Assembly (NCBI RefSeq): GCF_946892675.1 | Contig: NZ_CAMPOV010000002.1 | Coordinates: 806,001 to 870,000, forward strand | Origin: Arthrobacter sp. Marseille-P9274 | GTDB taxonomy: Bacteria > Actinomycetota > Actinomycetes > Actinomycetales > Micrococcaceae | Direction: 5' to 3' | Length of the DNA: 64,000 nt | In this document: one piece after another, positions 1 to 64,000 of the stretch | Layout: each line of letters begins with the position of its first letter | Numbering within the stretch: the stretch's first letter is position 1 | Translations under genes and position numbers: made by a program | The notes under the pieces: generated by a model | Told to the model about the DNA's origin: nothing | Database searches by the model: none | What the model saw: only the letters and a program-made list of their open reading frames with translations

Positions 1-1389
1 GCCGTAGATCTGCTGGGCGATGGTCTCGATCTTCTTGTCCACCGACAGGTCCAAGTCGTACAGCGGCGCGAAGTGCTGCTCCGCGCCGATGGCCTGCGCG
101 ACCTTGGCGGCCAGCTCGTCACCGCCGTCGCCGCCACCGCCATGGCCCCAGACATCCGCCGAGGCGGCCTCGACGCCCTTCTGCCGGCACCACTCAAGCA
201 CCCATTCGACCTCCTCGTCCGTGTCCGATGTGAAGCGGTTGATGGCCACGACCGGCGTGATGCCGAACTTCACGGCGTTGTCGAGGTGCCGCTCGAGGTT
301 CGCGGTCCCCTCCTGCAGCGCGGCAAGGTTCGGGGCCGACAGCTCCCCCTTGGGCACGCCGCCGTGCATCTTCAGCGCGCGGATGGTAGCGACGATGACG
401 ATCGCTGAGGGGGCGAATCCGGCGGAGCGCGCCTTGATATCCATGAACTTCTCGGCGCCCAGGTCCGAGCCGAAGCCGGCCTCGGTCACGACGACGTCGG
501 CCAGCCTGCGGGCGGTCTGGGTGGCGATGACGGAGTTGCAGCCGTGCGCGATGTTGGCGAACGGGCCGCCGTGGACAAGGGCCGGCGTGCCCGCGATGGT
601 CTGGACCAGGTTCGGCTTGATGGCGTCCTTGAGCATCATGGTCATGGCGCCCTCGGCCCCGAGCTGGGCGACGGTCACGGGCTTCTTGTCATAGGTGTAG
701 CCGAAGGTGATCCGCGACAGCCGCCGCTTGAGGTCCTTCAGGTCCGTGGCGAGGCAGAAGACGGCCATCACCTCGGAGGCGACCGTGATGTCGAAGCCGG
801 CCTCGCGCGGGACGCCCTGGCCAGGCCCGCCGAGGCCGATCACGATTTGCCGCAGTGCCCTGTCGTTCATGTCCAGCACGCGCCGGAAGGACAGCCGCCG
901 CGGATCGATGTTGAGCGCATTGCCCTGGTAGATGTGGTTGTCCACCAGCGCCATCAGCGCGTTATTGGCGCTCGTGATGGCGTGGAAGTCGCCGGTGAAA
1001 TGCAGGTTGATCTGGTCCATCGGCAGCACCTGGGAATAGCCGCCGCCGGTGGCGCCGCCCTTCATGCCCAGGATCGGTCCGAGCGAGGGCTCGCGCAGCG
1101 CAATCATGGTCCGGTGGCCGGCCTTGGCCAGGGCGTCCCCCAGGCCCACGGTCACGGTGGACTTGCCTTCTCCAGCCGGCGTCGGAGACATGGCGCTGAC
1201 CAGCACCACCTTGCCGCGGGGCTGGGCTTGGTCCGGGCCGAGCCTGGCCGGGTCGATCTTGGCCTTGTAGTTGCCGTAAAGCTCGACGGCGTCGCCCGGA
1301 ATCCCGGCGGCCAGGGCCACCTCGGCGATCGGCTTCAGCGTGGCGCGACGGGCAATTTCAAGATCGGAAAGCGGAGCCGGGTCAGACAT
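1..1389 (-). CDS. fhs: Formate-tetrahydrofolate ligase (3' end cut by window edge)
   Basis: ATP-dependent ligation of formate to tetrahydrofolate, giving 10-formyl-THF for one-carbon metabolism; cytoplasmic. The visible 463 residues start [20 protein letters not shown]. They contain the ATP-binding loop [10 protein letters not shown] near residue 70 and the family stretch [11 protein letters not shown] shortly after. The usual family length is about 555-560 aa, so roughly the last 95 residues lie beyond base 1. Two in-frame ATGs are adjacent (1392 and 1389). I chose the second because GGAGG then sits 6 nt upstream rather than 3. A small uncharacterised gene ends about 100 nt upstream on the same strand. 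Confidence 0.96.
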
Positions 1390-1491
1390 CATTGTCCTCC
1401 AAACTGGTGCGTCAGCGAGCGACGGCCGGGGCCGTCACAGCCAACGTACCAGCCGATCAAGCCGCCGTCACGGGCGAGGGAACCCGGTGGT

Positions 1492-1854
1492 TCAGCGGAT
1501 GAGCTGCCGGTACGCCAGCAGTTCGTCGCGGGCCTCGTCCAGCCTTTGCTCGTCGATGCTTGTGCCCTGTATCCGCTTCCAGAACGAGTAACTCTGGCGA
1601 AGTTTGCGGATCACGATATTCACCTCTTCCCGTTCCAGGTAGTTCGGCATGGCCGAGCCGGGGCTGGTGGAGCCGTCCACGCCGCTCAGGGAGCCGGCGG
1701 TAACCAGCTCACCGTGGGGTTCCGGGCCGCGGCCGCGGGAGTCCTGGCTGGCCCGTTGGGCCGGTTGCGCCGGCTTCATCGAGTTCATCGAGCGGACGTC
1801 GGGGCGGATGGACTGTTCGGGGGCCGGACGGACAGCGCTGTCCAACGGTTTCAT
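1492..1854 (-). CDS. Hypothetical protein, 120 aa, upstream of fhs
   Basis: I do not recognise this family. The start MKPLDSAVRPAPEQSIRPDV was chosen because AGAGGA lies 7 nt upstream; an open frame continues further upstream but without a ribosome site. The first 65 residues are Pro/Ser/Arg-rich and probably disordered. The last 50, beginning YLEREEVNIVIRKLRQSYSF, read as a charged helical pair rich in Arg, Glu and Leu. There is no signal peptide or membrane segment. It lies 102 nt upstream of fhs on the same strand and may be co-transcribed with it. Confidence 0.55.
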   Translation of the reverse strand: MKPLDSAVRPAPEQSIRPDVRSMNSMKPAQPAQRASQDSRGRGPEPHGELVTAGSLSGVDGSTSPGSAMPNYLEREEVNIVIRKLRQSYSFWKRIQGTSIDEQRLDEARDELLAYRQLIR

Positions 1855-2076
1855 GAGTGGTTCCTCTTTCGGGCAGGACTCCGAAGGCAGACCCCAATGC
1901 GGGAATGGTCGGCCGACGGATATATGCGAGTGCGGCAAGCAGAGGCGTGGCCAAGGGCTTGCACAGAAGGCGCCGGCAAACGTAGGGCCCTCGAGGGGAT
2001 TACGTGCGGGAGCCGAAGGAGGCTGGCTTTTCAGCTGGAGCGGCCCGGCGGACGGCCGGGTGCTGCGGTGGAAAAG

Positions 2077-2160
2077 CTAATGCGCAGCGAGGAGCGGCGA
2101 GATGCCCCGGAGGCGGGCAGCAACGGCAAACGTTCCGGCCGGCGTGAGGATAATCTTCAC
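2077..2160 (-). CDS. Possible 27-aa small protein
   Basis: A GTG codon follows AGAGAGGTGAG with workable spacing. The frame reads MKIILTPAGTFAVAARLRGI and seven more residues to a TAG. Codon choice resembles the neighbours, but the ORF is too short to judge. No family is recognised. This is the only candidate seen between 1855 and 2455; the rest of that gap holds nothing I can name. Confidence 0.18.
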   Translation of the reverse strand: MKIILTPAGTFAVAARLRGISPLLAAH

Positions 2161-2455
2161 GGGACTCACCTCTCTTTCCTGCACTGCATCGGTCATGAAA
2201 AGCCCGGGCCGACCCGTGATTGGGAAGGCTCAATCGGACAGGTTTTAGGCTACCCCAAGCCAGCCTTTCTTGCCTAGTGGAGAAGGAAAAAAGAGGCGGA
2301 ACATCCCTTTCCCCCGGCGTGTCCGCCGAGACACGCCGAACCTTTCGACGCCGGGGCTTGAGTTCGGCGTCGAAGACGCCTGTCGCCGGGGTATTGAACG
2401 TGCAAGACTGAAGCGGCCGAACTCGACCTGCACGTGCCGATGAACAGGAAGCAGC

Positions 2456-3682
2456 ATGACGGGCAGACCCTTGGACCGCATCCCGGCAGCCTCTGCCGGA
2501 GCGGTGCAGCGTGTGGCGGATCTGGACGCACTGCGGGCTTTCGCGCTGCTGGGCATCCTCTGCGTCAACATCTGGTACTTCGCCGACCCGTACGCGATCA
2601 CCGGCATCCCGAATCCGGACTACAGCAGTCCGGTGGACACCGCCGTGCGGTTCATGGCCAGCGTCTTGTTCGAGGCCAAGTTCTACATCCTGTTTTCATT
2701 CCTTTTCGGTTACAGCTTCGTCCTGCAGTGGGCATCCGCTGCCGCATCCGGCGCATCCGAAGTCGGCCGCACCCTGCGCCGGGCCGCGGGCCTGGTTGTC
2801 CTCGGGCTCTGCCACGGACTGTTCCTCTTCTACGGCGACATCCTGCTGACGTACGGACTGCTCAGCCTGGTCCTGCTCGGTACGCGGTGGATCTCCGGCA
2901 AGGCCGCCGTGACCTCCGCTTCCATCCTGATCGGCGCGATGGGCGTGTTCGTGCTGCTGACGGGCGTCATAGCGGCCGCCTTTGAGCCGTCGGCACCCAC
3001 AGACGCCGGGACCCTCCCGCCCGCCTTCGGGCTCGCCGGCCCGCCCGCCGAGGTTATCGCGCAGAACCTCGCCCTTTATCCGATCGTCGGCGTCAACGTC
3101 CTGTTCCTGCAGGGACCGATTGCCCTCGGCGCCTTCTATGCAGGGCTGGCCTGTGCGAAACAGCGGGTATTCGAGCACGGACTCAGTCCCCGCCTGCTGC
3201 GCCGCCTGACAGCCATCGGACTCCCGATCGGCCTGACCGCTGCCATTCTGCAGGCCTATCTGGTGCACTACGTAGGCGGCACGGGCACGGCCCTCATAGC
3301 GTTCGGCATCTCCACCTTCACCGCACCAGCGCTCACCGCAGGCTACGTGGCCCTGCTGCTTCTGGCGTTCCGCACGCGGCGCGGCCAACGGCTGCGAGCA
3401 CTGCTGGCCCCGGCGGGGAAGCTGGCTCTTTCCAACTACCTCGGGCAGTCGGTTCTGATGCTGTTGGTCTTCACCGGGTTCGGGCTCGCCCTGACCAATC
3501 GGTTGCCGCCGCTCGCCGTACTCGGCGCTGCGGCGCTCATCTTCGTCCTCCAACTGCTGGCCAGCTATGGCTGGGTCAGGCAGTTCCGGTACGGTCCCCT
3601 GGAAGCACTGCTGCGGGCGCTGACGTATTGGCGCAGGCCGACATTGTCCGGAGCCACGACAGAACGGTCAGAGTCCTTATAG
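2456..3682 (+). CDS. DUF418-family membrane protein
   Basis: A 408-residue polytopic membrane protein of unknown biochemical role. An N-terminal segment LDALRAFALLGILCVNI opens a series of about eight to ten hydrophobic helices. The C-terminal part carries the DUF418 hallmarks: GKLALSNYLGQS followed by a helix, and the closing GPLEALLRALTYWRRP. AGGAAG lies just upstream of the ATG. The family occurs widely in Gram-positive bacteria and is related in layout to acyltransferase-like membrane proteins, but no activity can be assigned. It stands alone, converging on the phosphatase gene downstream. Confidence 0.88.
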   Translation: MTGRPLDRIPAASAGAVQRVADLDALRAFALLGILCVNIWYFADPYAITGIPNPDYSSPVDTAVRFMASVLFEAKFYILFSFLFGYSFVLQWASAAASGASEVGRTLRRAAGLVVLGLCHGLFLFYGDILLTYGLLSLVLLGTRWISGKAAVTSASILIGAMGVFVLLTGVIAAAFEPSAPTDAGTLPPAFGLAGPPAEVIAQNLALYPIVGVNVLFLQGPIALGAFYAGLACAKQRVFEHGLSPRLLRRLTAIGLPIGLTAAILQAYLVHYVGGTGTALIAFGISTFTAPALTAGYVALLLLAFRTRRGQRLRALLAPAGKLALSNYLGQSVLMLLVFTGFGLALTNRLPPLAVLGAAALIFVLQLLASYGWVRQFRYGPLEALLRALTYWRRPTLSGATTERSESL

Positions 3683-3708
3683 TCCATCCGTGGAATCGGC
3701 TCCCGGAA

Positions 3709-4329
3709 TCAGATGTTCCAGCCTGTGACCGCCGGAGTCTGCTTGTCCCAGCCCAGGCTGCAGACCGCCGCGGTGTCGAGGACAAAGCGGCGCCCCTCGA
3801 CCGGCGGCAAGTCGAGCCAGCGGGCGGCCAGCACGCGGAGAAAATGTCCGTGCGCCACCAACAGCACGTTGCGCTGGACTATGGGATCCGGTTGAAATGG
3901 AGGCTCGGAAGGACTGTCCAGCACTTTGGCAATGACATGGTCGGCCCGGTCGGCTACCTGCTCGAGCGTTTCACCGCCGCGCACGCCGTGGGTCCAGATC
4001 AGGTAGGACGGGTCCTTGGCGCGGATCTCGGCGCTGCGCAGCCCCTCGTACTCGCCGTAGTCCCACTCATGCGCGTAAGGAACAATCTCCGGATCGGAAA
4101 ATCCCGCAAGCTCAGCGGTTCTTACCGCACGCTTCAGCGGGGATGACAGCACCGTTGAGAATTTGAGCCCTGACAGCTTCCTTCCGGCCTCCCGGGCCTG
4201 CAGCACCCCGTTTTCGGTCAGTTCCAGATCGGTCAGGCCCGTGTACTGGCCGCTCCTGGACCACTCCGTCTCCCCATGACGCACAAGCCAAAGCTTCGGA
4301 TAGTCATTACTGACAGGCAGGTAGCTCAT
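3709..4329 (-). CDS. Histidine phosphatase (phosphoglycerate mutase-like)
   Basis: A 206-residue member of the histidine phosphatase superfamily. The catalytic LVRHGETEW sits at residues 15-23, and the second histidine in VAHGHFLRVLA near the C-terminus. The substrate cannot be told from sequence; small acid phosphatases and phosphoglycerate-mutase-like enzymes share these motifs. The ATG overlaps the stop of the upstream CCA-adding enzyme gene (ATGA), so translation is probably coupled. The frame stays open upstream inside the previous gene, but only this start gives a family-length protein. Confidence 0.9.
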   Translation of the reverse strand: MSYLPVSNDYPKLWLVRHGETEWSRSGQYTGLTDLELTENGVLQAREAGRKLSGLKFSTVLSSPLKRAVRTAELAGFSDPEIVPYAHEWDYGEYEGLRSAEIRAKDPSYLIWTHGVRGGETLEQVADRADHVIAKVLDSPSEPPFQPDPIVQRNVLLVAHGHFLRVLAARWLDLPPVEGRRFVLDTAAVCSLGWDKQTPAVTGWNI

Positions 4330-5789
4330 GAGCCATCCGCATCTGATGCGGATTCCGGCTGTTGGGTCCACCACTCCAGAAGCTTCTTCTCGGCAACGTC
4401 CGGATCCTGCGGCCCGTTCTCCATCCGCTCGTCGAGCAGGAACTTGTAGGCCCGTCCCACCGCCGGGCCGGGCTTGATCCCGAGCAGGGCCATGATCCGC
4501 TGTCCGTCCAAATCCGGCCGCACGGAATCGAGCTGCTCCTGCTCCTTCAGCGCAGAGATGCGCTGCTCCAGGTCGTCGTACGCGAACGCGAGCCGCTCGG
4601 CCTTGCGTCGGTTGCGGGTGGTGACGTCCGAGCGCGTGAGCCGGTGCAGCCGCTCGAGTAGCGGTCCGGCATCCGTCACGTACCGGCGGACCGCCGAGTC
4701 CGTCCAGCCGGCCTCGCCATAGCCATAGAACCGCATATGGAGTTCCACGAGCCGCGAGACGGCCTTGATGGTGTCGTTGTCGAAGCGTAGCTTCTTCATC
4801 CGCTTGGCGGTCAGCTTCGCGCCGACTGCGTCGTGGTGCCGAAAGCTGACGGCGCCCGAAGGCTCGAACCGCCGCGTCGCCGGCTTGCCGACGTCGTGCA
4901 TTAACGCCGCGAACCGCAGGACGAAGTCCGGGCCGGGTACCGCACCGCCGTCGTCGGTTTCCAATTCGCACGCCTGCTCCAGCACGGTGAGCGAATGCTG
5001 ATACACATCCTTATGCCGGTGGTGCTCATCGATTTCCAGCTTGAGCGCCGCAACCTCCGGCAGCACATACTCGGCTAGTCCGGTTTCCACCAACAGATCG
5101 ATGCCGGCCCGCGGGTCCTTGCCGTTGATCAGCTTGACCAGTTCGTCGCGCACACGCTCGGCCGAAATGATCTCGATCCGCTCGGCCATGTCCGTCATTG
5201 CCGCGGCCACCTCGGGGGCCACTGAGACGTTGAGCTGGGAAGCAAAGCGCGCGGCGCGGAGCATGCGCAGCGGGTCATCGGAGAACGACGTCGAGGGCTC
5301 CCCCGGGGTGCGGACCATGCCGGCATGCAGGTCCCGGACGCCGCCGTACGGATCGACCAGTTCCAGGGAGGGCAGCCTTAGCGCCATGGCGTTCATGGTG
5401 AAGTCGCGGCGGAAGAGGTCATCCTCCAGGGACTTGCCGAACGCGACCTGCGGCTTGCGGGAATCCGGGTCATAGGCATCGGCCCGATAGGTAGTGACCT
5501 CGATGGTGAAGTCGCCCTTGCGGAGGCCGATGGTCCCGAAGTCACGGCCGATTTCCCAGAAGGTGTCGGCCCATTTGCGGATGACGGCGACGATGGCGTC
5601 CGGGTCGGCGTCGCTCGTGAAGTCCAGGTCCGGCGACACGCGGCCCAGGAAGAGGTCCCGCACCGGCCCGCCCACCAGGGACAGTTCATGTCCGGCGTCC
5701 ACGAACCGCTGCCCCAATTCCATGACGACATCGGGCAGCTGCAGGGCGGAAGTCCCGGGGGCGTTTGCCGGGCCAAAAACGTGAACCAT
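4326..5789 (-). CDS. pcnA: CCA tRNA nucleotidyltransferase with HD domain
   Basis: Adds or repairs the 3' CCA of tRNAs. It has 487 residues. The nucleotidyltransferase signature LVGGPVRD is at 38-45, the metal-binding DLDF at 54-57, and RRDFTMNAMA at 127-136. A C-terminal HD phosphohydrolase-like domain has the HD pair near 298 (LMHDVGKPATRR). The CCA-adding activity matters because tRNA-Ile and tRNA-Ala here do not encode a full CCA. The gene is divergent from the NUDIX gene across a 101-nt gap and coupled to the phosphatase gene downstream. Confidence 0.95.
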   Translation of the reverse strand: MVHVFGPANAPGTSALQLPDVVMELGQRFVDAGHELSLVGGPVRDLFLGRVSPDLDFTSDADPDAIVAVIRKWADTFWEIGRDFGTIGLRKGDFTIEVTTYRADAYDPDSRKPQVAFGKSLEDDLFRRDFTMNAMALRLPSLELVDPYGGVRDLHAGMVRTPGEPSTSFSDDPLRMLRAARFASQLNVSVAPEVAAAMTDMAERIEIISAERVRDELVKLINGKDPRAGIDLLVETGLAEYVLPEVAALKLEIDEHHRHKDVYQHSLTVLEQACELETDDGGAVPGPDFVLRFAALMHDVGKPATRRFEPSGAVSFRHHDAVGAKLTAKRMKKLRFDNDTIKAVSRLVELHMRFYGYGEAGWTDSAVRRYVTDAGPLLERLHRLTRSDVTTRNRRKAERLAFAYDDLEQRISALKEQEQLDSVRPDLDGQRIMALLGIKPGPAVGRAYKFLLDERMENGPQDPDVAEKKLLEWWTQQPESASDADGS

Positions 5790-5890
5790 AGTGACTTAAG
5801 GGTGCCAGAAACCCATCCCTCGCGCTGAAGAATTCCGGCACCCCGCGGTGTCATCATCCTCGGCTACCAAAAATCGTTAGAGTGGACTGC

Positions 5891-6415
5891 ATGGCATATC
5901 CGGTCCCAAGTGCACCAAAGCGCACTCCGCTAACAGCGGCAGTGGGCAGCACCGCGCCCGGACACCATGCCCTGCCCACGGTGGAGGAGGTTTCCGCCGG
6001 CGGCGTCGTCGTGGATACGGCCACCGATGAGCTGCGCGTGGCCATCATCGCGAGGTTCAACCGCGGCGGACGACTGGAGTGGTGCCTGCCGAAGGGCCAC
6101 CCCGAGAACGCGGAAACCAACGAGGAAGCGGCCGTCCGCGAGATCGAAGAGGAAACCGGAATCCAGGGCAAGGTCCTCGCCACCCTCGGCAGCATCGACT
6201 ACTGGTTCACTGTCAGTGGCCACCGCGTCCACAAGACCGTCCACCACTTCCTGCTCCGCGCCACGGGGGGCGAACTGACCATCGAGAACGACCCGGACCA
6301 CGAGGCAGTCGATGTCGCGTGGATTCCGCTGGCCGAGCTGGGGCGGAAGCTTTCTTTTCCCAATGAGCGCCGCATCGTCGACCTGGCCCGGGAAGTCCTG
6401 CCCGAGTACCTCTGA
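5891..6415 (+). CDS. NUDIX hydrolase (MutT4 position)
   Basis: A nucleoside-diphosphate-linked hydrolase of 174 residues. The NUDIX box is complete at residues 69-91: G69, E75, then REIEEETGI with R83, E84, E87, E88. A poorly conserved, Pro-rich tail of about 30 residues precedes the domain. An in-frame GTG lies 9 nt upstream of the chosen ATG and cannot be excluded. In mycobacteria a NUDIX gene (mutT4) sits in the same place between pcnA and the MurJ region; orthology is inferred from position only. Confidence 0.88.
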   Translation: MAYPVPSAPKRTPLTAAVGSTAPGHHALPTVEEVSAGGVVVDTATDELRVAIIARFNRGGRLEWCLPKGHPENAETNEEAAVREIEEETGIQGKVLATLGSIDYWFTVSGHRVHKTVHHFLLRATGGELTIENDPDHEAVDVAWIPLAELGRKLSFPNERRIVDLAREVLPEYL

Positions 6416-6520
6416 CCAGTGGTCGGAGCAGTCGCCGGCCCGGCCGTCGAGCCGGGAACACGATCAGGCTGGGTGTTGTCTGGACGGCCGCGGCGGCCCT
6501 CAATGAGACGATAGACAACG

Positions 6521-8194
6521 ATGTCTGCTTCCCGCCCCCAAAGCACAGCCCGCGCCAGCGCCATCATGGCCGCCGGCACCATGGTCTCGCGCGTGCTCGG
6601 CTTCGTCCGCACGTCGCTGCTGGCCGTCGCCATCGGCGCGAATACGACGATGGGCGACATTTTCGAAAAAGCCAACACCATTCCGAACATCATCTACCTG
6701 CTGCTCGCAGGCGGCGTGTTCAATGTGGTGCTGGTGCCGCAGATCATTAAGGCCAGCAACAACAACGACGGCGGCGCCGACTATGTCTCGCGCCTGCTGT
6801 CCCTCACGGTGCTGGTCTTGGGAGGCATCGCCCTCGCGGCGACGGCGCTGGCCGGGCCGATCATCTCGACGCTGACCACCGGCTGGACCCAGCCCATGCT
6901 GGAACTGGGCACGATCTTCGCCCTCTGGTGCCTGCCGCAGATCTTCTTCTACGGCCTGTACGCCGTCGTCGGCCAGGTGCTGAACGCCCACGGCCGCTTC
7001 GGCTGGTACATGTGGGCCCCGGTGGTGAACAACGTCGTTGCCATCTCGGTCCTGGTGCTCTACATCTTCCTCTTCGGCTCCTACACGCCCCAGGGAGACC
7101 ATCCCGAGGCGTGGACGTCGCCGCAGACCATGGTGCTGGCGGGCGGGACCACGCTCGGAATCGTGCTGCAAAGCCTGGTCCTGCTGTGGCCGCTGAGCCG
7201 GCTGGGCCTGGGCCTGAAGCTGAAGTTCGGCTGGCGCGGGATCGGCCTGCGGCAGGCAGGCAAGGTGGCAGGCTGGACGCTGGGTACCATGGTCGTCGGC
7301 AACTCCGCCTACCTCCTTTACGGCACCATCGCGTCCGCGGCCACCGCCGGCCGCCAGGAGCTGGCCGACGGCGGCGCCGGCGTCCCCGGTGAATATGCGC
7401 TGAACACCGGAACCCTGATCGCGATGCTGCCGCACTCCGTTTTCGTGCTCTCGCTGGCCACCGTCCTGTTCAACCAGCTCTCGCGCTCCCAGGCGACGGG
7501 CGACATGGAGGCCGTCCGCGGAACCATCAACTCCGGCCTGCGCACCATCGGCGTGGCCACCATGTTCGGCGCCGCGGTCCTGGTGGTCCTCGCCGGGCCG
7601 CTGGCCCGCCTCTTTGCCGGTTCCGGCCCGACGGCGGAGGCCTCGGCGGGCGCGATGGGCCAGATCGTCGCGGTGCTGGGCGCCGCCATGCCGTTCATGA
7701 GCATCTACTTCTTCCTCAGCCGCGTCTTCTACGCCGAGGAGGATGCGAAGACGCCGCTGATCATGCAGTCGATCCTTTCCGGCACCTGTGCCGTCATTGC
7801 GATCGTCCTGGGCCAGTTGCTGCCCTCTACCCAGATCGTCTTCGCGCTGGCCATCCTGTTCGCGATCTTCCACCTCTTCTCGGCCGCCCTCGCGCACCTC
7901 TTCGCCGTCCGCCGCCTCGGGGACTACGGCACCGCTGGCGTCGCGGAGAGCTACATCCGGTTCGGCTACGCCGCCCTCGGTTCCGCCGCCGCCGGCGCAG
8001 CCGCCCTGTGGCTGCTCGGCGGCTACCAGTCCGGCGGCTTCGCCATGGGCAGCATCGTCGCCGCCGTCGTCAGCCTGGCCATTTGCGGCACCGTCATGGC
8101 CGCCGTCTATCTCCTGCTGCTCAAACTGCTGCGCGCCTCCGAGCTGGATGGCTTCCTGGCCCCGATTCTTGCGCGGCTGCCGGGACGCGCCTGA
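6521..8194 (+). CDS. murJ: Lipid II flippase MurJ
   Basis: A polytopic membrane protein of 557 residues that moves lipid II across the cytoplasmic membrane for peptidoglycan synthesis. The N-terminus ASAIMAAGTMVSRVLGFVRT is the standard MurJ/MviN opening. It is followed by the FEKANTIPNIIYLLLAGG segment and many hydrophobic helices (family usual: 14). In mycobacteria MurJ is fused to an intracellular pseudokinase and an extracellular domain. Here the protein ends after the flippase, and those parts are encoded by the next gene. Confidence 0.94.
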   Translation: MSASRPQSTARASAIMAAGTMVSRVLGFVRTSLLAVAIGANTTMGDIFEKANTIPNIIYLLLAGGVFNVVLVPQIIKASNNNDGGADYVSRLLSLTVLVLGGIALAATALAGPIISTLTTGWTQPMLELGTIFALWCLPQIFFYGLYAVVGQVLNAHGRFGWYMWAPVVNNVVAISVLVLYIFLFGSYTPQGDHPEAWTSPQTMVLAGGTTLGIVLQSLVLLWPLSRLGLGLKLKFGWRGIGLRQAGKVAGWTLGTMVVGNSAYLLYGTIASAATAGRQELADGGAGVPGEYALNTGTLIAMLPHSVFVLSLATVLFNQLSRSQATGDMEAVRGTINSGLRTIGVATMFGAAVLVVLAGPLARLFAGSGPTAEASAGAMGQIVAVLGAAMPFMSIYFFLSRVFYAEEDAKTPLIMQSILSGTCAVIAIVLGQLLPSTQIVFALAILFAIFHLFSAALAHLFAVRRLGDYGTAGVAESYIRFGYAALGSAAAGAAALWLLGGYQSGGFAMGSIVAAVVSLAICGTVMAAVYLLLLKLLRASELDGFLAPILARLPGRA

Positions 8195-8289
8195 ATGCGC
8201 CCCATCCCGCCAGTACCACCCGGTAGCATGGAAACAAAGTACCTACTCATCGGCGCCAGCCTGCCGACTATCCGCCTGGAGGAACACCC

Positions 8290-9927
8290 GTGCCACTACC
8301 AGTAGATGTGGGGACCTTGCTTGGAGGCCGCTACAAGGTTACCGGCCAAGTCCTCGCATCCGCCGAGCAGGACCTGGTGCTCAACGGCATCGACCAGGTG
8401 CTGAACAGGCCGGTAAGCATCCTGGTGGCCGCGCCGGAAAACGCCAGTCAGGCCGCCATGAGCGCACGTGAAATCGCCACCGGCGAGCGTACTGGCAACG
8501 TCCAGGTGCTGGATCTTGGCATCACGGACGGCTACACGTACCTCATCACCAACCAGGCCGAGGCCGCTGACCTGCTGGATCTCGTCATCCAGCAGGACGC
8601 CCCCTACGTGGAACCGTTCTTCACCGAGACGCTCGGTTCGGAAATCTTCGGCAAAGCCCGTACCTATGAGCCGGAGACGTACGAGGATGAGGACTACTAC
8701 GACGAAGAGGAAGAGGACGAGCCCCGCGCCAGCCTGCGGGACCGCCTGAACCGGCTGGAGCTGCCCAAGCTGGGACGGGGCAACGCTAACGACGGCGCCG
8801 GCAAGCCATTGTTCGGGCGTCGCCCGGGTGCCGGTGCGGCTGCGGGCGCCGGAGTTGCCGGAGCTGCTGCGGCGGCCTCCGTTGCGGGGCAGGGCCGGGC
8901 GGACACCGGCCAGTTTGACCGTGCGGAGACCGCCTGGCAGGACCACGCGGACACCGGACGCCCGGAATCCGTTGCCTCGCCGCGGCAGACCATCGCGCCG
9001 CCGCCTCCGGCTTCCCCTCCGCACGTCCCCGCGGACGCCGATGCCCCTGCAACCGCGCCCGTTGGCCGGCAGACCACCGGGAATCCCAAGGTCAGCCTCT
9101 GGCAGGACCAGGAAGACTATGCTCCCGCTGCCGAGCCTGCCCGCCCCTCCGCCCGACGCGGCGAGGACGAGTATGGCAGCGCTGCCTCCGTGTTCCCCGC
9201 GGGAGCCGGCGCCGGCCCGACCCAGCCGGAGGACTATGACTACGATTACGACGACGACGAGCGCAACCGTCCGCGGACCTCGCGCCTGCTGATCGGCGGG
9301 CTCCTCGCCGTGCTGCTCATCGTGGCCGTCGTCATCGCCGTCAATCAGCTCAACCTCTTCCGCGGCGGCCCCGTGGCCGGAGAGAACCAGGAGACGAACA
9401 ACTCTGCTCCGGCGACCGAGCCCCAGGGCAGCGAGGAAACCAGTGCGCCGGCCGAGGAAGTCGTCGAACCCGCGATTGCCGGCCTGAGCCGCCTTGTGCC
9501 GGACATGCCGGAACTGGATGCCGAGAACGACGGCCGCTTGCCGCAGGCCATCGACGGGAACCCTGCGACCTACTGGACGAGCTTCCAGTACCAGTCGGAC
9601 GACTTCGGCCGCTACGCATCGAACCTTGCGCTGGTCGTCGAGCTGGAGGAGTCCTCGAGCATCAGCTCCATCGAGCTGACCCAGCTCAGCGGCAGCGGCG
9701 GAAAGTTCTCGGTCATGCTCAACGACACGGCATCGCTTGAAGGCGCCACCCCGGTCGCCCAGGGCAGCTTCACGGCCCAGAACACCACCATCCCGGTGCC
9801 CGAAACCGACGGCGCGGCCCCCAAGGCCCAGTACGTCATCATCGATTTCACCCAGTTGCCCCGCCTGGCCAACCCGCAGGGCGGCCCGCCCTTCGGCATC
9901 CGCATGGCGGAGATCGAAATCTCCTGA
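8290..9927 (+). CDS. Degenerate-kinase membrane protein, separated C-terminal part of MviN
   Basis: A 545-residue protein. The GTG start is set by GGAGG 7 nt upstream. Residues about 10-110 resemble the N-lobe of a Ser/Thr kinase (LLGGRYKVTGQVL). No HRD or DFG motif follows, so it cannot be an active kinase. A Glu/Asp-rich stretch and a long Ala/Pro-rich region lead to one membrane helix (SRLLIGGLLAVLLIVAVVIA). Beyond it is an extracellular beta-rich domain resembling a discoidin-like carbohydrate-binding module (AIDGNPATYWTS). In mycobacteria the fused MviN pseudokinase is phosphorylated by PknB and bound by FhaA. Both partners are in this window, so the same role is inferred. Confidence 0.82.
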   Translation: MPLPVDVGTLLGGRYKVTGQVLASAEQDLVLNGIDQVLNRPVSILVAAPENASQAAMSAREIATGERTGNVQVLDLGITDGYTYLITNQAEAADLLDLVIQQDAPYVEPFFTETLGSEIFGKARTYEPETYEDEDYYDEEEEDEPRASLRDRLNRLELPKLGRGNANDGAGKPLFGRRPGAGAAAGAGVAGAAAAASVAGQGRADTGQFDRAETAWQDHADTGRPESVASPRQTIAPPPPASPPHVPADADAPATAPVGRQTTGNPKVSLWQDQEDYAPAAEPARPSARRGEDEYGSAASVFPAGAGAGPTQPEDYDYDYDDDERNRPRTSRLLIGGLLAVLLIVAVVIAVNQLNLFRGGPVAGENQETNNSAPATEPQGSEETSAPAEEVVEPAIAGLSRLVPDMPELDAENDGRLPQAIDGNPATYWTSFQYQSDDFGRYASNLALVVELEESSSISSIELTQLSGSGGKFSVMLNDTASLEGATPVAQGSFTAQNTTIPVPETDGAAPKAQYVIIDFTQLPRLANPQGGPPFGIRMAEIEIS

Positions 9928-10063
9928 CCCTTTAGGCAACAGGATCCACCTTCACAACAGCGCGGAATAAGCTGGGTAGACCGCTCGTTGTGAGAAATGG
10001 CTGCCCGGGCCGCCGAACAGGCCCCAGCGCAACGTAAGCAGAACAGGAAGAGGTTCACACGCA

Positions 10064-11047
10064 GTGAGCACAGAAACCAACCAGTCCGTGCGCGACGTCA
10101 TCATCGTCGGCTCCGGCCCGGCCGGCTACACGGCCGCCGTGTACACCGCACGAGCCAACCTGAAGCCGCTGCTGATCGCCAGCTCTGTTGAAGCCGGCGG
10201 TGAACTGATGAACACCACCGACGTCGAAAACTTCCCGGGTTTCCCTGGCGGCGTGATGGGCCCCGACCTGATGGACCAGTTCCAGAAGCAGGCCCAGCGC
10301 TTCGGCACAGAGATCCTCTTCGAAGACGTGACTTCCGTGGACCTGCAGGGTCCGGTCAAGCGCGTCACGATCGGGACCGGCGAGACGTTCGAGGCCAAGG
10401 CCGTCATCATCTCCACCGGCTCTGCCTACCGCGAGCTGGGCCTCGAGGATGAGAAGCGGCTCTCGGGCCACGGCGTCAGCTGGTGCGCAACCTGCGACGG
10501 CTTCTTCTTCAAGGGCCAGGACATCGCCGTCATCGGCGGCGGCGACTCCGCGATGGAGGAAGCCCTGTTCCTGACCAAGTTCGCCAACTCGGTCACCGTC
10601 GTCCACCGCCGCGACTCGCTGCGCGCTTCCAAGATCATGCAGGATCGTGCCCTCGCCCACGAGAAGATCAACTTCCGCTGGAACTCCGAGGTCGTGGGCA
10701 TCGACGGTACGGATAAGGTCACCGCGCTCCGCCTGCGCGACACCACCGACGGCACGGAGAGCACGCTCGCTGTCACCGGTGCCTTCGTCGCTATCGGCAA
10801 CGACCCCCGGGTCGCTTTGGTCAAGGACCAACTGGAGCTGACTCCTGAAGGAACCATCGCCGTCCAGGGCCGCTCGTCCAAGACCACCGTCCCCGGCGTT
10901 TTCGCCGCGGGCGACGTCATCGATCCGACCTACCGCCAGGCAATCACCGCCTCCGGTTCCGGCTGCGTGGCCGCGATCGACGTCGAACACTATCTTGCAG
11001 AGGTAAGTGACCTGCCCGACCTGGTCACCGAGACTGCTGCCGTCTAA
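10064..11047 (+). CDS. trxB: Thioredoxin-disulfide reductase
   Basis: NADPH- and FAD-dependent reduction of thioredoxin. It has 327 residues, with FAD loop GSGPAG at 16-21, redox-active CATC at 141-144 and NADPH-binding GGGDSA at 158-163. The GTG start ([20 protein letters not shown]) gives the usual length. It is followed 27 nt later by trxA and then cwlM, the standard actinobacterial operon. In mycobacteria sigM and its anti-sigma gene lie between the MurJ region and trxB; here only 136 nt separate them, so those genes are absent. Confidence 0.97.
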
Positions 11048-11074
11048 CACCCAACCCCGGAAAGAGAGATACCC

Positions 11075-11401
11075 ATGAGCACTGCAAAAGACGTTACCGA
11101 CGCCAGTTTCGACGCCGACGTCCTGAAGTCCGACAAGCCGGTCATCGTGGACTTCTGGGCTGAATGGTGCGGCCCCTGCCGCATGCTGTCGCCGATCCTC
11201 GATGACATCGCGCAGGAGCACGCCGGCAAGGTCGAGGTCGTCAAGCTCAATGTAGACGACAACCCCGCCACCGCAGCCCAGTACGGCATCACCTCCATCC
11301 CGGCGGTCTACGTCTTCAAGGACGGCCAGGTCGCCGCAACCTCCATCGGCGCCAAGCCGAAGCAGGTTATCGAGCAGGAATTCGCTGAGTTCCTCGGCTA
11401 A
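11075..11401 (+). CDS. trxA: Thioredoxin
   Basis: A 108-residue disulfide reductase with the canonical WCGPC at residues 31-35 and the cis-proline region [13 protein letters not shown]. It receives electrons from TrxB, encoded just upstream, and reduces cytoplasmic proteins. AAGAGAG precedes the ATG. Only 4 nt separate it from the next gene, so trxB-trxA-cwlM is very likely one transcript. Confidence 0.97.
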
Positions 11402-11405
11402 CTGA

Positions 11406-12596
11406 ATGATGGAATCTGACGCTGCAGACCGCAGTCTGCGCCGTTCCGACGCTAGCCCGCGCGTAGTAGCCCTCCGCGAGAGGCTGCTGCGCGCGGGTGT
11501 TTCCATGGCCTACCTGGCACCGGATCAGGTCAATGACGCCTCCGTCTTTGACGACCACGTCGACGCAGCCGTCCGGACCTTCCAGCAGGCGCGCGGGCTC
11601 ATGGTGGACGGAGTCGCCGGCCCCGAGACACTGCGGGCTCTCTCGGAGGCACAGTTCAACCTCGGCGACCGCCAGCTCGCTTGGTTCCCGGGAGCCGATC
11701 TGATCCGCGGAGACGACGTCGCCGAACTGCAGCGACAGCTGTCCTACTTGGGCTTCTACTACGGTCATATCGACGGCGAGTTCGGCGAACGCTGCTACTA
11801 CGCCGTGCGCGAGCTTCAAATGAACCTCGGCTTGGAAGTAACCGGAGTTTGCGACGCTCCGCTAATCGGTGCCATGGCCCGCGTCAGCCGGACCATTAGC
11901 CCGAGCCAAGCCTTCTCCCTGCGCGACTACGAACATCTACACCAGTCCTCAGCCGCTTTGAAGGGCCGGGTCGTTTGCTTGGGAGCAGGGCAGGGGTCGG
12001 CGAAGGCCGAACACGCCATCGACAGGGCCAGCGGTCAGGCACTGTCCCAGTGGTCCGTGGCATCCGACATCACGCACCGCATCGAAAGCATTCTTTCTGC
12101 GCTCGGCGCCGACGTCACCGTCATCGGGGACACAGCAGAGATGCCACACGCCGAGCGAATGCAAAGAATCAAGAGCTCAAATGCAAGCCTAAGCGTGACT
12201 ATCAACTGTGACTGGTTGGACCAGCCGGCGGCTAACGGCGTTTCAGCCTTTTACTGGGGAAGACCGGAAACAGGTGAAATCCGATCGCCGATCGGGCACC
12301 GGGCAGCCGAGTTGGTCCTCAAAGAGATCCTCGCCCGTACATCCATGACGGATCTCGGTATCCACGGCAGAAGCTGGGACATTCTGCGGATGACATCGGT
12401 ACCGTCCATCGAACTCGATCTCGGCTACCTCAGCAGCCCGGTCGACAGCGAACGGCTGGCCGATCCCGTCTTCCGTCAGGTCCTGGCGGATGCCGTTGTC
12501 ATTGCCATTCAGCGGCTTTACCTCCTGGAAGAAGAGGACGAGCCAACGGGAACACTAGCTGTCGACGACGTCCTACGCTTCAACCCCGGCCTCTGA
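11406..12596 (+). CDS. cwlM: CwlM-like cytoplasmic peptidoglycan regulator (inactive amidase fold)
   Basis: A 396-residue protein with two peptidoglycan_binding_1-type repeats (about residues 20-80 and 100-155) and a C-terminal Amidase_3-like domain. There is no signal peptide. The usual zinc ligands look replaced: GAGQG where active enzymes have a GHG, INCDW where a second His is expected, and LDLGYL where a Glu is expected. In mycobacteria CwlM is a PknB substrate that activates MurA from the cytoplasm. The tail here (EPTGTLAVDDVL) offers threonines of the same general kind. Codon use is less GC-biased than in trxA. The start may equally be the second of two adjacent ATGs. Confidence 0.85.
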   Translation: MMESDAADRSLRRSDASPRVVALRERLLRAGVSMAYLAPDQVNDASVFDDHVDAAVRTFQQARGLMVDGVAGPETLRALSEAQFNLGDRQLAWFPGADLIRGDDVAELQRQLSYLGFYYGHIDGEFGERCYYAVRELQMNLGLEVTGVCDAPLIGAMARVSRTISPSQAFSLRDYEHLHQSSAALKGRVVCLGAGQGSAKAEHAIDRASGQALSQWSVASDITHRIESILSALGADVTVIGDTAEMPHAERMQRIKSSNASLSVTINCDWLDQPAANGVSAFYWGRPETGEIRSPIGHRAAELVLKEILARTSMTDLGIHGRSWDILRMTSVPSIELDLGYLSSPVDSERLADPVFRQVLADAVVIAIQRLYLLEEEDEPTGTLAVDDVLRFNPGL

Positions 12597-12984
12597 CAAA
12601 GCCCTGCCAGGGGTAGGGGACGCCTACCCACAGTTCGCCGCGCTGCCGCCTTGGAGCCTGGGGCGAAGGACGTCTCGCGGCCTGGGGAGAAGAGCGTGAC
12701 GCAGCTGCCGCCCGAGCGCTGAATCGCTCAATAGAGGACGCCGCTCGGAACTCCGGACGAGAACCCGCCCTCGGCCCGTAGAGGTCCCATTAGCGTTCCA
12801 CGCCAGTTGGATGATCGCGTAGCTGCAGAAATGCCGGAGCAATTTTCACGGCTCCAACGGGATGCTCTTGCCGGCCTGGAAGACGGGCCGCTTCGCCCTG
12901 AGAAGGAGTCCCACCACCCCTCCGCTAAAGAGAATCCGATTGCCTCTGCATGTTGAACGCCACGGATCTCTGTTCGCCCTGACT

Positions 12985-13345
12985 GTTCCACGTGAAACCG
13001 CACCCGTCCCGTCGTAACCGTTCCTCGTGAAACCGCACCCGTCCGGTCGTAACCGTTCCTCGTGAAACCGCGCCCGTCCGGTCGCAACCGTTCCACGTGA
13101 AACCGCACCCGTCCGGTCGTAACCGTTCCACGTGAAACCGCACCCGTCCGGTCGTAACCGTTCCACGTAAACCGCACCCGTCAGGTCGTAACCGTTCCAC
13201 GTAAACCGCACCCGTCAGGTCGCAACCGTTCCACGTGAAACCGCACCCGTCCGGTCGTAACCGTTCCTCGTGAAACCGCGCCCGTCCGGTCGCAACCGTT
13301 CCACGTAAACCGCACCCGTCAGGTCGTAACCGTTCCTCGTGAAAC
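12985..13345 (+). repeat. Tandem array of 11 parS-like units, 34-35 bp period
   Basis: Each unit is a 14-bp parS-type core plus a 20-21 bp GC-rich spacer starting CGCACCCGTC. Cores begin at 12985, 13020, 13055, 13090, 13125, 13160, 13194, 13228, 13263, 13298 and 13332. Four are intact GTTCCACGTGAAAC (12985, 13090, 13125, 13228). Four carry CTCGTG in place of CACGTG (13020, 13055, 13263, 13332). Three have lost one G (GTTCCACGTAAAC: 13160, 13194, 13298). All units face the same way. Spacers vary at only a few positions, so this is not a CRISPR. Binding by the ParB encoded 4 kb away is inferred from the parS consensus. Confidence 0.93.
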
Positions 13346-14120
13346 TGCTGCGGGTGGATTGGCGTGGCTACGAGACGACTCGCGCCCGGCTGTCGCAGAT
13401 GCCGGAGGGGTACGGCGTTCGCCGCACGAGATGCTCGGCAGCGTCGCCTCTGCAAATAAGTTGCTGCCTTCTCGAATTCCGCTGTCGGAACGATGGTTTC
13501 ACAAGGTTGAGAAGGAAAGTGCGAATAGTGCAGGGCCACTTAGGCTCTTACCTACTCACGGCGCAAAATGGAGAATGCGGTTTGACCGCTATCTCCTCGA
13601 GAGTATTGTTTTCGCTTTTCGGGTGGAGATGCGGCCGCGGAGATGCCGTCATGGCCCGATGCGCCGAGGGCCGACAGGCGGCACCCCAACTGTAGCTCGG
13701 CATCCGTTCTTCGCATTCCGTCCGGGAAGGACTAGAGAGAGAACGCGCTACCTGGCTGCCAATCACTCCATAGTCGATCGCCGACCGCCTAACCATCATA
13801 AGGAGGTACCCAAATTGTCGTTCACGCATGTCTTCTTGGGAGCACCCGCTCCTAATGACCACCGGTGTCGATCGTCGCCGCCCTACTCAACCAGGCGCGT
13901 ACTCAACCACGCGTGTCGGCACCAGACGGGCCGAGCAGAGGCTCCCTTCCCGATGCAACGAACGCTCCTTTTCGTCTCCATGCTTCCTGGAGATCAAGGA
14001 CCAACAACCCCCCTCACGCGGGCAAGGTGATGCAATGTACTGGAGATCGTGGGTGGCACGGGAAGCGAGAAGGGCACGCCCAATGAGCACTGACAAACAA
14101 TCAAGCGACGGCCGAGCGGC

Positions 14121-14134
14121 GTTTCACGTGGAAC
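14121..14134 (-). promoter_or_regulatory. parS site
   Basis: GTTTCACGTGGAAC, identical on the opposite strand to the intact core of the array; a match to the general bacterial parS consensus. Confidence 0.88.
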
Positions 14135-14217
14135 GCCGCGCCGGTCCTGAGCGGCGGGGCACCCACCTTCGCCTGCTCGGCGCTTGCGTCAACATGCAAA
14201 GGAGAGGGGCTACGCGA

Positions 14218-14231
14218 GTTCCACGTGAAAC
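14218..14231 (+). promoter_or_regulatory. parS site
   Basis: GTTCCACGTGAAAC flanked by A on both sides, 97 bp from the previous site and in the opposite orientation. Confidence 0.88.
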
Positions 14232-14766
14232 ACATGTAGGGAACTAATCGACTGCTCAAACCCGGCGCGATCCCAAGGGAGCCGCGCGGATCGACCGGGC
14301 TCCGCAGTCCACCGACGGCGACAGGTAACTACACAGAAGCGGACTTCAGTCGGTCGGTCCGATCTCCATTACCTCAAACCAAGGGGGAAGCTAGAAGCGC
14401 GCCAACCTCCTGCAGCAGATGGCCTGAGTGATTCTGCAGCATCCCGAAGAAGCACGGCGGAGCAAAGTCCTCGAAGAACCCTTCTTGAACGAAGCATTTC
14501 TTCCTCGAAAGAGTGCTTCTGAGCACGACGCCTTTACGACGCGCGCAGTGATTTTCTAACGCAGAGGCCGCTCCGCAGGCCTGGCAGGTAGAAGCTAGCA
14601 TTTCCCGGATCCCACCCGTCGTCTACTCACAGCTCGAAAGAGACCATATCCGGGGCGAATCTGGGGAGTGACGCAGAGAGGCTGTCACTGATCCCTCATC
14701 AGAAGGCGATGATCGATCCATATGCTTAGCTGTGCAACGCATCTCTGTGCCCCATATGGTCAGTAC

Positions 14767-14780
14767 GTTCCACGTGAAAC
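14767..14780 (+). promoter_or_regulatory. parS site
   Basis: GTTCCACGTGAAAC in non-coding DNA; intact core. Confidence 0.88.
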
Positions 14781-15055
14781 ACGGAGATTGAACGCAGAAG
14801 TATTAGGCCGTCAGCCTCGCCCCGATTCATTTGGAAACTCAACCCTCCCGGATGGAGCATATCTGTAATGTGGAGGAGAGCAACGCGATAGTCCTCGGCC
14901 CGGGCGAGCACGGGCTACTTCGAGCCCAGGCCGAGTTGGTTCGCGGCCCTTCGGAGTCCTCGGCGTCGATGTGAGCGCCAGGATGTTGTCATGATCCGTG
15001 CGTACAGCCCTAGACGCCTGCCCCATGCGCATTTGGGTGTTGTGCTCGAAGGGGT

Positions 15056-15069
15056 GTTCCACGTGAAAC
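15056..15069 (+). promoter_or_regulatory. parS site
   Basis: GTTCCACGTGAAAC preceded by T, extending the match toward the 16-bp consensus. Confidence 0.88.
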
Positions 15070-15408
15070 GAAGCCCCCTCCGCCCATTTTGCCGGTAGAG
15101 CCATCACAATGCAGCGGCCTCAGGAGCGTATGAGAAGAATGCTGGTGCCCGGCCACGATTCGCAAAGCGGTCGGGCGTTGCAGCATCCAATCGAAATCTT
15201 CCGCGGCCACTGGGGCCGCCGCGGCCCTTGGCGGGGTCTCCACCGCCGAAGGGCAACGATGGTTCGAAGAGCTAAGGAATGTGGGGCGGGCTAAGTGTAT
15301 CCACAGTGGAAATGGCACTCTGCTCAGGGCTTGCTATATGACCACACGCATCTGGCGTACGGAGTTGAACCGTCATTCCCGCACTAGACTGGTGGGCCGG
15401 CGCGTAGG

Positions 15409-15427
15409 CACAGTCCTGAGGACTGTG
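15409..15427. repeat. 19-nt perfect inverted repeat
   Basis: CACAGTCCT and AGGACTGTG separated by one G. It lies in non-coding DNA between two parS sites. No T-run follows, so an operator or a recombination remnant is as likely as a terminator. Confidence 0.45.
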
Positions 15428-15517
15428 TCAGACACGATGCCGACCGACAGAAGGTGATTCACCTACCCCTCTTCGGGACGAACAGAGATCTGGGCAGCGT
15501 CTTCCACCACAAGGTCC

Positions 15518-15531
15518 GTTTCACGTGGAAC
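15518..15531 (-). promoter_or_regulatory. parS site
   Basis: GTTTCACGTGGAAC, intact core, reverse orientation. Confidence 0.88.
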
Positions 15532-16142
15532 AGCGTCTTTCGCAGGGGGCTCCCCATGCGACACGCAGAAATGAGAACGGAGTGTGTAAACCCCTAGCAG
15601 TGGGTTCAAGGTGCTCCTTCGACGCTAACCAATAGCTACTCAGCGGAAGGACAGGATAAAACGAGTGGGCCAACTGTGTTCTCTCGGCAGGCTCAACATC
15701 ATCCCAATCACACCATCCACCTAGTTCGCCTTCCGAAGGGTTCGATCACTGTCAGAAGCGTACTATCCCTATCGACGGTACTCATGTGAAAGACATACAT
15801 TGGGCACGGCCATTGGGCCCGTGGTGGATGCACTCTGCAAGCCTAGCCAGCGATCCAGACGACTGGGCGTACTCTTGAATCCCAGCAGTCAACAGCGCCC
15901 GCGGCTGCTGCTGCCCGGATCAGTAGTTTTAGAAGAGTCCGAAGCGGAGGGCTCCAATTTCGATCCGGATTCCACACAAGGAGTAGCTCTGACGTGGAAG
16001 TAGGAATCGGATGCGCAAGTAGGTCAGGCCGGGGCCACTGGCAATCGCTCGTCTCGGACACAATCGACGCGCCGTTCCTTCTGCGTTCAACCCCTCCATG
16101 CGACGATGCCTCCTTCCCGTGACACGTCTCCTTCGGACGCTG

Positions 16143-16156
16143 GTTTCACGTGGAAC
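16143..16156 (-). promoter_or_regulatory. parS site
   Basis: GTTTCACGTGGAAC, intact core, reverse orientation. Confidence 0.88.
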
Positions 16157-16427
16157 AACATCCCGCGCGCGCGAGGGAGAAGGAGACTGTCCGTTATCGA
16201 TATCCCAACGCACTTGCCCATGGGTGACTGACGCCTACGTATATCGCGGAGGCCTACACGGATGTTGGCTCTGTTTCCCGTAGTAGGGACTGCATTCTAG
16301 CATTGCTCCTCGTTGGGGCAGCACCGACAAATTCGATGCCCCATCCCAGCCGCTGATTGTCCTGTGCTGAAACTACTACTTGGCCGCAACAAATCCGTCA
16401 GTTCAGACCGAGCGCACGGGCAGTCAT

Positions 16428-16441
16428 GTTTCACGTGGAAC
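16428..16441 (-). promoter_or_regulatory. parS site
   Basis: TGTTTCACGTGGAACA including flanks, a full 16-bp-type match. Confidence 0.9.
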
Positions 16442-16833
16442 AGCTACTCCGAGGGCCAAACGCCAGAACCTTCAGGCTGCTGGGCGGGCCCTCGGTCTGA
16501 AACTGCGCCCTCGCCTACCTGGGCGCGGGCCCTCTTCCGGCGGATCCTCCCCCCACTGAACGTGCAGGCGAAATTCAGGGCAGAATCAGAACACTCGTGA
16601 TCTGGAGAGCCGGACTGAGCAACAGCATGCACGATCTCCGTGTCACTCTTGCTAGTAGCGCTACATCCAGCCCAGCGAATTGAGTCTTGAACTGCGCAGC
16701 AGTACCGACGCGGGATGCAAAGAGGATGACGTCACATCTGGTCCCGGTTTGGCCTGCTCCTCCCAAACGCCAACTTGCGTCATCCCCACACGCACGAGCA
16801 ATGCCGGCCTACAGTCTATGGAGGCAGGAGATG

Positions 16834-16847
16834 GTTGCACGTGAAAC
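16834..16847 (+). promoter_or_regulatory. parS-like site with one change
   Basis: GTTGCACGTGAAAC. The CACGTG core is intact and position 4 is G. The general parS consensus tolerates any base there, so it may still bind ParB. Confidence 0.7.
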
Positions 16848-17230
16848 GACCGATTGTTGCACCGAACCAGTGAAAATTTGTACCTGACCGACTCAGCACC
16901 TTATATTCTGCGGAATCTTCCTAGACGCTGACACCCGGCATCTGATGTGACCATCTGAACGCCCAGCGAGGCGAAGTGGCAGTAGAGGCGGAATCAGATT
17001 CTGGTCCTCTAGCTCGCAGGCAGCGCGGTCGCCGGGCGGGGCGGAGCGAGCGAGCAGTCCCTATGCAGCCAGTGCGAGGCCTCGGATGAGGTGCCTGGAC
17101 GAGTCCAGAATCTGAATTGCCCACCCGCCTCGGCTGCGGGAAAGCCAGGCAGGGGCCTCACGGCACCCCTCTAAACCCGTCTTCTACGACCGAAACTACC
17201 CACACTACGGCTGAGTGCTGGTCAAGACCT

Positions 17231-17244
17231 GTTCCACGTGAAAC
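17231..17244 (+). promoter_or_regulatory. parS site nearest the 3' end of parB
   Basis: GTTCCACGTGAAAC preceded by T; 119 bp beyond the parB stop codon. Confidence 0.88.
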
Positions 17245-17310
17245 CGAACTGCTTTATGTTTTGCCCATGTAAACGCCCGCCGTGCCACCGAAAAGGAGAG
17301 GGAATATGCA

Positions 17311-17346
17311 AGAAGGGTGGCGCCGCGTGAGCGGGGCCACCCTTCT
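17311..17346 (-). terminator. Hairpin after parB
   Basis: AGAAGGGTGGC pairs with GCCACCCTTCT (11 bp) around a 14-nt loop, immediately downstream of the parB stop. No clear T-run follows on the minus strand, so termination strength is uncertain. Confidence 0.6.
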
Positions 17347-17362
17347 CGGATGCTGGCGAGGC

Positions 17363-18685
17363 TTAGTTCTCTGACGGACTAAGCACACCCATGATGCGAT
17401 TGAGGTCGTCAACGCTGGCAAACTCAATACTGACGCGCCCCTTTTTCGCCCCCAAGGTGATCTTCACATTCGTATCCAAGCGATCCGACAACGATGTAGC
17501 TAGGAAATCTAGGCGCTCGTGCCGAGCGCCTAAACGAGGCTTGGTCTCCCGCTTCGGCCTGCGGAGACTGTCACTGAGGGCGACAATCTCCTCGGTGGCC
17601 CTTACAGACAAACCCTCGGCAACGATCTTCTGTGCCAGCTTCTCCATCTCCGCGGGATCCGCTAAACCGAGCAGGGCACGCGCGTGCCCTGCCGAGAGCA
17701 CTCCCGCCGCTACGCGACGCTGCACCAATGGCGGAAGCTTCATCAAACGGATCGTATTGGACACCTGCGGGCGTGAACGGCCGATTCTGTCAGCCAACTC
17801 ATCGTGCGTGCAGCCGAAATCCTCAAGCAGTTGTTGGTAGGCCGCTGCTTCCTCGAGTGGATTCAGTTGACTGCGGTGGAGGTTCTCCAAGAGGGCATCA
17901 CGAAGCAGGTCATCATCAGACGTAGAACGAATGATCGCCGGCACGGCTTCGAGTCCTGCCTGCTGGGCCGCGCGCCATCGGCGCTCACCCATGACCAGTT
18001 CGTACTCGTGATCGTTCTGCTCAGAGGAAGGCCGAACGACGATGGGCTGCAAGATGCCGATTTCGCGCACCGAGTGCACAAGTTCGGCCATGTCCTCTTC
18101 ATCGAAGACCGATCTGGGCTGCTTGCGGTTCGGATGAATGGATCCGACAGGGACTTCCGCAAACTTGGCGCCCGGTACCTCCACGAGAGTTTCACGTGAA
18201 ACGTCGTCCGTGGCGGGATCGGACTGTCCACGGGTGTCGTCAGATTCGGACTTCTCAAGGTTTCCACTGGACTCGCGCGGGACAACGGCGTTGGGGGCAT
18301 CGCCCTCTAGGCTCGCCTCTACCTCGAGCGGATCTGCCTTGGAGTCCGCTGTCTCCGTCTCCTGGGCTGTCTCGGGCTTGTTGGTCTTTGCCCCTTTTGC
18401 ACCGCCCGCAGCAGCGCTCTTGCGGCCCCCTGCGGCCGATCGGCGGGGCCCACGCAGCACTTCTGCGACCTGAGCAGCGGACGAAGAGGGACGTCCCGCG
18501 GCACGGTCGGCCTCTCCGGTGCCCTCAAGATAGGGACGGGTACCGGCCGAGGGGAAAAAGACGTCGACAGGCCGCCCCTTCGGTGCGTTCGAACCGCCTT
18601 CCGGCGCTGAGTCTTCAGTGGCCACTGCAGCATTCGGAATCAAAGCGCCTAGGCCCCTGCCCAAACCGCGGCGTTTCTCACTCAT
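17363..18685 (-). CDS. parB: Chromosome-partitioning protein ParB with long N-terminal linker
   Basis: CTP-dependent parS-binding clamp that spreads along DNA near the origin and engages ParA. It has 440 residues, starting [22 protein letters not shown] lies 7 nt before the ATG. The conserved N-terminal motif is followed by about 155 low-complexity residues (Ser/Ala/Glu/Lys) before the ParB core begins at [12 protein letters not shown] (about 175). The CTP-binding GERRWRA is at 233-239. The HTH region ([18 protein letters not shown]) and a C-terminal dimerisation segment follow. The linker makes the protein longer than typical ParB (about 280-350 aa). A symmetric parS lies within the linker codons for VSRET (162-166). 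ParA is encoded just upstream. Confidence 0.97.
18189..18202. promoter_or_regulatory. Symmetric parS inside parB
   Basis: GTTTCACGTGAAAC, a perfect palindrome within the coding sequence. On the parB strand it encodes the peptide VSRET. Confidence 0.92.
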
Positions 18686-18771
18686 CAAGGATCCTTCCTG
18701 AATGCATGCCTACATGCATTGTTGCGATCTAAGCAGTCATTCTACTGGGGGACGTTGCCACCCATACGGAA

Positions 18772-19740
18772 CTAAGCACCGCGTTCTGCTATTTCCGCAG
18801 CCGCTTCCTGATACGAGAGTGCACCACTCGACGATGGGTCATACGTAATCACGGTCTGCTGGTAGCTGGGCGCTTCGGAAATGCGGACCGACCGCGGAAC
18901 GACCGCGCTAAGGACTTGATCCGGGAAGTGCTCACGGACTTCCGCGGCAACCTGGGCAGCCAGATTCGTCCTGCCGTCATACATGGTCAGGAGAATAGTC
19001 GATACAACCAGTTCTGCGTTCAGATGCTTCTGGATCATTTCGATGTTGTTCAGAAGCTGGCTGAGACCTTCCAGTGCGTAGTACTCACACTGGATGGGGA
19101 TAAGCACCTCTTGGGCGGCAACGAAGGCGTTGACCGTAAGCAGTCCGAGGCTGGGAGGACAGTCGATGAAGACATAGTCCAAGCGCTCCAAGCCAGCCTT
19201 TTCGCGCTCACGACCATAGACTTCTATGGCCCGCCGCAGCCGCTGTTCCCTTGCGACGAGAGACACGAGCTCAATTTCAGCTCCGGCCAAATGAATGGTT
19301 GCAGGAGCGACAATCAGATTCCTGATATCCGGGCAGGGCGCAACCACGTCTGCCAGCGGCATGTCATTGATGAGCACATCGTAAATACTGTCGACCTCCG
19401 CATGGTGCTCTACACCCAATGCTGTGGAGGCGTTGCCCTGCGGATCAATATCCACTACGAGGACGTTGAGGCCCGCCATGGCGAGGGCGGCGGCAATATT
19501 CACCGTCGTCGTGGTCTTGCCGACTCCGCCCTTTTGATTGCTGACAGTCAGCAGACGGGTCCTGGTCGGCCTTGGCAGCGGGCGGCCCCGGAGTCGTTCG
19601 CGGCGTCGGTTCTCGTTGGCTAGTTCCCGTGCCAGTGGAGTAGTTTCGTCGATCGTATCCATAACGTTGGGAACCGTAACCTCTGCTGTGTGTATATCGC
19701 CCATGTCTTGTGTTTCACGTGAAACGGCCGATTCATTCAC
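18772..19740 (-). CDS. parA: Chromosome-partitioning ATPase ParA
   Basis: Deviant-Walker ATPase that positions ParB-bound origins. It has 322 residues from a GTG with GAGG 9 nt upstream. The P-loop KGGVGKTT is at 70-77, followed by DIDPQGNAST and DYVFIDCPPSLGLL. A 60-residue N-terminal tail precedes the ATPase. A TTG 15 nt further upstream and an ATG at 19704 are alternative starts. I prefer the GTG because it has a ribosome site and keeps the tail residues MNESAVSRETQDM. The gene is 86 nt upstream of parB and surely cotranscribed. Confidence 0.95.
   Translation of the reverse strand: MNESAVSRETQDMGDIHTAEVTVPNVMDTIDETTPLARELANENRRRERLRGRPLPRPTRTRLLTVSNQKGGVGKTTTTVNIAAALAMAGLNVLVVDIDPQGNASTALGVEHHAEVDSIYDVLINDMPLADVVAPCPDIRNLIVAPATIHLAGAEIELVSLVAREQRLRRAIEVYGREREKAGLERLDYVFIDCPPSLGLLTVNAFVAAQEVLIPIQCEYYALEGLSQLLNNIEMIQKHLNAELVVSTILLTMYDGRTNLAAQVAAEVREHFPDQVLSAVVPRSVRISEAPSYQQTVITYDPSSSGALSYQEAAAEIAERGA
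19712..19725. promoter_or_regulatory. Symmetric parS at the 5' end of parA
   Basis: TGTTTCACGTGAAACG with a perfect 14-bp palindrome. It lies within codons 6-10 if the GTG start is right, again encoding VSRET. If translation starts at the ATG at 19704 it would lie in the leader instead. Confidence 0.92.
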
Positions 19741-19793
19741 CGCGTACAACCTCAATCAGTTGCCTGCGGCCGGGACGTTCGACGGTCTTAGCC

Positions 19794-19810
19794 ACTGGCT
19801 GGCAGCCAGT
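19794..19810. repeat. 17-nt inverted repeat between rsmG and parA
   Basis: ACTGGCTG and CAGCCAGT around a single G. It sits in the 214-nt gap upstream of parA, where a promoter or operator for parAB could lie; it could also be a weak terminator of the rsmG transcript. Confidence 0.4.
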
Positions 19811-19954
19811 ATCAGAGATGGTTGACTCGAATCGCACCTGAACCTGCTCACTTCCGTTCTCGTGGCCTCAGTGTCTCTAGCCTATCCGCATATACCGATG
19901 GAGCCGTCCAAGCACGCCGTCCAGCCCCTAGCAGAGTCGCGGGGCACTAGGGAA

Positions 19955-20590
19955 TTAGTGGCCGACTACGATGCGGACCACCGTCGTCGGTTCTTCAAGG
20001 AGAGCGGATCCGACGCTCACAACAGAAGTTTCGGTACCGCCCAGCTTCCGGATCACCTTCGCCGCTTTTTCAAGCTCTTCCGCAGCGCTCCTGCCCTTGA
20101 TCGCGAGCACTTCGCCTCTACCCTCAAGCAGCGGGATGGTCAACGGTGCGAGCTTATTTAGCGCGGACACGGCTCTCGCGGTAACTACGTCAGCTTTGAC
20201 CTGGCCAACCGCAGCCTCCGCGCGCGCACGCAATACGCTGACATTCTCAAGTCCGAGGTCCTCGATGACCTCATTCAGCCAGTTGACGCGTCGTTCCAGA
20301 GGTTCGATGAGGGTGATCTTCAGATCAGGACGAGCCAGGGCGAAAGTCAGACCGGGCAGCCCAGCCCCGCTGCCGACGTCAGCGACGAATGCATCGGCCG
20401 GAATCAGTTCCGCTACGACCGCACAATTGAGGACGTGGCGTCCCCACAAACGTGGAACCTCGCGAGGACCCAACAGCCCCCGTTCCATGCCGGAGGTGGC
20501 CAAATGCCCGACGTAGCGTTCCGCTAGGTCCAGACGGTCCTTGAACACTACTTCGGCAGCAGACTTTTCCTGTGCCGTAATTTCGACCAC
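19955..20590 (-). CDS. rsmG: 16S rRNA (guanine-N7)-methyltransferase RsmG
   Basis: SAM-dependent N7 methylation of a guanosine in the 530 loop of 16S rRNA. The chosen start is a GTG (MVEITAQEKSAAEVVFKDRL) with GGGAGAAAG about 7 nt upstream, giving 211 residues as in the family. The longer open frame would overlap the previous gene by 62 nt. The SAM motif is FVADVGSGAGLPGLTFA. The conserved LWGRHVLNCAVV region precedes it. Confidence 0.94.
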   Translation of the reverse strand: MVEITAQEKSAAEVVFKDRLDLAERYVGHLATSGMERGLLGPREVPRLWGRHVLNCAVVAELIPADAFVADVGSGAGLPGLTFALARPDLKITLIEPLERRVNWLNEVIEDLGLENVSVLRARAEAAVGQVKADVVTARAVSALNKLAPLTIPLLEGRGEVLAIKGRSAAEELEKAAKVIRKLGGTETSVVSVGSALLEEPTTVVRIVVGH

Positions 20591-20624
20591 GCGCAGACTT
20601 TCTCCCGTTAAGCGGATCTGAGGA

Positions 20625-21182
20625 TCAGGAATCGATGGATACGACGATGTGGCGGTTTTCGCCTTCGCCTTCGGACTCGCTGACAAGACCTAGGTCGGCG
20701 ACGGCGTCGTGAACGATTTTCCGTTCGTAGGCGCTCATCGGCTCCAGTGCAACATCCTCGCCCGAATCCTTGGCCTTAGCGACAGCTTCCTCTGCAATGC
20801 GGTGCAGCTCGACGCTGCGCTCCTTGCGGTAATCGCTCACGTCCAGGACAAGCCTGGAGCGGTTGTCGGTTGCCGTCAGGACTGCCAGCCGCGCGAGCTC
20901 CTGGAGGGCCTCCAGCACCTCGCCGTCGCGGCCGATGAGCCCTTCCAGAGCGTCATTGTCGTCCTCTTCCGAGACGATGGAAATGTAGGTCCTGCCGTTG
21001 CGGACTTCGATGTCGATATCGCCATCGATGTCGGCGATGTCCAGAAGCTCTTCAAGATAATCCGCAGCGACGTCACCTTCTTCTTCCAGGCGACCCGCCG
21101 CCGAAGTGCTCGTGGCTTCCTCGTCAGCGTTATCCGTGACGGTCGGCTCAGCCGACGTTTCCGAGACGCTTTCAGTGCTCAT
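20625..21182 (-). CDS. jag: RNA-binding protein Jag/KhpB (KH-R3H)
   Basis: A 185-residue protein with an acidic N-terminal 35 residues. A KH domain follows, with the IGRDGEVLEALQELARLA loop at about 83-100. The C-terminal R3H domain contains SDYRKERSVELHRIAEEA and LEPMSAYERKIVHDA. Jag/KhpB binds RNA and affects division and cell-wall regulation in Gram-positives. Its start codon overlaps the yidC stop (ATGA), so the two are translationally coupled. Confidence 0.94.
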   Translation of the reverse strand: MSTESVSETSAEPTVTDNADEEATSTSAAGRLEEEGDVAADYLEELLDIADIDGDIDIEVRNGRTYISIVSEEDDNDALEGLIGRDGEVLEALQELARLAVLTATDNRSRLVLDVSDYRKERSVELHRIAEEAVAKAKDSGEDVALEPMSAYERKIVHDAVADLGLVSESEGEGENRHIVVSIDS

Positions 21183-22144
21183 TTTCTCTTCCTGTTCTTA
21201 CGCTGCGGCTGCTGGCGCTGGATTTTCGGACCGGCCGGCGCCTCGACTGCGGGTTCCTCGGACTTCTTCTCACCGAGCAGGGGAACCATGGGCAGCCCCT
21301 TCTTGGCACGGCGTTCGGCAAGAGCCTTAGCCGCCGGCGACCCTGGCGTGGGCATACGGCGGATCACGATGAACTGCTGCGCCATGGTCCAGAGGTTGGT
21401 GGTGGTCCAGTAGATCAGGACACCGATCGGGAAGTTGATGCCACCGATACCGAAGACCAAGGGCAGAATGTAGAGCATCATCTGCTGCTGCCGCATAAAG
21501 GGGCTCGCCAAAGCCTCTTCGGACATGTTCTTCGCCATGATCTGCTTCTGCGTGATGAACTGCGAGGCAGTCATTGCCAGGATCATGAGGATGGAGAGGA
21601 CGACGACGGCGACCTGGTTATCGCCCCCGCCGCCGTGAAGCAGTGAAGCCGAAAGGGGCGCGCCGAAAATGGTGGACTCATCGAACTGGCGGATGTCTTC
21701 GGGACTCAGCGCGCCGATGCCCTCGCCGCCCCCGCTGGCCTTGGACGTGTTGTTCAGGACATTGAACAGTGCGAAGAAGAAAGGCATCTGGATAAGCAGC
21801 GGCAGGCACGCGGAGAACGGGTTGGTCCCGTGCTTCTTGTAAAGAGCCATCTGCTCTTGTGTCATCGCCTGACGCGAGAGCTGATCAGTCTTGCCCTTGT
21901 ACTTCTGCTGGAGCTTACGCAAGTCAGGCTGCAGAGCCTGCATGCCGCGCTGCGCTTTGATCTGCTTGACGAAGACGGGGATCAAGGCAGCCCGGATAAC
22001 CAGAACAAGACCGATGATGGACAGGGTCCAAGTCCAGCCGCTCGCAGGATCCATACCCAGCCAGCTGAAGGCTTCGTGGAAGGCCCGCAAGATCCAGGAC
22101 ACGACCCACGTAAAAGGCGTCAGTAGCGCGTTGATGAAGTCCAT
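21179..22144 (-). CDS. yidC: Membrane protein insertase YidC
   Basis: Inserts and folds inner-membrane proteins, alone or with SecYEG. It has 321 residues with an N-terminal membrane segment (MDFINALLTPFTWVVSWILR), then the conserved core PVFVKQIKAQRGMQALQPDL. The hydrophobic helices include PLLIQMPFFFALFNVL and FPIGVLIYWTTTNLWTMAQQ. The C-terminal tail is Lys/Arg-rich, fitting ribosome contact. Membership of the yidD-rnpA-rpmH block is standard. Confidence 0.96.
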   Translation of the reverse strand: MDFINALLTPFTWVVSWILRAFHEAFSWLGMDPASGWTWTLSIIGLVLVIRAALIPVFVKQIKAQRGMQALQPDLRKLQQKYKGKTDQLSRQAMTQEQMALYKKHGTNPFSACLPLLIQMPFFFALFNVLNNTSKASGGGEGIGALSPEDIRQFDESTIFGAPLSASLLHGGGGDNQVAVVVLSILMILAMTASQFITQKQIMAKNMSEEALASPFMRQQQMMLYILPLVFGIGGINFPIGVLIYWTTTNLWTMAQQFIVIRRMPTPGSPAAKALAERRAKKGLPMVPLLGEKKSEEPAVEAPAGPKIQRQQPQRKNRKRK

Positions 22145-22162
22145 GATTTTTCTTCTAGCTCC

Positions 22163-22555
22163 TCAGACCGCGGGGCGGCCATCATCGTCAGCCGGAATCA
22201 CCGGGTGGTTGAGTACCAATATCCGTGGGGTCAGCGAAGGATTCTCCCGCAGTCTCCGCTCGAAACCAGGAGAGGTCGGCACATGGTCCACGCCGCCCTC
22301 ATTCCACGGATGGCAGCGTAGGATTCGCCTTCCCGCGAGCCAGCTGCCCTTGACAGCGCCATGAACTGTCACTGCTTCCAATGCATAAGCGGAGCAAGAG
22401 GGGAAAAAACGGCAGACCTGTCCATACAGGGGTGAGATCGTTTTGCGATAGCCAATGAGCAGGAGGATGAGGGACCTTTGGGGCAACGTCCAGATGAACC
22501 GCGCGACGGTCTTGCCGTCAAGCGCGCGCTCCGGGGAATGGCCTGAAGCGGTCAT
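22163..22555 (-). CDS. yidD: Membrane protein insertion efficiency factor YidD
   Basis: A 130-residue protein with the family signature [20 protein letters not shown] followed by [17 protein letters not shown] and [14 protein letters not shown]. It helps YidC-dependent insertion. It overlaps the rnpA stop by 4 nt (ATGA). The 35-residue tail is proline-rich and not conserved in the family. Confidence 0.95.
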
Positions 22556-22935
22556 TCGGCGGATCCCTTCTGTTCAACTGGCGGCTCGGCCTGCCTGGCT
22601 TTCGACACTACTGTAGAGAACGCCTTGCGGAAGTCCTTTGCTAAAGCATTGAAATCGGAAGCACCCGCCGACGGAAGCGCACGTACGACGACGGAGAGTC
22701 CCTGAGGGTATTCTTCCAGAATCCGTGCAGCTATTTCCCGGAGTCTCCTCTTAACGAGGTTCCGGGTAACGGCGTTCCCGATCGCTTTGGACACGATGAA
22801 GCCAAAAGACGAGGGCAGGCCGGCTTCCCGACTTGTCGCATATAACACTAAGTTCCGGCGCCCAGAACGGGCGCCGGAACGTACAGTATGGGAGAAGTCC
22901 GTCGAACGACGCATCCGGTTCCTGCTGGAAAGCAT
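22552..22935 (-). CDS. rnpA: Ribonuclease P protein component
   Basis: Protein subunit of RNase P for 5' tRNA maturation. It has 127 residues. The RNR-type motif is [20 protein letters not shown]; an N-terminal basic segment starts [14 protein letters not shown]. It is coupled to yidD downstream and lies 65 nt after rpmH. Confidence 0.95.
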
Positions 22936-23000
22936 GACCGCCTATCTGATGCCGGGCCGCAGTTGGAAGGTAGCGGCCTGATTCGACAAACTGCCGCTAT

Positions 23001-23138
23001 TTAGGCCGACAGTTCGCTGCGGCCCTTGCTGCGGCGTGCGGCCAGGATGGCGCGGCCTGCACGGGTACGCATGCGAAGGCGGAAGCCATGCTTCTTGGCA
23101 CGACGGCGGTTATTCGGCTGAAAAGTCCGCTTGCTCAC
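23001..23138 (-). CDS. rpmH: Ribosomal protein bL34
   Basis: A 45-residue highly basic protein reading [20 protein letters not shown] onward to GRSELSA. GTG start with GGAG 8 nt upstream. Its position beside oriC, divergent from dnaA, is nearly universal in bacteria. Confidence 0.97.
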
Positions 23139-23566
23139 GGTGGTTACTCCAAGACGATCGACAGATTTGCCTGGCCCCGTGTTGCTCCAAAGGTGCAGGA
23201 ACGGGAAGGCGCTCTATTGGGCATCTGATTCGCTGACCCGCAAAAGGCATGCATGAGCGCACGAAACAGACACAAGGACTACATAACGTTAGGGGTTGGG
23301 AGGCCTCCCCGTCAAATGAGGCGTCCACAACACATTATCCACCAGTGGATTAACACCTGTGGACAACTACTGCGGTCCGGGCTCCTCGGGGTGCCGAAGG
23401 CAGGCGTTCCCGCCCCAAACTTCCCGGCTGTCTTATGCCCGATTCATCATCTACCCTTGCAGGAGCACTTTATCCACTGTCTGTGCATAACTCTGTGGAT
23501 GAAGGCCCCGAATCCGGTACAACCGGACGTGGAGGTTTATTGCACGACAGTTATGAGGGGTACTCA
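23139..23566. other. rpmH-dnaA intergenic region with DnaA boxes
   Basis: This 428-bp gap carries TTATCCACC (23335-23343), a perfect TTGTCCACA read as TGTGGACAA (23358-23366), TTATCCACT (23470-23478), and near-matches TGTGCATAA (23482-23490) and TGTGGATGA (23494-23502). It should also hold the divergent rpmH and dnaA promoters, which I cannot place with confidence. Boxes close to dnaA suggest autoregulation and a bipartite origin. Confidence 0.75.
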
Positions 23567-24985
23567 GTGGACGCGGACCAGATCAACGACGTCGGAAGCT
23601 CCTGGCGCAAAGTGGTTCGGACGCTGGAGCGTGACGACAGGATCAGCCCCAGAAACCGCGGTTTCGTGGGGCTTGCGCAGGCAAAGGGCCTGATCGGCAC
23701 GACGCTGCTGGTGGCGGTTCCCAATGAGTTGACCCGAGAGGTCTACCAGTCGCAGCAGCTCAAGAGCCCTCTGCAGGAAGCCCTTCGGGAAGTTTTCCAG
23801 GACGACATCCTCTGCGCTTTTTCCGTCGACACCGACATGATGGCTGTGGAGCCGGAACCCGAACCCGAGCCGGCTCCCGTCCCGAATCGTGCCTCGGCGG
23901 CTGCCGAGAACCGCGCCCAGCCTTCACCCCCCAGCACCTCGCAGGAGTTCGGCCGGCTCAATCCGAAGTACATTTTCGACACGTTCGTTATTGGTTCTTC
24001 CAACCGGTTCGCCCACGCAGCCGCCGTCGCGGTGGCCGAAGCGCCTGCGAAGGCCTACAACCCGCTGTTTATTTACGGGGATTCCGGGCTGGGGAAGACC
24101 CACCTGCTGCACGCCATCGGACATTACGCCAGGCATCTCTACAACGGCATCCGTGTCCGCTACGTCAATTCGGAAGAATTCACGAACGACTTCATCAACT
24201 CGATCCGCGACGACGAGGGCGCCAGCTTCAAGCATCTGTACCGCAACGTGGACATCCTCCTCATCGACGACATCCAGTTCCTTGCCAATAAGGACGCGAC
24301 GCAGGAAGAGTTTTTCCACACCTTCAACGCGCTGCACAACCACAACAAGCAGGTGGTCATCACCTCCGACCTTCCGCCGAAGCAGCTGTCAGGCTTCGAA
24401 GAGCGGATGCGTTCCCGCTTCGAATGGGGACTCCTGACCGACATCCAGCCGCCCGAGCTGGAAACCCGCATCGCGATCCTCCGCAAGAAGGCAATCAGCG
24501 AAGGCCTGTCCGTACCTGACGAAGTCCTGGAATACATCGGCACCAAGATCTCCACGAATATCCGCGAACTCGAAGGCGCCCTGATCCGCGTCACAGCTTT
24601 CGCCAGCCTCAACCGCCAGGCTGTGGACATGGGCCTGGCCGAGATTGTCCTCAAGGACTTGATCACCGACGACGGCGCCCAGGAGATCACGTCGGCCACG
24701 ATCCTGGGGCAGACAGCTGCCTACTTCAAGCTGAGCCTTGATGAGTTGAAGAGCAAGTCCCGGACGCGCACGCTGGTCACTGCACGCCAGATCGCGATGT
24801 ACCTGTGCCGCGAGCTGACCGACATGTCCCTGCCCAAGATCGGGCAGGAACTTGGAGGACGCGACCACACCACCGTGATCCACGCGGACAGGAAAATCCG
24901 GGAACTGATGGCAGAGCGGCGCGCCATCTACAACCAGGTGACGGAACTGACCAACCTGATCAAGCAACAGCAGCGCGACAACTGA
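23567..24985 (+). CDS. dnaA: Chromosomal replication initiator DnaA
   Basis: Binds DnaA boxes and opens oriC. It has 472 residues from a GTG with GAGGGG 6 nt upstream; the frame is open for 44 more codons but without a ribosome site. Domain I is about 1-90. A Pro/Glu-rich domain II follows (90-130). The AAA+ domain has Walker [12 protein letters not shown] at about 171-181 and Walker [10 protein letters not shown]. The C-terminal DNA-binding signature is [15 protein letters not shown]. Confidence 0.98.
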
Positions 24986-25747
24986 AACCCGGGCCAGTCG
25001 GCAAGGGCGGTACCTCACGACTCCCGGTTCCTGAACTACGCGGGCCGGCCGGAGGGCAAGCTTTTGCTTGCCGTCCACAGATAGATCCCTCCAGCGCCCG
25101 ACTCAGCCCCCTGCACTCCAGCGCACCATGGCATTCCTGGCCGTTGGAGGGAAAGCCACTAAACAAGCACCCTGCCTTGAGCCATCCAGGCGGACGGGGC
25201 GCCGCGTCCCGGAGATCGCCTTAGGCAGTCAGCCCCTTGGGCAGCGCTCCGAATGCCCGATTTCGTGCCGTTTCTGTTCAACACCCCGAAATTAACAGGT
25301 GTGGACAAACCTGTGGATTCTTAAGTGGAGAACCACCACCCATCGAGGGAAAACTGAGGGGGTTGCTGTGGATCTGCGGAACACCGGGATTTTTCATCCA
25401 CAAGATGTGCCTCCTGAACCCCTCTATGGATGCACATCTTGTGAACAGCCGAATTTCGCGTGCTGACGGGGCCAAGTGGAGTTATCCACAGTTTCCACAG
25501 TAGTTATTAACACTACGAATCCCATTTTTTGGGCTTTGCCAAATAACATCTGCTTTCCCACCAGCCTCGAACCTTCGCAAACCCACAGACCGCTACCGCT
25601 CGATGCGTGAACCGCCGCGCGGCGGCTAAGCTTGCACAGAGAATTGTTGTCATTGGCCTTCCGCTGCCGAACCGCCCCGACTGGAGCCGGCCGGAGAACG
25701 CCAATGACCTTCCCCGGCATGTTCGTTGCGAAAGGCGGCACACTTCA
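24986..25747. other. oriC: Origin of replication oriC (dnaA-dnaN intergenic)
   Basis: A 762-bp gap containing perfect DnaA boxes TGTGGACAA (25300-25308) and TTATCCACA (25482-25490). Near-matches lie at 25312-25320, 25367-25375, 25394-25402 (TCATCCACA) and 25439-25447. The AT-rich stretch at about 25500-25552 (TAGTTATTAACACTACG and following) is the best candidate for the unwinding element. A hairpin GGCAAGC/GCTTGCC at 25055-25072 may end the dnaA transcript. Assignment as oriC follows from position and boxes. Confidence 0.88.
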
Positions 25748-26872
25748 GTGAAGTTCAGAGTTGATCGGGATGTCCTGGCTGAGGCCGTTACGTGGACAGC
25801 CCGCTCGCTGTCTCCTCGCCCACCCGTACCCGTGCTTTCGGGCCTGCTCATCAACGCCGAAAACGGCACGGTCAGCCTGGCCAGCTTCGACTACGAAATC
25901 TCGGCACGCCTACAGATTCCAGCCGACGTCAGCGAAGAAGGAACGATCCTCGTCTCCGGCCGGCTGCTGGCCGACATCTCACGCAGCTTGCCGTCGGCAC
26001 CGGTCGATATCGAAACGGACGGCTCCAAGGTCACGCTGACCTGCCGCAGCAGCCGGTTCAACCTGGCCACCATGCCGGTTGCGGACTACCCCGAGCTGCC
26101 CGCGTTGCCGGAAACCAGCGGAATTGTCGACGGAGACGCCTTCGCCGAAGCCGTCAGCCAGGTCATCATTGCTGCCAGCCGTGATGACACCTTGCCGATC
26201 CTCACCGGCGTGCGCATGGAGATCGAGGACGACCAAATCACGCTGCTCTCGACGGACCGCTACCGGCTTGCCCTTCGGGAACTGAAGTGGCGGCCCGCCA
26301 CACCGGGCATTTCCACCAGTGCCCTGGTCAAGGCCAAGACCCTCAGCGAAGTCGCGAAGACTCTTGGCGGAGCGGGCGATCTCAGCATCGCGCTGTCCGA
26401 CAACAGCGAACTCATCGGCTTTGAAAGCGGCGGCCGGCGGACAACGTCGCTGCTCGTGGACGGCGACTACCCCAAGATCCGTTCGCTGTTCCCGGAGAAC
26501 ACCCCGATCCATGCCACCGTGGAAACGTCAGTCCTGGTTGAGGCAGTCCGGCGCGTCTCGCTGGTGGCCGAGCGGAACACCCCGGTGCGGCTTGCCTTCA
26601 CCCAGGGCCAGCTGGCCCTCGACGCCGGCACCGGCGAAGATGCGCAGGCCTCCGAGGTGCTTGAAGCCGCGCTGATCGGCGACGACATCACGGTCGCCTT
26701 CAACCCGCATTACCTGTCCGAAGGCCTGAACGCGTTCAGCAGCAAGTACGTCCGGTTCTCTTTCACGACGCCGCCAAAGCCTGCCGTCCTGTCGGCCCAG
26801 GATGACCTCGAGGGCCAGGACCGGGAAGACTATCGCTACCTGCTCATGCCGGTTCGCCTGCCCAACCAGTAG
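25748..26872 (+). CDS. dnaN: DNA polymerase III sliding clamp (beta subunit)
   Basis: Forms the ring that tethers the replicative polymerase. It has 374 residues from a GTG (MKFRVDRDVLAEAVTWTARS), the normal family length. The three clamp domains are recognisable, with RPPVPVLSGLLINAE in domain I and DTLPILTGVRMEIEDDQITLLSTDRYRL in domain II. The terminal YRYLLMPVRLPNQ is typical. A longer frame upstream overlaps oriC and is not used. Confidence 0.97.
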   Translation: MKFRVDRDVLAEAVTWTARSLSPRPPVPVLSGLLINAENGTVSLASFDYEISARLQIPADVSEEGTILVSGRLLADISRSLPSAPVDIETDGSKVTLTCRSSRFNLATMPVADYPELPALPETSGIVDGDAFAEAVSQVIIAASRDDTLPILTGVRMEIEDDQITLLSTDRYRLALRELKWRPATPGISTSALVKAKTLSEVAKTLGGAGDLSIALSDNSELIGFESGGRRTTSLLVDGDYPKIRSLFPENTPIHATVETSVLVEAVRRVSLVAERNTPVRLAFTQGQLALDAGTGEDAQASEVLEAALIGDDITVAFNPHYLSEGLNAFSSKYVRFSFTTPPKPAVLSAQDDLEGQDREDYRYLLMPVRLPNQ

Positions 26873-26929
26873 GCGGCGCCCCACCCACCGCCTGCACGTC
26901 CGGCCACAACCGCGGAAAGAGGGATCCAC

Positions 26930-27838
26930 ATGCACATAGGCCTGATCGGCCTCGGCAGAATGGGTTTCAACATGCGCAAACGCTTCCGGGAAGGCGGGAT
27001 CGAGGTCACCGGGTATGACCGAAATGCGGACGTGACCGACGTCGAAACCCTCGACCAGCTGGTGGCGGCTCTTCCGGCTCCGCGGACCGTGTGGGTGATG
27101 GTTCCGGCCGGCGAGGTCACTGCATCGGTTATCGCCGATCTTGCGGACAAGCTGGCGGCGGGCGACCTCGTGATCGACGGCGGCAATTCGAAGTACACCG
27201 AGGACCAGAAGCACCATGAGTTGCTCGCAGCGCGCGGGATCGATTTCATCGATGTCGGCGTTTCCGGAGGCATCTGGGGCCTGGCCAACGGCTACGGCCT
27301 GATGGCCGGCGGCAGCCCCGAACGTATCGCCGCCGCAATGCCGTTGTTCGACGCGCTGCGACCGGAAGGGCCGCGCGAACAGAGTTTCGTCCATGTCGGT
27401 GAAATCGGGGCCGGGCACTACGCGAAGATGGTGCACAACGGCGTCGAGTACGGACTTATGCAGGCCTATGCCGAAGGGTACGAGCTGCTCGAGGCCAAGG
27501 ACATCGTCAAGGATGTTCCCGGGACCTTCCGAGCTTGGCAGAAGGGCACCGTAGTGCGGTCCTGGCTGCTCGATCTGATGGTGAAGGCCTTGGAGGAGGA
27601 TCCGGGCCTCGCCCGGACCGCCGGCTACGTCGAGGATTCGGGCGAGGGCCGATGGACCGTCGCGGAAGCCCTCGACAACGCCGTTCCCGCCCCGGCCATT
27701 ACGGCCGCGGTTTTCGCCAGGTTCGCCTCAAGGCAGGAAGACGCCCCGGCCATGAAAATGGTGGCGGCCCTTCGCAATCAGTTCGGCGGACACGCCGTAC
27801 GCAAGCCCGGTCAAGGCCGGGAGACCAACCAGAAGTAG
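26930..27838 (+). CDS. gnd: 6-phosphogluconate dehydrogenase, short decarboxylating type
   Basis: Oxidative decarboxylation of 6-phosphogluconate in the pentose phosphate pathway. The 302 residues match the short (about 300 aa) GndA-like class rather than the 470-aa enzyme. The N-terminal nucleotide loop is GLIGLGRMG; the substrate motif is [11 protein letters not shown] and the catalytic region [16 protein letters not shown]. It stands between dnaN and recF, the usual actinobacterial position. Confidence 0.93.
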
Positions 27839-27848
27839 CCCGTTCAAG

Positions 27849-29039
27849 GTGTTTGTAGAGTACTTATCGCTGACCGATTTCCGGACCTACCCGCAGCTTG
27901 ACCTCGCCCTGCAGCCGGGGACAACCGTGCTGGTCGGCCCCAACGGCATCGGCAAGACCAACATTGTCGAAGCCATCGGCTACCTGGCCTCGCTGTCGTC
28001 CCACCGCGTGAGCTCGGACGGACCGCTGGTTCGGTTCGGAGCCGAGCAGGCTCTGGTCCGGGCCAAAGTGGTCCGCGGCGGACAGGCCACCTCTCTTGAG
28101 CTTGAACTCAATCCCGGCAAGGCGAACCGGGTGCGCATCAACCGGGCCAACCCGGTGCGGGCCCGGGATTCCCTGGGCATCCTGCGGACGGTCTTGTTCG
28201 CGCCGGAGGACCTGGCACTGGTGAAGGGCGACCCGGGAAACCGACGCCGCTTCCTCGACGAACTGCTCACAAGTCTGGTTCCCCATCACGCGGCGACCCG
28301 GAGCGACTTCGAGCGGGTACTCAAGCAGCGCAACGCCCTGCTCAAATCCGCCCGCAGCAGCGGTCGCTTCACGGCAGCCCACGAGTCGACGCTTGAGGTC
28401 TGGGACCAGCACATGGCACAGGCCGGCGCCGCCCTGCTGCGCGGCAGGCTGGATGTGGTGCGGCTGGTCCAACCGCACCTGCACGCCGCGTATGCCTCGC
28501 TGACCGACGGGTCCAAGGCCGCGCAGGCTGTCTACAGGTCCACGATCGACACCCAGCTTTCGGACGACGGGGAGATAGAGAACGACGGCGGAGCATCACC
28601 GGGGCTGCTGGAGGACCTGAGCGTTCCTGAACTGGCGCAAAAATACCTCGACGAGTTCAAGCGACAGCGGAAAAAGGAAGTCGAGCGCGGTGTTTCGCTG
28701 GTCGGACCGCATCGTGACGAGCTGGAGTTGTTGCTCGGTCCGGCGCCGGCCAAGGGGTATGCGTCGCACGGCGAAACCTGGTCGATGGCGTTGTCGCTTC
28801 GGCTCGCCTCCTACCATGTCTTCTGCGAGGACGACCGGTCGCCGGGAGCGACTCCGGTGCTCATCCTGGACGATGTCTTCGCCGAGCTGGACACCGGCCG
28901 CAGGAACCGGCTGGCCGAGGTGGTCTCCGGGGCGGAGCAGGTCATCGTCACGGCCGCTGTCGCGGAGGATATTCCGGCGGCGCTCCAGGGCGCACAGCTG
29001 GTGGTGGTTTCCGGGGGTGTGACCGCCGGTGCCAGCTAA
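27849..29039 (+). CDS. recF: DNA repair and replication protein RecF
   Basis: SMC-like ATPase that helps load RecA at gaps. It has 396 residues. Walker A is [16 protein letters not shown] at about 32-47; the ABC signature region is [14 protein letters not shown], and the Walker B-like [11 protein letters not shown] is followed by RNRLAE. GTG start, 10 nt after gnd. Its end overlaps the dciA start by 11 nt. Confidence 0.95.
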
Positions 29040-29562
29040 GGAACCTCATCCTGAGGAACGCGACGAGATCGACGCCGCCAAGGCGATGCTGAACCGGGTC
29101 AGGGAGGCGGCCACCAACCGCGGCGAGGTGCGCGCCCGAGGCGGGAACCGCCGTCGTACTTCCGGCAAATCCCCCGTTGAGCGCGGCACCCTTTCCCACA
29201 GCGGCGGGCGTGATCCACAGGGGCTCGGCACGGTCTTCGGCCGCCTGGTCCGCGACCGGGGCTGGGCGTCCCCCGTTGCGGTGGGTTCGGTCATCTCGCG
29301 CTGGGACGAACTCGTCGGCGGGGACATCGCCGCGCACTGTCGGCCGGAAAGCTTCCAGGATTCGACCGTGCAGGTGCGCTGCGATTCCACGGCCTGGGCG
29401 ACGCAGCTGCGGCTGCTCACCACCCCTTTGCTGAAGCGGTTCGACGAGGCTCTGGGCCCCGGCGTCGTCACTAAAATCCAGGTCTTGGCGCCGGCTGCCC
29501 CGAACTGGCGCAAGGGCAAGCGGACTGTGGGCGGCCGCGGACCGCGCGATACCTACGGCTGA
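29029..29562 (+). CDS. dciA: DciA-type helicase loader (DUF721)
   Basis: A 177-residue protein with a disordered basic N-terminal half and the DUF721 domain ([20 protein letters not shown], then [18 protein letters not shown] and [10 protein letters not shown]). DciA proteins assist loading of the replicative helicase DnaB in bacteria lacking DnaC. The GTG start lies inside the end of recF, so the genes are coupled; the first residues [13 protein letters not shown] are variable in the family. Confidence 0.9.
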
Positions 29563-31887
<2,325 letters not shown>

Positions 31888-31945
31888 TCCGGCCCGCATC
31901 ATCCCTGCCTCGGCGACCCCTGACTTTCACAGAAGGAACTGATTT

Positions 31946-34621
31946 ATGAGCGACGAAGAGACCCCGGACCTGCCGGAGAACGCAACCGGCGGAGACGCTC
32001 CCTTGGAGGGGGAGGTGCTGACGGACCGGGTGGAGCAGGTGGACCTGCAGACCGAGATGCAGCGTTCCTACCTCGACTACGCCATGGCTGTCATCGTGGG
32101 TCGTGCGCTGCCGGACGTGCGGGACGGCCTCAAGCCCGTGCACCGGCGCGTGCTGTACGCAATGTTCGACGGCGGCTACCGGCCGGAGCGCGCCTTCAAT
32201 AAGTGTGCGCGCGTGGTCGGCGAAGTCATGGGCCAGTACCACCCGCACGGCGACTCGGCTATCTACGATGCCTTGGTGCGCCTGATCCAGGACTGGATCA
32301 TGCGGTATCCGCTGGCCCTCGGCCAGGGCAACTTCGGTTCCCCCGGCAACGACGGCGCGGCCGCCCCGCGTTACACCGAGACCAAAATGGCGCCGCTGGC
32401 CATGGAGATGGTCCGGGACATCGACGAGGAAACCGTCGATTTCCAGGACAACTACGACGGCAAGAACCAGGAACCGACCATCCTGCCGGCGCGCTTCCCG
32501 AACCTGCTGGTCAACGGCTCCTCGGGCATCGCCGTCGGTATGGCCACCAATATTCCGCCGCACAACCTGCGCGAGGTGGCCGAGGGTGTGCAGTGGTACC
32601 TGGACCACCCGGAGGCCAGCCGCGAGGAGCTGCTCGAGGCACTGCTCCAGCGGATCAAGGGCCCGGACTTTCCGACGGGTGCCCAGATCCTGGGGCACAA
32701 GGGCATCGAGGACGCCTACCGGACCGGCCGCGGCTCAATCACCATGCGCGCCGTGGTCAATGTCGAGGAGCTGCAGGGCCGCACATGCCTGGTGGTCACC
32801 GAACTGCCGTACCAGGCCAATCCGGACAACCTTGCGGTCAAGATCGCGGACCTGGTCAAGGACGGCAAGGTCGGCGGCATTGCGGACATGCGCGACGAGA
32901 CGTCCGGCCGCACCGGCCAGCGGCTGGTCATCGTGCTCAAGCGCGACGCCGTCGCCAAGGTCGTGCTGAACAACCTCTACAAGCACACGCAGCTGCAGGA
33001 GAATTTCGCCGCGAACATGCTGGCGATCGTCGACGGGGTGCCGCGTACGCTGACGCTGGACGCCTTCGTCCGCCACTGGGTCACACACCAGCTGGAAGTC
33101 ATCGTCCGCCGCACCCGGTACCGGCTGCGCAAGGCGGAGGAAGAGGCACACATCCTGCGCGGCCTGCTGAAGGCGCTGGATGCGCTGGACGAGGTCATCG
33201 CCCTGATTCGCGCGTCGGCCACCACCGAGGAAGCGCGTGACGGCCTGATTGGGCTGCTGGACATCGACGAGCTGCAGGCCCGGGCCATCCTCGATATGCA
33301 GCTGCGCCGGCTGGCCGCCCTCGAACGGCAGAAGATCCAGGACCGGCACGCCGAACTCGAGCGGATGATCACGGAGTTCAACCGGATCCTCGCGTCCGAG
33401 CAGGTCCAGCGCGGGATCGTCAGCGACGAGCTCGCAGAGATCGTGGCCAAGTACGGCGACGACCGCCGGACCCAGATCATGATGGGCTACGGCGGCGATA
33501 TGAGCATGGAGGACCTCATCCCCGAAGAGGAGATGGTGGTCACCATTACCCGCGGCGGGTACGTCAAGCGCACGCGCAGCGACAACTACCGGTCCCAGCA
33601 GCGCGGTGGCAAGGGCATCCGCGGCGCGCAGTTGCGCGGCGATGACATCGTGGAGCACTTCTTCGTGACGACGACGCACCACTGGCTGCTGTTCTTCACC
33701 AACCTGGGCCGCGTGTACCGGGCCAAGACGTACGAGCTGGCCGAGGGCGGACGGGACGCGAAGGGCCAGCACGTGGCGAACCTGATGGCGTTCCAGCCGG
33801 ACGAGCGGATCGCCCAGGTCCTGGACCTGAGGGATTACCAGCAGGCTCCGTACCTGGTCCTGGCGACGAAGCGCGGGCTGATCAAGAAGACCCGGCTGGA
33901 GGACTACGACACCAACCGGTCGGCCGGCGTTATCGCGATCAACCTGCGCGAGGGCGACGAACTGGTGTCGGCCCGCCTGGTTTCCGAGACGGACGACCTG
34001 ATGCTGGTTTCCGGCCGCGGGCAGTCGCTCCGGTTTACCGCGACGGATGAGGCTCTGCGCCCGATGGGCCGCGCGACCTCCGGCGTCACTGGCATGAAGT
34101 TCCGCGAGGACGACGAGCTCCTTGCGGCCGATGTGGTGACCGATGAGTCCTTCGTCTTCATCGTCACGGCCGGCGGCTACGCCAAGCGCACCAAGGTCGA
34201 GGAATACCGGGTGCAGGGCCGCGGCGGCCTGGGCATCAAGGTCGGCAAGTACCAGGAAGAACGGGGCCACCTGGTCGGGGCCCTCATCGTCCAGGAAGAG
34301 GACGAGGTCCTTGTGGTCATGGCCAGTGGAAAGGTCGTCCGTTCCAGCGTGACCGGCGTGCCTGCCAAGGGCCGGGACACCATGGGCGTTATCTTTGCTA
34401 AACCGGACAAGAAGGACCGCATTATCGCCGTCGCACGCAACACCGAGCGCACCCTCACGGTTGAGGACGACGACGAGCAACCGGCCGAGGGATTGGTAGA
34501 GGTCTCGGTCGTGCCGGAATCTGCGCAGCAGGCTACGGATGAAGTACCGTTGAATGCAGATCAGCTGCCGGCTGAGGCAGATGGTGCCGAGCAGGGGCCC
34601 GAAGACGGAGGTAACGAGTGA
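31946..34621 (+). CDS. gyrA: DNA gyrase subunit A
   Basis: DNA breakage-reunion subunit, 891 residues. The quinolone-determining region reads [16 protein letters not shown]. The catalytic tyrosine is in [13 protein letters not shown]. The GyrA box is [11 protein letters not shown] in the C-terminal beta-pinwheel. An acidic tail of about 45 residues closes the protein. AGAAGGAAC precedes the ATG, 58 nt after gyrB. Its stop overlaps the next start (GTGA). Confidence 0.97.
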
Positions 34622-35202
34622 GTACGCCTAACACGCCACGGCCGGGTGCCCGGCCGGCCAACGCACCACGGGCGGGAACAACTCGCACTGCTACACCGGC
34701 CAAGCCGACCCAACGGCCCTCCGCCGGAGCGGCCCAGAAGCCGGGCGCCGCGCGCCAGGTACCTCAGCGTCCCGCCCAGCGGCCGAGCAACGGGCAGGGT
34801 GGCCGGCCCGGACTGGTGCGGCCCGCACCGAAGGCCAAGGCCCGGCGGGCGCGCCTGCTGGTCAGCAAGGTCGATCCGTGGTCGGTGCTGAAGATGGCCT
34901 TCCTGCTTTCCGTTGCCCTCGGCATCGTCACGGTGGTCGCATCCATCGTGCTGTGGACCACCCTGGACATCACCGGCATCTTCGACCGGGTCAATGACCT
35001 GCTGACCGAGATTGCCGGCACCGAAGGCGGAGCCTTCGACCTCCGCGCCTATGCCTCGCTGGGACAGGTCGCCTCGTTCGCGACGATCATCGCCGTCGTC
35101 AATGTGGTCCTCCTGACCGCACTGGCCATGCTCTCCGCGGTGCTCTACAACATCTCGGCCACACTGGTCGGCGGCATCGGCGTCACGCTGACCGACGACT
35201 AG
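34618..35202 (+). CDS. DUF3566 transmembrane protein
   Basis: A 194-residue protein. The first 75 residues are Pro/Ala/Arg-rich and probably disordered. Two membrane helices follow ([20 protein letters not shown] at about 95 and [20 protein letters not shown] near 155). The family always follows gyrA in actinobacteria; its function is not established. The GTG overlaps the gyrA stop, so the two are coupled. Confidence 0.93.
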
Positions 35203-35215
35203 GATCCGAAGCGGC

Positions 35216-35241
35216 AGGCCCCTCTCCCAGGAGAGGGGCCT
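35216..35241 (+). terminator. Hairpin after the gyrase operon
   Basis: AGGCCCCTCTC pairs with GAGAGGGGCCT around CCAG, 14 nt after the DUF3566 stop. A short CTTTA follows rather than a long T-run. Confidence 0.7.
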
Positions 35242-35337
35242 ACCGCTTTAACCAGGGGTTCCTGTACCCGCGGGACCGCCGATTTGAAGTTCGGCGGAGG
35301 TGTGCTGTAGAGTCTTATCTCGGCCCGAGAGGCAAGA

Positions 35338-35411
35338 GGGCGTATAGCTCAGGCGGTTAGAGCGCTTCGCTGATAACGAAGAGGTCCCAGGTTCAAGTCC
35401 TGGTACGCCCA
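35338..35411 (+). tRNA. tRNA-Ile (GAT)
   Basis: The acceptor GGGCGTA pairs with TACGCCC. The D-arm, anticodon stem CTTCG/CGAAG with anticodon GAT at 35372-35374, and T-arm GGTTCAAGTCC are all present. CCA is not encoded. The position after gyrA is conserved in actinobacteria. Confidence 0.97.
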
Positions 35412-35446
35412 CGGAAATCCTGTTTCCGATCCCACGGGAGGACACT

Positions 35447-35563
35447 GTGAAGAAGTTGCTGGTATTGGCAGCGGCGATCGCGGGTGCCCTCGCCTACAAG
35501 AAGTGGCAGGAATCCGAAGCGGAGAAGTCCGCTTGGAGCAAGGCGACCGATAAGGTCGACTAG
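35447..35563 (+). CDS. DLW-39 family small protein
   Basis: A 38-residue protein with GGGAGGA before a GTG. It has a hydrophobic N-terminal helix (MKKLLVLAAAIAGALAYKKW) and a charged tail (ESEAEKSAWSKATDKVD). This tiny family lies between tRNA-Ile and tRNA-Ala in many actinobacteria. Its role is unknown; the helix could be a membrane anchor. Confidence 0.85.
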   Translation: MKKLLVLAAAIAGALAYKKWQESEAEKSAWSKATDKVD

Positions 35564-35601
35564 CTCAAGTTTCCGCCGGCACTGTCAGCGGAAATCCCCT
35601 C

Positions 35602-35674
35602 GGGGGCATGGCGCAATTGGTAGCGCACCTGCTTTGCAAGCAGGGGGTTAGGGGTTCGAGTCCCCTTGCCTCCA
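35602..35674 (+). tRNA. tRNA-Ala (TGC)
   Basis: The acceptor GGGGGCA pairs with TGCCTCC (one G-T). The anticodon stem CCTGC/GCAGG carries TGC at 35635-35637; the T-arm is GGGGTTCGAGTCCCC. CCA is not encoded (the sequence continues CCG). Confidence 0.97.
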
Positions 35675-35682
35675 CCGAGAAG

Positions 35683-35714
35683 AGATCCCGGTCCACACGG
35701 ACCGGGATCTTTTG
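35683..35714 (+). terminator. Rho-independent terminator after tRNA-Ala
   Basis: AGATCCCGGTCC pairs with GGACCGGGATCT around ACAC, followed by TTTT. Confidence 0.9.
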
Positions 35715-35793
35715 CTATCCGGACTGAACCCGGGTCCGGTCCGCGGGTTCCGCTGGCCGGGCTCACAAGCAGGCGCTGCCGGCCCGCCGCGGC

Positions 35794-36633
35794 TCACATC
35801 CCGCCGCGCGGGACGACTTGGCGCGTCCTGGCCTGATGCACCCTCCGCAGGAGCTTGGCGGGGTAATAGACGCCCATGAAGATGAGCCTCGGCGCCCGCA
35901 GGAGGCGCTTCCTGATTTTGTGGTTGGCGTAAGTCCGGTCGAAGCGCGTGACGTAGTAGCGGTAGTCCTTCGGCGAATCCTCGAGCCTCCGCGCGGACAT
36001 TCCGCTCACCATCTCCGGGACATAGAGGATCTTGAGCGCGTGGTCGGCCAGATGGACGGAGATGTCGATGTCTTCGTGCATCTCGTCGGTCTCATCGCGG
36101 CAGACATCGTTCCGGATGACCATCCAGGCTTCACGGCGGACGGCCATGTTGGATCCGAAGAGGAAGTGGTACTGCTTCTTGGCCAGCTTCAGCACGAACC
36201 TGCGCATCTGATCGTCGGCCTGCAGGCCGAAGCGCCGCAGCGGCATGTCGTAGTACAGAACGGGGCCGGTGGCCGCCATGACTTCCGGGTCCGAAAAGGC
36301 GTTCTGGACCTGCTCGACCCAGTCTGGTTCCAGAATTGAGTCGGCGTCTATGCGGCCGAGTACGTCGCCCTCAGCCCGGTCCAGTCCGAAATTCCGGGTA
36401 GGGATCAGGCCTTGCTCCTCGTCCTGCCGCAGCAGCTTCAGGGGCGCGTCGGGGTACTCGGCCTGCACTTGCCTGACGAGGTCGGCGGTGCCGTCCGTTG
36501 ATTTATTGTCGACGACGATGATCTCGGCGGCGGGCACGGATTGGTAGAGCGCGGCGAAGAGGCATTGGCGGATGACGGATTCTTCGTTGAAGGCGGGGAT
36601 CACAATCGAGATGCTCGGTTTGGCTGGCTCCAC
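35794..36633 (-). CDS. Family 2 glycosyltransferase
   Basis: A 279-residue GT-A fold enzyme. The N-terminal SISIVIPAFNEESVI, nucleotide-binding VVDNKSTDGTADLV, metal-binding RIDADS (DxD) and acceptor-side EDIDISVHL are all in order. There is no obvious N-terminal membrane segment; a basic C-terminal tail may associate with membrane. Donor and acceptor cannot be told. It stands alone, converging on the tRNA-Ala terminator. Confidence 0.9.
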   Translation of the reverse strand: MEPAKPSISIVIPAFNEESVIRQCLFAALYQSVPAAEIIVVDNKSTDGTADLVRQVQAEYPDAPLKLLRQDEEQGLIPTRNFGLDRAEGDVLGRIDADSILEPDWVEQVQNAFSDPEVMAATGPVLYYDMPLRRFGLQADDQMRRFVLKLAKKQYHFLFGSNMAVRREAWMVIRNDVCRDETDEMHEDIDISVHLADHALKILYVPEMVSGMSARRLEDSPKDYRYYVTRFDRTYANHKIRKRLLRAPRLIFMGVYYPAKLLRRVHQARTRQVVPRGGM

Positions 36634-36670
36634 GCCCCGAATCTATCAATCCGGCTACTGGGGACAAAGA

Positions 36671-36701
36671 GGGGCCCCTGCTTCACTGAAGCAGGGGCCC
36701 C
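36671..36701 (-). terminator. Strong hairpin after the Ala-rich membrane protein gene
   Basis: GGGGCCCCTGCTTC pairs with GAAGCAGGGGCCCC (14 bp, loop ACT). On the minus strand it is followed by CTCTTTGTC. It separates the 36719-37714 gene from the glycosyltransferase gene. Confidence 0.75.
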
Positions 36702-36718
36702 GATTCGAACGGCAGGTC

Positions 36719-37714
36719 CTACAGCGAGGTATCCTTGCCGTTCTCCTTGGCCTTGGCAGCCTCGTCGGCCGAGGCACGCGCCACGCGGGCTGCGCCTTCC
36801 GCCGCGCTGCCGGTCTTGGCAGCATCGGCAGCAGCACTGTTGGCGTCGCCGGAAGCCGCAGCGGCTTCGTGGGCAGCCTCAGCTGACTTCTTGGCAGCGC
36901 TTTCCTGAACATCCGCGGCATGGCGGGCGGTCCCGGCTGCCGTGGACGTGCTGGCCTCCGACGGTGCCGTGAAGCCAACAGTCTTCGCGGTTTCACCAGC
37001 CGGCGATGCGGATGTGGCCGACGTGCTGGGAACGGCTGCCGGAGTCGGAGTCACCGGTGTCTTCCACGGATCTTCGACGGGCCGGGCCGCGCGCCATGCG
37101 GCGATGCCTGCGGCAACGGCAGCAGCAATGACGCCCAGGATCAGCCAAACCTTGCCCTTGCCCGACTTCTGCTGGCTCCGCAGGTCCTTGGCAGCCTGCT
37201 TCGCAGCCGCGGCGGCCGCCTTCCGGCCCTTGCGGACGGCCTTCTTGGAGCCCGTGAGCGTGACGACAGCGCTTTCCACCTTGCCGGCGCCGTAGCCCTT
37301 GTCCAAGCTGCGGGAAACGTTGTCCGCAGCGGTCCCGAGTTTGGTGGACAGGGTCGGGATGTAGCCGCCGACCACCTTGTCCTTGGCGTGGGTCAGTGCC
37401 GGGGCGGCCTTGTCCAGCGTGACCTGGAGGCGCGGGGCCGCGTCGTCGACGATCTGGGAGATCTTCGGAGCGATCTTCTCCAGTTCTTCCTGGATCTTCG
37501 GAGTCACGGTTGTGACGCCCAGCGAAAGCTCATGCGCAGCCTTCTGGATTCCTTCCTGAATCCGCGGGGACGCGGTCTCGATGCCCTTCTCAATGCGGGG
37601 CACGGCCCAGTTCCGGGCTGCTACCACTCGGGGTGCGGCCCACCCTTTCGCGTTTTCCACCCCGATGACCACGGTGCCTTCAAGGTCACGGGCAATTCGT
37701 TCGTTTCTCTTCAC
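36719..37714 (-). CDS. Ala-rich membrane protein with amphipathic repeats
   Basis: 331 residues, no named family recognised. Residues 30-150 are successive short helices with repeated APRI/SPRIQEGI/TPKIQEELEK/APKISQIVDD-type units, resembling apolipoprotein-like amphipathic repeats. A basic stretch (KKAVRKGRKAAAAAAKQAAK) precedes a single membrane helix (VWLILGVIAAAVAAGIAAW, about 198-216). A Thr/Pro segment and an Ala/Glu/Lys-rich helical tail follow. A structural or envelope-linked role is possible but not shown. It is divergent from ppiA. Confidence 0.75.
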   Translation of the reverse strand: MKRNERIARDLEGTVVIGVENAKGWAAPRVVAARNWAVPRIEKGIETASPRIQEGIQKAAHELSLGVTTVTPKIQEELEKIAPKISQIVDDAAPRLQVTLDKAAPALTHAKDKVVGGYIPTLSTKLGTAADNVSRSLDKGYGAGKVESAVVTLTGSKKAVRKGRKAAAAAAKQAAKDLRSQQKSGKGKVWLILGVIAAAVAAGIAAWRAARPVEDPWKTPVTPTPAAVPSTSATSASPAGETAKTVGFTAPSEASTSTAAGTARHAADVQESAAKKSAEAAHEAAAASGDANSAAADAAKTGSAAEGAARVARASADEAAKAKENGKDTSL

Positions 37715-37866
37715 TACTACCTCCCGGAGATGGCAACGGTTCTTTCTTAGCCTACGTTGTGCCCCGCGGAGGTGCTATGCACCGCACGGAATATTCGGGA
37801 GTTTCACTGAGCGCGGAACCGTCGGACAGAGGATGATTCCCGCGTCTTGCGTGGAAGAATGAGCCT

Positions 37867-38409
37867 ATGACTGCTATTCCCACAGCCAAAGCCACTATCC
37901 ACACGAACCACGGCGACATCGTGGTCAACCTGTTCGGCAATCACGCGCCCAAGACCGTGAAGAACTTCATCGGACTGGCCACGGGCGAGATCACATGGAA
38001 GCACCCGGCTACGGGCGAGGAATCCAACGCGCCCCTGTATGACGGCGTGATTTTCCACCGCATCATCAAGGACTTCATGCTGCAGGGCGGCGACCCGCTC
38101 GGCCAGGGTGTCGGCGGCCCCGGTTACCAGTTCGACGACGAAATCAATCCCGACCTCGACTTCACCCAGCCGTACAAGCTGGCCATGGCGAATGCAGGAA
38201 TCCAGGGCGGCCGCGGCACCAACGGCTCCCAGTTCTTCATCACGACCGCGCCGACGACCTGGCTGCAGGGCAAGCACACCATCTTCGGCGACGTGGCGGA
38301 CGAAGCTTCCCGCGCCGTCGTCGACAAGATCAACAACGTTGCCACGGACATGCGCGACAAGCCGCTCGAAGACGTGGTTATCAACAACATCAGCGTCGAG
38401 AAGCTCTAG
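37867..38409 (+). CDS. ppiA: Peptidyl-prolyl cis-trans isomerase (cyclophilin A)
   Basis: A 180-residue cytoplasmic cyclophilin catalysing proline isomerisation. Active-site stretches are VIFHRIIKDFMLQGGDPLGQ (catalytic Arg), NGSQFFITT and WLQGKHTIFGDV. The length is normal and no signal peptide is seen. Position downstream of gyrA is typical for the phylum. Confidence 0.96.
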   Translation: MTAIPTAKATIHTNHGDIVVNLFGNHAPKTVKNFIGLATGEITWKHPATGEESNAPLYDGVIFHRIIKDFMLQGGDPLGQGVGGPGYQFDDEINPDLDFTQPYKLAMANAGIQGGRGTNGSQFFITTAPTTWLQGKHTIFGDVADEASRAVVDKINNVATDMRDKPLEDVVINNISVEKL

Positions 38410-38418
38410 CCACCTCTT

Positions 38419-38461
38419 TGTCCCCGCCCCGTCTTCCATGACCGGGCGGGGACAACTTTTT
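38419..38461 (+). terminator. Rho-independent terminator after ppiA
   Basis: TGTCCCCGCCC pairs with GGGCGGGGACA, followed by ACTTTTT. It ends only 17 nt before the rhomboid start codon, so the rhomboid transcript probably begins by readthrough or from a promoter inside ppiA. Confidence 0.85.
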
Positions 38462-38477
38462 GCAGGAGAACTTTCCC

Positions 38478-39335
38478 ATGTCCTTTGGAATGCAGGCGCA
38501 GCCACCGACGTCGGCGGTCCCCGTGTGTCCCCGCCACCCCGACCGGGTTTCGTACGTGCGTTGCCAGCGGTGCGGCCGACCGGCCTGCCCGGAGTGCCAG
38601 CGCAGCGCCGCGGTCGGAGTCCAGTGCGTCGACTGCGTGCGGGAAGCCTCCCGCAGCATTCCTGTGACCCGCACGGTGTACGGCGGAGCCGTCGCTCCGG
38701 GGAGGCCACTGGTTACGATCGTGCTGATTGCGATGTGCGCCGGGGCCTACCTTATGCAGTGGCTGGTGCCAGGCTTCACGGAGATGTTCTGGTACGCCCC
38801 GCTCTACACCTTGCCTAACCCCGTCTACGACGCCGAGCCGTGGCGCATGCTCACCAGCGCGTTCCTGCATTCCCAGGGATTCTTCCTGCACATTGCCTTC
38901 AACATGTATGCCCTGTGGATCCTCGGCAGCCATCTCGAACCGCTGCTCGGCCGCGCCCGGTTCCTGGCCCTGTACCTGCTTTCCGCTATCGGTGGATCCG
39001 TCGCCGTCCTGCTGTTGTCTTCGCCGAATGTTCCCGTCCTTGGAGCCTCCGGGGCGGTCTTCGGCCTCTTCGGCGCGCTGTTCATTGTCCAGCGGCAGCG
39101 CGGCGGAGAGGTTAAGTCGCTGCTGATCCTGATCGGCATCAACGTGGTGCTGGGCTTCGTGGTCTCCGGCATCTCCTGGCAGGCCCACCTGGGCGGCCTG
39201 GTCACAGGGACGCTGGCGGCGCTCGTCCTGGCCTACGCGCCGCGGGGCAAGAACCGGACGCTCCTGCAGAGCGGCGGCCTCGTGCTTCTGTTCCTGATCC
39301 TGGCGGGCGTGACCGCCTTCACCGCGAGCGGTTAG
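38478..39335 (+). CDS. Rhomboid intramembrane serine protease with Cys-rich N-terminus
   Basis: 285 residues; start chosen for AGGAGA 9 nt upstream. The N-terminal 55 residues form a zinc-finger-like module (CPRHPDRVSYVRCQRCGRPA, then CPEC and CVDC). Six hydrophobic helices follow. The catalytic serine is S191 in GASGAVFG and the histidine H237 in WQAHLGGL; HIAFNMYALW is the typical loop-adjacent helix. Substrates are unknown. Confidence 0.93.
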   Translation: MSFGMQAQPPTSAVPVCPRHPDRVSYVRCQRCGRPACPECQRSAAVGVQCVDCVREASRSIPVTRTVYGGAVAPGRPLVTIVLIAMCAGAYLMQWLVPGFTEMFWYAPLYTLPNPVYDAEPWRMLTSAFLHSQGFFLHIAFNMYALWILGSHLEPLLGRARFLALYLLSAIGGSVAVLLLSSPNVPVLGASGAVFGLFGALFIVQRQRGGEVKSLLILIGINVVLGFVVSGISWQAHLGGLVTGTLAALVLAYAPRGKNRTLLQSGGLVLLFLILAGVTAFTASG

Positions 39336-39348
39336 GAGCGGGGCCCTG

Positions 39349-39399
39349 CGGCCGGTCTGCACATTGCCCTTTGGGCGGTGCAGGCCGGCCGTTCTTTTT
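39349..39399 (+). terminator. Rho-independent terminator after the rhomboid gene
   Basis: CGGCCGGTCTGCAC pairs with GTGCAGGCCGGCCG (one G-T pair), followed by TTCTTTTTA. Confidence 0.88.
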
Positions 39400-39517
39400 A
39401 AGCCGGGCGACTGGACCTGTTTCTCCCCCGGGCAGCGTGCGGCGGCTCTATTTGAGACCTTCTCCCGGGGTTATCCACATGGTGTGTCCACAGCGGGGAT
39501 AACTTACACACATGTCA

Positions 39518-39533
39518 TTCCACACGTGTGGAA
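39518..39533. repeat. 16-bp perfect palindrome TTCCACACGTGTGGAA
   Basis: Two opposed TGTGGAA half-elements meet on a central CACACGTGTG. It lies inside the DnaA-box-rich region. It could be a dimeric regulator site or two overlapping weak DnaA boxes. Confidence 0.6.
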
Positions 39534-39966
39534 ACCGTCGTGGCGGCGATTAAGGCGTGGAAGTGATCTTCACCAGCCCAAGTTATGCACTCCTGTGGAA
39601 AACTCTGTGCACAAGTGTGAACAAGATGGAGCGGGTACTGCAGGGCGCCGCCCTGTCGCGCCATTGCTGGAACGTCGTCTTTGGTGCTGCTCAGATGGGG
39701 GGCGCTCGCCGCGCTTCTGATCGGGCCCTTGAGTCGGGTCTCCGGGCCACTCGTTCGAATCGCACTCCGTCACACTTGCGGGGCAGTTCAGGGCATCTAC
39801 ACGTTTGGGAGGCGCGGCTGTGGAGAGCTCCTGCCAGGCGGACCAGCGGAAGCGTTAGGCGGCTTCCACAGACCGCCTGCGGGCGCCTGACCGTCCACAG
39901 CCCCGCCGGGATCGGACGTGCGGGATCGGACACGCTTCCACAGTCCCGGCGCGTTTGAATCTTCAT

Positions 39967-39998
39967 GGAGGGCTGGAGGGCTGGAGGGCTGGAGGGCT
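39967..39998 (+). repeat. Four tandem copies of GGAGGGCT
   Basis: An 8-bp unit repeated four times exactly with a partial fifth copy, in non-coding DNA between DnaA-box groups. Probably a slippage product. Confidence 0.8.
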
Positions 39999-40816
39999 GG
40001 CGGGAAAGCCGGGCCCGCCTCGCATGTACGAAGTGCGGCCCTGGGAAGCTGTGGGAATCGAGAAAGCCTGAGTCGCTGGTTTTGGCGAGGGAGCCCACGT
40101 TCCCGAGCCTTCGCAACCAAGTCCGGGCAGGACTGCCTGTCAATTTGCCACCTTGAAATGGCCGATTCCAGTGAGTCCCCGACTGGATTTCCCCAGCCGA
40201 CTTCACATCTGTGGATAGTTATCCACACGAGTTATGCACAGAGTGGAAAACTTACACTTCTGTAGTTTCCCCTCCGAGTCGCTCTATCGGGCCCTAGAAG
40301 CCGATCTTGGGACTAAGGTCCTCCAGAGTTTTGCACCGCTGTGGATAACTCTGTGCACATCTGTGCAAACTACATGTCTTGAGAACTCTCGGTTCGTAGA
40401 CCGCTGAATGCAGTGAGCGGAACGCTGGGAATTCCTTCATCCGAACATGACGTGTGCGAACGGACCGAGGGTGCGCAGCGGGAGGAACGGAGCCAGGGAA
40501 CTCGGGTGCAGAAGGCCGACATTCGGGAAACATTGGCATAACAATCGGAAATGTGACGGGGTGGGCCTGTCCGATCCGGTAACGTGGAACAACCAGTGTC
40601 CGGCTCGACCAGCCGGATCCTCCAGACGGTCGCCGGCGGAACCGGGCGGCGGTCGAGCAAGTAACGCTGTGCGTACCGCATCTGAGGACAGCCGCCAGCC
40701 GCGGCTCCTGCCAGGTAGAGGAACAGCCCTCCTGTACTTCGAGCCGTATGCACGCGCCGCGTTGCCCGACCATGATGACTCTTCCGGATAGCCGGAGCAG
40801 AGGAAAAGGAATTCAA

Positions 40817-41998
40817 GTGACTGCCGAAGCCATCAGCACCTCTCCGATCGAACTGACCAGCGAAGAAATCTTCGCCGCGCACGAAGGTGGAAAACTCGCC
40901 GTCGGACTCACCGCACCGCTGGAGTCGAAGCGCGACCTCTCCATCGCCTACACGCCGGGTGTCGCCCAGGTCAGCCGGGCGATCCACGCCGACCCGGAGC
41001 TCGCCCGCCAGTACACCTGGGCTTCGCGGCTCGTCGCCGTCGTCAGCGACGGCAGCGCCGTCCTCGGCCTCGGCAATATCGGCGCCAGCGCCTCCCTGCC
41101 TGTCATGGAGGGCAAGTCTGCGCTGTTCAAGCAGTTCGCCGGCCTGGACTCCATCCCCCTGGTCATCGAGTCCAACGACGTGGATGAGATTGTCGAAACC
41201 GTCGTGCGGATGCGCTCGAGCTTCGGTGCGGTCAACCTGGAAGACATCTCGGCGCCGCGCTGCTTCGAGATCGAAGCCCGCCTGATCGAGGCGCTGGACA
41301 TGCCCGTCATGCACGACGACCAGCACGGCACGGCCGTGGTGGTCCTCGCTGCGCTCATGAACTCGGCCACCTTCGTGGGCCGCGAGCTCTCGTCGCTGAA
41401 GGTCGCCATCTCGGGCGCCGGCGCTGCGGGCATCGCGGTAGCCGAGATCCTGCTGTCCGCAGGGATCGCAGACGTGACGATCCTGGACTCCCGCGGCGTT
41501 ATCCACACCGGCCGCGAGGACTTGACGCCGATCAAGGCGGAGTACGCCGCCCGCACCAACCCGCGCGGTACGACCGGGGGCATCGTTGAGGCGCTTGACG
41601 GCGCCGACGTCTTCATCGGCGTTTCCGCCGGCACCATCCCGGAGGAGGCGCTGGCGGGGATGTCCGACGACGCGATCGTCTTCGCGCTGTCCAACCCAGA
41701 TCCGGAGGTCCACCCGGAGATCGCGGCGAAGTACGCCAAGGTCGTAGCCACCGGCCGCAGCGACTTCCCGAACCAGATCAACAACGTGCTGGCATTCCCG
41801 GGCATCTTCCGGGGCGCCCTCGATTCCGGAGCCCGGCGCATCACGTCCGGCATGAAGGTGGCCGCGGCCAACGCCATCGCCGGCATCGCCGCGGAGGAGC
41901 TGAGCGCCGCCTACGTCATTCCGAGCCCGCTGGATCCCCGGGTCGCTCCGGCCGTCACCGCGGCCGTGAGCGCGGCGGCCGAGGACGCCAAGGCCTGA
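40817..41998 (+). CDS. NAD(P)-dependent malic enzyme
   Basis: Oxidative decarboxylation of malate to pyruvate. 393 residues from a GTG with AAAAGGA 6 nt upstream. Motifs: YTPGVAQVSRAI, SDGSAVLGLGNIGASASLPV, NLEDISAPRCFEIE, the HDDQHGTAVV region, then the nucleotide-binding VAISGAGAAGIAVAEIL. FALSNPDPEV and FPGIFRGALDSGA complete the C-terminal half. This is the short bacterial type without a phosphotransacetylase tail. Cofactor preference cannot be set by eye. Confidence 0.94.
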   Translation: MTAEAISTSPIELTSEEIFAAHEGGKLAVGLTAPLESKRDLSIAYTPGVAQVSRAIHADPELARQYTWASRLVAVVSDGSAVLGLGNIGASASLPVMEGKSALFKQFAGLDSIPLVIESNDVDEIVETVVRMRSSFGAVNLEDISAPRCFEIEARLIEALDMPVMHDDQHGTAVVVLAALMNSATFVGRELSSLKVAISGAGAAGIAVAEILLSAGIADVTILDSRGVIHTGREDLTPIKAEYAARTNPRGTTGGIVEALDGADVFIGVSAGTIPEEALAGMSDDAIVFALSNPDPEVHPEIAAKYAKVVATGRSDFPNQINNVLAFPGIFRGALDSGARRITSGMKVAAANAIAGIAAEELSAAYVIPSPLDPRVAPAVTAAVSAAAEDAKA

Positions 41999-42012
41999 GC
42001 CCAAGATCCGAA

Positions 42013-42050
42013 CCGGTGCCCGCCCCTCTTCGAAGAGCGGCGGGCACCGG
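42013..42050. terminator. Bidirectional terminator between malic enzyme and corA
   Basis: CCGGTGCCCGCC pairs with GGCGGGCACCGG around a loop that itself holds CTCTTCGAAGAG. CCTTTAAA follows. It lies between convergent genes. Confidence 0.8.
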
Positions 42051-42053
42051 CCT

Positions 42054-42911
42054 TTAAAGCCACCTGTTGCGTCTGAACGCGACGTACAGCCCCAGGCTCA
42101 TGGCGAGCATGAGCAGCAGTGCCAGCGGGTACCCCCAGAGCCAGTGGAGCTCAGGCATGAAGCGGAAGTTCATGCCGTAGACGGTCCCGACCAGCGTCGG
42201 TGCGAAGAGAATGGCGGCCCAGGCCGAGATCCGCTTGACCTGTTCGTTCTGCCGTACCGAGGTCTCGGTCATCCGCTCGGCGGCCAGCGTGGCACTGAGG
42301 CTCAGCGCATTCTGCAGCAGGGACCGGAAGGCCTGGGCCTGCTGCTTCTGGCGTACGGCCAGGTCCTGGACATGCCGCAGCCGGTGTCGCACCACCGGGT
42401 TGGACTCCGGCCCGTCCAGCTGGTCATGCATCCCGGCGAGAACCGGCTCGTAATCGGTCGTCACACGGTCGAGGATGCCGGTGAAGGCCGCCAGCGGTCC
42501 CTGCCGCAGCAGGTGCGGATTCGCTTCCAGCGCCTGGAATACCTGGTCGAGGTCGGGAAAGTTGTCCTGTTGGACGGTGATGATGAAGTCCGGCCCCAAA
42601 AAGACGTGGAGTTCGCTGAACCTGACGCGGTTCCCGTCCTCCACATAGCGGGCCGGGCGCAGGACCGCCAGCAGCGTGGACTCGAAATGTCCCAGCTTTG
42701 CCCGGGGATGGCCCAGGCGGGCGTCGTCGACGAAGAGCGCGGGAAGGCTGAATTCCCTGGCCACGGCCTCGAGTTCAGCTGGATCAGGCTTGTGCAGGCC
42801 GATCCAGCTGGTGCCGGTGAGCCGGCGGCGCGCCTCGAACGCCTCGTCGAGGCTGTCGGGGCTGAGCACCCGGACGCCGTCGACGAAGATCTTGTTCCCG
42901 GTCAGCGCCAC
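42054..42911 (-). CDS. corA: CorA-type divalent cation channel
   Basis: Magnesium/cobalt transport across the membrane. 285 residues: a cytoplasmic alpha/beta domain, a long stalk helix region (QNEQVKRISAWAAILF) and two C-terminal membrane helices joined after the signature YGMNF. The end is the basic AFRRNRWL. GTG start. It is somewhat shorter than classical CorA (about 310-350 aa) but within the bacterial range. Confidence 0.93.
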   Translation of the reverse strand: MALTGNKIFVDGVRVLSPDSLDEAFEARRRLTGTSWIGLHKPDPAELEAVAREFSLPALFVDDARLGHPRAKLGHFESTLLAVLRPARYVEDGNRVRFSELHVFLGPDFIITVQQDNFPDLDQVFQALEANPHLLRQGPLAAFTGILDRVTTDYEPVLAGMHDQLDGPESNPVVRHRLRHVQDLAVRQKQQAQAFRSLLQNALSLSATLAAERMTETSVRQNEQVKRISAWAAILFAPTLVGTVYGMNFRFMPELHWLWGYPLALLLMLAMSLGLYVAFRRNRWL

Positions 42912-42924
42912 GGCCGCTGCCGTC

Positions 42925-43176
42925 TTAGGAACGCCAGCGCGTAGTCATCATGAAGCCCACGATCGCGATCCCGAACCCGATGAGGATGTTCCAGGACCCG
43001 GCCGCCGCGATCGGCCACTGGGCCTCGGTGATGTAGAACACGATGATCCAGAACAGGCCGATCACCATGAGGCCGAACATCACCGGCTTGAACCAGACGG
43101 GGTTCGGCTTGTACTGCGGTGCCGCCGCCGCCTCGGGCCTGCGCTCGGTCCGCTTACGGGGCTTCGACTCTGGCAC
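42925..43176 (-). CDS. crgA: Cell division protein CrgA
   Basis: An 83-residue two-helix membrane protein with a basic N-terminus (MPESKPRKRTERRPE), the conserved NPVWFKPVMFGLMVIGLFWI helix and a second helix ending GFMMTTRWRS. CrgA links FtsZ-based division with peptidoglycan synthases in actinobacteria. It lies 13 nt upstream of corA on the same strand. Confidence 0.95.
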   Translation of the reverse strand: MPESKPRKRTERRPEAAAAPQYKPNPVWFKPVMFGLMVIGLFWIIVFYITEAQWPIAAAGSWNILIGFGIAIVGFMMTTRWRS

Positions 43177-43392
43177 TGATCCTCCTTGCGGTCCGGCACC
43201 AAGCCGGGCGGGCCGCCGTCGTTATGGGAAAAACGGGAAATTCCGGCTGGCCGTACAAGGTATTCTGCATAGTGAGACTTTGGAAAACCAGCACCTTCTT
43301 GCGGTTTCAGTCTAGCTAATACTGCCGGCGGCCGGCGCCAGCCCACGGGCGTATGCCTGCGGCCGCGGCAGACGGGTGATGCGTGGAGGACC

Positions 43393-44214
43393 ATGACGGA
43401 CGTGAAGGATGCAGCTGCGCCGACACGCCGGGCTGCCCACGGCAAAGCCAAGGGAAACGAACGACGGCGGCGCAGTCCGTTCCGGGTCATCGTTCAGGTG
43501 TTCGGCGAGCTGATGATTACGGCCGGGCTCGTGCTGCTGCTGTTCGTGGCCTGGGAGCTATGGTGGACCAACATCGAGTCGAACCAGAAGCAGGACGAGG
43601 CGCTCAGCAGCCTGTTCGAGGAGTTCCAGCAGGCACCCGCCGTGCCGGTGCCGCAAAACAGCGATGGCGGGGACTCGCCTGAGCCGGCCGCCCCGCCGGT
43701 GCTGGACGAACCGGCGGAGGGCGAGACTTTCGGCGTCATCTACATTCCGCGGTTCGGCGAGAATCACGCGCGGCCGCTGACCGGCGGGGTCGGGCTCGAC
43801 GTGCTCGACACGCTGGGCCTGGGGCACTACCCCGGGACGCAGATGCCCGGAGAAGTCGGGAACTTCGCCGTCGCCGGCCACCGGCAGACCCATGGGCAGG
43901 TGCTGGACCTTATCCACACCCTGGTGCCAGGCGACAAGATCTACATCCAGACCAAGGATGGCTTCTACACCTACGTGTTCCGCAACAACCAGATTGTGAT
44001 GCCGGACCAAGTGGATGTGATCGCGCCGGTGCCCACGCTACCCGACGCCAAGCCGACCGAGCGGTTCCTGACGATGACCAGCTGCAACCCGCGGTTCGGC
44101 GCCGAAGAGCGGATCATCGCCTACGCCGTCATGGACAATTGGCAGCCGGCTTCCCAGGGGCCGCCGAAGGAAATAGCGGAGCGCGTTGCCGAGTTCTATG
44201 GAAAGGGAGGCTGA
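43393..44214 (+). CDS. Class E sortase
   Basis: Membrane-anchored cysteine transpeptidase that attaches proteins to the cell wall. 273 residues: a basic cytoplasmic head, one helix (LMITAGLVLLLFVAWELWW, 40-58), a Pro/Glu-rich linker, then the sortase domain. Catalytic His163 (AGHRQTHG), Cys231 (MTSCNPRFG) and Arg240 are all present. Class E sortases act as housekeeping sortases in actinobacteria. The gene opens a likely operon with the next two. Confidence 0.93.
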   Translation: MTDVKDAAAPTRRAAHGKAKGNERRRRSPFRVIVQVFGELMITAGLVLLLFVAWELWWTNIESNQKQDEALSSLFEEFQQAPAVPVPQNSDGGDSPEPAAPPVLDEPAEGETFGVIYIPRFGENHARPLTGGVGLDVLDTLGLGHYPGTQMPGEVGNFAVAGHRQTHGQVLDLIHTLVPGDKIYIQTKDGFYTYVFRNNQIVMPDQVDVIAPVPTLPDAKPTERFLTMTSCNPRFGAEERIIAYAVMDNWQPASQGPPKEIAERVAEFYGKGG

Positions 44215-44217
44215 TCC

Positions 44218-44382
44218 ATGTACGCCTGGATCTTCCGGCATCTGCCCGGACCGCTGTGGGTGCGGATCATCCTGTCCTTGCTGCTGGTGGCCGCCGCCGT
44301 AGTACTGCTGATGGAGTACGCGTTCCCCTGGCTCTCGCAGTTCAATCCCTTGACCGACTCGACGATTGGCATTACTGAATAA
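44218..44382 (+). CDS. Small membrane protein, 54 aa
   Basis: The ORF lies 3 nt after the sortase stop and 2 nt before pabA, with GGGAGG upstream of the ATG. It begins MYAWIFRHLPGPLWVRIILS, continues as a strongly hydrophobic helix (LLLVAAAVVLLMEYAFPWLS) and ends in a short polar tail. Small proteins of this kind follow class E sortase genes in related genomes; the function is unknown. Confidence 0.85.
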   Translation: MYAWIFRHLPGPLWVRIILSLLLVAAAVVLLMEYAFPWLSQFNPLTDSTIGITE

Positions 44383-44384
44383 CC

Positions 44385-45029
44385 ATGACCACGACCCCGC
44401 GCATTCTAGTTGTCGACAACTACGACAGCTTTGTCTACACCCTGGTGGGCTACCTGCAGCAACTCGGTGCCGAGACCACCGTTGTCCGCAATGACGACGT
44501 GACCCTCGAGGAAGCCGCCGAACTGGCCACTTCCCGCGACGGCGTCCTCATCTCCCCCGGCCCGGGCAACCCCGCCGAGGCCGGCGTGTGCATCGACCTG
44601 ATCAAGTGGTGCGGCGACCGGGACAAGCCGATGCTCGGAGTCTGCCTGGGCCACCAGGCGCTGGCGGAGGCCTATGGCGGCACCGTCACGCACGCGCCCG
44701 AGCTGATGCACGGCAAGACCTCGCAGGTGCTGCACCGCGGGCAGAACGTCTTCGCCGGCGTGCCAAGCCCGTTCACCGCCACGCGCTACCACTCGCTGGC
44801 CGCGGTGCGCGAAACCATCCCCGCGGAGCTGGAGATCACCGCGGAGACCGAGGGCGGCGTGGTGATGGGCCTGGCGCACCGTTCGGCGCCGCTGTGGGGA
44901 GTGCAGTTCCACCCGGAGTCCGTGCTGACCGAGTCCGGCTACCTGATGCTGGGCAACTGGCTCGAGTCCCTCGGCATGGAGGGCGCCGCGGCCAGGGCCG
45001 CCGAGCTGAGCCCGCTCATCACGAAGTAG
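44385..45029 (+). CDS. pabA: Glutamine amidotransferase, aminodeoxychorismate/anthranilate synthase component II
   Basis: Supplies ammonia from glutamine to a chorismate-binding partner. 214 residues. The opening ILVVDNYDSFVYTLVGYL, the catalytic cysteine in GVCLGHQAL and the His-Glu pair in WGVQFHPESV are present. No component I gene is adjacent, so folate (pabA) versus tryptophan (trpG) use cannot be decided. Its position beside pknB matches the mycobacterial trpG/pabA locus. Confidence 0.9.
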   Translation: MTTTPRILVVDNYDSFVYTLVGYLQQLGAETTVVRNDDVTLEEAAELATSRDGVLISPGPGNPAEAGVCIDLIKWCGDRDKPMLGVCLGHQALAEAYGGTVTHAPELMHGKTSQVLHRGQNVFAGVPSPFTATRYHSLAAVRETIPAELEITAETEGGVVMGLAHRSAPLWGVQFHPESVLTESGYLMLGNWLESLGMEGAAARAAELSPLITK

Positions 45030-45040
45030 CCCCTGACCGG

Positions 45041-45066
45041 CCCGGCGGCAGATAACGGCCGCCGGG
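45041..45066. terminator. Hairpin between convergent pabA and pknB
   Basis: CCCGGCGGC pairs with GCCGCCGGG around an 8-nt loop. No T-run on either side. Confidence 0.5.
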
Positions 45067-45135
45067 AGCAGCTGCCGGGGTAACGGGTGGCTACAAGTGG
45101 TCGCGGCCCGCCGCTGCGGGGCGCCAGCGGATCGG

Positions 45136-47079
<1,944 letters not shown>

Positions 47080-47124
47080 CGAATACTTACCTTCCATGTT
47101 CCGATCAGCGCGAGCCGTTAGCCG

Positions 47125-48942
47125 CTAGTCTTCCGGCGTGGGCTGGGTTGTCGATTCCGAGGGCGTCTCCGTCGGAGTGGGTTCTTCGGACGGGCCGCTT
47201 GAAACGACGTAGCTGACCGTGGCCCCCTCGGAGACCTCGGAGCCTTCGGCCGGGTCCACGCTCAGGACCGTACCGGCCGGCTGGTCGCTGGCCTCTTCGC
47301 CGGCCTTCTGCGGGACCAGCCCGAGTCCGATCAGCGCCTCGCGGACCTGCTGCTCATCCTGTCCGGCCAGGCCGCCGGGAACGCTGATGGTCCCCGGGCC
47401 CTGGGAGTATGTGACGGTGATCGTGGCGCCGGGCTCGACGGCCCCGGCGGGATCGATGTCCAGCACCGTGCCCTCGGCCGCCGAGTTCTCCACCGGCTGC
47501 CCGCGCACGGCGAAGCCCATTCCGGACAGCTCGCTCCGTACTTCGTCGAACGGGCGGCCCTGGTAGGCCGCCGCCACCAGCTGGATGGTTTCGGGCGTCT
47601 GGGGCTGGGTGGGCGTCTGCGTTTCCTGCGTTTCCTGCGTCGGCTCGGCGCTCGTGGTGGTCGGCGAGGCCGAGCGGGTCGCTGTAGTGGTTCGTGTCGC
47701 GGGGGCGGACTCGGTCGATTCGCCGTCGGCGGTCAGCATGGGCACCAGCCAGGCTCCGAGCAGCGCGAAGAGCACCAGCAGGATGAGTGCCACGAATGGC
47801 CACGTCCAGGGGCTTCGGCGCTTGGGCTTGGAGGCCTCCGGCGGGGCTTGTTCACTGTCGTCGTCGAGGTCCGACTCACGCCAGGCGCGCTCCGCGCCCA
47901 ACGGGCGTTCCGCGGCCCGGGCCGCTCCTGCCGCCCCCGCAGCGCCTGCGGCAGCGCCGGCTGCTGCTCCCGCACCGACGGCGGGGAACTGCGACGTGCC
48001 GGAGTCGACGACGCGGGTGGGCGAGGTGCCGGCGGTGGGCACCGGAGCGGTCATCGCGCTGGTGGCGGAATCGGGACCGTCGAAGAGCAGCATGCCGGGC
48101 ACCGCCGCTTCGGCGGCGCGGATGTTGCCCGCGCGGATGGCGTCGGCGGCCTCGGCCAGCTTCTCGGCGTTGGCCGGGCGGTCCGCCGGATCCTTGGCCA
48201 GCATGGACATCAGCAGGGCGCGCACCGGCCGCGGCAGGCTCTCGGGCAGCGGCGGCGGCGTGTCATTGACCTGCGCCAGCGCGATGGCAATCTGCGACTC
48301 TCCGGAGAACGGGCGTGCCCCGGCGAGGCACTCGTAGCCGATGACGCCGAGCGAGTAGATGTCGCTCTGGCCGGTGGCCGTCTGGCCGGTGGCCTGCTCC
48401 GGCGCCAGGTACTGCGCGGTGCCCATCACCTGGCCCGTGGCGGTCAGCGGCACCTGGTCCGCGAGGCGGGCGATGCCGAAGTCAGTGACCTTCACCCGGC
48501 GGTCCGGGGTGATCAGCAGGTTGCCGGGCTTGACGTCTCGGTGTACAAGGCCCTGCGCGTGCGCGACGGCGAGGGCACGGGCGGTCTGCGAAATGATGGA
48601 GAGCGTCCGGTCCGGCGAGAGCACCTTTTCGCGCTCGATGATCGTGGACAGCGGCGGACCCTGCACCAGCTCCATGACCAGGTAGGCCGAGCCCTCCTCT
48701 TCGCCGTAGTCGAAGACGTTGGCGATGCCTACATGGTTCAGCAGTGCCGTGTGCCGGGCCTCGGCGCGGAAGCGGTTCAGGAATCCAGGGTCCCCCGTGT
48801 ATTCCTCCTTGAGGATCTTGATGGCGACAAGGCGTCCCAGGACCTGGTCCTGTGCCTTCCAGACCTCACCCATACCGCCGATAGCGATACGTTCAGTGAG
48901 CTGGTATCTGCCGCCTAACGTGATACCTGATGTAGGCCTCAC
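47125..48942 (-). CDS. pknA: Ser/Thr protein kinase PknA with PASTA-like repeats
   Basis: 605 residues. Kinase core: [13 protein letters not shown], Lys in [44 protein letters not shown]. An Ala-rich juxtamembrane region leads to a helix ([20 protein letters not shown]). Outside are a Thr/Ser-rich linker and two PASTA-like units (about 455-580). Mycobacterial PknA lacks PASTA units, so here both kinases could bind wall ligands. The GTG overlaps the pbpA stop (GTGA). Confidence 0.93.
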
Positions 48943-50390
48943 TTATTCAACACCGCCTCTAGGAGTTGCCGAGCGCTTGGACTTGTCAGTTGGGACCCGG
49001 TGGCCAGATCGACGTCTTCGATGACGACGCTCACCACGGCCTCCGGGTCATCCGCCGGCGCGAACCCGGTGAACCAGGAGTTGTTGCCTTCGCTGCCGGC
49101 CAGCAGCTCGGCCGTTCCGGTCTTGCCTGCGACCTCCACGCCCGGGATGGCGGCGCGGTTCGCGATGCCGCGGTCGACGGCGTTGACCATCCACTGCTGG
49201 ATCAGCTGGGCGTTCTCGGCCGACAGGGAGCGCTGCAGCTCCTCGGGCTTCGGACTGTCGAGGACGCGCAGGTCCGGCGCCCTGACGGTACGGACGAGGT
49301 TGGGCTTCATCAGCATGCCATCGTTGGCGATCGCGCTGGTCATCATGGCGACCTGCAGCGGCGTCACGCGGACGTCGTACTGGCCGATGGCGGCCTGGGC
49401 CAGCAGGTCGTCGCTCATGCCAGTCGGGAACTGACTGGCCGTGACATTGACCGGAATATTGTAGGACTCCCCGAAGCCGAACTTCGCGGCCTGGTCGGCG
49501 ATTGCATCCTCGCCCAAATCCATGGCTATCTGCGCGAACGGCGTGTTGCAGGACTGCTCCAGCGCGAACGAGAAGTCAGCGGTGGTCCGCGCACTGCAGC
49601 CGCCGTTGACGAAGTTGGGCAGGCTGACGTTGGTGCCCGGCAGCGGCAGTTCGGCGGGATTGTCCAGCTTGCTGTTCTCGTCATACTTGCCGGATTCGAG
49701 CGCGGCGGCCGTGTCGACCAGCTTGAAGACCGATCCCGGGGCCAGCAGGCTCTCGGTTGCCGGGTTGGTGAACGGGGACAGCCCGGGGACTTCCTCGAGC
49801 TCTGCCATGTTGGCGGCGACCTCGTCCGTATTGTGGCCCGCCAGCTGGTTCGGATCGAAGCTGGGCTTCGACACCATCGCCAGGATATTGCCGGTCTTCG
49901 GCTCCATCACGACGATCGAGCCCTTCACCCCGTCGGGAATGCTGTCATAAGCGAGCTTCTGCAGCTCCGGGTCGATGGTGAGCTCAACCGAGGCGCCGGC
50001 GACCTGCGAACCCGAGAAGAGCTGCAGGATGCGGTCGTAGAAGAAATCGTTGCTGCTGCCGGACAGCTCTCCGTTCATCGCCGATTCCATCTGGGTGGCA
50101 CCGTAGACGAGCGAGTAGAAGCCGGTGAGGGGCCCGTAGAGCTCCGGGTCGTTGTAGACGCGCTGGAACTCGAACTCATCATCGGACGACGGCACCGATT
50201 CCGCGATCGGGTTGCCGGCCACCAAGATGGCCCCGCGGTTCTTGTCGAAGTCCTTGTACAGAGTGCGGCTGTTCCAGTCGTTGGCATTCAGATCGTCCGC
50301 CTCGAAGAACTGCACGACGGTGAGCGAACCGAACAGCAGGGCGAACATGGCGATGGCAATAATCCAGGTGTTGCGGATGGCCTGGTTCAT
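48939..50390 (-). CDS. pbpA: Class B penicillin-binding protein PbpA
   Basis: Peptidoglycan transpeptidase, 483 residues, with an N-terminal membrane anchor ([20 protein letters not shown]). Active-site motifs: SVFK (PGSVFKL), SCN and KTGTA ([11 protein letters not shown]). It is paired with the SEDS glycosyltransferase encoded upstream, with overlapping stop and start codons (ATGA), and it precedes pknA. This is the conserved actinobacterial order. Confidence 0.95.
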
Positions 50391-51829
50391 GGTTGCTTCA
50401 CCTCCCTGGTGTTGTGTGTTCGGTTTCCATCAGTGCGGGTGCGGCTTGTCGAGCTGCGCCCTTGCACCCCGGAAACTGGCCGCGGTGGCTGCCCGGCGCC
50501 GGAGTGCCCGGGAATGGCCGGCCTGCGGGCGGCGTCGGAGATCAAGAGCAGCAGTCCGATGATCAGCCAGTTGGCGAGCAGCGAGGAGCCGCCGGCCGCC
50601 AGGAACGGAGTGGTGAGGCCGGTCAGCGGGATCAGGCGCGTCACGCCGCCGATCACCACGAAGCACTGCAGAGCCAGCGTGAAGGACAGGCCCGTCGCCA
50701 GCAGTTTGCCGAACGAATCCCTGGTCCCCAGGGCGGCACGGATGCCGCGTGTCACCAGCAGGACGTAGAGCAGCACGATGGCCGACAGGCCGACCAGCCC
50801 CAGCTCCTCCCCAAGCGCGGCAATGATCATATCGCTGTTCGCGAATGTGACGATGTCCGGCCGGCCCTGGCCGAGGCCCGTACCGGTGAGCCCTCCGCTG
50901 GCCAGCCCGAAGAGGCCTTGGACGATCTGGTGGCTGCCGCCGATCCGGTTGTAGACCTCGGGATCGAAGGCATTGATCCAGCCGTCGATGCGGGCCGTGA
51001 CATGCGGGAAGAGCTTGAACGCCACGAAGCCGCCGAAGGCGATCATCAGCAGGCCGATGAGGATCCAGCTGATGCGGCTGGTGGCCACGTAAATCATGAC
51101 CATGAAGAGGCCGAAGAACAGGATCGAGGAGCCGAGGTCCCGCTGGAAGATCAGCACGCCGATGCTGACGAGCCAGGCGACGACCATCGGGCCGAGGTCG
51201 CGCCAGCGGGGCAGCTGCAACGGGCCCACCTTCTTGCCCGCCAGCAGGATCAGATCCCGGTTGGTGGATAGATACCCCGCGAAGAATATAGCCAAGGTGA
51301 TCTTTGCGATCTCACCCGGCTGGAACGTCGCGAACCCTAGGTTGACCCAGATCCGGGCGCCGTTAAGCTCCACGCCGACGCCGGGAAGCAGCGGTAGCAT
51401 GAGCAAAACGGCGCTGATTATCAGCGAGATATACGTGAACCGACGCAATATGCGATGGTCCCGCAGGAGCCAAATGAGGGCGATCATGGCGGCGATTGCG
51501 AGCCCGGTCCACATCAGCTGGCGTGCGGCGGCGGCATCGCCGGTGGCGATGTCCAACCGGTGGATCATGGCCAGTCCGATGCCGTTGAGGGCGATCACGA
51601 TCGGAAGTATTACCGGATCGGCATACTTTGCCCTGAGCCGCAGCACGATATGCACGGCCAGCGCCACCGCGGACAGAGTGATGCACTGCGCGAAGAAATC
51701 CTGGTCGAAGGCGCGGTCCTGGTCGAGGCCCACCAGCATGTTCGCACCCACGCCTACAACGAGGGCAAGCAGGAGGAGCAGAAGCTCCGTATTGCGGCGG
51801 GACTTAGGGGCGGTCTGCAGTTCACTCAT
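50387..51829 (-). CDS. rodA: SEDS-family peptidoglycan glycosyltransferase (RodA/FtsW)
   Basis: A polytopic membrane protein, 480 residues, that polymerises lipid II. Hallmarks: NGIGLAMIHRLD, WVNLGFATFQPGEIAKITLA, RDLGSSILFFGLF and LGEELGLVG, with a Pro/Arg-rich C-terminal tail. The ATG at 51829 follows AGGTGG; a GTG 9 nt upstream is part of that site. It overlaps the end of pstP by 8 nt and pbpA by 4. Confidence 0.94.
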   Translation of the reverse strand: MSELQTAPKSRRNTELLLLLLALVVGVGANMLVGLDQDRAFDQDFFAQCITLSAVALAVHIVLRLRAKYADPVILPIVIALNGIGLAMIHRLDIATGDAAAARQLMWTGLAIAAMIALIWLLRDHRILRRFTYISLIISAVLLMLPLLPGVGVELNGARIWVNLGFATFQPGEIAKITLAIFFAGYLSTNRDLILLAGKKVGPLQLPRWRDLGPMVVAWLVSIGVLIFQRDLGSSILFFGLFMVMIYVATSRISWILIGLLMIAFGGFVAFKLFPHVTARIDGWINAFDPEVYNRIGGSHQIVQGLFGLASGGLTGTGLGQGRPDIVTFANSDMIIAALGEELGLVGLSAIVLLYVLLVTRGIRAALGTRDSFGKLLATGLSFTLALQCFVVIGGVTRLIPLTGLTTPFLAAGGSSLLANWLIIGLLLLISDAARRPAIPGHSGAGQPPRPVSGVQGRSSTSRTRTDGNRTHNTREVKQP

Positions 51830-53357
51830 TGGTTCCACCTATGCACTCGGGCGGAATGGAAGGGCTCGGTTTCGGGCTCGCCTTGCCGGACGCGGAGGCG
51901 CTCGGAGACGCGGTGGCGGCCGGGATGGGTTCGGGGCAGTTGCGTCTGCTGGTAATACGCAGTTCCTCCACGATGGTTTCGGCGTGCTCCAGGTCCCGGG
52001 CCGCGATGCCGGAATCAAGGCGCTGCTGCTGGTAGAGCGGCAGGCTTTGCAGGGAGATGTTGTAGGCAGTGTCAAGGCGTGAAAGATGGATCGGCCCGAG
52101 GTCTTGGGAGACCCCGTTGAAGATCGCGACGCGGCCTTCGAACTGGGTGACGTAGTACTGGGTCTGGGTCCAGAGGTAGCCGAACCACAGGACGGCTACC
52201 ACCAGCAGGGACATGACGGCCAGGAAGGTGGGGACGATCCAGCCGCGGCGCAGCGGAGTGGTCTCTTCTGCCTCGTCACCCTCCGCCGGCTGGCTAGGAG
52301 CCGCTTTATGGGTCAGCAGGGCGGCGGCCCGGCGCTCGGTCGAGTGCTTGGTGACGATCGGGATCTGGCCGGTGTGGGTCGCCAACGCTGCCGCACCCAC
52401 CAGCACATGCGGTTTGGTGGCCAGCTCGAGGCGGATCAGGTCCGCACGCACCGCCTCGACCGCGCCTTCGGTGGAGCCGTCGGCCTCCTCGGCGGCCGCG
52501 TCGAGGGTGTCCCCGTCGTCGTTATTGCCCTCGGGGGTCTTAGTTGTAGGCGGAGGGGTGGCCGCTGTGCCGCGGACCGCTTCCGTAGGATTGGCGGCGG
52601 CAGCCAGGGCTTCCGCCTGGGCGAGTTCTTCCTTGGTGGCTTCGGCTACCTCGATCATGACGACGGTGACGTTGTCCGGCGCGCCCCCATCGAGGGTGAG
52701 CTGCACCAGGCGGTCGACGGCATCCTGCAGGGAGTCCGAGTAGCGCATCGCGTCTTCGATGACATGGTCCGGGACCACCGTGTCCAGGCCGTCGGAGGAA
52801 AGGAGCCACCGTTCGCCCGGCTCGGCCGGATGGGACGCCAGGTCCAGTTCAGGGCTGGCGTCGACGTCGCCGAGGACGCGCATCAGGACGTTGCGGTGGG
52901 GATGCACGTCGGCTTCCTCCGGCCGAAGCCGGCCTTCGTCGATCAGCCGTTGGACGAACGTGTGGTCCACGCTGACCTGTTCGAACACGTTGTTCTTGAG
53001 TCGGTAGGCACGGGAGTCGCCGATGTGGGCGAACTCGAGCCTGTCATCGTGCAGCAACAGGGCGGTGACGGTGGTGCCCATGCCGGCGAGCTTGGGGCTG
53101 GTGCGCACAAGTTCGGAAAGGATCGAATTGGCGGTCTGGATCTCGTCCGCCAGTACATTTGCAGGGTCCTCATGGCCGGTGCGGTCAAGATGGATCAGGT
53201 CGAGGACCGTGGAGGCTGAGGCGACGTCGCCGCCGGCGTGGCCGCCCATGCCGTCGGCGACAACGGCAAGATGGTGGCCGGCGTAGGCCGAATCATCGTT
53301 CTTGGAGCGGGACTTGCCGACATCCGACCGCGCCGCATAGCGCAGAATCAGTGCCAT
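51822..53357 (-). CDS. pstP: PP2C-type Ser/Thr protein phosphatase PstP
   Basis: Reverses PknA/PknB phosphorylation. 511 residues: an N-terminal PP2C domain with VADGMGGHAGGDVASA, GMGTTVTALLL, AHIGDSRAYRL, LLSSDGLDTVV and GAPDNVTVVMIEV. A Thr/Glu-rich juxtamembrane region, one helix (VPTFLAVMSLLVVAVLWFGY) and an extracellular domain follow. Two nt separate it from fhaB. Confidence 0.95.
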   Translation of the reverse strand: MALILRYAARSDVGKSRSKNDDSAYAGHHLAVVADGMGGHAGGDVASASTVLDLIHLDRTGHEDPANVLADEIQTANSILSELVRTSPKLAGMGTTVTALLLHDDRLEFAHIGDSRAYRLKNNVFEQVSVDHTFVQRLIDEGRLRPEEADVHPHRNVLMRVLGDVDASPELDLASHPAEPGERWLLSSDGLDTVVPDHVIEDAMRYSDSLQDAVDRLVQLTLDGGAPDNVTVVMIEVAEATKEELAQAEALAAAANPTEAVRGTAATPPPTTKTPEGNNDDGDTLDAAAEEADGSTEGAVEAVRADLIRLELATKPHVLVGAAALATHTGQIPIVTKHSTERRAAALLTHKAAPSQPAEGDEAEETTPLRRGWIVPTFLAVMSLLVVAVLWFGYLWTQTQYYVTQFEGRVAIFNGVSQDLGPIHLSRLDTAYNISLQSLPLYQQQRLDSGIAARDLEHAETIVEELRITSRRNCPEPIPAATASPSASASGKASPKPSPSIPPECIGGTNE

Positions 53358-53359
53358 GG

Positions 53360-53845
53360 CTATGGCCTCAATTCAATGACCGTCTTGCCGATCCGGATGG
53401 GCACACCGGGTTCCACAGGCAGTGCACGAGTGAGCTGTGTATCCCCCAGGAAGGTTCCGTTGGTGGAACCAAGATCTTCGATGAACCAGCGGCTGCCTTG
53501 CGGGAACAGCCGCGCGTGCCGGCCGGAGGCATAGTCGTCCTCGAGGACCAGCGTGGCTTCTTGGGCGCGGCCCAACAGGATCGGGCTGGCGGACAGCGGC
53601 AATTCGCTGCCGGCCAGCGGCCCCTCGATCACGGACAGCCGATGGGCCTGGACCTTCGGCGGGCTCGGTTGCTGGGTGGCGAGCTCGGGATTCTTGCGCA
53701 CCTCACGCGCGCTGGGTTGTCCGGTCTTGACCTTTTGGCCGATCATCAGGTCGCGGCGAAGCGCTGAAACGATGCTGATGATCAGGATCCACAGCAGGAT
53801 CAGGAATCCAAAACGCAGGGCGGTGACGGCAAGGTCGCTGAGCAT
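53360..53845 (-). CDS. fhaB: FHA-domain membrane protein FhaB
   Basis: 161 residues: an N-terminal membrane helix (ALRFGFLILLWILIISIVSA), a linker with conserved Thr/Gln, then an FHA domain (ILLGRAQEATLVLEDDYASG, then RHARL and DLGSTNGTFLG). FHA domains bind phosphothreonine, here probably on kinases or division proteins. Its start shares one base with the fhaA stop. Confidence 0.95.
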   Translation of the reverse strand: MLSDLAVTALRFGFLILLWILIISIVSALRRDLMIGQKVKTGQPSAREVRKNPELATQQPSPPKVQAHRLSVIEGPLAGSELPLSASPILLGRAQEATLVLEDDYASGRHARLFPQGSRWFIEDLGSTNGTFLGDTQLTRALPVEPGVPIRIGKTVIELRP

Positions 53846-54582
53846 CAGTGTCCGCCGCTCCCCGCCGGCAGCAACCGGAAGGTGATCCGGGTGCGGCCCA
53901 TGGTGATAACTGTTCCGTCGGAGAGTTCCTCGGGCTGTCCTATGCGCTGGCCGTTGACGAAGCTGCCGTTCGTGGAGCCAAGGTCAACGGCGACGGCGGA
54001 GCCGCCTGAGGTGCGGATTTCCAGGTGGCGGCGGGAGACGCCGGTGTCGTCAATCAGGATGTCTGCCTCCGAGGACCGTCCCAGCACAACCGAAGGGGCG
54101 TTGAGGGAATAGCGCTGGCCGTTGATTTCCAGTACCGGCTGGAGCCGGGTCGGCTGGCGCGCTGGTGCCGGCGGGCCTGCCGGACGTTGCTGTTGCTGCG
54201 GAGCCGAGCCTGACTTCTCCACGGACGAGTCGATCTCGAAGTCCCCGGGCTTGAGGCTTTCATCTTCGTTGAACGAGACGCGTACCGGCCCCTGCAGCGT
54301 GTACTTCTGGCTATTGACGTGATTGATGACCACGTCGCAGAGTTCTTCCGCCAAGGTGGCGCCCCACTGCTGCGCGATCGAATAGTCGGATCCGCTGAGC
54401 CGGATGTCGAAGACATTGGGAGCGAGGGTGCGTCCCTGGGCCAGCGTGATCGAGTGGTTGTCCAGTTCCCGGCGCAGCCGGCTGGCAATTTCCACCGGCT
54501 GGACCTGGTTCTTGCCACCCACGGAGAAGGCGCCGCGGACCATCTTTTCGATGCCACGTTCCACGTTGTCCAGTAAGCCCAC
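53845..54582 (-). CDS. fhaA: FHA-domain protein FhaA with DUF3662 domain
   Basis: 245 residues from a GTG with GGAGG 8 nt upstream (MGLLDNVERGIEKMVRGAFS). An N-terminal DUF3662 domain spans about 1-115. A Gln/Pro-rich linker follows, then a C-terminal FHA domain with VVLGRSSEADILIDD, SRRHLEI and DLGSTNGSFVNG. In mycobacteria FhaA binds the phosphorylated MviN pseudokinase and tempers lipid II export; the corresponding protein is encoded at 8290-9927. Confidence 0.94.
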   Translation of the reverse strand: MGLLDNVERGIEKMVRGAFSVGGKNQVQPVEIASRLRRELDNHSITLAQGRTLAPNVFDIRLSGSDYSIAQQWGATLAEELCDVVINHVNSQKYTLQGPVRVSFNEDESLKPGDFEIDSSVEKSGSAPQQQQRPAGPPAPARQPTRLQPVLEINGQRYSLNAPSVVLGRSSEADILIDDTGVSRRHLEIRTSGGSAVAVDLGSTNGSFVNGQRIGQPEELSDGTVITMGRTRITFRLLPAGSGGH

Positions 54583-55021
54583 TAGGGTTGCCTCCTCTCC
54601 GTCGTCGATACGGCACGGCATGGGCCGCGGGGCACGCCGCTGAGACGTGCACCAAAACCGATACTACTTGCGACTCATCCAAATGGCCTTAACCGGCAAC
54701 GAGCCGCGGACCGAAAAAAGTGCCCCGCTATGGGGAAGGTCACGTAATGACTCCAAGCCTTACAGGAGGCGGGGCGGGGCAGGAGGGCCGGGCCTGCGGC
54801 ACCGCGGGTCGGCCGGTGGTGGCGGCCTGCGGGTCGATGCACACGGGTTCTGGCCTGCGGGTTTGACCGCTCTCGCGCCTCGGGACTGCGCCGCGTCCGC
54901 CTGCGCCGCCCGGCCTCTGCAGAGGGAAATCCTCGGCCCAGCGAGCCGATTTGGGAAATCCGGCCGGTTTCGCCTAGTATTGATCTCGCTGTTCTTACGG
55001 AAACTCTTCGGTAAGAAATTT
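54583..55021. other. Gap upstream of the fhaA operon and tRNA-Leu
   Basis: Promoters for the minus-strand fhaA-to-pknB operon and for tRNA-Leu should lie here. I see no clear -10/-35 pair, repeat or ORF with credible composition. Confidence 0.5.
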
Positions 55022-55107
55022 GCGCGAGTGGCGGAACGGCAGACGCGCTGGCTTCAGGTGCCAGTGTCCGAAAGGGCGTGGGGGTTCAAATCCCCCCTCG
55101 CGCACCA
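55022..55107 (+). tRNA. tRNA-Leu (CAG)
   Basis: Acceptor GCGCGAG pairs with CTCGCGC; anticodon stem CTGGC/GCCAG with CAG at 55055-55057; long variable arm; T-arm GGGGGTTCAAATCCCCC. Discriminator A and an encoded CCA end the gene. Confidence 0.97.
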
Positions 55108-55141
55108 AGGGAAGCTGTATTGGTCCCGAAGTGCGATGAAA

Positions 55142-55173
55142 AACCGGCTATCCCGAGGGGTAGCCGGTTTTTT
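55142..55173 (+). terminator. Rho-independent terminator after tRNA-Leu
   Basis: AACCGGCTA pairs with TAGCCGGTT, then a T-run (TTTTTT). Confidence 0.9.
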
Positions 55174-55316
55174 GCTGTCCCGGGGCGCGATTCTCCACTG
55201 CTTTTCCCTGGCGACGGGCTGTCGGCGTCGGTTGGCGGCACCTGCGCCCGCCCGGTTCCATGGTTAACTGCCTGCAGAGCAGAACCCGGTGGACCGACGT
55301 GGAGGACAGAAGACTC

Positions 55317-56060
55317 ATGGCATATGGCGAGCTCGACCCCTCGTCGGGCGTACCTCTGTATCGCCAGATCAAAGAGATTCTGCGCAGGGAAGTCGCCGAC
55401 GGGACTGCGGATCCCCGGAAACCGATGACCGAGGTACAGCTGCTCGACCGTTTCGAGGTCAGCCGTGCGCCTATCCGGCAGGCGCTGCAGGAACTCGCCA
55501 GTGAAGGGTACGTCTACAGGAAACAAGGCAAGGGGACGTTCCCGGTCACAGGCATCCGAGTGCGGCGGCCGGCGGACGTGCAGCCGGGTGCGTTGCACGA
55601 ATACCTCTCCGACAGCGGACTGCATCCGGCATCGAGGGTTTCAGGCATCGAACGGGTGGAACCGCCCGCCGCGATCGGGGACCGCCTGGGGCTCGAGGAG
55701 GGGGAGCGGCTCCTGCATTTCACCCGCTTGATCTCGGTCGAGGACGCACCGCTGCTCGAGGCCAGCGTGTATATGCGCGCACCCGAGGACTTCACCCCCA
55801 CGGCCGAGGAACTGGAAGACGAGGGCTCGGCCTTCAAACTGCTGGAGAGGCGGTTCGGCATCACGCTCGACCGCGCCGAGCACGAAGCCTGGGCGACGGC
55901 GGCATCCGCTGACCGCGCGGCGACGTTCGGCGTAGGCGAGGGGAGCCCGTTGCTAGTCATCGAGACTATCTTCTTCACGACCGGGGGCCGGCCCGCCGGG
56001 TGGCGATCCGCGGTTCACCGGGCCGAAGATTTCAAGTACCGATTCACCACCAGCCGCTGA
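55317..56060 (+). CDS. GntR-family (HutC/UTRA) transcriptional regulator
   Basis: 247 residues. An N-terminal winged helix (about 10-75: PLYRQIKEILRREVADG, TEVQLLDRFEVSRAPIRQAL, KQGKGTF) is followed by a UTRA ligand-binding domain. Start at the ATG after GGAGGA. It lies directly upstream of the catabolic genes and in the same direction, so it is the probable effector-responsive repressor of that cluster (inference). Confidence 0.92.
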   Translation: MAYGELDPSSGVPLYRQIKEILRREVADGTADPRKPMTEVQLLDRFEVSRAPIRQALQELASEGYVYRKQGKGTFPVTGIRVRRPADVQPGALHEYLSDSGLHPASRVSGIERVEPPAAIGDRLGLEEGERLLHFTRLISVEDAPLLEASVYMRAPEDFTPTAEELEDEGSAFKLLERRFGITLDRAEHEAWATAASADRAATFGVGEGSPLLVIETIFFTTGGRPAGWRSAVHRAEDFKYRFTTSR

Positions 56061-56115
56061 ACACCGGCCCCTTCCCGAGGCCACTTCCGTACCGAGGAGC
56101 GCTTTGGAACCACCC

Positions 56116-56143
56116 TTGACTTTCACACAACACCGTGTAAACC
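56116..56143 (+). promoter_or_regulatory. Probable promoter and operator of the phosphotriesterase-like operon
   Basis: TTGACT (56116-56121) and TAAACC (56138-56143) are spaced 16 bp. Between them ACAC (56125-56128) and GTGT (56135-56138) form a short inverted repeat, a plausible GntR operator. Nothing else is evident in the 270-nt gap. Confidence 0.45.
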
Positions 56144-56330
56144 TAGTGGACAGGTAATCAGGGTCACATAGGGCAGTGGGCTGCGGCTCATGGACAAACT
56201 CCTTTGTCTTTGCCTCCTTCGATTACCACTGCCTGCACCGAGTTCGGCGAGGAATCAATCCAGAGGTCGCGGTGCATGATCCTTCCAGTGCGTGGCGTCG
56301 TGAACGCCACGCTGACGAAAGGTTGTGCCA

Positions 56331-57317
56331 ATGACGGATACAACAACTTCCACTCCCACCGTCAATACGGTCCTAGGCCCCGTCTCCGCCGATGAACTGG
56401 GTGTGGTCGCGGTCCACGAGGCTCTGCTCTCGGTGGTCCCAGGCGCGGAGCATGCGTACGACGTCACCATGGATCGTGCGGAAATTTTCGAGATCCTGGC
56501 CGGCAAGCTGCGCGACTTCCGCGCACATGGCGGCGGGACCATCGTGGACAGCACCGGTATGTTCCACGGCCGCGACGTGAACCTGTACGAGGCGCTCTCG
56601 CGCTCGACCGGAGTGCACATCGTCGCTTCCACCGGCATGGGCCCCGAGGAGATGCTCGGCGGCTACTTCCTGACGCCCCAGACCAACCCGCCGACGCCGT
56701 GGCCGGCCGAAAAGTTCGCCGACCTCTTCACCAAGGAGATCGCCGAGGGCATGGTGGTCCCCCGCGTCGAGCGCCGCGGCGCTGCCGGCCTCGTGGCCAG
56801 CACCGCCACCGCTGAGGGCATGACCGCCACGGACGAGAGCCTCTTCCGCGGGGCTGCCCGGACCGCACTGAACACGGGTGTCCCGGTCTCCATCCGCTAC
56901 GGCAAGGACGCGCTGGGAGACCTCGGCGTGGTTCTGGACGAGCAGTTGCCTGCCGACCGGATCATCGTCGGCGGACTGGACCGCAGGGACGCCGCGGCCG
57001 CCGGCGCACCGCTTGAGGTCGCGCAGCGGGGCGCCTTCGTGGCGCTGGACCATGTGGGACTGGACGACGACGACGCTTACCTCACCGACCGGGAGCGTGC
57101 CTCACTGGTACTGGACCTGGTCAAGGCCGGCCATGGAAACCGCATCCTGCTCTCGAGCAACGCGATCGGCGTTGCCAAGGGCCAGCCGGACTACGACCTG
57201 CCCTTCAGCTATGTCGTTTCGAAGTTCGTGCCGTTCGCGAAGTCGCAGGGACTCTCCGACGAGGACGCGCGGCGGATCCTCGTGGACAACCCCCGCGACC
57301 TGCTGACCCTGCGCTGA
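56331..57317 (+). CDS. Phosphotriesterase-like protein lacking most metal ligands
   Basis: 328 residues, clearly related to the next protein (shared NTVLGP, HGGGTIVD, GRDVNLYEALSRSTGVHIVA pattern). Residues corresponding to the binuclear metal site are changed. The HxH is H29-E-A31, the bridging Lys position is V155, the next two His positions are R189 and G215, and the Asp is N277. Only one of the six ligands remains, so hydrolase activity by the usual mechanism is unlikely. A regulatory or structural partner of the intact paralogue is suggested. AAAGGTT lies upstream of the ATG. Confidence 0.85.
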   Translation: MTDTTTSTPTVNTVLGPVSADELGVVAVHEALLSVVPGAEHAYDVTMDRAEIFEILAGKLRDFRAHGGGTIVDSTGMFHGRDVNLYEALSRSTGVHIVASTGMGPEEMLGGYFLTPQTNPPTPWPAEKFADLFTKEIAEGMVVPRVERRGAAGLVASTATAEGMTATDESLFRGAARTALNTGVPVSIRYGKDALGDLGVVLDEQLPADRIIVGGLDRRDAAAAGAPLEVAQRGAFVALDHVGLDDDDAYLTDRERASLVLDLVKAGHGNRILLSSNAIGVAKGQPDYDLPFSYVVSKFVPFAKSQGLSDEDARRILVDNPRDLLTLR

Positions 57318-57362
57318 GACCAGCACGCCCACACATTCTTTTCAACTTTTGAGGTGAATCTC

Positions 57363-58316
57363 TTGTCGAGAATCAACACAGTGCTGGGACCGATCTCAGC
57401 GGAGGAACTCGGACTCGTTGCCATCCATGAGCACATCGGTTACGGAATGCCGGGCTCGGAACTGGACACCAAGTGGTGGAAGACGCCGGAGGAACGGTAC
57501 GAGGAGACCGTGCCGAAGCTGCGGAAGTTCCATGAGAACGGCGGCGGCACGTTCGTCGACGCCACCGGCATCTGCAACGGCCGCGACATCGACTACTACA
57601 AGTCGCTCTCCCGCAAGACCGGGGTGCACATCGTGGCCTGCACCGGCTTCGTCGGCGGCGACACCGCCCTGCCGCACTTCGCCCGGGCTTCCGTCGACTA
57701 CCTGGCGCGCCACTTCATCCACGAGATCACCGTCGGCATCGGCGACACCGGCAGCAAGGCCGGCGTCATCAAGGTCGGCGTGAGCCGCGGCGGGCGCATG
57801 ACGGAGCTGGACAAGCGCATCTACCGCGCCGCTGCCCGCGCCGCCGTCGCCACCGGGGTGCCGATCCTGACTCACCTGGCCATCGATGCTCGGCCGGCCA
57901 TCGACATTTTCAATGAAGAGGGACTCCCGCTGGACCGCGTGCTCTTCGGCCACGTGGACGACGGCGTGAACGCCGAAAGCACCCCGGACACCTGGATCAT
58001 CGAGCAGGGCGGCCGGCTGGGCTTCGACACCTTCGGGTACGAGACCGAGCTCCCGGACCCGCCGTTCTGGGCCCGCCCCCGGAAGGACCGCATGGACCAC
58101 TTCCTCCGCTTCGTCCAGGGCGGCCACGCGGGCAAGGTACTTGCCTCGGCCGACGCGAACTGCAGCCCGCTGGGCTGGCCGGGCGTCAAGGGCCACACCG
58201 TGAACTACATCTTCGAAGTGCTGATCCCGGACCTGCGCAACAACGGCGTCGACGAGGAGACGATCAACAAGATCTTCGTCGAGAACGCCGCCGACTTCCT
58301 GTCGATCCGCAACTAA
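57363..58316 (+). CDS. Phosphotriesterase-family metal-dependent hydrolase
   Basis: 317 residues from a TTG with GAGG 8 nt upstream. The amidohydrolase-superfamily metal site is complete: H22 and H24 (AIHEHIGYG), carboxylated-lysine candidate K137 (GVIKVG), H171 (LTHLAID), H197 (FGHVDD) and D264 (SADANC). Such enzymes hydrolyse lactones, esters or phosphotriesters; the substrate is not evident. It is 45 nt after its degenerate paralogue and is followed by a flavin monooxygenase gene. Confidence 0.9.
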   Translation: MSRINTVLGPISAEELGLVAIHEHIGYGMPGSELDTKWWKTPEERYEETVPKLRKFHENGGGTFVDATGICNGRDIDYYKSLSRKTGVHIVACTGFVGGDTALPHFARASVDYLARHFIHEITVGIGDTGSKAGVIKVGVSRGGRMTELDKRIYRAAARAAVATGVPILTHLAIDARPAIDIFNEEGLPLDRVLFGHVDDGVNAESTPDTWIIEQGGRLGFDTFGYETELPDPPFWARPRKDRMDHFLRFVQGGHAGKVLASADANCSPLGWPGVKGHTVNYIFEVLIPDLRNNGVDEETINKIFVENAADFLSIRN

Positions 58317-58386
58317 CCCCCCGGCGGGGCAACCACCCATCCAAGCTTTTCCAGGCACAGCCCTGGGTCAAGAAAGAGAATGAAAA

Positions 58387-59514
58387 ATGAAGGCTTCTGA
58401 AATCAAGAACCTGAAGATCGCGATCGTCGGCGCAGGATACGGCGGCGCCGCAGCTGGCAAGGCCCTAAGCCTCCTGGGTGCGGACGTCACGGTGTACGAG
58501 CAGGCGCCCGCGCTGGGCGAGGTCGGCGCCGGCATCGGCCTGCGTCCGGCCACCATGGCCCGGTTCCGCCAGTGGGGGATTTTCGACGCCATCGCGAAGG
58601 TGAGCTCGCCGAGCGACTACTTCGAGATCCTCACCGCCACCGGCGAGCCGATCATGAAGGACACCTGGCCGGAGGCAGGCGAGGAGAAGCAGACCTACCT
58701 GATCCACCGCGGAGACTTCATCGCGGCGTTGACCGGGGTGCTCCCCGAGGGCATGGTCCAGCTCGACCACAAGCTGGAGAAGATCGAGGACAAGGGCGAC
58801 CGCTCGGTCCTGACCTTCGCCAACGGCAAGACCGTCGAGGCGGACCTTGTGGTCGGTGCCGACGGCATCCGGTCCACCGTGCGCAAGCAGCTGTTCAGCG
58901 AGAAGGAACCCGTGTTCTCCGGCGAGCACGCCTACCGCGCGGTCATCTCGATGGACGACGCACAGGGCATGGTCAGCGACGACAACCTGCGGATGTACAT
59001 CGGCAAGGGCACGAAGGTCTACCTGCTGCCGCTGCGCCACCGCAACCAGCTGTCCTTCGACATCACCGCGCTGAACCCGGACAGTGCCTGGGCCCCGGCC
59101 ATCTCGTCGGACGACATGGTGGCTACCGTGGCCGGCTTCGACGAGCGGATTGTGGAGATCACCCGCGGCCTTGACCTGAAGGCGGTCACCATCCGCTCGG
59201 TCTGGGATATCGACCCGGTCGACAACTGGCACACGGACTCCGTCGTCATCATGGGCGACGCGGCCCACTCGATGCTGCACCACCAGGGCCAGGGTGCGAA
59301 CTCGGCCATCGAGGACGCGGGTGCCCTCGCCGACGCTCTCGCCGAGGCCGGTTCCGTCAAGGAGGCACTGGCCCTCTTCCAGGCAACCCGCAAACCGGTG
59401 ACGGACGAACTGCAGCGCATCTCACGCCAGGGCTGGACCGAGGACGAGGTCAACGACGTCTTCCCCGGCCAGAAGCCCGCGTCGCAGAGCCCCGCGGCCG
59501 CCAAGGAGGCGTAG
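58387..59514 (+). CDS. FAD-dependent monooxygenase (group A, aromatic hydroxylase type)
   Basis: 375 residues. FAD-binding IAIVGAGYGGAAAGKAL, the LIHRGDFIAAL segment, VVGADGIRSTVR (DG motif) and MGDAAHSMLHHQGQGANSAI (GD motif) are in the standard order. The general layout resembles 6-hydroxynicotinate or salicylate hydroxylases, which hydroxylate (hetero)aromatic acids using NAD(P)H and O2. The exact substrate is not known. It is followed after 4 nt by the esterase gene. Confidence 0.92.
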   Translation: MKASEIKNLKIAIVGAGYGGAAAGKALSLLGADVTVYEQAPALGEVGAGIGLRPATMARFRQWGIFDAIAKVSSPSDYFEILTATGEPIMKDTWPEAGEEKQTYLIHRGDFIAALTGVLPEGMVQLDHKLEKIEDKGDRSVLTFANGKTVEADLVVGADGIRSTVRKQLFSEKEPVFSGEHAYRAVISMDDAQGMVSDDNLRMYIGKGTKVYLLPLRHRNQLSFDITALNPDSAWAPAISSDDMVATVAGFDERIVEITRGLDLKAVTIRSVWDIDPVDNWHTDSVVIMGDAAHSMLHHQGQGANSAIEDAGALADALAEAGSVKEALALFQATRKPVTDELQRISRQGWTEDEVNDVFPGQKPASQSPAAAKEA

Positions 59515-59518
59515 CCCA

Positions 59519-60442
59519 GTGCCGATCCATCCCGAAATCGCCAAGATCCTCAGCACCCTCCCGGCGCCCGACGGCTCGCCGCTGAACCCGCAGGCCATGC
59601 GCGCCGGCGAGGCGGCACAGGTCCCGCCGCTGGAGGACCGGATTCCGCTGCACGCAGTGGAGGACGCTACGGCCGCGACGCCGTCCGGCGACGTGCCGGT
59701 GCGGATCTACACGCCGGCCGAAGCGGACGCCTACGGAGTGCTGGTGTACTTCCACGGCGGCGCCTTCTTCCTCGGCAGCCTGGACACCCACGACCACGTC
59801 GCACGGTCGCTGGCCAAGGAGACCGGCTATAAGGTCATCTCGGTCGGTTTCCGGCTGGCGCCCGAGGCCGCCTTCCCGGCCGGCCTGGACGACTGCTACG
59901 GAGTGGTCCGCTGGGCCGCCGAGCAGGGCGAAACCCTGCGCTGGGACGGGCAGAACCTCGCCATCGCGGGCGACAGTTCGGGCGGCACCTTCGCGGCCGC
60001 CGTCGCTGCCAAGGCCCACGACGACGGGTTCGACCGGATCACGCACCAGATCCTGTTCTACCCGTCGCTGGACCTGGACTTCGACGTCGACCGCTACGAA
60101 TCGCTGCGCGAGAATGCCGAAGGCTACGGGCTGGAAACCGCCGGCCTGAAGCCCTTCAACGCCTTCTACATAGACAGCGGCGCGGATCCGGCGGATCCGC
60201 TGGTCTCTCCGATCAAGCGCGAGGACCTCTCCGGCCTGCCCAAGGCCCTGGTCATCACGGCGGAGTTCGACCCCCTGCGGGACGAGGGGGAACTCTACGG
60301 CCAGCGCCTGAAGGACGCCGGGGTCGACGTGAAGGTCAGCCGCTATGCGGGGGCCAACCACGGCTTCGTCCAGAACTTCTCCTGGATTCCGGAGTTCTAC
60401 CGGGCTATCGAAGAGACTGCCGATTTCTTGAACCAGGATTAG
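59519..60442 (+). CDS. Alpha/beta hydrolase, hormone-sensitive-lipase family
   Basis: 307 residues from a GTG with AAGGAGG upstream. The oxyanion motif is VYFHGGAFFLGS, the nucleophile elbow AGDSSGGTFA, the acid in EFDPLRDEG and the histidine in NHGFVQNF. The family hydrolyses short-chain esters and lactones. In this cluster it probably acts before or after the monooxygenase (inference). Confidence 0.92.
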   Translation: MPIHPEIAKILSTLPAPDGSPLNPQAMRAGEAAQVPPLEDRIPLHAVEDATAATPSGDVPVRIYTPAEADAYGVLVYFHGGAFFLGSLDTHDHVARSLAKETGYKVISVGFRLAPEAAFPAGLDDCYGVVRWAAEQGETLRWDGQNLAIAGDSSGGTFAAAVAAKAHDDGFDRITHQILFYPSLDLDFDVDRYESLRENAEGYGLETAGLKPFNAFYIDSGADPADPLVSPIKREDLSGLPKALVITAEFDPLRDEGELYGQRLKDAGVDVKVSRYAGANHGFVQNFSWIPEFYRAIEETADFLNQD

Positions 60443-60567
60443 CCGACCGGGGCCCCTCCCCACCCCCACTGCGGCGGCACGAGTCCTCTGGGCTCGTGCC
60501 GCCGTCGTGTCTCCACCTCATCGTTACGTGCCGCTCCCCGCGGCACCGTCAACCATCGGGAACCACC

Positions 60568-61920
60568 ATGACAACAATCAACATCAGGGACTTCATCAGC
60601 GGGGCCGGCTTCGGCCGCTTCCACGTCGGCATGCTCTTCTGGGCCTGCTTCATCATCACCTTCGACATGTACGACCTGGTCGTCTACGGCTCGGTATTGC
60701 CGGTGCTGATGAAGGAGTGGGGCCTGGGGCCGGTCGAGGCCGGCGCCATCGGCAGCTACGGGCTCTTCGGCATGATGGTCGGCGCCATCCTCTTCGGAAT
60801 CCTGGCCGACCGCTTCGGCCGGAAGCGCATGCTCACCGCCAGCATCGTCCTCTTCAGCGCCGCGACAGCCCTCTGCGCCGTCGCCCCGGGCCCCGTCGAG
60901 TTCTCCGTCCTGCGCGCCCTCGGCGGCCTCGGGATCGGCGGCATCCTGCCCAGCGTCATCGCCATGCTGACCGATTATGCGCCGAAGAACCGGGCCAGCA
61001 GCCTGGTGGCGGTCGTCATGTGCTTCTTCTCGGTGGGCGGCATCCTCGCCGCCTTCGTCGCGATGGTTTTGCTGCCCTCATTCGGCTGGCACAGCGTCTA
61101 CTGGGTGGCCCTGATTCCGCTGCTGTTCCTGCCTTTCATGACCAAGTACTTCCTCGACTCGCCGGCCATGCTCCTCGAGCAGCGGCGGTTCGACGAGCTT
61201 CGTTCGGCCCTGTCCAAGGTCAACGGCCGGGCCCTCCCGGCGGAGGTGGAATTCACCGGACTCCAGGAGAAGGAACCGGGCAGCCCGGTCGGCGCGCTGT
61301 TCAAGAACCGCCGCGCACTCGGCACGTTGATGATCTGGGTCGCCTTCTTTATGTGCCTGCTGATGGTCAACGGCCTGACCACGTGGCTCCCCAAACTGAT
61401 GGTCGAAGCCGGCTACGCGATGGGCTCCAGCCTGACGTTCATGATCGTCCTCAACGTGGGGGCCATAGTCGGCACCCTGGTGCTGGGCCGGCTCGCCGAC
61501 AAGTGGGGCGTCAAGAGGGTGCTCGTCCCCATGTTCGCAATCTCCGCGGTCTCGCTGGCCCTGCTGGGCTTCGGCAACAACATGGGCGTCCTGCTGCTGC
61601 TCGTGGCGCTTACCGGTGCGTGCACCATGGGCTCGCAGAACATTTCCTACGCCTTCGTCTCCCAGTACTACCCGTCCTTCATGCGGTCGACGGCGATCGG
61701 GCTGGCCTCGGGCGTCGGCCGGATGGGCGCGATCGTCGGACCGATGTTCGGCGGCGTGCTCCTGACGCTCAGCCTTCCGGTCGAAATGAATTTCCTCTTC
61801 TTCGCCATCCCCGGCCTCGTCGCGGCGCTGGCATTCCTGTTCGTACCGCTCTCCCGGGGCAAGGGCCGGGCTGCGGGCAGCGAAGTTGCCGCGGAGGAGG
61901 CGCCCGCTTCCGCGTCGTAA
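60568..61920 (+). CDS. MFS transporter, aromatic acid:H+ symporter type
   Basis: 450 residues, 12 predicted helices. The first helix carries the ITFDMYDLVVYGSVLPVLM pattern, close to the DGxD-type motif of PcaK/BenK-like carriers. The cytoplasmic loop is GILADRFGRKRML, repeated as GRLADKWGVKRVL in the second half. It probably imports the substrate of the upstream enzymes. A 125-nt gap precedes it, so it may have its own promoter. Confidence 0.9.
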   Translation: MTTINIRDFISGAGFGRFHVGMLFWACFIITFDMYDLVVYGSVLPVLMKEWGLGPVEAGAIGSYGLFGMMVGAILFGILADRFGRKRMLTASIVLFSAATALCAVAPGPVEFSVLRALGGLGIGGILPSVIAMLTDYAPKNRASSLVAVVMCFFSVGGILAAFVAMVLLPSFGWHSVYWVALIPLLFLPFMTKYFLDSPAMLLEQRRFDELRSALSKVNGRALPAEVEFTGLQEKEPGSPVGALFKNRRALGTLMIWVAFFMCLLMVNGLTTWLPKLMVEAGYAMGSSLTFMIVLNVGAIVGTLVLGRLADKWGVKRVLVPMFAISAVSLALLGFGNNMGVLLLLVALTGACTMGSQNISYAFVSQYYPSFMRSTAIGLASGVGRMGAIVGPMFGGVLLTLSLPVEMNFLFFAIPGLVAALAFLFVPLSRGKGRAAGSEVAAEEAPASAS

Positions 61921-62034
61921 CCCGGAGAATACGACGGCGCGGGCTCGACTCACCGGTCCCGTGCGTCGGAGCGGCAGGACCGCGGCAGTTCAGATCACGA
62001 CGGCGGGATCCGGCCTTCCCGTTCCTGCTCGCCA

Positions 62035-62070
62035 CGGCGGCGCGCACCTGGCGAAAGGTGCGCGCCGCCG
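62035..62070. terminator. Bidirectional hairpin between MFS and MBL genes
   Basis: CGGCGGCGCGCACCT pairs perfectly with AGGTGCGCGCCGCCG (15 bp) around GGCGAA, between convergent genes. Confidence 0.85.
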
Positions 62071-62123
62071 TCGTTCTCCGGGGAAAGATCCCGGGCCGAC
62101 GGCCGCGGACTACCCAATGAGAA

Positions 62124-63065
62124 TCACCGGGCGGCGTCGAACCGCTGGCGGTAGCCGTCGAGGGTGGTGAAGAACGGGGAAGGCTCCAGCGTGGGGTCGC
62201 CGGTGTAGCCGAGCTCCTCGGCGACCCGGGCGAACGGGGAATAGGGCGAGTCCGTATCCTGCAGGCCGTCCTTCAGGCAGCGCCGGGCGGCGTCGGCGAT
62301 GCGGGCCTCGAGGTCGATGCTCTGCTGCAGGGCCTGCCGGGCACCCTCCCGGTCCAGGCCGATCTCGTAAGGCTCTCCGCCCGGACCGCGGTAGGGGTGG
62401 CCCAGGAACAGGCGGTTCGGCCGGATTTCGTCGCGCAGGTACTCCAGGCTCGAGCGGTAGGCGGCCGGGTCTTCGTAGCCCGGGAAGCCGTTGGCGGCGC
62501 CGTGGGCCTGGACCGCGTCCCCGACGAAGACGTCGTCCTGCCCGTCGATGACGTAGGCGACGGATCCGGCGGTGTGGCCCGGGATATGGTGCACGGACAC
62601 GGAGACGTCCCCGCCGAGGGACAGGGTCTCGCCGCCCTTGACCAGCCTGGTCGGCTCCATCTCGCCCGAGATGGCCTGTTGGGCCATGCCGGTCTGCTTG
62701 GCCTCGGCCTCCGGGTCCTGCAGGTACTGCTGCCGCACGGAGAGGTACTGGTCAACGTGTGCACGGCGGGAGCGCAACAGGGGTGCGTCGGCCTGATGGA
62801 TCACGACCTGCGCGCGTCGGCCGGTGAGCTCCCACAGCGCGTGGGCGCCGCCAAGGTGGTCGATGTGGCCGTGGGTCAGCAAGATCCAGCGCACGTCCTC
62901 GATGCTGCGGCCGAGCTTTTCGAGGGCCGGGGCCATGCCCTCCGGGGGAGACGAGGCGATTCCGGTGTCCACAATGGCCGGCTCGGGTGCGTCGATAAAA
63001 AAGCTGTACAGGCCGAAGCGGCCCCAGGGCGACACCAGCGGATGGACTGGCACTTCTTGCGTCAT
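62124..63065 (-). CDS. Metallo-beta-lactamase-fold hydrolase
   Basis: 313 residues. The metal-binding THGHIDHLGG (HxHxDH), the later histidine in HIPGHTAGS, the aspartate in VFVGDAV and the final LFLGHP define the glyoxalase II-like group. Two adjacent ATGs (63068 and 63065) occur; the second gives better spacing from GAGGAG. Substrate unknown. It is divergent from the CocE-type hydrolase gene, with a shared AT-rich control region. Confidence 0.9.
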   Translation of the reverse strand: MTQEVPVHPLVSPWGRFGLYSFFIDAPEPAIVDTGIASSPPEGMAPALEKLGRSIEDVRWILLTHGHIDHLGGAHALWELTGRRAQVVIHQADAPLLRSRRAHVDQYLSVRQQYLQDPEAEAKQTGMAQQAISGEMEPTRLVKGGETLSLGGDVSVSVHHIPGHTAGSVAYVIDGQDDVFVGDAVQAHGAANGFPGYEDPAAYRSSLEYLRDEIRPNRLFLGHPYRGPGGEPYEIGLDREGARQALQQSIDLEARIADAARRCLKDGLQDTDSPYSPFARVAEELGYTGDPTLEPSPFFTTLDGYRQRFDAAR

Positions 63066-63204
63066 CATTCTCTCCTCGGCTCCGCGACCCATTTCCGGGT
63101 CCGATGGTCGGCGGCCACGTCGGGGGAGGGCCGGTGCCCCCGCTCCGAGCCTTTCAGCGCCGCGAGCGGATCGCAACGACGATATGGCCTTGCACACACC
63201 GACT

Positions 63205-63216
63205 TTATTATAATAA
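63205..63216. promoter_or_regulatory. AT-rich palindrome TTATTATAATAA in divergent promoter region
   Basis: A perfect 12-bp palindrome of only A and T in a very GC-rich context, between the divergent MBL and CocE-type genes. It could overlap a -10 element and act as an operator. Confidence 0.5.
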
Positions 63217-63284
63217 TATGCTTGAGTCACGCCGGGGCTAGCACCTCGGCGGACACTCATTGTTTGCTAAGGAGCTGCACACTC

Positions 63285-64000
63285 ATGACTGATTTCACGA
63301 CGTGGAATGCGGGCGGGGAGAAGATCGCCATCCGCAAGGACCTGCGGATCCCGATGCGGGACGGCGTTGAGCTCGCCGCGGACACCTACCAGGGCCTCGA
63401 GGACAAGCCGCGTCCGGCGCTGGTCGCGCTGAGCCCCTACGGCAAGGAACTGCAGGCGCTGGCGCTCACCACTCCGCCGCAGCGCCGTCCGAGCCCGATG
63501 TGGGACGGCTGCATCGAGGCCGGCGACATTGCCCGCATCGTCAAGGAGGACTACGTCCACGTCATCGGCGACCTGCGCGGTTCCGGCGCTTCCGGCGGTG
63601 AGCACATCGGCAACTACAATGCCGGCGGTGTCTCCCTGGGCCAGGACGCCTACGACTTCATCGAGTGGGTCGCGGCGCAGCCGTGGTGCGACGGCAATGT
63701 CGGCATGGTCGGCATCTCCTACTTCGGTTCCATGCAGGTGCTGGCTGCGGCCGAGCGCCCGCCGAGCCTGAAGGCGATTTTCGTTTCCGGCGGACACTAC
63801 GACTTCTACGAGACCACCTACCACGGCGGCGTCATGTGGTTCATGCCGCGCGCCGCCCGCGAGGGCCGCGGCGGCGACTCCGGCTGGGCATTCACCGACA
63901 ACGTCAAGTCCCGCATGATCGAGAAGTACTCTCCCGAGGAACTGAAGAAGCTCGTCGAGAAGCGCCTCCAGGACCCGGACGTCGCCGCGTGGCCGAACCT
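63285..64000 (+). CDS. CocE/NonD-family hydrolase (3' end cut by window edge)
   Basis: The first 238 residues of an acyl esterase of the X-Pro dipeptidase/CocE group. Family pattern: IPMRDGVELAADTY near residue 25, GDLRGSGASGGE, and the nucleophile motif MVGISYFGSMQ. AAGGAG lies 10 nt before the ATG. Full-length relatives are about 550-600 aa. No signal peptide is seen. The substrate is unknown. Confidence 0.92.
   Translation, partial: MTDFTTWNAGGEKIAIRKDLRIPMRDGVELAADTYQGLEDKPRPALVALSPYGKELQALALTTPPQRRPSPMWDGCIEAGDIARIVKEDYVHVIGDLRGSGASGGEHIGNYNAGGVSLGQDAYDFIEWVAAQPWCDGNVGMVGISYFGSMQVLAAAERPPSLKAIFVSGGHYDFYETTYHGGVMWFMPRAAREGRGGDSGWAFTDNVKSRMIEKYSPEELKKLVEKRLQDPDVAAWPN

Follow-up and report, generated by a model that had tools for sequence, protein, structure and literature searches.

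ParB-CTP clamps load at parS, a palindrome with the consensus TGTTTCACGTGAAACA, and slide from there; this is well established, and intact parS sites are expected to load ParB. On its plasmid, sopC is the main centromere. Most bacteria cluster their parS sites within 5-40 kb (PMC8357415). In Myxococcus xanthus, a 3-kb stretch some 4 kb upstream of parA holds 22 sites (PMC3899335), and in Caulobacter crescentus the five strongest sites fall within 5 kb (PMC5815017) and "tandem parS sequences" are mentioned (PMC4368675). Corynebacterium glutamicum carries ten parS sites in 35 kb; ParB loading is seen by ChIP-seq, one parS suffices, and degenerate sites with three or more mismatches do not recruit ParB (PMC7083940). 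The sopC locus of the F plasmid consists of ten functional 43-bp repeats (PMC7205306). Tandem parS1/parS arrays have been inserted experimentally in V. cholerae (PMC4091711) and B. subtilis (PMC5098823, PMC7614844), and our search of the open-licence literature, including the portions consulted of PMC3778016 and PMC12260392, turned up no naturally occurring chromosome with parS repeated many times in tandem.

We analysed a 64,000-nucleotide stretch of the genome of Arthrobacter sp. Marseille-P9274 (the window), in which a tandem array of parS-like repeats lies close to parB. The gene order runs from an amidase gene on the plus strand across a gene-free interval to parB and parA on the minus strand, then through ORFs that we take, from their sequence, to be rsmG, jag, yidC, yidD and rnpA, and on to dnaA and dnaN (Table 1). 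The encoded ParB has N-terminal, HTH and C-terminal dimer domains and is accompanied by a ParA-type ATPase, and the parS cluster is origin-proximal, as judged by the nearby ORFs with DnaA and DnaN domains. The intact sequence GTTYCACGTGRAAC occurs 14 times in the 4.78-Mb genome, and all 14 copies fall within 6.7 kb (12985-19725): four belong to the array, eight are scattered over the rest of the interval, and parB and parA contain one each. The reversed control pattern had no matches. Allowing one mismatch adds seven sites in the genome (the four CTCGTG cores of the array, the site at 16834 and two distant ones; one match for the control), and at up to three mismatches the window holds 15 matches (four of them in the array), compared with 0.05 in shuffled sequence.

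Table 1. Coordinates of the array, the interval and neighbouring genes (positions in the window).
Feature	Position	Strand	Remarks
N-acetylmuramoyl-L-alanine amidase	11406..12596	+	PG_binding_1, Amidase_3; convergent to parB
Putative parS platform	12597..17362		4,766-bp non-coding interval, 12 intact parS, GC 0.597, without 3-base periodicity
Array core starts (unit table)	12985, 13020, 13055, 13090, 13125, 13160, 13194, 13228, 13263, 13298, 13332		
Intact parS core GTTCCACGTGAAAC (4/11)	12985..12998, 13090..13103, 13125..13138, 13228..13241		Units 1, 4, 5, 8
Variant core GTTCCTCGTGAAAC (4/11)	13020..13033 (unit 2); also 13055, 13263, 13332	+	Half-site GTGAAAC intact
Variant core GTTCCACGTAAAC (3/11), one base fewer	13160..13172 (unit 6); also 13194, 13298	+	Half-site GTTCCAC intact
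Dispersed intact parS	14121..14134; also 14218, 14767, 15056, 15518, 16143, 16428, 17231		
One-mismatch parS in interval	16834		
parB	17363..18688	-	441 aa; ParB_N, HTH_ParB, ParB_C
Intact parS inside parB	18189..18202		
parA ORF	18772..19755	-	AAA_31, CbiA domains; predicted start codon
Intact parS inside 5' end of parA ORF	19712..19725		
dnaA ORF	23435-24985		DnaA domain
dnaN ORF	25607-26872		DNA polymerase III beta domains

The interval between the amidase gene and parB has no coding signature. Its GC content is flat across the three phases (0.591/0.596/0.597, against 0.661/0.489/0.688 in parB), and once the array is taken out, 8% of 300 simulated sequences have a stop-free frame at least as long as its longest one. 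None of its eight ORFs of at least 100 aa has a Pfam match, an Rfam search of the interval returned no family match, and promoter and terminator motifs showed no excess over shuffles. With its convergent flanks and gene-free middle, the interval would make a suitable platform for ParB loading.

The locus resembles that of M. xanthus in that a chromosomal ParABS system has a dense cluster of canonical sites within a few kb beside parAB. It belongs to another phylum, however, and its cluster lies downstream of parB rather than upstream of parA; the source describes the M. xanthus cluster as one of site repeats. A tight chromosomal cluster near parAB is shared with C. crescentus, where the sites are tandem by mention and graded in affinity, but those sites lie in essential or fitness-cost genes (PMC5815017) whereas the ones in the window lie in a gene-free interval, and the portions consulted of PMC5815017 and PMC4368675 describe no many-copy array. 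As in C. glutamicum, the sites are actinobacterial, canonical and mostly intergenic; unlike here, the C. glutamicum sites are spread over 35 kb, with no tandem array described in the portions consulted of PMC7083940. The array shares with sopC its head-to-tail direct repeats, each with a ParB-family binding site (predicted for the array), but the repeat length differs, and the array forms one edge of a larger dispersed cluster, with seven of its 11 cores broken. Nor can it be called a sole or main centromere, because ten other intact parS sites share the same 6.7 kb. The likeness to plasmid centromeres drawn in an earlier sequence-only reading therefore stands for the architecture but does not extend to matching sequence: blastn with positions 12800-13500 found nothing among 72,556 plasmid and 50,697 phage records, and we rejected a plasmid or phage origin.

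The array itself (12985-13345, plus strand) comprises ten units of 35 or 34 bp and a terminal 14-bp core, all in one orientation, and occupies the amidase-proximal outer edge of the interval, its end at 13345 lying 4.0 kb from the parB stop at 17363. TRF reports exactly this range with a period of 35, 10.4 copies, 92% matches and a score of 610. A unit consists of a parS core and, after it, a 21-bp spacer, most commonly CGCACCCGTCCGGTCGTAACC, and the array is bounded by cores at both ends, with successive core spacings of 35, 35, 35, 35, 35, 34, 34, 35, 35 and 34 bp. The sequence-only reading had described eleven parS-type repeats of this period about 4 kb from parB, four of them intact, with intact first and fourth cores 105 bp apart; sequence, TRF and the unit table bear out each point, although strictly there are ten units and a terminal core. 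The array thus holds four canonical sites within 257 bp. Four further cores (GTTCCTCGTGAAAC) carry one central A-to-T change that turns CACGTG into CTCGTG, and the remaining three (GTTCCACGTAAAC) are short of one base, which accounts for the 34-bp units. At least one perfect half-site is kept in all 11 cores, and the palindrome is imperfect in seven.

Both broken core types have multiplied, one to three units and the other to four, and the same unit sequence recurs with other units in between (3=9, 4=5=8, 6=10), a pattern in the unit sequences that points to block exchange rather than single-step slippage. Two of 14 core columns and four of 21 spacer columns vary, a comparison of low power with so few variable columns; the cores thus vary about as freely as the spacers and give no sign of strong per-copy selection. 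Head-to-tail units more than about 90% alike, with variant units among them, give the array the form of a minisatellite or VNTR. We rejected a CRISPR array, since the spacers are near identical and not unique, and a coding repeat, since periods of 35 and 34 are not multiples of three and the three ORFs of at least 100 aa over the array have no Pfam match.

The sequence-only reading had also set the array against parS sites that are normally isolated and scattered. That contrast falls away, given the 14 intact sites within 6.7 kb, the similar state of most congeners and the clusters described in PMC8357415 and PMC3899335. The nine congeners carry 8-13 intact parS per genome, mostly clustered at parB: in G008 all 13 and in G009 ten of 11 lie inside the 21-kb locus, and in G005 and G007 some lie at distances of up to about 20 kb. 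It is common for parS to cluster near parB across the loci of 80 named relatives, a few of which have no or few parS and some of which are ended by contig ends, so that a dense cluster is the rule here. The sites lie mostly downstream of parB in Arthrobacter and mostly upstream of or within parB in Kocuria, Micrococcus and Nesterenkonia. A count over the zone around parB in 83 loci, with the window array left out, gave 567 intact and 80 one-mismatch sites, two of the latter with the A-to-T change seen in the array. The commonest one-mismatch variant in that zone is A-to-C at position 6 (27 of 80). Within the amidase-parB intervals of 19 Arthrobacter-group loci, the window included with its first array core alone, dispersed parS had a mean CV of 0.67 against 0.89 for random placement, across related and hence non-independent species; spacing was regular at P <=0.05 in eight of the 19 regions and less regular than random in L011, L012, L017 and L018.

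The long tandem form, unlike clustering as such, is rare. None of 295 family genomes has three intact parS with gaps of 8-38 bp, a pattern that counts runs of intact sites and not broken arrays; this genome also fails it, because its intact cores are not three consecutive ones. TRF placed parS in a tandem repeat at two of 82 relative loci (nine congeners included, some loci ended by contig ends), each with about two units (A. horti L041, 42 bp x 2.1; Arthrobacter sp. 260 L024, 26 bp x 2.2). The claim that the array is unusual therefore holds for its long tandem form and not for the clustering. The comparison with related Micrococcaceae that had been proposed as a check divides in the same way: tandem parS is absent from the nine congeners by TRF and site positions, but parS clustering is common there.

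Close pairs matching a 14-44 bp pattern occur in 25 of 197 family genomes, this one included, with actual spacings of 24-43 bp and no pair at 14-23 bp; pairs at 45-75 bp occur in 34 of the 197. A pair alone does not reveal whether duplication made it, and the search pattern bounds the set at 14-44 bp, so its mean spacing is no evidence for a preferred distance. Helical phasing, suggested in the sequence-only reading by three units equalling about ten turns, finds no counterpart in the 25 pairs, which lack a 10.5-bp periodicity (Rayleigh R=0.14, p ~0.6; the set includes the own pair and at least two that nearly duplicate other pairs).

When the variant position is left free to be any base, three close cores occur in 17 of 396 genomes of the phylum, this one included. 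Among the other 16, with one place each, consecutive spacers are identical in two. One, L098 (G624, 1501-1584), has three tandem units of 35-bp period with all three cores intact and a spacer unrelated to that of the window; the other, L106 (G439, 1501-1576), has three units of 31-bp period with a uniform one-mismatch core. By eye, both arrays lie between jag-like and rsmG-like genes, beside parA. In L101 consecutive spacers are 77% alike. Tandem parS repeats thus arise repeatedly, and the window array has the most cores among those that we found in bacterial genomes.

Three close parS cores also occur in 25 IMG/VR contigs, and in six of these (L115, L120, L122, L128, L138 and L139) at least one pair of consecutive spacers is 0.9 identical or more. 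L139 carries seven consecutive intact host-type parS at 6201-6459, mostly with a 38-bp period, and an eighth at 6138; L122 carries about six copies of a 35-38-bp repeat at 14061-14280, adjoining head genes, three with intact parS and the rest truncated. Both encode portal and terminase proteins, which makes them at least two cases of a tandem parS array in a phage contig, and the L139 array could represent use or decoy of host ParB. L098, L106, L139 and L122 share with the window tandem parS-type repeats of 31-38 bp period but differ in position and in spacers that are, by eye, unrelated. Core state ranges from all intact (L098, three of three; the L139 run, seven of seven) to a uniform mismatch in L106 and partial truncation in L122.

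The interval around the array has changed rapidly. Over 21.5 kb the window aligns with A. mangrovi at about 90% identity, and the sole gap of at least 60 bp is 12597-17309. ParB is 89% and the amidase 96% identical between the two, and the counterpart interval in A. mangrovi is 4,558 bp long with seven intact parS. An attempt to trace the array to one ancestral A. mangrovi site was unsuccessful, the interval not being alignable. In three of seven pairs of relatives, of which two belong to the genus and one does not, cores are much better preserved than the sequence that separates them (0.978 vs 0.689, 0.960 vs 0.549 and 1.000 vs 0.721). The contrast is weaker in the other four (0.744/0.499, 0.689/0.494, 0.581/0.474 and, for the window vs A. 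mangrovi, 0.557/0.439), because their intervals hardly align and sites have been gained and lost. G008 (12 sites) and G004 (11 sites) have ten parS in common in intervals that align over 4,702/5,481 bases. The excess conservation of cores indicates that parS is the part that is kept and that the rest of the interval is nearly free to change. Within the array, where few columns vary, this difference between cores and intervening DNA has vanished. In seven genomes of the genus the gene-free parS platform measures 4.6-5.8 kb.

Synonymous sites in the flanking genes suggest a gradient. Four-fold identity between the window and A. mangrovi falls on the amidase side from 0.84 in trxB to 0.72 in the N-terminal and 0.53 in the C-terminal half of the amidase gene, and rises on the other side from 0.43 in the C-terminal half of parB, where amino acid identity is 99%, to 0.59 in its N-terminal half, 0.73 in parA and 0.78 in dnaA. 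The interval-near half is lower than the far half in seven of seven pairs for parB and six of seven for the amidase. The parB C-terminal half is also below parA in 16 of 16 greedy pairs, a count biased by the selection of pairs on parA identity, below dnaA in 12 of 13 pairs with data, and below parB residues 150-229 in nine of the 13 pairs with most parS downstream. In a flip test with the three pairs that have most parS upstream, it was still low, giving no link to the side on which parS lies. Low GC3 in parB (0.66), and with it low codon bias, could be an alternative cause. Taken together, these comparisons are suggestive of synonymous divergence that rises toward the platform on both sides, and a ParB-centred mutation or recombination hotspot could lie behind it; the best eight of 732 literature matches held nothing on a parS mutation hotspot.

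The reading we favour, at a probability of roughly 60%, is that the interval is a ParB-loading centromere platform and that the array is a minisatellite expansion within it, active but redundant, and drifting. The interval would act as the chromosome centromere, with dispersed parS between convergent genes at which ParB clamps would load and slide out, as clamps do elsewhere (PMC10387095). The array would be a local, lineage-specific expansion at the amidase-proximal edge, which most likely started from a pair of parS cores at a distance of 35 bp, well known from the range that close pairs cover in the family. It could have grown by unequal exchange or slippage between cores, and the core at either end would then be accounted for. 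New parS sites are best tolerated near the native cluster (PMC5815017). The four canonical loading sites and the seven cores with one half-site should add to ParB loading, and the function of the array would be redundant because ten other intact parS exist. By analogy with C. glutamicum, in which one parS is enough and sites with three or more mismatches recruit no ParB, the array is most likely active but redundant. The A-to-T change falls on core position 6, which, if the numbering of the two sites corresponds, is one of the two that separate parS from the Noc site (PMC7383237), so the GTTCCTCGTGAAAC cores are probably weaker ParB sites. As the change is rare among natural sites, those copies may even be inert and the contribution of the array smaller than stated above.

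The tandem form might instead have been selected, as in an iterated, sopC-like centromere whose close cores and half-sites raise ParB density or nucleate bridging, with the variants as tuned weak sites. Independent tandem parS in L098 (35 bp, three intact), L106 (31 bp) and the phage contig L139 (seven intact, mostly 38 bp) speak for this, the intact arrays in L098 and L139 suggesting that tandem repetition can be favoured; the perfect half-site in all 11 cores speaks for it too, given that half-parS binding is reported for some ParBs (PMC10419367, PMC7022226). In the re-analysis of PMC7022226, however, ParB of C. glutamicum and S. coelicolor showed no half-site binding, and core columns are about as variable as spacer columns, no array was found in nine congeners, close pairs lack helical phasing and ten other intact sites are at hand. 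We regard this alternative as rather unlikely, although four intact cores remain and selection for some of the sites could still act. At the other extreme, replication slippage would have amplified a parS-bearing segment as a neutral satellite with ParB loading unaffected. Seven broken cores, the multiplication of the broken types and an interval that tolerates complete sequence turnover would fit such a satellite, but four cores are identical to the type of site that relatives conserve, and we consider it improbable.

Two further explanations seem very improbable to us. The spacer is as regular as the core, as it would be if some other protein bound to the array or were halted there and parS were a mere passenger. 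Yet a search with the spacer and the last core base at up to two mismatches gave ten matches in this genome, all inside the array, the spacer and core-start pattern has no exact match in viral contigs, and in the other tandem arrays, compared by eye, parS recurs without this spacer. The assembly has 16 contigs, and a collapsed, expanded or chimeric repeat could in principle have produced the array; against such an artefact stand the three intermixed unit types in a total of 361 bp and a location on a 904-kb contig with about 85 kb to its nearer end. More tentatively, and well short of an even chance, the favoured reading could be widened to an Arthrobacter-type regional centromere: a gene-free platform with complete turnover, parS sites that are kept, gained and lost, divergent flanks and, in this genome, a satellite made of its own site.

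In summary, the locus is a chromosomal parS cluster that includes a local array resembling a satellite; the kind of cluster is known, and the tandem form is unusual. The array looks like an expansion caught in the act, and its intact and broken cores, side by side, offer a natural test of the influence that half-sites and the density of sites have on the loading of ParB clamps. Of greater interest is how fast the platform turns over. This allows the evolution of a bacterial centromere to be studied within one genus, in which the sites stay and the intervening DNA is replaced. Should the synonymous gradient prove real, DNA coated with ParB may be evolving faster than the sequence around it, and if the reading as a regional centromere is true, the locus would be a bacterial parallel of the fast-evolving eukaryotic centromeres, perhaps by way of a ParB-centred mutation or recombination hotspot.
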